A program made the translations under genes and the position numbers. A stretch of DNA of 26,606 nt from a virus, in the IMG/VR virus record IMGVR_UViG_3300020478_000053, positions 1 through 26,606 of that record; one strand, given 5' to 3'. A model generated the notes under the pieces. That model was not told the DNA's origin. It saw only the letters and a program-made list of their open reading frames with translations, and did no database searches. Below are positions 1 to 26,606 of this stretch, one piece after another; the stretch's first letter is position 1; every line of letters starts with the position of its first letter.

Positions 1-1107
1 TTCAACAGTTGATCCAGTTGCAGTTGGGTTACCAGATGGTGCACCAGTACCAGGATCCTTAATAATATATCTGAATGTTGTGGTAGTTGGTATCTCACTG
101 ATATAATATGATCCATTAAATCTGGATGCATCAGTACCAGTTACACCACTAACAAGAACAGGAGTATTAACAGAGAAACCATGGGGTGTTGTGGTTGTTA
201 CCTCAGCAGTTGTTGTGAATACGTTAGATGAAATATAATCAGTAACAATACTGGATACAGTTACAGGACCAGCAGTGTTAGGACCAACAATTCTATTTTC
301 TTCTACTCTTGACTGTAGTTCATCAGCAGATAATACACTGGTAGAATCTGGAATATCAGTAAATGCCTTAGCAACTTTCTGATAATATAAGTCTAGGTCA
401 GTAACAGTTAATGCATTACTACCAGTATCATTAATAGTTGTTTGTACATTCTTACCATCAGCATACTCAAAACAAGTTAGTTTATGGTGAGAGAATGTTG
501 GAGGTGATGATGCAGATGGCTGTGCAGGATCTTTATATACACCTGTAGAAGGTCCATCAAAGAAACTAAACTGCCAGAAATAGCAACCACCCGTTACTCG
601 GAAGATTGCAGAAGTATCAATAGCACCAGCAGTAGGATCAGGTATATAAAGAGGACGTAGTTTTGTTTTACGTAAATCCATACCCACGATGGAGGTACCT
701 CTAGGTACAACTACACCACCCTCCACCGAATTAAATCGATAAAGAACATTGTTAGGATTAGGATTACCACTACCATCTACCAGATTCATATCACTGGCAG
801 CACTTAATTCACTAATATCTGAAGGAATATATGCTTGTCCTACAGCATTTGTTCCTGGTCTGTTGTCAATAACATAATCACCAGGATATAATACAATACT
901 GAATGACTCAAAAGCGTCGTTATACTGACCACTACGATATGAAAATCTAGCAGCTTCTAGTAATGCCCTTTGTATACTTTTAAAAGGACGGTTAGGAGAG
1001 TTACCTCTATTATCGAATGCGTCAGATGCATCAAAATCATCTGAGTTGACATATAGGCAACGTCCAGTTTTTGATGTAAAGACGTTCTTAAGTCTTGTTA
1101 GTGCCAT
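1..1107 (-). CDS. Virion structural protein, N-terminal 369 aa (3' end beyond window)
   Basis: The reading frame opens with MALTRLKNVFTSK at the ATG complementary to 1105-1107 and stays open to the window edge, so only the N-terminal part is present. The segment around residues 28-70 (NRPFKSIQRALLEAARFS, then SIVLYPGDYVID) resembles the start of right-handed beta-helix proteins in which a column of repeated strands follows an 'aIq.Al..A' helix; this suggests a fibre or appendage protein. The rest is Thr/Ser/Gly/Pro-rich, typical of large cyanophage structural proteins. It lies 17 nt downstream of the 342-aa gene in the same orientation, so the two are probably cotranscribed. No specific T4 homologue is recognised; a tail-fibre-associated or baseplate-periphery role is inferred from composition and neighbours. 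Confidence 0.6.
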   Translation of the reverse strand, partial: MALTRLKNVFTSKTGRCLYVNSDDFDASDAFDNRGNSPNRPFKSIQRALLEAARFSYRSGQYNDAFESFSIVLYPGDYVIDNRPGTNAVGQAYIPSDISELSAASDMNLVDGSGNPNPNNVLYRFNSVEGGVVVPRGTSIVGMDLRKTKLRPLYIPDPTAGAIDTSAIFRVTGGCYFWQFSFFDGPSTGVYKDPAQPSASSPPTFSHHKLTCFEYADGKNVQTTINDTGSNALTVTDLDLYYQKVAKAFTDIPDSTSVLSADELQSRVEENRIVGPNTAGPVTVSSIVTDYISSNVFTTTAEVTTTTPHGFSVNTPVLVSGVTGTDASRFNGSYYISEIPTTTTFRYIIKDPGTGAPSGNPTATGSTVE

Positions 1108-1124
1108 CTTCTATGATCTCTGGG

Positions 1125-2153
1125 TTATGAAGGAATTTCAGCAGTCTCTTCAAATCCAATAAAGGAAACGTTAACTGCAGCGGAAGAACTAACAAAAAGG
1201 GATTGGTATGTACCAAGAACTATACCATTCAATTCAAAAATTTCTTGGTTTGCTACTGACTTGTTTTTAACAAGATGTTGCTCTGCTGATACCTTAGTTA
1301 CTGCAGATACAAGCAACTCAACATCATTAGCATCAATAAATTCTGTTGCAGGAGTTGTATTACCAGCAGCAGCAAATCTATTTTGAGTTGTAGCTACAGG
1401 TCTATGGATCCTTGTCAGACTTCTATTCAAGTTATTATTATTCAATTCACGGTTTTCAGTGTTAGCATCACCAAATAATTTATAGTCAATATTGTTTCTA
1501 AACTCATAATTGTTTAGATAAATCTGGCCATTTAATGAATCATAGTATTTAATTCTACCTGACCAACCTTGAGTACCACCAGTACCAGCATGTGAAGGAC
1601 CAGCAGCAATAGTTGCACCTGAAGTTGCACCAGTAAATGTGGTATCACCAGCAGTCTCCAATCCACTTGGATGAGACATATCTCTTAACCACAATTTCTT
1701 GTTGGTTGCATCCCATGCTTGAACCTTAGCAGTCTGTGCATTAGGTGATAAGTTAGTATTGTTCCAGTTAACAGTCTCACCTAGTTGGAATGTACCTGAA
1801 TCAGCAGCACCTTCAACAACTACAGAAGATGTATACTGACCAGCAGGGAATGACCATGAACCATAGTTAACAGCAGTAGCTCCAGTATTAGGATCATTTG
1901 GTTGTGATGCTAATGCATCTAGTTGAATAATATCAGTTTGTTCAACCATTGCGATATCTACAGTCGCTGCACCGCCAGTATTATTTGCTACTACGATCTT
2001 ACCACTTGCCAGAGTTGCAGCAGGACATGTGTAAAAATTAAATGCCGTTGTTGTCAACTTATTGTTTGGATGAGTTGCGTTAACGGTTAAATGTGTATAT
2101 GGTGTGACCGTTGGAGTGAATGTTCCCAGTACACCGTTCTGCTTAACAGCCAT
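1125..2153 (-). CDS. Putative virion structural protein (342 aa)
   Basis: Starts MAVKQNGVLGTFTP. The protein is rich in Thr, Ala, Asn and Gly, has almost no charged clusters in its first 200 residues and a more polar, helical-looking last third (RELNNNNLNRSLTRIHRP, then DANDVELLVSAVTKVSAEQ). The C-terminal stretch LFVSSSAAVNVSFIGFEE looks like beta structure. Only 9 nt separate it from the upstream 524-aa gene and 17 nt from the downstream one, so it belongs to one late structural operon. I do not recognise a T4 counterpart. Composition and context suggest an appendage or head/tail decoration protein; function unknown. Confidence 0.6.
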   Translation of the reverse strand: MAVKQNGVLGTFTPTVTPYTHLTVNATHPNNKLTTTAFNFYTCPAATLASGKIVVANNTGGAATVDIAMVEQTDIIQLDALASQPNDPNTGATAVNYGSWSFPAGQYTSSVVVEGAADSGTFQLGETVNWNNTNLSPNAQTAKVQAWDATNKKLWLRDMSHPSGLETAGDTTFTGATSGATIAAGPSHAGTGGTQGWSGRIKYYDSLNGQIYLNNYEFRNNIDYKLFGDANTENRELNNNNLNRSLTRIHRPVATTQNRFAAAGNTTPATEFIDANDVELLVSAVTKVSAEQHLVKNKSVANQEIFELNGIVLGTYQSLFVSSSAAVNVSFIGFEETAEIPS

Positions 2154-2162
2154 GACGTTAGT

Positions 2163-3737
2163 TTAGAAAGAGGAATAGAAGAATGATTTAGCTCTACTTA
2201 CACCACTACCAGTAGTAGAATCTAGTGTAACTGAAGCATTTGTTTGTGGATCGGTGAGTACGATCTCTCTGGCAGTAATTTTACCACCAGTTTGGTTAGC
2301 AGGGTTGGTTGTTGTAATGGAAAGATCTCCATCAATATTTGAGTTACCAGAAACCTCGAACTTAGCAGTTGGAGATTTACCAATACCAAAATTACCAGAT
2401 GCGTCTAGTACTGCTTGGTCAGTACCAGTATTATCAGTAAAGTGTAAGCCAATTCCAGCAACACCTTTCTGAAGAATGAATTTACCAGCAGTGCCGTTAC
2501 CAGCAATGAAAGTAGATCCTGTAGAATATATAGAACCCTCAACTTCAAGATTATATGTGGCAGCAGCTCTACCTACACCTAACTTTGCAGAAGCACTTGA
2601 TCCAAATTGGAATGCAGTTCCTGCAGTAGATGTGACATCCCCTCCACCTGTGATGGTTCCACCGAATACAGCGTTACCATTACTAGCATCCAAAGTAAAC
2701 TTGTCAGTAGCAATAGTAATGTCACCGCTACCAGTGATGGATGTGACAGCATCTATTGCTCCTCCTATTGAAATACCTGTTGCTGTTGTTTCTAAGTGTG
2801 TTGTGCCACTGTGCTTAATTTCAGTCTTACCTGATACACTATCTAATGTTAAATCTCCACTAAGAGCAGAGACAGTATTACCATCGACACCAATATTATC
2901 AACAAATAATGATGACCAAGATTTTGAGTTTGATCCCAAGTAAGCACCATTATCAGTTTCTGGTTCTAAACCAGTTGTAACTGTTATCTTACCATTTGCA
3001 GTTATATCACTTGTTACATCAAGTGTTTGCTGCATAATAACAGTGTTCGAGAAGGTTGCAGAAGCAGCGAATGTAGCCGCAGAGTTAACTGTTAAACTAT
3101 CTGCTGATTCATTACCAATCGTAGTATTACCTGTTATACTAATAGTATCAACAGCTAATGTTCCTGTAAATGTAGCATTACTAAGGGTTTTATTTGTTAA
3201 AGTTTGAGTAGCACCAAGTGTTACTAACGTATCTGCAGCAGCAACTGCACCATTTGAAGGTAATACGTAGGTATGTGTAACACCAGTTGGAACATCTGCA
3301 GTACTAAACCTTGCAACTTTAGTATTATCAGAACTGTTAGGTATAACAAATAAGGTATCAGTGATTGCTAGGACAGAACCCAAGCGAATAACACCAGTAC
3401 CTTGTGCTGATATAGTAAAATCTAAGTTTGTATCTGCAGCATCTCGTGCTTGTATATTGAGAGTAGTACCAACCTTCTGAAGGTTAAGTCTAGCGTCTCC
3501 CATTGACAGACCAACTTGACCCTGAGTTTCCGAGAATAAACCCGTTGCGGTTTTTCCCTCAAACTGTACACCAGGAGTAGAGTATGTACCAGAAGGCACT
3601 GCCTTAAATATACTACCTACTGCTGACCGTTTATTTTGATCGGTTGGATCTGAGTTATCAAGTAAGAGTAAAGTATCAGAACTTGATACTTCACCTGAAT
3701 TCAATAATGTTAAGTCAGATATCTTACGAGTTGCCAC
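2163..3737 (-). CDS. Tail-fibre-like structural protein (524 aa)
   Basis: Begins (M)ATRKISDLTLLNSGEVSS at a GTG codon (complement of 3735-3737), 28 nt after a TATAAATA late-promoter box. 'KISDLt...s..v.ssD.l.l.d' openings and the motif TLTNKTLSNATFTGT near residue 180 are common in phage tail-fibre and neck-fibre proteins. The remainder is a low-complexity series of short beta-strand units (Gly/Thr/Ser/Asn-rich, with recurring T.I.G and DGNTVSALSGDLTLDS-type repeats), consistent with a trimeric fibrous shaft. The C-terminus (SRAKSFFYSSF) is short and has no visible intramolecular-chaperone domain. It is the first gene of a three-gene structural run (524, 342 and >369 aa). A fibre or virion-surface role is inferred; host receptor and exact location in the particle are unknown. 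Confidence 0.65.
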   Translation of the reverse strand: MATRKISDLTLLNSGEVSSSDTLLLLDNSDPTDQNKRSAVGSIFKAVPSGTYSTPGVQFEGKTATGLFSETQGQVGLSMGDARLNLQKVGTTLNIQARDAADTNLDFTISAQGTGVIRLGSVLAITDTLFVIPNSSDNTKVARFSTADVPTGVTHTYVLPSNGAVAAADTLVTLGATQTLTNKTLSNATFTGTLAVDTISITGNTTIGNESADSLTVNSAATFAASATFSNTVIMQQTLDVTSDITANGKITVTTGLEPETDNGAYLGSNSKSWSSLFVDNIGVDGNTVSALSGDLTLDSVSGKTEIKHSGTTHLETTATGISIGGAIDAVTSITGSGDITIATDKFTLDASNGNAVFGGTITGGGDVTSTAGTAFQFGSSASAKLGVGRAAATYNLEVEGSIYSTGSTFIAGNGTAGKFILQKGVAGIGLHFTDNTGTDQAVLDASGNFGIGKSPTAKFEVSGNSNIDGDLSITTTNPANQTGGKITAREIVLTDPQTNASVTLDSTTGSGVSRAKSFFYSSF

Positions 3738-3765
3738 TCTAATTCCACAATAAAATGTTCAAATC

Positions 3766-3773
3766 TATTTATA
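3766..3773 (-). promoter_or_regulatory. T4-type late promoter TATAAATA
   Basis: A perfect T4 late -10 box, TATAAATA, reads on the minus strand 28 nt before the GTG start of the 524-aa fibre-like gene. It overlaps the TAA stop of the CpeT-like gene. The spacing matches the two CATAAATA boxes at 17859-17896, supporting function. Late transcription would use the gp55/gp33/clamp system; gp33 is encoded in this window. Confidence 0.75.
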
Positions 3774-4209
3774 ACTTCTTCTTGAAGAGAAAAAATCCTT
3801 CACTACCATGCCAGTAACCTTTGTCCCATGTATGATAGTAATCTGCATATAATTTTGCCTTACTTTCTAGTGATTTTCCTTTATATGTACATCCCTCCTC
3901 AGATATACCCTCGAAACACATGTTATCTTTATCAAAACCAAAGATCATATCACATGCAGGATTTTTTACTATGATGATACCCACATGATCACCAATAACA
4001 TGTGGTTGAGTTATTTCTACTTCCTGTTCTCTGTATGGTTTATCACTATAATTATAACGAGAACTAGTTAGAAACTTTCTCTCATCAACTCTTTCATGGG
4101 TAATATATATGTGTGCCCATTTAGTAGGATTAGATGATGCTTGTTCCCAATTATCAAACTTTCCTTCAAACCACTGACAAAATAGATTTAATTCCAACGG
4201 AGTGGGCAT
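3769..4209 (-). CDS. cpeT: CpeT/CpcT-like phycobiliprotein lyase (146 aa)
   Basis: Resembles the CpeT/CpcT family of chromophore lyases that attach bilins to phycobiliprotein cysteines. Visible family features are the N-terminal CQWFEGKFDNWEQA (usual form 'l..yl.G.fdN..qA'), W-hh-H followed by a beta-strand, YSDKPYREQEVEI (usual 'dqPYRqR...l'), and a C-terminal GCTYKGKSLESKAKLY and YWHGSEGFFLFKKK ('wG...GpyrF.k'). I chose the ATG complementary to 4207-4209 because AAGGAG sits 5 nt upstream; a longer frame starting at 4248 lacks such a site and would overlap the upstream gene by 61 nt rather than 22. CpeT homologues are known in other cyanophages. With pebS elsewhere in the window it points to manipulation of host bilin or antenna metabolism. 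Its late-promoter-bearing 3' end feeds the structural genes. Confidence 0.8.
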   Translation of the reverse strand: MPTPLELNLFCQWFEGKFDNWEQASSNPTKWAHIYITHERVDERKFLTSSRYNYSDKPYREQEVEITQPHVIGDHVGIIIVKNPACDMIFGFDKDNMCFEGISEEGCTYKGKSLESKAKLYADYYHTWDKGYWHGSEGFFLFKKKL

Positions 4210-4847
4210 TTGTTCTCCTTGTTCAATCTCTGCTTTATTATATCCCATGATTTGAATTTTGTGAATAGTCTTAGTGTATTATGTTGTTGTAATTGTGACG
4301 TTAGTTCCTTTGGTGGTTTACGTTGTTCCAGTTGTACCTGAGTTTTGCTTGGGAATCTTATATGACTCAGGGGAGTCCCTCTAGGTAACAATATATCATT
4401 GTCTATAAGCTTCATACCTATGACTATAGGACGAAACCATACAGATATAGGAAACGTACCTTGTACTAACTCAACACCTTGGCGGGCGAGCAGAGGAGGT
4501 GCCAGTTGTTCAACCCACACATTCTTTTCCTTTGTCCAGAAAAACCAGTTATACTTTAATTGTATCTCTGGATAGTCTCCATTTAACCATGTATCAGAAA
4601 CATGAAAATATTGATCATATGCCTTCTGTGGTATATTTGTATCAATCCTATCTTTATTAAATTTAATACCTAGATCAAATGGTTGTTCAATTACCCAAGT
4701 ATTCTTAAAATATTCCTTCCATGCAGGACATTTAGCATGATCATATTTCATATCATACCCAGACAAATATTTTTTGGGACCACCTACGAATTCATTTGGA
4801 AATGTATCTTCAGTATCACCAATAGTATATGACCAATAAATCTTCAC
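4188..4847 (-). CDS. Conserved-looking hypothetical protein (219 aa)
   Basis: Starts MKIYWSYTIGDTEDTFP with a TGA/ATG 4-nt overlap to the upstream 2OG oxygenase gene. The protein is aromatic-rich (many Trp, Tyr, Phe) with a central predicted beta region (YNWFFWTKEKNVWVEQLAPPLLA, read in part; FPISVWFRPIVIGMKLID) and ILLPRGTPLSHIRFPSKTQ, then a polar helical C-terminus (LTSQLQQHNTLRLFTKFKSWDIIKQRL). No catalytic motif that I can assign is visible. It sits between a 2OG oxygenase and a CpeT-like lyase in an accessory cassette, so an enzymatic or cofactor-related role is possible but unproven. No signal peptide or membrane segment is evident. Confidence 0.55.
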   Translation of the reverse strand: MKIYWSYTIGDTEDTFPNEFVGGPKKYLSGYDMKYDHAKCPAWKEYFKNTWVIEQPFDLGIKFNKDRIDTNIPQKAYDQYFHVSDTWLNGDYPEIQLKYNWFFWTKEKNVWVEQLAPPLLARQGVELVQGTFPISVWFRPIVIGMKLIDNDILLPRGTPLSHIRFPSKTQVQLEQRKPPKELTSQLQQHNTLRLFTKFKSWDIIKQRLNKENKCPLRWN

Positions 4848-5338
4848 CTTTCAAAATAATTTACATTCAGAACTATTCTCCTATCAGTGTCCTTTTGGGG
4901 AACACCTCTATGTTCAATATTAGTATCAAAAATGAGTGCGTTATTAGCTATAGTATATGATTTATTCTCTGGGAATGGACATTCACCAGAAAATTCAGTG
5001 TATCCATCACAATCATTTAGATAGAATACACACGTCTTACTTGGAGTACTTAATTTCCAATCAACATGCCAACCCTGTTTGGGTGCATTCCTAGGAGTTG
5101 AGTTCAATTTAATCCTAAGAATAGAAATGGCATTCAATTGAGTACAGAGTACTGCAAGTATACGTTTCATCTTTGGAGTTACATCCTCAGAGAACTCATG
5201 ATCGTAATATAACAAATTAGTATATTGTTCTGGTTCACCAGGTGATTGAGTATAATACCATGGAAAATTTTTATCCAGTACTAACCTCTGTAACTCATCG
5301 AATGTAGATGGTTTAAGAAATTTGTGAATTACGTTCAT
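4844..5338 (-). CDS. 2-oxoglutarate/Fe(II)-dependent oxygenase (164 aa)
   Basis: A compact double-stranded beta-helix oxygenase. The Fe(II) triad is visible as H91-x-D93 in KQGWHVDWK and a distal H143 in IEHRGVPQKD, followed about ten residues later by R153/R154 (TDRRIVLNVNYF), the expected 2-oxoglutarate carboxylate ligand. The pattern fits the small prolyl-4-hydroxylase-like oxygenases abundant in cyanophage genomes, whose substrates are mostly unknown. The start ATG (5336-5338) lies inside the end of the acyl carrier protein gene (26-nt overlap), and the 3' end overlaps the 219-aa gene by 4 nt, so translation is likely coupled through the block. Substrate could be a protein, lipid, nucleobase or small metabolite; nothing in the sequence decides. 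Confidence 0.75.
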   Translation of the reverse strand: MNVIHKFLKPSTFDELQRLVLDKNFPWYYTQSPGEPEQYTNLLYYDHEFSEDVTPKMKRILAVLCTQLNAISILRIKLNSTPRNAPKQGWHVDWKLSTPSKTCVFYLNDCDGYTEFSGECPFPENKSYTIANNALIFDTNIEHRGVPQKDTDRRIVLNVNYFER

Positions 5339-5804
5339 CTTCCTCTAATGCTTCATCAATTTCTTTATCAAGTTTTGCTTGCTTTTCTGCCCTTGCTTCA
5401 GTTGCTTCAGTAAATTGCTTTGCTTCAGTTAAAGGTGCACCAGGTGTTTTTGCTTTCTTGTACTTAGATACATTAATCTTTTTCTTCTTGCCTTTATTTG
5501 CCTTGGCTTTTTTAATAGTTTCAATAGCATCACCAACTGTTACTATTTCACCTGCCATTTCATCTGGAATTTCAACACCAAAGCACTCTTCTAAGAACAT
5601 GACAAGTTCTACCATGTCAAGACTGTCTAGCATTAGGTCATCACCTAACTTACTATCCCATGTCACATCGACACCTTCAGATCTCTCTTTACCAAGAGTT
5701 TCAAGTATTGCTAGCTTTGCAACCTTGAGCATAGTGACCTTAGTGATCCTCTTAGAATCCTTAAGGATCTGTTTTATTTCGCTATAAGTTTTGTTGTAAG
5801 ACAT
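5313..5804 (-). CDS. Acyl carrier protein with long basic/charged C-terminal tail (163 aa)
   Basis: Residues about 25-98 form a canonical acyl/peptidyl carrier domain: KLGDDLMLDSLDMVELVMFL carries the phosphopantetheine attachment serine (S61) in a D-S-L-D motif, followed by helix 3 (FGVEIPDEMAGEIVTVGDAIETI). Unlike ordinary ACPs (about 80 aa) it continues with a Lys-rich segment (residues 99-119, KANKGKKKKINVSKYKKAK) and an alternating Lys/Glu helix (125-163). The start ATG overlaps the TAA of the 57-aa gene by 1 nt. No phage acyl synthase or phosphopantetheinyl transferase is visible nearby, so it would rely on the host AcpS-type enzyme. Role unknown: it may redirect host acyl groups, supply a lipid- or acyl-modifying step, or act as a decoy. 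The neighbouring 2OG oxygenases are possible partners. Confidence 0.85.
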   Translation of the reverse strand: MSYNKTYSEIKQILKDSKRITKVTMLKVAKLAILETLGKERSEGVDVTWDSKLGDDLMLDSLDMVELVMFLEECFGVEIPDEMAGEIVTVGDAIETIKKAKANKGKKKKINVSKYKKAKTPGAPLTEAKQFTEATEARAEKQAKLDKEIDEALEEDERNSQIS

Positions 5805-5977
5805 TAGACGTAAACTACTTCATCATTTAAACATGATTCTCGAACGACATCAAGTACACGGATGAATTCATCACCGTCATTGCACTCAATGGTTTTGACG
5901 TTACCATCACTACTTAGTAGTGTAAACCTTCTTGCTGGAATGTCAACCGTCACCTTATCAAGGTATTCATCAAACAT
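5804..5977 (-). CDS. Small hypothetical protein (57 aa)
   Basis: A short frame starting MFDEYLDKVTVDIPARRF and ending LNDEVVYV. It has an excellent ribosome-binding site (AAGGAGG, 7 nt before the ATG) and its TAA overlaps the ATG of the acyl carrier protein gene (TAATG), so the two are translationally coupled. It is the first gene after the sigma-70-type promoter at 6003-6031. The sequence is acidic with an alternating beta-type N-terminus (VDIPARRFTLLSSDGNVKTI) and a C-terminal helix (DEFIRVLDVVRES). No function can be assigned; it could be a regulator or an ACP partner. Confidence 0.75.
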   Translation of the reverse strand: MFDEYLDKVTVDIPARRFTLLSSDGNVKTIECNDGDEFIRVLDVVRESCLNDEVVYV

Positions 5978-6002
5978 GGTCGGACCTCCTTAGTACCTGA
6001 AA

Positions 6003-6031
6003 ATTATAGCACGTTTCTGGGATTTGTGCAA
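6003..6031 (-). promoter_or_regulatory. Near-consensus sigma-70 promoter (TTGCAC-17-TATAAT, extended -10)
   Basis: On the minus strand TTGCAC (6031-6026) is separated by exactly 17 nt from TATAAT (6008-6003), which is preceded by TGC, an extended -10. It sits between the 2OG oxygenase gene ending at 6043 and the strong Shine-Dalgarno of the 57-aa gene, giving a short leader of about 20 nt. This is the form expected of an early cyanophage promoter read by host RNA polymerase. It would drive the 57-aa/ACP/2OG/219-aa/CpeT cassette early, separately from the late structural genes on either side. Confidence 0.75.
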
Positions 6032-6042
6032 ATATGTGGACA

Positions 6043-6639
6043 CTAATCCAATTGTAACATGCTCAGTGGTTCTCCACCAATATTCCCTTTAAGGAAAATG
6101 TTGAATGAAACTGAGTACCTATCGACATCTTCATTCACCGTTGCTGTCTCATGCTGTAAAGCACTTGGGAAGAGCAACATTGTACTTGGTTGTGGATTTA
6201 ATATAAAACTTCTAAGATTGCACAGATTACCTGTACGAAAATTAGGCACAATAGTAGATGGTGATGGATGATGGAACCTAATCGGTGCAGCATTCATCAT
6301 TGGATAGTACACACCAGACATAAAACTGTTAGGATGTGTATGACTATGGATCTTTTGATATCTCTTACAACAAGTACCCCACATTAACGTGAAGTATGGT
6401 TCTATATCTTTATATTCAAAAACTTCATCAAATATTTGTTTGATTTGATCTAATAATGGTACAGTTAAGAAATCGTACTCTTCGATCGTATGAAGTTCAT
6501 GCGATTTGGTAAGATAGAAATCTCTAGATTCATCAATATCAATATCTCTCTCAAGAAGCTCAAGAAGTCTACCGTTGTCAATATCAATGTTGGAGCAAAT
6601 CAAGTTCTGTGCGAACAAAGGAATAATATCAGTAATCAT
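6043..6639 (-). CDS. 2OG-Fe(II) oxygenase-like protein, phage type (198 aa)
   Basis: Matches the style of the putative 2OG-Fe(II) oxygenase family common in T4-like cyanophages (2OG-FeII_Oxy_5 type). Visible motifs are KIHSHTHPNSFMSGVYYPM (His98, His100 and His102 as candidate metal-site histidines, then the family's 'SGvyY'), the strand TMLLFPSALQHETATV with H163, and DRYSVSFNIFL, where R174 would bind the co-substrate. The N-terminal 80 residues are helical and acidic. It is separated by 15 nt from the fibre gene upstream and by the early promoter from the gene downstream. In other cyanophages such genes often sit beside structural genes, so virion protein hydroxylation has been considered; substrate here is unknown. 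Confidence 0.7.
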   Translation of the reverse strand: MITDIIPLFAQNLICSNIDIDNGRLLELLERDIDIDESRDFYLTKSHELHTIEEYDFLTVPLLDQIKQIFDEVFEYKDIEPYFTLMWGTCCKRYQKIHSHTHPNSFMSGVYYPMMNAAPIRFHHPSPSTIVPNFRTGNLCNLRSFILNPQPSTMLLFPSALQHETATVNEDVDRYSVSFNIFLKGNIGGEPLSMLQLD

Positions 6640-6654
6640 AATGAAAGAATAATT

Positions 6655-7569
6655 TTATTGGATAAGCATGTATACGTTTACTAGTTGAATTGAGTGACCC
6701 TCATTACCATTCTGGAAACCGCCACTTGGGTTACAGGAAGATCCACCAGACCATCCTTGATAAGGTCCGTGACCACCCCATGACCACATAAATGTGCGGT
6801 CGCAGTTATTACCACCACCATAGGCTAACGTATCTGTCCAGCGATTGCCTTGACCCCAGTTCTGTTGAGTACTACCAGTTCTCCATAAACCAGAGGTTCT
6901 AACTGCACTAGCATTTACACTAGATGAGTTCTGTGGGAAGTATGACCATGACCAACTGGTCGAAGTGCCACCTTCAAAATACCAGGAATCACCACTGTTC
7001 CTCCTGTTGGTCATAATTCTAGCAGATGACCAGTTAAAATTGCAAAGTGCACTACAAAAATCGTTAGGAGCAACAGCAATTGGAGTATTCTGGGACAAAT
7101 AAGTACTTGTTAATCCACCACCAACAAAATTCTGTCCAGAAGTTTGCCACCAGTTAGTAGATTCTCTACCTCTTGCAATTTGGACATATGCACTAGATGA
7201 AGGAGCATTGGAAGTATTTACATATACTTGTATAGAAGAACCAGAGTATCCTGTTGGTTTAAACCAGTAATCTCCATCTGGAGGATTTGTTGTTAACCAT
7301 GTAGTAGTATCGACTACAGGATCAGCAGCAGTTAAACCTTGAACCCCACCACCTGCAGCTTTACTCCAAGCACCATCAACATAGCACTCTAATTGCTTCT
7401 CAGTTGTATTAACTCCAATCAAACCTTCTACAGGAGTTGGTCTAGTAGATGTAGTCCACGTAGGAAGTTTCATCGTCCCCTCGACTTGTAGACGATGACC
7501 ACTAGGAACTCTTACCTGATTAGAATAGGTACTAAATCCCTGTAAATCGTGAATGGTTAATGTACTCAT
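6655..7569 (-). CDS. Tail fibre/adhesin with lectin-like C-terminus (304 aa)
   Basis: Begins MSTLTIHDLQGFSTYSNQVRVPSGHRLQVEG. Residues about 35-75 (TRPTPVEGLIGVNTTEKQLECYVDGAW) form the short 'G.iwynt..k.le.y..g.W' unit found in many phage fibres. From about residue 95, DGDYWFKPTGYSGSSIQVYV opens a Trp/Gly/Ser/Asn-rich domain resembling fibrinogen-like or intelectin-like lectin folds ('G.Y.i.p......vyC'), ending CDRTFMWSWGGHGPYQGWSGG and a terminal beta-strand HSIQLVNVYMLIQ. Such domains bind surface glycans, so host recognition is inferred. Four cysteines are spread through the second half. It is the last gene of the hub/spike block. Exact placement in the virion is unknown. Confidence 0.65.
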   Translation of the reverse strand: MSTLTIHDLQGFSTYSNQVRVPSGHRLQVEGTMKLPTWTTSTRPTPVEGLIGVNTTEKQLECYVDGAWSKAAGGGVQGLTAADPVVDTTTWLTTNPPDGDYWFKPTGYSGSSIQVYVNTSNAPSSSAYVQIARGRESTNWWQTSGQNFVGGGLTSTYLSQNTPIAVAPNDFCSALCNFNWSSARIMTNRRNSGDSWYFEGGTSTSWSWSYFPQNSSSVNASAVRTSGLWRTGSTQQNWGQGNRWTDTLAYGGGNNCDRTFMWSWGGHGPYQGWSGGSSCNPSGGFQNGNEGHSIQLVNVYMLIQ

Positions 7570-7591
7570 TGCTTAAATCATTCCTTCCATC

Positions 7592-7825
7592 TTATTTAGT
7601 AGAGAAGTATGGGTCATTTGATTGCCTAGAACTTCTTCTAATAACGTCAGAAGTTTTTTCTAGTAATTCTTTACCTGCTTCTCTATTCTCTAACATATGT
7701 TTCATCATCTTTTCTCTATCATCCTCATCCTTTACCATTTCTTCGACATAATCGTCTAAATGTTTGACAAGAATACTTTTTAAGAACATTGCTTCTTGTC
7801 GTGTTACTGACATGTGAAAAGTCAT
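7592..7825 (-). CDS. Small hypothetical protein (77 aa)
   Basis: A highly charged, probably all-helical protein (LDDYVEEMVKDEDDREKMM, then ENREAGKELLEKTSDVIRR) with no membrane segment. No good Shine-Dalgarno precedes either the ATG at 7825 or the in-frame ATG at 7813 (MSVTRQEAMFLKS); the latter would give 73 aa and may be the true start. It lies 22 nt after the spike gene's end and before the fibre gene in the same orientation. It could be a small chaperone or regulator of the neighbouring spike or fibre; no family is recognised. Confidence 0.55.
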   Translation of the reverse strand: MTFHMSVTRQEAMFLKSILVKHLDDYVEEMVKDEDDREKMMKHMLENREAGKELLEKTSDVIRRSSRQSNDPYFSTK

Positions 7826-7847
7826 TAGTGTTACTGAAAATCGACAT

Positions 7848-8717
7848 TCAATTCAAGTATATCTCGGCTCCTGCAACATTAACATTGCCACCTGCTGATA
7901 TATTATAATTGCCTGTGTTCGACAATGATGTATTGCCTGTCACAGATATATCATAACTAGAAGAGGCGGGTACGGATAGCATTCCTTCAAATGCACCTCC
8001 ATTTATACAGGTATGACTATTGCCATCGACATTAGTTCTAACCTTACCGCCAACATCAGTGATATAATTACCACCAACGTTTTCGTATCTGCACCTATCT
8101 GCATTGATACGAACATCCCCTTCACTTTTTATAGAGAAGGTTGCTGTTTCTTTTTGGATCTGTACTTCATAATTACCCTTGACGTACTCTTTAACAGAGC
8201 CGCCTTCACTAAGATCGTTTAATAAAAAAGTAGTCTTATTCTCATATGAATTAGACTTAAGGTGCATTTCATTCATTGATTGAAGAGCCATATTCTCTTC
8301 AGCACGAACTGAAAATACTCCACCACACTGTATTTGGTAATTACCATTTACTTGATCATAACGATTACCCTCACATTCGGTGTGCATATCACCTTCGACA
8401 GTTATATTACAGTCACCAATGATTTGAATAACTGCCCTGTCGGATTTAACATCCTCACCGACTTTAATAACTAAATTATGATCCGATAAGATATATGTAT
8501 CATTATAAGAAACTAAGTTGTTGTTCTGTTTCTCATCTAAGTCCAAAAAATTGCCATTTGCATTCAATAAACGTATCCTTTCACCCTCTTCGGTGTTATT
8601 CATTTCAAATATATGACCAGCCGAAGTGGACTGAACATAATTCTTAGGATACTCAACTTTTACCTTAGGAGTATCATTTTCTTGGGTAGAACCCCCCTCA
8701 AACTTATTAATAGTCAT
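7848..8717 (-). CDS. Baseplate central spike, gp5 C-terminal-like beta-helix protein (289 aa)
   Basis: The sequence is dominated by short valine/glycine repeats of the T4 gp5 C-terminal / VgrG needle type: CNITVEGDMHTECEGNRYDQ, NGNYQIQCGGVFSVRAE, GNYEVQIQ, GGNYITDVGGKVRTNVDGN and SGTGNYNIS-like units up to the C-terminus (GGNVNVAGAEIYLN). Such repeats fold as an intertwined trimeric beta-helix that forms the membrane-piercing spike. It overlaps the gp5 gene by 1 nt (TAATG) and follows it directly, as expected if the gp5 OB/hub part and the needle part are separate polypeptides here instead of one. N-terminal residues 1-60 are hydrophilic and may bind the hub. Confidence 0.75.
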   Translation of the reverse strand: MTINKFEGGSTQENDTPKVKVEYPKNYVQSTSAGHIFEMNNTEEGERIRLLNANGNFLDLDEKQNNNLVSYNDTYILSDHNLVIKVGEDVKSDRAVIQIIGDCNITVEGDMHTECEGNRYDQVNGNYQIQCGGVFSVRAEENMALQSMNEMHLKSNSYENKTTFLLNDLSEGGSVKEYVKGNYEVQIQKETATFSIKSEGDVRINADRCRYENVGGNYITDVGGKVRTNVDGNSHTCINGGAFEGMLSVPASSSYDISVTGNTSLSNTGNYNISAGGNVNVAGAEIYLN

Positions 8718-11215
8718 TAAACCTCAGCCTCCAGCATAGGATGTCCAACACAATCAACATATTGTGTAAGTGGTAAGATCTTCTTCTCTTGAATTTCTCT
8801 AGGACCAGCATAATTATAACGAATTGTTACTTTTGCACCAGTACCTCCCTTCGGATCTTTAATTCTTGGTTTAACGAAACCAAGAACAGTATTGGTAAGT
8901 TTTGCCTCTACTATCCTACCCTGTTCATCCACACTAAACTCACCAATCTCTGTTTCTGTATCACCTGTACCAATTACAATTTTTGGTGCAACATATCCTT
9001 TACCAACATTAATTGGTTTAACATTATCAACAATAGGTATAAGATCACCACAATAGGCATAAATTGCTTTAGCTTGTGGAGGAATAACTAACTCAGCAAA
9101 TTTTTTAACGAAATTTAAACTAAATTCATGTCCAGACTGTGTTCTTAACTGAACTCCAGGTATTACTTTCGGTCCATCAACAGGATCAATAGTTGCAAGT
9201 GCAATATAATCCTCACTATATTCAGTGTCAACTACTTGTAAAAGATTAGGACTACTTTCACTTACTTCCATTATATATTCTTCATCTTTTACATGTTGGA
9301 TAAGATCTTCTCTAGGAACTAATACAACATATTGTTCCTTAGGACAATAAGTTTCAGAAGGATCAAATCCATATCCAATACCAGTTGTTAATACATCCAC
9401 TGCTTCCAATTTACCATCAACAATAATAGGTCTAAAGGTAGCACCACCACCTTCAGGTTCACTACATGTGAAATTAGCATGTACTTTTGCAGTAAGATTT
9501 ATTCCTGAACCCTTATTCTTAACAAGTACTCCAAGAATAGAACCAATATCATCAACAATAGGTAATGCTTTCATGAAAGTAGTGGACTTTAAGTTGTCCC
9601 ATACCAGTTCTGGGAAACATGGTTTCTTATTACGATTAGATGACGAGCAATTGAGAGCCTGACTACTCATGTTACCCTCACTATCATAGAAATTAATACC
9701 CTCAAATTTTTCTAAAGGACCATTTGTAAACCAATCTACAGCATCCAGACCCATTTTGCTACCTGCATCTGATGATAAGAGGTGAGCAACACCAGTCTTA
9801 GCATTAAATCCATACTTTAATCCATCCCCACCAATCGCAGCAGCGACACCACTCTTAAGAACATTACCTACGATAGCACCACCCTTAGGAAGTTTGAGTT
9901 TATTACCAAAAGGAAGCATGTTCAATGCCTTTTGCTTTAACTCATTACCTTCAGACTTAGCACCGAAACCAGTATCAAAGGAAGATGCACCAACTGCACA
10001 AGAAAGTTCACCATCACAAAATAGATCAAGAAAATCACCAATTCTACCTGTTAAGTTTGTTATTAAATCTTGTGCACCCTGAAGAGAACCAAGAACACCC
10101 TTAAGCATATCCAATGCACCAGTGATCTTTTCCATAAGCTTATTCATGAGGCCAGCAAGGAAATCCTCAATTAAACATAATGCAGCATCAAGAACATTCT
10201 CTAAAAGATCAGTAAGCATACCTTTGATGAAATCACCAAGATCATTAAGTAGATCTTTAAATAAACAAGATATTAATCCACCAGTCTTTTTAAGTTGCTT
10301 CTTAACAGCATCATCTAAGTCTGGATTTGGTGTATTAAGTTTATCAAGCTTGTCTTGAATAAATTTATTTGCATCAGCCATCACAACGCCTTTTATATTG
10401 GCTGTCATTCCACTAAGTTTTACCAGAACCCTATCTTTAGCAACATTAATTTTAGATTCAAGGTCTACTAATTTTCCAGTTCTCTTTTCAATCCAATCAC
10501 CAGCTGGGTTTTGATCAAGACCTTGAACAAATTTTATCAGTTCTTTGATGGGCTTGGCCAATTTTATCTTTGGTTCACCACCACATTTACCATTTCCTAC
10601 TTGAGTACTAACCTTTTTCTTATCATCAGCACCATTCATTGCTTCAGACGAGTTCTTTGCCTTTGCCTTCTTATTCGATGATGTATGACCATCTACTGCA
10701 GGAATAATTTTTGGGTTCTCTTTTGTTCCTGACTTGGGATTAGTAGTTTGAGTAGAAGCAATACCAGGTACACCACTAGTACCATCTACATGATTATTCT
10801 CTTTGAAATTAACCGCATTTCTTTGTGGAAAATTTCCTTCTTCATCATCTGTTTCTGCATCAGATGATTCATACTCAGTTTCAGGGTTCTCATCTCCAAT
10901 AGATCCCATTACAATAGGTATCTGAGAAGATGCACCATCCATGAAGAAACCAATAACCCAAGAATTAACTTCAAGTTGATGAACTGATCCAATACCAGAC
11001 CTCTGAGCTGCAGTAACAGGCATTGCTACCATAGACCATGGAAGATCTTCAGTTGTAAGTTCTTTTCTATTAGGACTATGGTATCCCAAAATCCTAACCT
11101 TTACTTTATTGGTATAATCTGGATCCTCTTGGTTGCCACCATCATTCTCAACTTGCCCAACCCACCAGTTGAACCCGTCTTTCCCAATAAAATTAGCAAC
11201 TGCGTTTCTTTGCAT
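8717..11215 (-). CDS. 5: Baseplate hub protein gp5 (OB-fold N-terminus, no lysozyme) (832 aa)
   Basis: Residues 10-115 match the T4 gp5 OB-fold: NWWVGQVENDGG, then TNKVKVRILGYHSPNRKEL, EDLPWSMVAMPVTAAQRSGIG (T4: 'LPW..V..P.tsA..SGIGg'), VNSWVIGFFMDGASSQIPIVMGSIG. T4 gp5 then has a lysozyme domain; here there is instead an acidic linker (115-145), a Lys/Asn-rich linker and a long amphipathic helical region with aliphatic heptads (about 230-420, GGLISCLFKDLLNDLGDFIKG), then beta-rich segments (TTGIGYGFDPSETYC; NVGKGYVAPKIVIGTGDTE; KDPKGGTGAKVTIRYNYAG). No lysozyme E-x8-D-x5-T catalytic pattern was found by eye. T4 gp5 is 575 aa, so this is longer. It overlaps the gp27-like gene by 1 nt. Confidence 0.85.
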   Translation of the reverse strand: MQRNAVANFIGKDGFNWWVGQVENDGGNQEDPDYTNKVKVRILGYHSPNRKELTTEDLPWSMVAMPVTAAQRSGIGSVHQLEVNSWVIGFFMDGASSQIPIVMGSIGDENPETEYESSDAETDDEEGNFPQRNAVNFKENNHVDGTSGVPGIASTQTTNPKSGTKENPKIIPAVDGHTSSNKKAKAKNSSEAMNGADDKKKVSTQVGNGKCGGEPKIKLAKPIKELIKFVQGLDQNPAGDWIEKRTGKLVDLESKINVAKDRVLVKLSGMTANIKGVVMADANKFIQDKLDKLNTPNPDLDDAVKKQLKKTGGLISCLFKDLLNDLGDFIKGMLTDLLENVLDAALCLIEDFLAGLMNKLMEKITGALDMLKGVLGSLQGAQDLITNLTGRIGDFLDLFCDGELSCAVGASSFDTGFGAKSEGNELKQKALNMLPFGNKLKLPKGGAIVGNVLKSGVAAAIGGDGLKYGFNAKTGVAHLLSSDAGSKMGLDAVDWFTNGPLEKFEGINFYDSEGNMSSQALNCSSSNRNKKPCFPELVWDNLKSTTFMKALPIVDDIGSILGVLVKNKGSGINLTAKVHANFTCSEPEGGGATFRPIIVDGKLEAVDVLTTGIGYGFDPSETYCPKEQYVVLVPREDLIQHVKDEEYIMEVSESSPNLLQVVDTEYSEDYIALATIDPVDGPKVIPGVQLRTQSGHEFSLNFVKKFAELVIPPQAKAIYAYCGDLIPIVDNVKPINVGKGYVAPKIVIGTGDTETEIGEFSVDEQGRIVEAKLTNTVLGFVKPRIKDPKGGTGAKVTIRYNYAGPREIQEKKILPLTQYVDCVGHPMLEAEV

Positions 11216-12474
11216 TAATAATTACCTGGAATATCAGTGTATAACAACATATGTGTTATCATTTCATCGGTGCTAGTAGAATACTCTCTCGTAATATGAC
11301 CAATAATATATCTACCATTGGTAGGATCTTCTTTCTTATCTCTACCAACATAATTGTATAATTCTACCACTTGACCTACTTCATAGTCAAGTTTACCAGT
11401 AAAACTAATATCAACTGATTTATTATAAAATAATATTTCTCTAAATGCTGCCTGTGAAACTTGCTTTGTCACATCTTGAGTAAATGTTCCTTCAGTAAAT
11501 AAAGCAGTATCTAATAATTTAGTCATAATTCTAGTATGTCTTACATCCTCATTAAAACCCGAATAATACTTAGGAAGTGATTTTTCTGGATTAAGCCTAG
11601 CAACACTATCATAATATTTAGTGATATTAAAGGGATGTTCCTCATATTTCATATCAGCTAGATCTAAAGTTATAGTCATACTATTATATGAACCATAGTT
11701 TAACCCTTGCAATACATCAGTGGATCCTATGGGATCAACCGAATCAATGGCTAGCTTATTTTCCATATTTTCATTTTCTTCCTTCTGATACCCAACCATA
11801 ATTTGATTAGGTGCCTCTGTGGTTAGTGCTTGACTAGCTAATTTATCGTATGACCAAAATTTATATCCAGTTTTAGTTCCAAAAAATGCGTATCCACAAC
11901 TAGCATTTTGCCCACTACCACCAGAAGGAATAGCTCTAGCAGCAAGCCATTTAATAATAGTAAATGGATCCCAGAAATTAGATATGAATGAAAGTTTATT
12001 CATACTCTTTTCTACATCAATATTTTGCTGACTAGCTAACAATCCCTTTAGTATATCCTCCTCAACCATAGTTCCAATATCCTTACCTTCCCCCTTACCA
12101 AAACGTCTGGATACTTTAGTTGAAGCGTTGTTCATAACATCTTGCGAACACAACATCAAAGAAATTTTTGTTTTTCCATCCCTAACTTGTCTATCCTGAA
12201 CATCATATACCACCATTTGTAATGTGATATTATTATCTTCATGATCTGAAAATGAGACAATAACAGGTTCCATACCCTCAATTTTAGATAGCACACCAGT
12301 TGCACTATCAGTCAGAGTAATTACCATTTTTATGGTAGCACTTCTAATATTCTCAATATACCTAAGAAATAGTAGATGACTAGATGTAAAACTTATGGGC
12401 TCACCATCAATCTCAATGGCTAATCCATCCAACTTAAAATTACTTGTGGGTCTATCTATATTTTGAGTAGTCAT
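11215..12474 (-). CDS. Baseplate hub protein, gp27-like (419 aa)
   Basis: The gene directly precedes gp5, with a 1-nt overlap, as expected for the partner that forms the (gp27)3(gp5)3 hub. The sequence has the order of beta-barrel segments seen in gp27/VgrG/gpD hub proteins: an N-terminal strand set (LAIEIDGEPISFTSSHLLFL, IRSATIKMVITLTDS, EPVIVSFSDHEDNNITLQM), a helix-rich insertion with FWDPFTIIKWLAARAIPSGG (gp27/VgrG proteins have a similar 'p..ii.wla..a' segment), and a C-terminal barrel (YNKSVDISFTGKLDYEVGQV, then GRYIIGHITREYSTSTDEM). Length is close to T4 gp27 (391 aa). Assignment rests on fold-like pattern and neighbour position rather than strong identity. Confidence 0.65.
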   Translation of the reverse strand: MTTQNIDRPTSNFKLDGLAIEIDGEPISFTSSHLLFLRYIENIRSATIKMVITLTDSATGVLSKIEGMEPVIVSFSDHEDNNITLQMVVYDVQDRQVRDGKTKISLMLCSQDVMNNASTKVSRRFGKGEGKDIGTMVEEDILKGLLASQQNIDVEKSMNKLSFISNFWDPFTIIKWLAARAIPSGGSGQNASCGYAFFGTKTGYKFWSYDKLASQALTTEAPNQIMVGYQKEENENMENKLAIDSVDPIGSTDVLQGLNYGSYNSMTITLDLADMKYEEHPFNITKYYDSVARLNPEKSLPKYYSGFNEDVRHTRIMTKLLDTALFTEGTFTQDVTKQVSQAAFREILFYNKSVDISFTGKLDYEVGQVVELYNYVGRDKKEDPTNGRYIIGHITREYSTSTDEMITHMLLYTDIPGNY

Positions 12475-13799
12475 GAAAACTGTGACATAGTAGTATATAA
12501 GTCAAGAAATGGTGACTCTTTAATTTTTGGAAAACCATCGCTTGATCCAATCTGCATTTCTTTTGCTAAAGTTTGCATATTACTTATCATTGGTGGTACT
12601 TCAATGGAAGATTTTCTATTCAACTCTGTTTTCTCTATTTTACTTAAACGAGTTTCATTAATAACATTATCTGTAAGTTCAGTCAAATTATTTACCACAG
12701 TATCAGTTACTGGTATTATGCTTGACTGATTCACTATACTGTTTGCAGAAGTAACAATTGAAGGTACTTCAGTGGAAAGATTGCTCATAATATTATTAAC
12801 AACCTTTATGGTATCATTATTGTTAGTATTATTAAAGCTAAGCATTTCCATATACTCAGCATTTCTTTGATGCCATTTTAATATATTACCTGGTACAGAT
12901 ATGTCATGGTCACCAGCATTAGGACGTTTACCTTCACGAGCTTTATCTGCCTCATTCAATATGTTAGTCCAATTAAATGGATTAAAGATATTCAATCTTT
13001 CAGACTTATTAGTTTGAGAGATTAATGTATCCCCAAGCATATTATTAATCAATTCCTGATTAGTAGAAGTAGTATCTGTATTTTGCTCATCAGTAGAATC
13101 ACTTTGAAAAGTATTCTTACTCAGGTTAAATGCATTTGTGATTTGAGATAAATTATCATTCAGAAATGTCTTTTGTGCTTCACTTGTCACAGGTAATGAT
13201 GATATCAAATCAGTTAAAAGAGCAGCAGCTGCTCTTACAGGAAGAGCCATAGCATCACCAAATGCATTCTTTAACTTATCAGATATTTTAAAATCATCCT
13301 CAAGTTTATTAGATACATTCCTCTCGAATGTATCATCAAGACCCATAGATTCGAGTGAAGAGACAGGAGATCCAGTAGTTATTCCTGAAAGAATTCCACC
13401 TCTGGCAAGATTTTTGGTTGGATTATTGGCATTTCCACTCTTATTGCCCCAGTTTCGGAAAGGGTTCCACCCCCTCCTATTGTTATTATTATTATTGTTA
13501 TTATTAGTTGGATTACTGGGTGTACTAGGGGTATTAAAATTCCTAACAATTGGTTTATTGACCTTATTAATTCCTAAATTGGGTAGTAAATTGTTAATAG
13601 GACTAAGATCTAGATTACCACCCTTCATTGGTTGTACATGTACTCCTCCAGTCCTACCCATATCCTGAAGTTTCTCTGCCATTAAAAAATCATCATGCTG
13701 GTCCTCAGCAAACATGAATTTCATTAATTTGTTACGATCATCAATAAGATCTTCAATCCCCACTATACTTTCGTGAAGATCTTCCATAGTTGGTATCAT
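12471..13799 (-). CDS. Structural/hub-associated hypothetical protein (442 aa)
   Basis: Lies between the 753-aa tape-measure-like gene (adjacent, no gap) and the gp27-like gene (4-nt overlap). The N-terminus is helical and acidic (MEDLHESIVGIEDLIDDRNK); residues 99-107 are nine consecutive asparagines encoded by an AAT/AAC microsatellite, followed by RRGWNPFRNWGNK. A motif ARGGILSGITTGSPVSSLES resembles the 'aSGGi...p' segments of tape-measure proteins, and an AAAALLTDLISSLPVT helix follows. The second half is Asn/Ser/Thr-rich. Position corresponds to T4 gp28/gp29-type hub genes, but no identity is convincing. It may be a second tape-measure/hub component. Confidence 0.5.
   Translation of the reverse strand: MIPTMEDLHESIVGIEDLIDDRNKLMKFMFAEDQHDDFLMAEKLQDMGRTGGVHVQPMKGGNLDLSPINNLLPNLGINKVNKPIVRNFNTPSTPSNPTNNNNNNNNNRRGWNPFRNWGNKSGNANNPTKNLARGGILSGITTGSPVSSLESMGLDDTFERNVSNKLEDDFKISDKLKNAFGDAMALPVRAAAALLTDLISSLPVTSEAQKTFLNDNLSQITNAFNLSKNTFQSDSTDEQNTDTTSTNQELINNMLGDTLISQTNKSERLNIFNPFNWTNILNEADKAREGKRPNAGDHDISVPGNILKWHQRNAEYMEMLSFNNTNNNDTIKVVNNIMSNLSTEVPSIVTSANSIVNQSSIIPVTDTVVNNLTELTDNVINETRLSKIEKTELNRKSSIEVPPMISNMQTLAKEMQIGSSDGFPKIKESPFLDLYTTMSQFS
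13479..13505 (-). repeat. Trinucleotide microsatellite (AAT/AAC)9 coding poly-Asn
   Basis: Nine in-frame asparagine codons (AAT and AAC mixed) lie in the 442-aa gene at residues 99-107. The repeat could change in length by slippage without breaking the frame. It marks a flexible linker before RRGWNPF. Confidence 0.85.
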
Positions 13800-16061
13800 T
13801 TATACCACCCCCTTAGTTAATGGATCAATGACCAAAGGCATTTTTACAATAACCTCTTCGACTTTATCAATAATAACAGGAAATGGAACCTCAATTGGTA
13901 CTGTTATTATTTGTGGTGGTAATATTGCCATATTACCATCGGTATCAACTTGTCTCACTGGTTCCTCAATAACCGACTGTTTATTAAAGTTAGTAGACGG
14001 TTGTATACTATTTAATAGTAAAGGATTGGTTGTCCATCCAGACTTTATCTTTTCATTAGTATCTCCACCAGTTCCATATGCTTCAAAGAACCTATTGTCA
14101 TGCTCACTACCTCTCCATGCCTCTTCATCTCTATCAAGAGGATGAAGTACTGATCCAGATCCTAAGAACTCAGTTCTTCCACCAACATGATCACGAGCAG
14201 ATTCTATTAATTGCTGGTTTTGTAATGCTAAAGCAGTAGAATCAAACAATGCTTCCATTTCTGCATAGGTATAAGTTACTCCTTTCTTAGACCAATAAGA
14301 AATCATAGCATTAATTGCTGATTCCTTATCTTTAATATTCAACCATGCATCAGATGTATTAGTACCTTCACCAGAAATTGCCGTAGGGTCTGTGAATGCT
14401 GGTTGATATTGTCCATCTGCTGTAATAATATCAAAGATTGAAGTACCATATAATTGATTTGGATCATTAAAACGATTATATATTGACTGTGCTACATCTA
14501 CTCTTGCTTGTTCATTACCAGCTTCTAAGGAAGATATAGCAACTAAGGCAAAGAAATCCTTAGAAGTAGTATCCATAGAAAAGCTATTAGTCTTATTTGT
14601 ATCCTCATTCTCAGTTTCTATATTAGTTTCTTCTTGTCTATCCTTTTTCCAAAAGAAAAATTTATCAAGTCCCTTAAGTAAATTTTTTGGTATCCAAGGT
14701 GCTTCTATTTGAACTCTCTCACTACCAACTATTTGTTCCAGTCTATTGGAAGCAATAAGTACAGAAGTAGCAGCAGGAGTATTTGTTTTTGATAAAAGAG
14801 CCTGAGTACTTCCAACTAGAATTGAAGCACCTTCTCTATAAACTGCTTCTATGGCATCACCCATTTTACTCATTGGTATAATAGCTTCAGCCTCATTTGC
14901 TTCACCAATAAATGCATTTAAACCCATAGCTGAAGCTCTAGTTGGACTGGTAATAACACCGCCGCTTGCAAGAGCTGTAGTGGCAGTTGCAAGAGATCCA
15001 GTATTATTACTGCTCACTAATAGCTCAGGTTTTACCCCAAGTTTCAACAGTTGAGTCTTAACATACTCGACAACTCCAGGACCAAAAATTATAAGTGATT
15101 TCCTAACCACTGCCCATGACATTGTACCTTTCTTTATCATATTGGCAATAGAAAGTATAGCACCTGCATCACCAAATGGAAGACCTGCATCAGCAAATGG
15201 GAGAGCAATAGTTCCTATTAATTGGACATAATCCCACCAAGTATAACCATTCTCTATCTCCACCTCAGGCCATGTTGATCTAATTTCTGCCAACTGTTCA
15301 GTATTTAAGTCATTGTTTATTGATAAAATCTCTGGTATATTCAATCCCTCAACAGATGTAATGGCACGTATTGCCATCGTATGATGCATACTACCACGTT
15401 CATATAAAGTTGCAGGTAGTCCAGCACTACCTATTCCATTCACCAGTTCAAATTCAATGCGTTTTACAAGTTCTGTACCACTCAAAAGTTGCCATGCAAC
15501 TGCAGGTTCTGGAACAAATCCACCCTCTTCTAATGTACCAGAGATCTCTTCATTAGTTTTTCTATTTTCTTGCTGTTTAAGTGCCTCTAGTAAAGCATCA
15601 TATTGTGCTTGTTGCTGAGTTACTAAATTTTCATTAGGATTAGGAAGACCAATAAGATCAGTTTGTTGATCTGGTATTATAACTTGCCCCTGTTCCTGAC
15701 CTTGGGGAATTGTTACCCTCTCTTGTACCTTTTCAGTTGCTGTTTGAGTTTCCTCGACAGTTATTGATTCTTCTACTCTTACTTCTTGTTCTTGGGGTTG
15801 TTGTTTTTGCTTACGTTTTGGCCATCTTCTCCACCAGGGAAGAGGTAAACCCATCCTCGGACGTTCCTCTTGCTGCTTTTTAATATTATTAATAATAGTG
15901 GGTGTTACTGATGCTTGCTTTAACCCAAGATAATATCTATTTCTATTTCTCAAATATTTAATATAATTTAACTCAGTAGTAAGGAAAGTATTCATAGACG
16001 CAGCAAGACTTTCACTAGACTCAACTAGATCCTCCATGTCAATTTCCTTTCCGTTAGCCAT
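13800..16061 (-). CDS. Tape-measure/hub protein with cell-wall hydrolase domain (753 aa)
   Basis: Three regions can be seen. Residues 1-190 are charged and Gln/Glu-rich with PLPWWRRWPKRKQ. Around residues 365-405 a segment LASGGVITSPTRASAMGLNA then EAEAIIPMSKMGDA matches the 'aSGGivt.pt....iGEag.EaiiPl' signature frequent in phage tape-measure proteins. Residues about 500-655 resemble SleB/hydrolase_2-type peptidoglycan hydrolases: FFALVAISSLEAGNEQARVD with the likely catalytic Glu, VAQSIYNRFN, IFDIITADGQYQPAF, and later HPLDRDEEAWRGSEHDNRFF. The C-terminus (about 690-753) is Ile/Val/Pro-rich. It directly follows the gp26/gp51-like pair, the place of a tape measure in many tail operons. A role in tail length or hub assembly and local wall digestion is inferred. 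T4 gp29 (590 aa) is the likely positional counterpart. Confidence 0.65.
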   Translation of the reverse strand: MANGKEIDMEDLVESSESLAASMNTFLTTELNYIKYLRNRNRYYLGLKQASVTPTIINNIKKQQEERPRMGLPLPWWRRWPKRKQKQQPQEQEVRVEESITVEETQTATEKVQERVTIPQGQEQGQVIIPDQQTDLIGLPNPNENLVTQQQAQYDALLEALKQQENRKTNEEISGTLEEGGFVPEPAVAWQLLSGTELVKRIEFELVNGIGSAGLPATLYERGSMHHTMAIRAITSVEGLNIPEILSINNDLNTEQLAEIRSTWPEVEIENGYTWWDYVQLIGTIALPFADAGLPFGDAGAILSIANMIKKGTMSWAVVRKSLIIFGPGVVEYVKTQLLKLGVKPELLVSSNNTGSLATATTALASGGVITSPTRASAMGLNAFIGEANEAEAIIPMSKMGDAIEAVYREGASILVGSTQALLSKTNTPAATSVLIASNRLEQIVGSERVQIEAPWIPKNLLKGLDKFFFWKKDRQEETNIETENEDTNKTNSFSMDTTSKDFFALVAISSLEAGNEQARVDVAQSIYNRFNDPNQLYGTSIFDIITADGQYQPAFTDPTAISGEGTNTSDAWLNIKDKESAINAMISYWSKKGVTYTYAEMEALFDSTALALQNQQLIESARDHVGGRTEFLGSGSVLHPLDRDEEAWRGSEHDNRFFEAYGTGGDTNEKIKSGWTTNPLLLNSIQPSTNFNKQSVIEEPVRQVDTDGNMAILPPQIITVPIEVPFPVIIDKVEEVIVKMPLVIDPLTKGVV

Positions 16062-16234
16062 TAGTTACGCTGAGATCGTCTACGTTCTTCTTCAATTCGC
16101 TCTCTTTCTTTTTGCAAATGAGTAGCTAGCATGTTAACATAAACATCCCGTTCCCACGGGATCATATTGTCAATATCACTCAAGCTATATTTATGATGCT
16201 GAACCAAGGCAAAATTTGTCTGGTAAAAGCTCAT
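16061..16234 (-). CDS. gp51-like small hub/tail-chaperone partner (57 aa), possibly made as -1 extension of gp26
   Basis: Encodes MSFYQTNFALVQHHKYSLSD, then MIPWERDVYVNMLATHLQKE and a charged ERERIEEERRRSQRN tail. The '..i..MiPWEr..yv.mL..hl..E' pattern is common to small proteins encoded just before tape-measure genes, and cyanophage annotations, as I recall them, place a small gp51 ('hub assembly catalyst') here. The ATG has a GAGG 5 nt upstream, but that sequence lies inside a perfect hairpin. The frame is also open upstream into the end of gp26 in the -1 register, so the product may be made as a 297-aa gp26-gp51 fusion. Its TAA overlaps the ATG of the 753-aa gene by 1 nt. The gp51 name is tentative. 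Confidence 0.7.
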   Translation of the reverse strand: MSFYQTNFALVQHHKYSLSDIDNMIPWERDVYVNMLATHLQKERERIEEERRRSQRN

Positions 16235-16237
16235 TAA

Positions 16238-16267
16238 GCCCTCATGAAAGAGGGCTATCCGAAAAAA
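16238..16267 (-). promoter_or_regulatory. Putative -1 programmed ribosomal frameshift signal (slippery T TTT TTC plus hairpin)
   Basis: On the minus strand the last codons of gp26 are GAT TTT TTC GGA TAG. The heptamer T TTT TTC (16267-16261) fits X XXY YYZ in the zero frame. After a 5-nt spacer (GGATA) comes a perfect 6-bp hairpin GCCCTC-TTTCAT-GAGGGC (16255-16238). The -1 frame continues CGG ATA GCC CTC TTT CAT GAG GGC TTA ATG with no stop straight into the 57-aa frame. All frameshift components are present with normal spacing; function is inferred. Confidence 0.65.
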
Positions 16268-16953
16268 TCTGCTAACCCCTGAATATTAATCTCATTATCA
16301 ACACCAGTCTTAGGGTTTTTAACCTTAAGCGTGTGTCTAAGAGAAGGCATTGTATTAAAAAACGTTTGTATATTTTCAAACTGACCTGTGGATAACGTGT
16401 CTACCCATTCTCTTGCTTCCTTGAAAGTAAATGTTCCACAGTCATCTTCTCCTTGATATACTCTATCAATACATTGAGCAACTAAATCATATGGGTCTGG
16501 AGTTTCCCCAGAAAAATTTATCTTAGCAAAATATTCTAAGTTGGGGTATTTCATAATAAGAGTTATATCATCAGTCAACTTAAATTTGTTAGTATGCCCC
16601 TTAGGGAAATGTACCTTGATGTCATCTACCATAAATTTAACATCAACTTCAGTCTCACCATCATCAGGACACTTCACTTTCAAACTAAGTTCCTCGCTGA
16701 CTGATCTAGCACGAATTTGAAGGAAAATGAATTCAATATCAAATAAAGCGAGATCTTCAATCTTAATTCTCGTTTGAATACAGTTTTTCAAATTCTGAGT
16801 AATGGCATCCATGATCGTTTCCTGATCTTGGGACTCCATTGCAACGATTAAAACTTTTTGTTCCTTTACTAAGAAAGGTCTGTATTTGATTTTCTTTTTT
16901 GTAGAAGGCACCGTCAGTGTATACACTGGCGTAACAAGTTCAGGTAATGGCAT
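16255..16953 (-). CDS. 26: Baseplate hub subunit gp26 / tail-assembly-chaperone-like protein (232 aa)
   Basis: Matches the T4 gp26 baseplate family (T4_baseplate, PF12322 type): LPELVTPVYTLTVPSTKKKI, KYRPFLVKEQKVLIVAMES, QNLKNCIQTRIKIEDLALFD, IEFIFLQIRARSVSEELSLKVKCP (in part), and the C-terminal HTLKVKNPKTG then INIQGLADFFG. T4 gp26 is 208 aa. The N-terminal 'v.s.kk..ykpflvkEek.ll.a.es.d' unit is very characteristic. The start is the ATG complementary to 16951-16953, 21 nt after a GATAAATA late-promoter-like box. The extreme 3' end carries a slippery heptamer that can fuse it to the gp51-like frame. Position just before the tape-measure-like gene suggests it serves as a tail-assembly chaperone as well as, or instead of, a hub structural protein. 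Confidence 0.8.
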   Translation of the reverse strand: MPLPELVTPVYTLTVPSTKKKIKYRPFLVKEQKVLIVAMESQDQETIMDAITQNLKNCIQTRIKIEDLALFDIEFIFLQIRARSVSEELSLKVKCPDDGETEVDVKFMVDDIKVHFPKGHTNKFKLTDDITLIMKYPNLEYFAKINFSGETPDPYDLVAQCIDRVYQGEDDCGTFTFKEAREWVDTLSTGQFENIQTFFNTMPSLRHTLKVKNPKTGVDNEINIQGLADFFG

Positions 16954-16974
16954 AACAATATTATATTGTAAATT

Positions 16975-16982
16975 TATTTATC
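16975..16982 (-). promoter_or_regulatory. Putative late promoter (GATAAATA)
   Basis: GATAAATA on the minus strand differs from T4 TATAAATA only in the first base. It lies in the 35-nt gap between the gp54-like stop and the gp26 start, 21 nt before the ATG. Weaker than the other boxes because of the AT-rich surroundings. Confidence 0.45.
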
Positions 16983-16988
16983 AGGCTT

Positions 16989-17861
16989 TTAGAAGAGTTT
17001 TCTACCTAAAGCGAAGAGACCTCCACCAACAATACCACGTCTAACCCACTTATTCCTTAATATCTTAGGAAGCTTAGATTTTTTTGTCTTAGAAGTATCT
17101 TCAGAATTTTCATTCTGTTTCTTAATATCAGTGCTAGTCTGATCTGGTGGGGTAGCACTAACTTTACTTAGTTCATACGTTAAATGACTGTATTCATAGT
17201 AAAATCCTACAGTTACTTTTACAAGTTGTGATGGACCTGCAGAATATGGTATTGATGATACAGTATATGGATATGCTTTAGCAATTCTAGCTGTATATCC
17301 AGTTCTATATCCCCCACTGGGACCAGCGGGACGATTGAATTTCTCTAATTTAGTTATCATTAAGTCAGCGACGTAATCATCATAATATCTTTGCACAAAT
17401 GCTTGTTGATTTTTCTCCATCACTTCATTACCAGGTTCATATATGGGCACTCCTTCTTCCGTAGGACCCCTATTCATAACAAAATCCTGCCAAGCTCTAA
17501 AGAACATCAATGCAGTTGATTCAGAATCCAAGAAAAAACTAACATCAAGTTCATTGTATACTTTATTACCTGCCATTTTCTGAGTGATACCTTTATATGG
17601 CATCTTTACATCACTACCAGAGTATGTTACACCTGGCAATTGTATCTCATTACACTCAAGTTGAAGTCTAGCTATATTTCTATCTACCGTTTTATCATTT
17701 TCACCTGAGTTAGTTTGGAGTTCATTACTAATCCATTTTTTCAGTGTTTCCTTCATCTGTATATCAAACTGATATAAATTAGACGCAGAAATACCTCCAG
17801 CCTGTTTTAATACATCCTGCTGGAATTCTAGTATGCCTCTTTTTGGTGTTTCAATTGCCAT
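16989..17861 (-). CDS. Baseplate tail-tube initiator, gp54-like (290 aa)
   Basis: Shows the tail-tube (gp19/gp54) pattern: ARLQLECNEIQLPGVTYSGS (strand then 'lPG.....d'), YKGITQKMAGNKVYNELDVS ('y...i.qkmaG...f..l.v.F'), FFLDSESTALMFFRAWQDFV ('fl.d.....y..f..W.d.v'), and a later beta segment RIAKAYPYTVSSIPYSAG, then LVKVTVGFYYEYSHLTYE. T4 gp54 is 320 aa. The C-terminal 60 residues are a Lys/Asn/Ser-rich linker ending in a Gly-rich hydrophobic tail (WVRRGIVGGGLFALGRKLF). gp54 caps the baseplate and nucleates tube polymerisation. It is the first gene of the leftward hub operon, preceded by a CATAAATA box. Alternative: another tube-like protein. Confidence 0.7.
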   Translation of the reverse strand: MAIETPKRGILEFQQDVLKQAGGISASNLYQFDIQMKETLKKWISNELQTNSGENDKTVDRNIARLQLECNEIQLPGVTYSGSDVKMPYKGITQKMAGNKVYNELDVSFFLDSESTALMFFRAWQDFVMNRGPTEEGVPIYEPGNEVMEKNQQAFVQRYYDDYVADLMITKLEKFNRPAGPSGGYRTGYTARIAKAYPYTVSSIPYSAGPSQLVKVTVGFYYEYSHLTYELSKVSATPPDQTSTDIKKQNENSEDTSKTKKSKLPKILRNKWVRRGIVGGGLFALGRKLF

Positions 17862-17866
17862 AAATA
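17859..17866 (+). promoter_or_regulatory. Late promoter CATAAATA for the gp4-gp53 operon
   Basis: CATAAATA on the plus strand ends 27 nt before the ATG of gp4. Its CAT is the complement of the ATG of the opposite gp54-like gene. Same spacing to the start codon as the mirror-image box at 17889-17896. Confidence 0.65.
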
Positions 17867-17888
17867 TTACTTATGGTGTGACCATCTT

Positions 17889-17896
17889 TATTTATG
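17889..17896 (-). promoter_or_regulatory. Late promoter CATAAATA for the gp54-like/gp26 hub operon
   Basis: CATAAATA on the minus strand ends 27 nt before the ATG of the gp54-like gene. Its CAT is the complement of the gp4 start codon at 17894-17896. It faces the plus-strand box at 17859-17866. Confidence 0.65.
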
Positions 17897-18331
17897 CCGA
17901 CTTACAAAGGAAAATACAAGGTAAGAAATTATCGCAAATATAAAGGAGATCCTACTAATGTAATATTTAGGTCTCTTTGGGAACGAAAGTTCATGGACTA
18001 TTGTGATAGTACAAGAAATGTCCTTGAGTGGTCAAGTGAAGAACATGTTATTCCATATAAGGATCCAGTAACTAAGAAGTGGAGAAGATACTTTCCCGAC
18101 TTCTATATGAAAGTTAGAGAAACTAATGGCAAAATACAATCATACTTAGTAGAGGTTAAACCAAAGAGACAAGTCGATGGTCCTAAACCTCAAAAACGTA
18201 GAACCAAAGCGTACGTAACGGAGGTAATGACTTATGCCACAAACACAGCAAAGTGGGAAGCTGCGGAAGAGTACTGCAGGGACAGGCTTTGGAAGTTCAA
18301 GCTCATCACAGAGCTCGAGCTCAAGATTTGA
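17894..18331 (+). CDS. 4: Head completion protein gp4 (145 aa)
   Basis: Close in pattern to T4 gp4 (gp50/4, about 150 aa), which completes DNA-filled heads before tail joining. Visible: MPTYKGKYKVRNYRKYKGDP then NVIFRSLWERKFMDYCDSTR, EWSSEEHVIPYKDPVTKKWR, RYFPDFYMKV, and YLVEVKPKRQ. The S-x-x-E (SLWER), PDF and E-V-K (LVEVKPK) elements are the PD-(D/E)XK/TnsA-like nuclease core, so it may trim DNA at the packaged end. It starts the only rightward operon of the window, 27 nt after a CATAAATA late box. Its last 98 nt also encode the N-terminus of the next gene in another frame. Confidence 0.88.
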   Translation: MPTYKGKYKVRNYRKYKGDPTNVIFRSLWERKFMDYCDSTRNVLEWSSEEHVIPYKDPVTKKWRRYFPDFYMKVRETNGKIQSYLVEVKPKRQVDGPKPQKRRTKAYVTEVMTYATNTAKWEAAEEYCRDRLWKFKLITELELKI

Positions 18332-18728
18332 TGCTCTAATCGAACGATTAAAGGGTAGTAAAATAACCAAAACCAAACTACGAGACGAAATATTCAATAA
18401 ATTATATGATGATGCAACTGATCAACCAGAAGAGGGTAAGTGGTATCTCTTTGAATATGACCCAAAATTTAAAGATCAACTAGCACAATGGGATCAATTC
18501 CCCCTAATACATTTCCTAGATGTTAAGAAAGAGAATATGCTAGGAGCAAATCTGCATTATATTAATACTAATGCTAGACTACGTGCTATAAATAATAAAA
18601 AGTTTCCTACGTCTACTTTACATTACTATATCCCGAAAAGAGCTGATGCTATTTTCTTTGAGGTTAAAGAAAGCGAAGTACAACTATTAAGTCAACTGCC
18701 ACTTGAGAAATTTCATAGAAATAGATGA
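18234..18728 (+). CDS. Hypothetical protein in the gp4-gp48 interval (164 aa)
   Basis: Starts MPQTQQSGKLRKSTAGTG with GGAGG 9 nt upstream, inside the gp4 gene; no other start is available before the conserved-looking part, so a 98-nt out-of-frame overlap with gp4 is needed. Residues 14-30 are Ser/Gly-rich and unstructured. The folded part begins at FDALIERLKG and includes WYLFEYDPKFKDQLAQWDQF, PLIHFLDV, NMLGANLHYINTNAR. The pattern 'f.YdpK.k..l...D.fPl......g.lG.NlHYi....R' recurs in T4-like phage proteins of unknown function. The stop overlaps gp48 by 4 nt (ATGA). A role in head-tail completion or the baseplate is suggested only by position. Confidence 0.65.
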   Translation: MPQTQQSGKLRKSTAGTGFGSSSSSQSSSSRFDALIERLKGSKITKTKLRDEIFNKLYDDATDQPEEGKWYLFEYDPKFKDQLAQWDQFPLIHFLDVKKENMLGANLHYINTNARLRAINNKKFPTSTLHYYIPKRADAIFFEVKESEVQLLSQLPLEKFHRNR

Positions 18729-20098
18729 CTACTTCGACCCCACCTAAAGCACTACAACTTAGTTACCCACAAAATATTTCAACAATTGACCATGCTTCTT
18801 TTTTGCATATAAAAAGATGGAGCTATGATCAAGCTCAAAAAGAGGTAATGAAGGATCAAGCAGATGCTTCAGGGTTGATACGAAATTCTGGTGCGTACAA
18901 GCCAGCTGAAGGAATTGAGAACTGGTTAGCAGAAAATAGTGGATTAGATGTTGTCTCAGGAAATGATGCAGGTAGCACCGAAACTAAAATTAGAAATCTT
19001 CTCAGAAAGGAGATGGTAGACGAGGCGAACGGTGTATGGGAAGATGCAGCAATTCGGCAAAAAGTAGATGGTGACTGGTCGTGGGATAGAGATGCAGAGG
19101 TTAGACAAGCTAGATTAGACGCTGAATCTTTTATAGAAAATATTAGTGCTGATCAAATTAATGAAAGACTAGCAGGAACTGAATGGGCACAGGATGCAAT
19201 AAATGCTGAAAAAGAAAGGGAAGAAGAATTTGCAAGAGCACAAGCTGGTCTAGTTAATATGATTAAAGGGAAATCAGATTACTGCAATCTAGCACTTCCC
19301 AATGAATTTCAATATGGATATGGTGCAGACTGGAGTAATACTTTCAAACTGGGTACACTAGCTTTAATAGCAGAAAACCCTGCAAGAGGTGCAACCATTG
19401 CAGCTGGTGCAGCTACAGCATCTACGGTAACTAATTTGGCTGGTGCATTTGCATCTGGTACTACAGGTGGAAATCTGGGGGCAGCATTTGCTGCTGGTTT
19501 AAAAACTGCTATAGATCCATTTAATGTAGGGACAAAAATAACTCCAACAAATATTGCTGGATTAGCTGGACTAGCACCAAATGAAAATGCTATGCAGTTC
19601 TTTAAGAAGATGGACTTCAGGCAATTTGATTTGAATTTTCAATTAGCTGCAAGAAATGCAACTGAATCTAATATGATTGAACAAATTATTCAGTGGTTCA
19701 AAGTCGCAATGCATCCTGGTACCTTAAATTCATCAGGATCTTCAGCATTACTAAGTTTTCCTGATGTATTTGAAATAGTTCCACAATTCGTCGCTGCAAA
19801 ATTTGCTCCTACTACAAGTGGAGTACAATTTAGGCCAATAAGGCATCCCATGATGCCCAAAACTAAATTATGTGCATTAACTAATTTGAAGATCAATACT
19901 ACCCCAATGGCACAACTAACCACAATTTTTGATGGTTCAATCCCATTAATTACTATGACCCTTACCTTTACTGAACTTACTGCTCTTACTAAAGCAGACT
20001 TTGGTTTAGGACAAATGGAGGTACCTCAAATTGGTCAAGCAGGAACGTCCAAAGAAGAATTTAACCAAAGAAAACAAAACGATTTCTATAACTACTAA
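18725..20098 (+). CDS. 48: Baseplate tail-tube cap gp48 (457 aa)
   Basis: Assigned to the gp48 tail-tube-cap role from context (between gp4 and gp53) and from the C-terminal half: MDFRQFDLNFQLAARNATES then MIEQIIQWFKVAMHPG ('fdf.l.prn..Es..i..iI..fK...hP'), LLSFPDVFEIVPQF, FRPIRHPMMPKTKLCALTNL, and TIFDGSIPLITMTLTFTELT. This order is the tube-like domain with the 'P....i.l.FtE' end strand seen in gp48 and gp54. The N-terminal 200 residues are helical and Ala/Glu-rich, with an Ala/Gly/Thr-rich hydrophobic segment (about 220-260) that may enter the tube lumen. T4 gp48 is 364 aa. The TAA overlaps the gp53 ATG by 1 nt. Confidence 0.75.
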   Translation: MTTSTPPKALQLSYPQNISTIDHASFLHIKRWSYDQAQKEVMKDQADASGLIRNSGAYKPAEGIENWLAENSGLDVVSGNDAGSTETKIRNLLRKEMVDEANGVWEDAAIRQKVDGDWSWDRDAEVRQARLDAESFIENISADQINERLAGTEWAQDAINAEKEREEEFARAQAGLVNMIKGKSDYCNLALPNEFQYGYGADWSNTFKLGTLALIAENPARGATIAAGAATASTVTNLAGAFASGTTGGNLGAAFAAGLKTAIDPFNVGTKITPTNIAGLAGLAPNENAMQFFKKMDFRQFDLNFQLAARNATESNMIEQIIQWFKVAMHPGTLNSSGSSALLSFPDVFEIVPQFVAAKFAPTTSGVQFRPIRHPMMPKTKLCALTNLKINTTPMAQLTTIFDGSIPLITMTLTFTELTALTKADFGLGQMEVPQIGQAGTSKEEFNQRKQNDFYNY

Positions 20099-20715
20099 TG
20101 CTTAGATCACTTCCTAACTTATTCTACAATATCAAAAATTCTCCAACAGACCCACAGGTACTGGTTGGTAAGAATTTATGGAGACGTGCTGAATTATTGA
20201 GAGAATATAAAACTTCGATGACTATATTCAATGAATATATCATAAAAGAAGGTGAGAGACCAGAAAATATTGCAACCCAGTTTTATCAAAATCCATTTTA
20301 CAACTGGACAATTCTAGTCATTAATGATATAACTAATGTATATGAACAATGGCCAAAGTCAACACGGCAATTAAATGAATACGTGTATTCCAAATATGAT
20401 AACCCCATGGCAACTAAGCATTATGTAACTACAGAAGTTAAAGATGCTCTCGGTAATATTATTGTACCTGCAGGTAAAATAGTTCCATCATCATTCCAAG
20501 TAGCATATTGGAATGGAAGTGTTACTGTAACTGCTAATCCAGTTGTCAGTGTAACTTATTATAATTATGAAGCAGACTTAAATGCTAAGAAAGAAAAAAT
20601 ACAAATTGTTAGACCAGAATTCATAGAAGATTTCGTTAAGATATACAAAAAACATCAAGTAAAAGGTGGTTTAATATCTACTGCTAACTCATTCTACTCA
20701 ATAGACTTGTCATAA
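20098..20715 (+). CDS. 53: Baseplate wedge subunit gp53 (205 aa)
   Basis: Matches T4 gp53 (196 aa, PF11246 type), the wedge protein that binds the hub and clamps the wedge together. The key segments are SMTIFNEYIIKEGERPENIA ('f..y.i..geRPe.iA...Yg') and FYQNPFYNWTILVINDITNV ('y....l.Wiill.N.i.nv...WP'), then EQWPKSTRQLNEYVYSKY. Residues about 100-150 hold a beta-rich insert (DALGNIIVPAGKIVPSSF). The C-terminal KIQIVRPEFIEDFVKIYKKH is helical. It is the last gene of the rightward operon and is followed within 4 nt by a bidirectional terminator. Confidence 0.85.
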   Translation: MLRSLPNLFYNIKNSPTDPQVLVGKNLWRRAELLREYKTSMTIFNEYIIKEGERPENIATQFYQNPFYNWTILVINDITNVYEQWPKSTRQLNEYVYSKYDNPMATKHYVTTEVKDALGNIIVPAGKIVPSSFQVAYWNGSVTVTANPVVSVTYYNYEADLNAKKEKIQIVRPEFIEDFVKIYKKHQVKGGLISTANSFYSIDLS

Positions 20716-20745
20716 AAAAAGACCCCCGAAGGGGTCTTATTTTTT
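20713..20745. terminator. Bidirectional rho-independent terminator between gp53 and gp32
   Basis: A perfect 8-bp stem AAGACCCC/GGGGTCTT with a CGAA tetraloop (20719-20738) is flanked on the left by a run of seven A and on the right by TATTTTTT. It therefore has a U-tract in both directions and ends both the rightward gp4-gp53 transcript and the leftward gp32 transcript. Confidence 0.92.
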
Positions 20746-21616
20746 AGTCTTCATTCGCTAATTTAGCGAAGTAAGATAAGGTATCATCTTTCCCGTCATC
20801 GGGTGGGGTAGAAGTTCTACTGACCACTGGTTCTGGAGTTGTTTCCTCTTCAAATTGCTCTTCCTCGACTTTAGCGGAGTAATTGCCTTTAAGAGTTCGT
20901 TCGAGACGTTCCTTAAGTTCATCATATGATTTAAACTGATCATCAGCAGTAAATGCAGCAAGACTATGCTCTTGCTTCCATAATGCTTCTAATTCTTTGT
21001 CGTTTAAACCGCCAAGAACAGAAGGCTTATCAAATTCAGACTTGTCGTAGTTCCAAAAGCCTGCAACCTTAGTGATCTTGAGTTTGAAGTCAGCACCCTT
21101 CCAAAGATCGAAAGGATTTACTGGAGTTTCATCCTCAAATGCTGGTTGCATTGATTCCATGATCTTATCAAAGATCTTCTTACCATAACGGTATAAGAAG
21201 ACTTTACCCTCGTTCTCAGGGTTTGCACTATCCTTAACAACATAAATGTTGCTGTAATAGTTCAACTTACGCTTCTGATTACGTGCTTGAGTTCTTTGAG
21301 CAGAACCTTCACCACCAGAATTCCAGAGTTCCCTGTTCAAGTCAGAAACAGGATCCTTTTTGCCTAAAGTCGTTAGACTGTTCTCAATATACCATCCACC
21401 TGGTCCTTGGAAGGCATGTGTCCAAACTTGTGCCCATGGAAGGTCTTCTCCATCGGGTGCAGGAAGAAATCTGATTACTGCGTAACCATTACCTGCTTTG
21501 TCTACCTCTGGTTTCCAGAGACGCTCATCAGGACCAGTTTTTTCGGTCTTGTTGAGATTTTCTGCTTTAGAAAGCAAATCCTGAAAAGAGGACTTCTTAA
21601 GTGAAGCAAATGACAT
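20744..21616 (-). CDS. 32: Single-stranded DNA-binding protein gp32 (290 aa)
   Basis: Clear T4 gp32 homologue: KPEVDKAGNGYAVIRFLPAP (T4 'LDNAGNGQAVIRFLPS'), NIYVVKDSANPENEGKVFLY then RYGKKIFDKI, PFDLWKGADFKLKITKVAGF, and a FKSYDEL segment. The N-terminus has a Lys-Lys-Ser-Ser LAST-like element (residues 7-10) used for cooperative binding. The C-terminal 45 residues are acidic, as in the T4 tail that contacts gp59, polymerase and other partners. The T4 zinc site (His plus three Cys) is absent: the protein contains no cysteine, and the zinc region reads WYIENSLTTLGKKDP. A GGAG lies 7 nt before the ATG. The leader carries a predicted pseudoknot and a dual promoter. Confidence 0.95.
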   Translation of the reverse strand: MSFASLKKSSFQDLLSKAENLNKTEKTGPDERLWKPEVDKAGNGYAVIRFLPAPDGEDLPWAQVWTHAFQGPGGWYIENSLTTLGKKDPVSDLNRELWNSGGEGSAQRTQARNQKRKLNYYSNIYVVKDSANPENEGKVFLYRYGKKIFDKIMESMQPAFEDETPVNPFDLWKGADFKLKITKVAGFWNYDKSEFDKPSVLGGLNDKELEALWKQEHSLAAFTADDQFKSYDELKERLERTLKGNYSAKVEEEQFEEETTPEPVVSRTSTPPDDGKDDTLSYFAKLANED

Positions 21617-21650
21617 ACGTATTCTCCGTATTATTGTATTGTGTATATTA

Positions 21651-21692
21651 CTAGTTCCTATCGCCGCTTACCCTGAACTAGCAAGGGGGTAA
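21651..21692 (-). promoter_or_regulatory. Predicted H-type RNA pseudoknot in the gp32 leader
   Basis: Minus-strand order: stem 1 TTACCC (21692-21687), loop CCTTG, stem 2 CTAGTTC (21681-21675), one A, stem 1' GGGTAA (21673-21668), loop GCGGCGATAG, stem 2' GAACTAG (21657-21651). Both stems (6 and 7 bp) are perfect and interleaved. It ends 34 nt before the gp32 ATG and is followed by an unstructured A/U-rich stretch with the ribosome-binding site. This is the layout of the T4 gp32 translational autoregulation site. Confidence 0.7.
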
Positions 21693-21714
21693 CCGCAGTT
21701 GAATGAAATGGGAG

Positions 21715-21830
21715 GTTGGATTCCTGTTTACCAACAAGAGATGGGCATTTCTACAGTTAGAAATCATCTCTGCCTGAGACCCGACTGGTAAGTCGATTCT
21801 GCTTTCGCAGCAGCACCACCTGTGTCTCAT
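21715..21830 (-). other. Highly structured upstream part of the gp32 leader (three-way junction plus long hairpin); possible ncRNA
   Basis: This is most of the 305-nt gene-free stretch 21617-21921. In minus-strand order: TGAGAC (21829-21824) pairs with GTCTCA (21780-21775), enclosing a 4-bp CTGC/GCAG hairpin with a GAAA tetraloop (21810-21799) and a 5-bp CGACT/AGTCG hairpin (21795-21782). Next comes a hairpin with stems AGAGATG/CATCTCT and ATTTCTA/TAGAAAT, an ACTG loop and a 3-nt bulge (21771-21737), then GTTGG/CCAAC (21735-21715). Stems are exact. It may be only the long gp32 5' UTR, or a processed RNA. Confidence 0.55.
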
Positions 21831-21893
21831 CACCTTAACCAGCTATATGCCAGTAAGTTTATTCAGTCACTCCCTGTGTTGCGTCCAACATAC

Positions 21894-21925
21894 TATTTAT
21901 AGCACATTCTGAGGGGTCTTGTCAA
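21894..21925 (-). promoter_or_regulatory. Combined sigma-70 and T4-late promoter for gp32
   Basis: TTGACA (21925-21920) lies 18 nt before TGC-TATAAATA (box 21901-21894) on the minus strand. The -10 is at once an extended sigma-70 -10 (TGCTATAAA) and a perfect T4 late box TATAAATA. The TGA stop of purC is inside the TTGACA. Start of transcription near 21887 would give a leader of about 270 nt. Confidence 0.75.
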
Positions 21926-22683
21926 GTGAACTGACGTAGACCTGTTAGGATGTCCTTATATGCTGAGACCAATGCCTCATCTGATCCATACTTCCTAAAG
22001 ATATCCTTATCCTTGCTCATACCACTGTTTTTCTCCCACAGTCTCATGCTATCGGGACTGATTTCATCCCCAAGGTATAGATCACCATGAGCATCGTAAC
22101 CAAATTCCAACTTAAAGTCAACAAGATCAATACCCATAAGGGTGAATAAGGATTGTAGTTCAAGATTAACGTCCAGTGCTGTTTTCTTCATAGGTTCAGG
22201 ATCTACACCCATTAGTCTTACACGATCAAATGTAAGTAGTGGATCACCTTTAGAATCATCCTTAAGGAAATACTCTACGATAGGTGGTGTAATAAGTGTA
22301 CCTTCCTTCATTGTAGTATTCTTAACGATACTACCAGCAGCAATGTTCCTAACTATAACCTCAACAGGAACTATAGTTAGTTTCTTACATAACATTGTAT
22401 TAAGTGAAGGACAATCAATATAATGAGATCTAATACCACGCTTACCTAGATGCTCAAAGAGTAGTGATGATATTAGACAACATATCTTACCTTTCTCTGA
22501 AGGTTCAGATGTCTTTTTACCATCAAATGCAGTAACCTTATCATGATACTCAATCATGACCTTATCTGCTTCACCTCCTACTTCATAGACACTCTTAACC
22601 TTACCCACATTAATTGCAGGATGGTTTATAATGATTCTATGAAGTTTATCAGGATTGTTGTTCGGGTTCGCTTGTATCTCCAT
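21922..22683 (-). CDS. purC: Phosphoribosylaminoimidazole-succinocarboxamide synthase PurC (253 aa)
   Basis: Catalyses ATP-dependent joining of CAIR and aspartate to SAICAR in purine biosynthesis. Signature segments are present: GKVKSVYEV, DKVTAFDG, LTIVPVEVIVRNIAAGSIVK (the PurC 'vE.iVR..aaGS' signature), VDFKLEFGYDAHGDLYLGDE and ISPDSMRLW. Length is typical for the single-domain bacterial enzyme (about 240 aa). The ATG at 22683 lies within the end of pebS (35-nt overlap); no strong ribosome-binding site is seen, so coupling to pebS translation is likely. Cyanophages often carry purine-synthesis genes, and purN lies five genes away toward gp59. The TGA stop is embedded in the -35 of the gp32 promoter. 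Confidence 0.95.
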   Translation of the reverse strand: MEIQANPNNNPDKLHRIIINHPAINVGKVKSVYEVGGEADKVMIEYHDKVTAFDGKKTSEPSEKGKICCLISSLLFEHLGKRGIRSHYIDCPSLNTMLCKKLTIVPVEVIVRNIAAGSIVKNTTMKEGTLITPPIVEYFLKDDSKGDPLLTFDRVRLMGVDPEPMKKTALDVNLELQSLFTLMGIDLVDFKLEFGYDAHGDLYLGDEISPDSMRLWEKNSGMSKDKDIFRKYGSDEALVSAYKDILTGLRQFT

Positions 22684-23317
22684 ATTGAAATAAAAATCCT
22701 TTCACTAATTGTTCTGACTGTTCCTTACCAAACTTACCAGCAAGATAAGGACCAACTGGGTCTAACCTTGTCATATAGTTATCGAAGTCCCTATATGTTT
22801 CTGTGGCATTGAGACCATCAGGTGTTTCCCATTCTATCATATCCTTGTATTTCTGTAAATACTCCTTAAACATAGGTAGATGGTCATCCACCTCATCCAT
22901 CTTACAGTACCTTACAAAAATATTCTCTGAGAAGTGGTTACCCATCTCAAAGAACCTATAATCTTTCTCTGCTTTTGGTAAATCAGGTACAGACATCAAG
23001 TAGTGTTCTACTGGATGCTGGAAGTCAAATACTATAATAACTTTTCGTTCAGAGAATCCCATGAGATCCATGCCAAAGCAAGGGAGATTACCTGCCCATC
23101 CATTTGCGCCACACTTAGGATAAAGAATATTGTTATAGATGCAGGATTTTTCATCCCAGATATCGACTTCTCTTGATTTAATAAAATAATCATGTGTGTA
23201 TACTGTTGCTTTTAGACGAGTACCACCTTTACCTGTCCAGTCTGCCCAGATAGGTTGCTTTTGGAAATCAGGAAATGTTTCCCATAAAGCTTCTTTATAA
23301 TTTTTCCAGAGATCCAT
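22649..23317 (-). CDS. pebS: Phycoerythrobilin synthase PebS, ferredoxin-dependent bilin reductase (222 aa)
   Basis: Belongs to the HY2/ferredoxin-dependent bilin reductase family and resembles the phage-type PebS, which reduces biliverdin to phycoerythrobilin in two steps (hosts use PebA plus PebB). Visible: YNNILYPKCGANGWAGNLPC then FGMDLMGFSERKVIIVFDFQ, RFFEMGNHFSENIFVRYCK, and YRDFDNYMTRLDPVGPYLAG. The two catalytic aspartates of PebS (105 and 206 in the P-SSM2 enzyme, as I recall) correspond to D84 (FGMD) and D186 (RLDP). PcyA-type reductases differ around these sites, so PebS is preferred over PcyA or PebA/PebB. The start overlaps the 62-aa gene by 1 nt. It works with reduced ferredoxin in the infected cyanobacterium. 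Confidence 0.88.
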   Translation of the reverse strand: MDLWKNYKEALWETFPDFQKQPIWADWTGKGGTRLKATVYTHDYFIKSREVDIWDEKSCIYNNILYPKCGANGWAGNLPCFGMDLMGFSERKVIIVFDFQHPVEHYLMSVPDLPKAEKDYRFFEMGNHFSENIFVRYCKMDEVDDHLPMFKEYLQKYKDMIEWETPDGLNATETYRDFDNYMTRLDPVGPYLAGKFGKEQSEQLVKGFLFQYGDTSEPEQQS

Positions 23318-23505
23318 TACTTTGCTTCTTTTATTGCTTCAACTATAATATTTTTCAACTGTCTACTTTTCTTTCTACCTAAACCAGCAGATGTATCTAT
23401 CTTTACCTTAACCCAGTAAAGACCAATCAATACTAAAGTAAATGGAATAGCATCTGCCCATGAGATTTCATTCCATGCTTCTACGACATTAAGTGCTGCA
23501 AACAT
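23317..23505 (-). CDS. Small single-pass membrane protein (62 aa)
   Basis: MFAALNVVEAWNEISWADAI is followed by one membrane helix (about residues 19-36, IPFTLVLIGLYWVKVKI) and a basic C-terminus (GRKKSRQLKNIIVEAIKEAK), predicting the tail in the cytoplasm. The TAA overlaps the pebS ATG by 1 nt (TAATG), so it is translationally coupled to pebS. No family is recognised. It could anchor or regulate a photosynthesis-related function at the thylakoid or inner membrane; that is only inference from position. Confidence 0.65.
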   Translation of the reverse strand: MFAALNVVEAWNEISWADAIPFTLVLIGLYWVKVKIDTSAGLGRKKSRQLKNIIVEAIKEAK

Positions 23506-23507
23506 AA

Positions 23508-24029
23508 TTAATTAAGTGTATGATAGTTTAAGTTTAGCACAATACGTGCTTTTGTGCTACTGGGAGTGGATCCAGCATGTTTTAACCTTGATGGAAATGT
23601 AATCATGGTATTCTCTACACTCTGAAACTCTTCACCATTCTCAAAGGTAGTACGTCCATCATTACTATTAATATAGTATATGGATGTTGTATGACCATAT
23701 GGTCCAACATCAGTATGATATCCCCCTACTCTAACCTCATCGGTTTTCATCCTCATGTTTGCTTTAACTCTAAGCCATACTTCAGGATTTATTTTGTCCA
23801 GTAAAGGTGCTATCTTATCCATATTAGGAGAGACCACCCCACGATTCGGATACCAGAACATATGAATGAACTGATAGTCATCAGGGTGGTCTCCTTCACC
23901 TACAACATATGGACTATACATCCATTCGCAATGATTCATAAACCACTCTTGTAGTGGTTTAAATTGTGTCTTAGGTAAAAAATTCTCTGTTACTTTTATC
24001 TCTGATTTGACAGTATCAATGGTTAACAT
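23508..24029 (-). CDS. 2-oxoglutarate/Fe(II)-dependent oxygenase (173 aa)
   Basis: A jelly-roll oxygenase with a complete facial triad. Counting from the chosen ATG, H105-x-D107 lies in GGYHTDVGPYGHTTSIYYIN, H151 in FPSRLKHAGSTPSS, and R162 (KARIVLNLNYHTL) is the 2OG ligand. The closing strand 'arivLNlNyh' is like that of the 164-aa oxygenase at 4844-5338, suggesting two related paralogues. Start: the ATG at 24029 (MLTIDTVKSE) is preferred; a TTG two codons earlier (24035) is possible. Neither has a clear ribosome-binding site. It lies between purN and the 62-aa membrane protein. Substrate unknown. Confidence 0.75.
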   Translation of the reverse strand: MLTIDTVKSEIKVTENFLPKTQFKPLQEWFMNHCEWMYSPYVVGEGDHPDDYQFIHMFWYPNRGVVSPNMDKIAPLLDKINPEVWLRVKANMRMKTDEVRVGGYHTDVGPYGHTTSIYYINSNDGRTTFENGEEFQSVENTMITFPSRLKHAGSTPSSTKARIVLNLNYHTLN

Positions 24030-24057
24030 CTTCAATAAAATCAGGACATAATAAAGC

Positions 24058-24077
24058 TCCTGCTAATGATCTAGCAG
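24058..24077 (-). other. Small hairpin between purN and the 2OG oxygenase
   Basis: CTGCTA-GATCAT-TAGCAG (24077-24060 on the minus strand) is a perfect 6-bp hairpin 5 nt after the purN stop, followed by GAGCTTTATT. The U-run is too poor for a convincing terminator; it may attenuate transcription or protect a 3' end. Confidence 0.35.
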
Positions 24078-24082
24078 AGTTG

Positions 24083-24712
24083 TTACGTTCGCACAACTTG
24101 TTCATCCAAATTCTTTCGTTGAGATCCACTGTCCCATCTGTAGATATCATCCTGCAACAGATATCCACTATTCGGTTTCTGTAATTCGTGCTTAACATAT
24201 TCGATTGCCAACGGTAAAATTGCGTACTCACGTCGCTGAATGGCTTTTGTAAGAGATTTAACATCATCATCTGGCATAATGGGAACTTTTGACTGGATGA
24301 TGATAGGACCACCATCTAATTCTTCGGTTACGTAGTGTACAGTGCATCCAGTGTATTCTTCACCAGCATCCATTGCTTGTTCTACGGCATGTAACCCCTT
24401 ATACTTAGGTAACAACGAGGGGTGAACGTTGATTATTCGGTTTGGAAACTCTTTTATGAGATGTTTTGAAACAATTCTCATCCATCCTGCCAATACTATG
24501 AGATCTACATTCCATGCTGTTAGCATTTTAACCATGGATATCTCATCCTTATGATCAATCCATGCATGGGGTATTCCCAGTTTCATTGCTCTCTTAGCAG
24601 CACCACATTTCTCTTTGTTGTGAATCATTACCACAACTTCATCATAATGGCATGTTCTAACTATATTTTCAAAGTTAGATCCACTACCTGAACAAAAAAC
24701 TGCTAATCTCAT
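24083..24712 (-). CDS. purN: Phosphoribosylglycinamide formyltransferase PurN (209 aa)
   Basis: Transfers a formyl group from 10-formyltetrahydrofolate to GAR, step three of purine biosynthesis. The N-terminal FCSGSGSNFENIV is the phosphate-binding loop. The catalytic set is visible in RIINVHPSLLPKYKGLHAVE (Asn, His) and GCTVHYVTEELDGGPIIIQS (the essential Asp in 'ElDgGpIi.q'). Length is the usual 200-215 aa. AAGAGG precedes the ATG by 5 nt and the gene follows the 107-aa hypothetical by 1 nt. Together with purC it boosts purine supply for genome replication; it is one of the host-like metabolic genes between gp59 and gp32. Confidence 0.95.
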   Translation of the reverse strand: MRLAVFCSGSGSNFENIVRTCHYDEVVVMIHNKEKCGAAKRAMKLGIPHAWIDHKDEISMVKMLTAWNVDLIVLAGWMRIVSKHLIKEFPNRIINVHPSLLPKYKGLHAVEQAMDAGEEYTGCTVHYVTEELDGGPIIIQSKVPIMPDDDVKSLTKAIQRREYAILPLAIEYVKHELQKPNSGYLLQDDIYRWDSGSQRKNLDEQVVRT

Positions 24713-24713
24713 G

Positions 24714-25037
24714 TTAACCTCTTAAGTTAGGATACTGTGCACCTTCATAAGGTGGTTCCTCGTCATCTATAGAATGCTTAAATGGTTCGGTGTCAAAGTA
24801 AGTATTATAATTCATCTTACCTTCACGTTCATCTAATACTTCATGAATAAGAATCTTCAACTCTTTTGCATATGATGGAGTAAATAACCTACGAGGTTTA
24901 ATGATAGCAGGTTTGAAAGTCTGTTTCTTATACTCATCAGATGCCTTCCACTTAGCAAGGTCTTCTGGGGCCATAGGACCACCCATTCCTTGAGTGTCTA
25001 TGTACTCGCCAGGTTTCAGTTTACTTGGATCGCTCAT
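24714..25037 (-). CDS. Hypothetical protein (107 aa)
   Basis: Starts MSDPSKLKPGEYIDTQGMGG with ATG overlapping the TGA of the 29-aa frame (ATGA). The sequence is hydrophilic, with a helical middle (YAKELKILIHEVLDEREGKM) and an acidic/aromatic C-terminus (DTEPFKHSIDDEEPPYEGAQ). No membrane segment or motif that I can name. It sits just before purN in a tightly packed string. Confidence 0.6.
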   Translation of the reverse strand: MSDPSKLKPGEYIDTQGMGGPMAPEDLAKWKASDEYKKQTFKPAIIKPRRLFTPSYAKELKILIHEVLDEREGKMNYNTYFDTEPFKHSIDDEEPPYEGAQYPNLRG

Positions 25038-25123
25038 GAATGGGGATCGTAATGTTTAACAATGCTGTAGCCTAGTGCTAAAGCAATAAGTGAGATACAA
25101 ATTAGGGTCAATAATAGATGCAT
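25034..25123 (-). CDS. Very small membrane peptide (29 aa)
   Basis: MHLLLTLICISLIALALGYS then IVKHYDPHS. Nearly the whole peptide is one hydrophobic helix with a short polar C-terminus. The ATG begins 5 nt after the stop of the DUF1825-like gene and its TGA overlaps the ATG of the 107-aa gene, so it fits perfectly in the gap of a dense operon. No strong ribosome-binding site, so expression by coupling is likely. Function unknown; comparable one-helix peptides occur in T4-like genomes. Confidence 0.5.
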   Translation of the reverse strand: MHLLLTLICISLIALALGYSIVKHYDPHS

Positions 25124-25128
25124 TAGGT

Positions 25129-25452
25129 TTATGTAGGTAATTGGTCAATCATTTTTTGTACATTGTCACGAAGACTGTCATAAAACCGTGGAGTAATGTC
25201 ATTTGGTGACATTCCCACCATTGCTGCAGCATTCCTGACCTGTGAAACTAATTGTTTTGCTTGTGGATCATCAGAGAGTGTAACACGCATGAACATTGTT
25301 TGTTGGAGATCTATTAATCTCATCATCTTGTCCAGTTGTTCTCTTTTCTCCACAGCATTGAGCATTAGTCCCATCTTATTGATCTCTAAGTAGAGATCTT
25401 GCATATTCTGTAGTTCCTCCTTTACTACATCTGAATCAAAAAAGTTACTCAT
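25129..25452 (-). CDS. DUF1825-like protein of cyanobacterial type (107 aa)
   Basis: The opening FFDSDVVKEELQNMQDLYLE and the later LQQTMFMRVTLSDDPQAKQL and VGMSPNDITPRFYDSLRDNV match the pattern of the short all-helical DUF1825 family, found in cyanobacteria and their phages ('FFdSeiVqeE...l...y..l', 'fm.R..LsdD..A', 'GmtP......l...L..M'). No enzymatic residues are apparent. The ATG overlaps the gp59 TGA (ATGA), so it is coupled to replication genes. Biological role unknown; its presence supports a cyanobacterial host. Confidence 0.7.
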   Translation of the reverse strand: MSNFFDSDVVKEELQNMQDLYLEINKMGLMLNAVEKREQLDKMMRLIDLQQTMFMRVTLSDDPQAKQLVSQVRNAAAMVGMSPNDITPRFYDSLRDNVQKMIDQLPT

Positions 25453-26033
25453 AGGTACTGTGCTTGGACTATACTCTTATATTTACCCACATCTACACTC
25501 AGAAATGGGTCGTACTTCACTACCTTATTACGTAGTGGCTTCCAGACTATCTCGTCTCTGATAGTTTTATCAAAATGTGAGATGAAATGGAAGACTTTGT
25601 TGAATATTGTGAGGGTCTCGATGCTTATCTTAGCACCTAAGTAGGCTTTGACAAGGGGCGGGTGGACACTTGTGACACTGAACAATCCCTCGAAGTCTTC
25701 TTGAAGATCATGGAGAGTGCCTACATCCTCTTTGAACCGATAACTCAGTGATTCTTTGCGTTTGATATACTCAGCATAGTTCTTGGCACCTTCTCGCACT
25801 AGTGTTGCGGGATATACCTTGTCCTCTGCTAGAAAATTGGCGACAAAAAAATCGCGTAGCTCGAAGTCCTTGAACTTCCTTGAGAGTTTGACAAAAAAGA
25901 ACTTATCCTTACGTTGATCAAAAGATCTCTGGGATGCCTTAGCAGACCCCCCATATTGGAAATAATCGTAAGTGTCGGATGTGAAGTGAAGTTTCAAAGC
26001 AAGATACATTTTATAGACTTCAAATCCTGTCAC
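25449..26033 (-). CDS. 59: Helicase loader gp59 (194 aa)
   Basis: Resembles T4 gp59 (217 aa), which loads the gp41 helicase onto gp32-coated forks. Shared pattern: FEVYKMYLALKLHFTSDTYD ('ksVYklYlmiK.H....yD'), YFQYGGSAKASQRSFDQRKD then KFFFVKLSRKF ('..y..rrDKyFF.KLs.Ky'), LRDFFVANFLAED, LVREGAKNYAEYIKRKESLS then YRFKEDVGTL ('yreYi.r...i.fkFeeDi'), and SIETLTIFNKVFHFISHFDK. All-helical and basic. The start ATG overlaps the gp33 stop by 4 nt, conserving the T4 order 33-59, but gp32 is displaced by eight genes. Confidence 0.9.
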   Translation of the reverse strand: MTGFEVYKMYLALKLHFTSDTYDYFQYGGSAKASQRSFDQRKDKFFFVKLSRKFKDFELRDFFVANFLAEDKVYPATLVREGAKNYAEYIKRKESLSYRFKEDVGTLHDLQEDFEGLFSVTSVHPPLVKAYLGAKISIETLTIFNKVFHFISHFDKTIRDEIVWKPLRNKVVKYDPFLSVDVGKYKSIVQAQYL

Positions 26034-26287
26034 AGTTTCAACAAACCTCGTGAGGTACGTTTCATGAAATTCAAACGCTGTGCGTCGTATTTTAATTTCT
26101 CTTTCAATGGTTTAGATATCAACTTATTGATACCTGTCATCTCTATATTCTTATCTTCGCAAAACTGTACTACTGCTTCAATATAATTGAGATCAGATTC
26201 CTTGACGATCTTCTCTATCTCGACTGAGAATTTAGCGGCTGTCATGAAGTTTTCTTCAAAGACATCATCAATTTTACCACTCGCCAT
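26030..26287 (-). CDS. 33: Late transcription co-activator gp33 (85 aa)
   Basis: T4 gp33 (112 aa) bridges RNA polymerase to the sliding clamp for late transcription. Here VEIEKIVKESDLNYIEAVVQ then FCEDKNIEMTGINKLIS matches T4 'IEKMVEEFGMSYLEATTAFLEENSI...', and the C-terminal GLLKL resembles the hydrophobic clamp-binding end (T4 LDFLL). I start at the ATG complementary to 26285-26287 (MASGKIDDVFEENF), which overlaps the upstream nuclease by 14 nt; a longer frame to 26380 would lie in the nuclease gene and has no family-like residues. Its presence agrees with the T4-type late boxes found in this window. Confidence 0.85.
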   Translation of the reverse strand: MASGKIDDVFEENFMTAAKFSVEIEKIVKESDLNYIEAVVQFCEDKNIEMTGINKLISKPLKEKLKYDAQRLNFMKRTSRGLLKL

Positions 26288-26606
26288 GGGCACTCCGATA
26301 TGCGTCAATGTACTCTTTAAGTTTGCGAGCATACTTAAACTTGTCATAGATTTCAAACACCTGTGGTTCGCCTGTTTCACAAGCGATAATAGTAACGAGT
26401 TTCTTGACCATAAGACCAGTTAACTCTTGAAACATTATAGCATAAGCTGTCTCTTGTGCAAAGTAGTCGTGGATCCACTCTTCACGTTTCGTCTTAGTTG
26501 AGGTTTTGAAATCAATTATTGCAAGTTCGCCGTTATACTCGGCAATACAATCTACACGTCCTGCCATCTTTAACGTCTTAGAAGATAAAGGTGCTTCTAG
26601 AGCATG
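26274..26606 (-). CDS. PD-(D/E)XK nuclease, C-terminal part (5' end beyond window)
   Basis: The frame is open to the window edge, so the true start is outside; an internal Met at 26567 lies inside the domain. HALEAPLSSKTLKMAGRVDC then IAEYNGELAIIDFKTSTKTK is the Cas4/RecB-like nuclease core (E...GriD....dg.l.iiDfKts), with the metal-binding Asp in GRVD and the D-x-K (IDFKT) catalytic pair. It continues YFAQETAYAIMFQELTGLMV ('y..Qt.aYa.m..e.tg'), also typical. T4-like cyanophages commonly carry such an exonuclease near gp33. Likely role: degradation of host DNA or recombination/repair. Confidence 0.8.
   Translation of the reverse strand, partial: HALEAPLSSKTLKMAGRVDCIAEYNGELAIIDFKTSTKTKREEWIHDYFAQETAYAIMFQELTGLMVKKLVTIIACETGEPQVFEIYDKFKYARKLKEYIDAYRSAHGEW

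Follow-up and report, generated by a model that had tools for sequence, protein, structure and literature searches.

G/GT-type frameshifting is described in an excerpt of one account as widely conserved in long-tailed phages, with T4 named as an exception (PMC5009743). In phage lambda, according to the same excerpt, a short and a long product share their N-terminal part, the -1 slip occurs near the 3' end and the genes hold a characteristic tail-gene position; the locus described here would resemble lambda in these respects, with T TTT TTC as its heptamer, and the likeness is one of arrangement rather than of compared sequences. The chaperone of the Vandenendeviridae phage Adele, which belongs to another phage family, likewise has a conserved poly-T signal (the motif there is GTTTTT) and an uninterrupted -1 frame in the excerpted text of PMC12846349, and is likened to our locus by signal and frame alone. 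Closer still, Vladimirov, Gautam and Davidson identified the tail assembly chaperone genes of T4-like phages in 2022, going by the title of their paper, which is cited in passages from PRFect (PMC10885494) for T4-like phages that have a longer fusion gene in addition to a short one, and from PMC12846349 for poly-T slippery sequences in the TAC-N genes of T4-like phages. The preliminary description of our locus had put forward a -1 frameshift between gp26 and gp51 as new for T4-type phages; this novelty is not borne out, since the 2022 work precedes it and, in those passages, is credited with the poly-T sites, and the frameshift in T4-like phages had probably been noted before. Among the literature matches listed, mostly titles and abstract openings, we recognised no description of a gp26/gp51 frameshift in cyanophages, and no ribosome profiling of cyanomyovirus infection was found among the matches listed. 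An excerpt of a 2010 paper (PMC3037559) gives cyanophage gp51 as only about 20% of the length of non-cyanophage gp51 and records that cyanophage and marine vibriophage gp51 are without the first ~200 residues; that excerpt makes no mention of frameshifting.

The stretch of viral DNA that we analysed (the window; 26,606 nucleotides), from a T4-like marine cyanophage, contains both genes, and all features located in it below lie on the minus strand. The gene for gp26 (16255..16953; 232 aa), predicted to encode the short form of the chaperone (TAC-N), carries the PF12322 domain in a Pfam search (E 5e-64; 216.4 bits, against a curated cut-off of 24.5) and matches phrog_150 (E 3.3e-73). The gp51 frame (16061..16234; 57 aa from an ATG at 16234), putatively the C-terminal part of the long form (TAC-NC), matches phrog_634 of PHROGs (E 2.1e-24) and also positions 243-280 of phrog_150, the C-terminal end of gp26's own family. 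A -1 fusion of gp26 and the gp51 frame would be 297 aa long, with ADFFRIALFHEG as the predicted junction peptide in the window's phage; a missing junction peptide in virions would refute nothing, since neither lambda G/GT product is present in mature virions, according to the excerpt of PMC5009743. The preliminary description had set this pair between a tube-like and a tape-measure-like gene, and the first assignment holds (16989..17861, upstream of gp26; PF23849, E 5.8e-19; phrog_45). The second is weaker: the 753-aa gene in the tape-measure position downstream (13800..16061) matched no tape-measure profile in Pfam or PHROGs and only hydrolase/peptidase profiles (PF07486, E 0.0091, below the Pfam cut-off; phrog_23178, E 6.6e-8). 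A tape measure is named near the locus in the phiM12 and HTVC008M records. Elsewhere in the window, an Asn-rich run (about 13450-13550) lies in the 442-aa protein encoded next after the 753-aa gene, an acyl-carrier-like protein is encoded at 5313-5804 (PF00550, E 8e-7), matches to the CpeT family and to ferredoxin-dependent bilin reductase mark phycobilin-related genes at 3769-4248 and 22649-23317, and matches to SAICAR synthetase and formyl transferase mark purine synthesis-type genes at 21922-22683 and 24083-24712.

At its 3' end the gp26 gene reads GAT TTT TTC GGA TAG, so that a slippery heptamer, T TTT TTC (16261..16267; 16267-16261 in the reading direction), stands in the gp26 phase with the TAG stop (16255..16257) one codon past it. 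A spacer of 5 nt separates the heptamer from a likely stimulatory hairpin, GCCCTC-TTTCAT-GAGGGC (16238..16255; 6 bp with a 6-nt loop), to which the predicted fold, at -13.3 kcal/mol, adds one A-U pair. The -1 frame is open from the heptamer to the gp51 ATG through the linker RIALFHEGL (16235..16261), the first base of which is the last of the heptamer. Recomputation thus reproduced what had been described from the letters alone: the phase of the heptamer, the 5-nt spacer, the 6-bp hairpin, the open -1 frame and the 297-aa fusion. This signal exceeds chance, because an in-phase T TTT TT[CT] occurs only three times in 8259 codons (the 32 ORFs of the window taken as genes), the other two occurrences are gene-internal and followed by weaker folds (-6.2 and -2.4 kcal/mol), and synonymous shuffles that preserve the -1 frame fold less stably than the hairpin does (z -2.62, p 0.017).

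Relatives were gathered in two sets. In the first, the best 80 of 273 IMG/VR loci, 78 had a readable junction and TTTTTTC stood in phase in 78/78. To these were added relatives of pelagiphage HTVC008M, Pseudomonas phage pf16, KVP40 and Salmonella phage Marshall (gp26 scans of viral contigs yielded 2 relatives for the KVP40 query and 11 for HTVC008M), together with 24 annotated regions of named phages, picked for diversity from 802, 733 and 1339 matching records. Of the resulting 215 loci, the window included, 207 were usable (the window and 206 others); the eight left out were L089 (an internal stop in gp26), L214 (RB43 gp51) and six that run off their contigs (L046, L072, L096, L104, L107, L147). 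At least four phages are present twice among the 207 (L082/L088, L083/L098, L084/L178, L085/L182), a duplication that is removed in counts by cluster.

The preliminary description had proposed that the junction be aligned across relatives for a conserved heptamer, spacer and stem. So aligned, an in-phase T TTT TTN is found near the gp26 end in 185 of the 207 loci (window included), structure often follows about 5 nt later and, in half of 40 lineages, the hairpin surpasses synonymous shuffles in stability. The heptamer is TTTTTTC in 140 loci, TTTTTTT in 44 and TTTTTTG in one, and frame 0 continues for eight more codons before its stop in 29 of the 185 loci, against 0-2 in the others. Counted by clusters of gp26 identity, it is present in 80/86 at 90%, 40/43 at 70% and 21/23 at 50%. 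Under each gp26's own codon usage, the joint log10 P of the NNT-TTT pairs is -24 with 40 lineages treated as independent; the 40 cluster representatives are related, and this value is accordingly too small, as are the combined p values of the hairpin and anti-Shine-Dalgarno tests given below. Phe-Phe is preceded by one of several residues (D, S, N, T, G, A), whose codon has T as its last base throughout the heptamer-bearing lineages, this being also the criterion by which those lineages were picked; the three clusters that lack the heptamer are of the Ackermannviridae type. A constraint on Phe-Phe in the protein, which T4 gp26 has as EFF, may explain part of the conservation of the heptamer.

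Folds 3' of the heptamer were compared with shuffles that keep the -1 protein, giving a mean z of -1.84 and p<0.05 in 20 of 40 lineages (Fisher p 2e-18); in seven of the 40, p exceeded 0.5 (HTVC008M, Cronobacter S13, Aeromonas 65, Rhizobium RL38J1 and three others; L082, L097, L112, L113, L198, L199 and L210). The stems vary in sequence and size: L095, for instance, has one of 10 bp, and those of P-SSM2 (L212) and S-SSM7 (L205) reach 11-12 bp. Judged from these folds, the downstream structure is likely to be a stimulator of frameshifting. A dnaX-type stimulator, resembling a Shine-Dalgarno sequence and lying upstream, was considered and rejected: the 18 nt 5' of the heptamer do pair better with the anti-Shine-Dalgarno sequence than other gp26 windows do (mean -5.4 against -1.75), but not beyond synonymous shuffles (p<0.05 in 1/40, Fisher p 0.38), and since the better pairing follows from the E/K/R-G-L residues encoded there, no such stimulator is claimed.

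If gp51 were an independently expressed neighbour of gp26, one would expect its frame relative to that of gp26 to drift. In a three-frame search downstream of gp26 with a profile of the -1 tail (E 0.01), 205 of the 207 loci had the gp51 tail in the -1 frame and none had it in frame 0 or +1; in the two loci without a match, L066 and L111, the end of the contig truncates the sequence. Because the profile was built on 40 loci that carry the heptamer, the 22 that lack it form the more independent part of this test, and all 22 match it in the -1 frame (E 1.5e-5 to 6e-4). The -1 frame is open for at least 56 aa in 180/180 untruncated heptamer loci, with none of the -1-register stops between the genes that had been named beforehand as evidence against a frameshift. 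Over the opening 16 codons of the -1 frame, 102 of the 183 loci in which at least 16 are visible (L066 and L111, with 7 and 15, being set aside) have no ATG, GTG or TTG, and at 90% identity 37 of 80 clusters show the same absence in all their members. With no usual start codon after the heptamer, slippage is the simplest route to gp51 in these 102 loci, where gp51 could be initiated independently only from within the conserved domain or at a less common start codon.

In the window's own clade, P-HM2 included, an ATG stands at the tenth codon past the heptamer, with GAGGG just upstream in many members. We consider it improbable, though the most viable of the alternatives, that both routes operate in this clade, the frameshift giving the long form and the ATG some free gp51; the position of the ATG is fixed across the clade and mostly preceded by GAGGG, but its methionine may be a chance residue, the next relatives (L051-L071) having A, E or D at that position. 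Less probable still is a gp51 that is separate altogether, made from its own ATG at 16234 by termination and reinitiation, with the GAGGG of the hairpin's 3' arm helping and the hairpin gating the start. In the window the tenth-codon ATG and the Shine-Dalgarno-like GAGGG could indeed start gp51 alone, and gp51 is annotated as its own gene in public records. Such a gene is hard to reconcile with the start-less loci, in which heptamer, frame and often hairpin persist, with a tail found solely in the -1 frame, and with the linker that precedes the ATG. This linker changes like coding sequence, -1 third positions being favoured: changes fell 88/45/133 on -1 codon positions 1/2/3 over 62 of the 72 minimum-tree steps that connect 73 distinct linkers, and 71/41/111 when counted from nucleotide 7 on. 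RNA polymerase slippage on the T run, with mixed transcripts and no ribosomal slip giving the fusion, is the least credible alternative, since, for all that at least six T occur in 185 loci, the run is phased for tandem tRNA slippage (its fixed phase being partly explained by the Phe-Phe residues), structure often lies at about 5 nt, and six T make a short run for bacterial transcriptional slippage.

The 22 loci without the heptamer (L085, L180-L197, L208, L209, L215) form a single group of Ackermannviridae type, made up of Marshall and its 18 IMG/VR relatives, Vibrio YC, Klebsiella T751 and Dickeya DP23.1, and the four named phages among them are filed as Ackermannviridae. Here gp26 ends GAR ATT TTC ATT/ATC TAA (GAG GCT TTC ATG TAA in Vibrio YC), and an open, homologous -1 tail is kept after gp26 without the slippery heptamer. 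Acinetobacter SH-Ab 15599, also filed as Ackermannviridae, has T TTT TTT.

The T-even phages are organised differently. Genes 26 and 51 are divergent neighbours in T4, Aeromonas 31, KARL-1 and SFHK24, and no in-phase heptamer was found at the gp26 end in any of these four; T4 gp26 keeps E-F-F with the codons GAG TTC TTT, which are not slippery. T4 gp26 and T4 gp51 both match PF12322, and the -1 tail profile, in a set of 10 proteins, matches the C-termini of five of five T-even gp51 (E 1.1e-12 to 7.7e-6) and none of four T-even gp26 below 0.2. The T-evens thus have two separate divergent genes with PF12322 in both proteins and a gp51 C-terminus homologous to the window's -1 tail, whereas in the window only a short gp51 tail follows gp26, a locus unlike the two-gene arrangement. 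With a gp26 domain and a homologous tail, T-even gp51 is the hard-coded equivalent of the predicted frameshift product. We infer that frameshifting is ancestral and the T-even duplication later. The fuller scenario stands at even odds: a hairpin-assisted shift on T TTT TTC would be ancestral and often the sole route to gp51 in the T4-like phages other than the T-evens, the T-evens would have duplicated the gene, and Ackermannviridae of the Kuttervirus type would keep the -1 tail by means of a non-canonical signal. As a separate observation, phrog_1140, the family of gp28, gives a weak match to T4 gp26 (L086:5803-6429; E 9e-4), which hints at a possible distant kinship between gp28 (in T4 at L086:8349-8882) and the chaperone domain.

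An AlphaFold2 model of the window's gp26 (52 sequences, pLDDT 86, pTM 0.79) had as its best match among 697 aligned chains the HK97 tail assembly chaperone, 2ob9, over 84 of 107 residues at an rmsd of 4.2 and with a Z of 7.5, which lies under the tool's caution line of 8; the next entry had a Z of 4.8. A Foldseek search of the model against the PDB gave nothing under E 0.5, with 2ob9 at rank 17 (E 2.5), and the four matches of a gp26 profile to the sequences of solved structures (best E 0.16) included none that was meaningful. The 2ob9 match to the predicted model is supportive of a chaperone fold, not proof of it.

It appears to us, at roughly nine chances in ten, that gp26 and gp51 in these phages are one tail assembly chaperone gene read two ways by -1 frameshifting. 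The G/GT-like reading proposed in the preliminary description is supported in this by the conservation of heptamer, frame, linker and hairpin, by the missing starts and by the homology of the fusion to T4 gp51; as a lambda G/GT-type chaperone frameshift, i.e., one of a known kind, widespread and well conserved, the locus is strongly supported on the strength of its sequence comparisons. From the observed signals, conservation and homology we infer the occurrence of slippage, its efficiency and the chaperone function: most ribosomes would halt at the gp26 TAG and yield the short form, and a minority, paused by the hairpin, would slip one base back at the heptamer T TTT TTC, continue in the -1 frame and so produce the 297-aa long form, which carries the gp51 tail. 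If lambda G/GT is a guide, the tape measure would be coated by short copies in large number and by a few long ones, and tube subunits would be recruited by the tail domain.

The locus supplies a short putative recoding element that is easy to test. The gp51 annotated in P-HM2 (L081:3789-3881; 31 aa) starts about 90 nt past gp26, inside the conserved domain, and this start is likely a misannotation caused by the frameshift. On the frameshift reading, the annotations "baseplate hub assembly catalyst gp51" in such phages would need to be merged with gp26 into a single recoded gene, and the short gp51 of cyanophages would be explained as the -1 tail of a fusion, not a shrunken gene.
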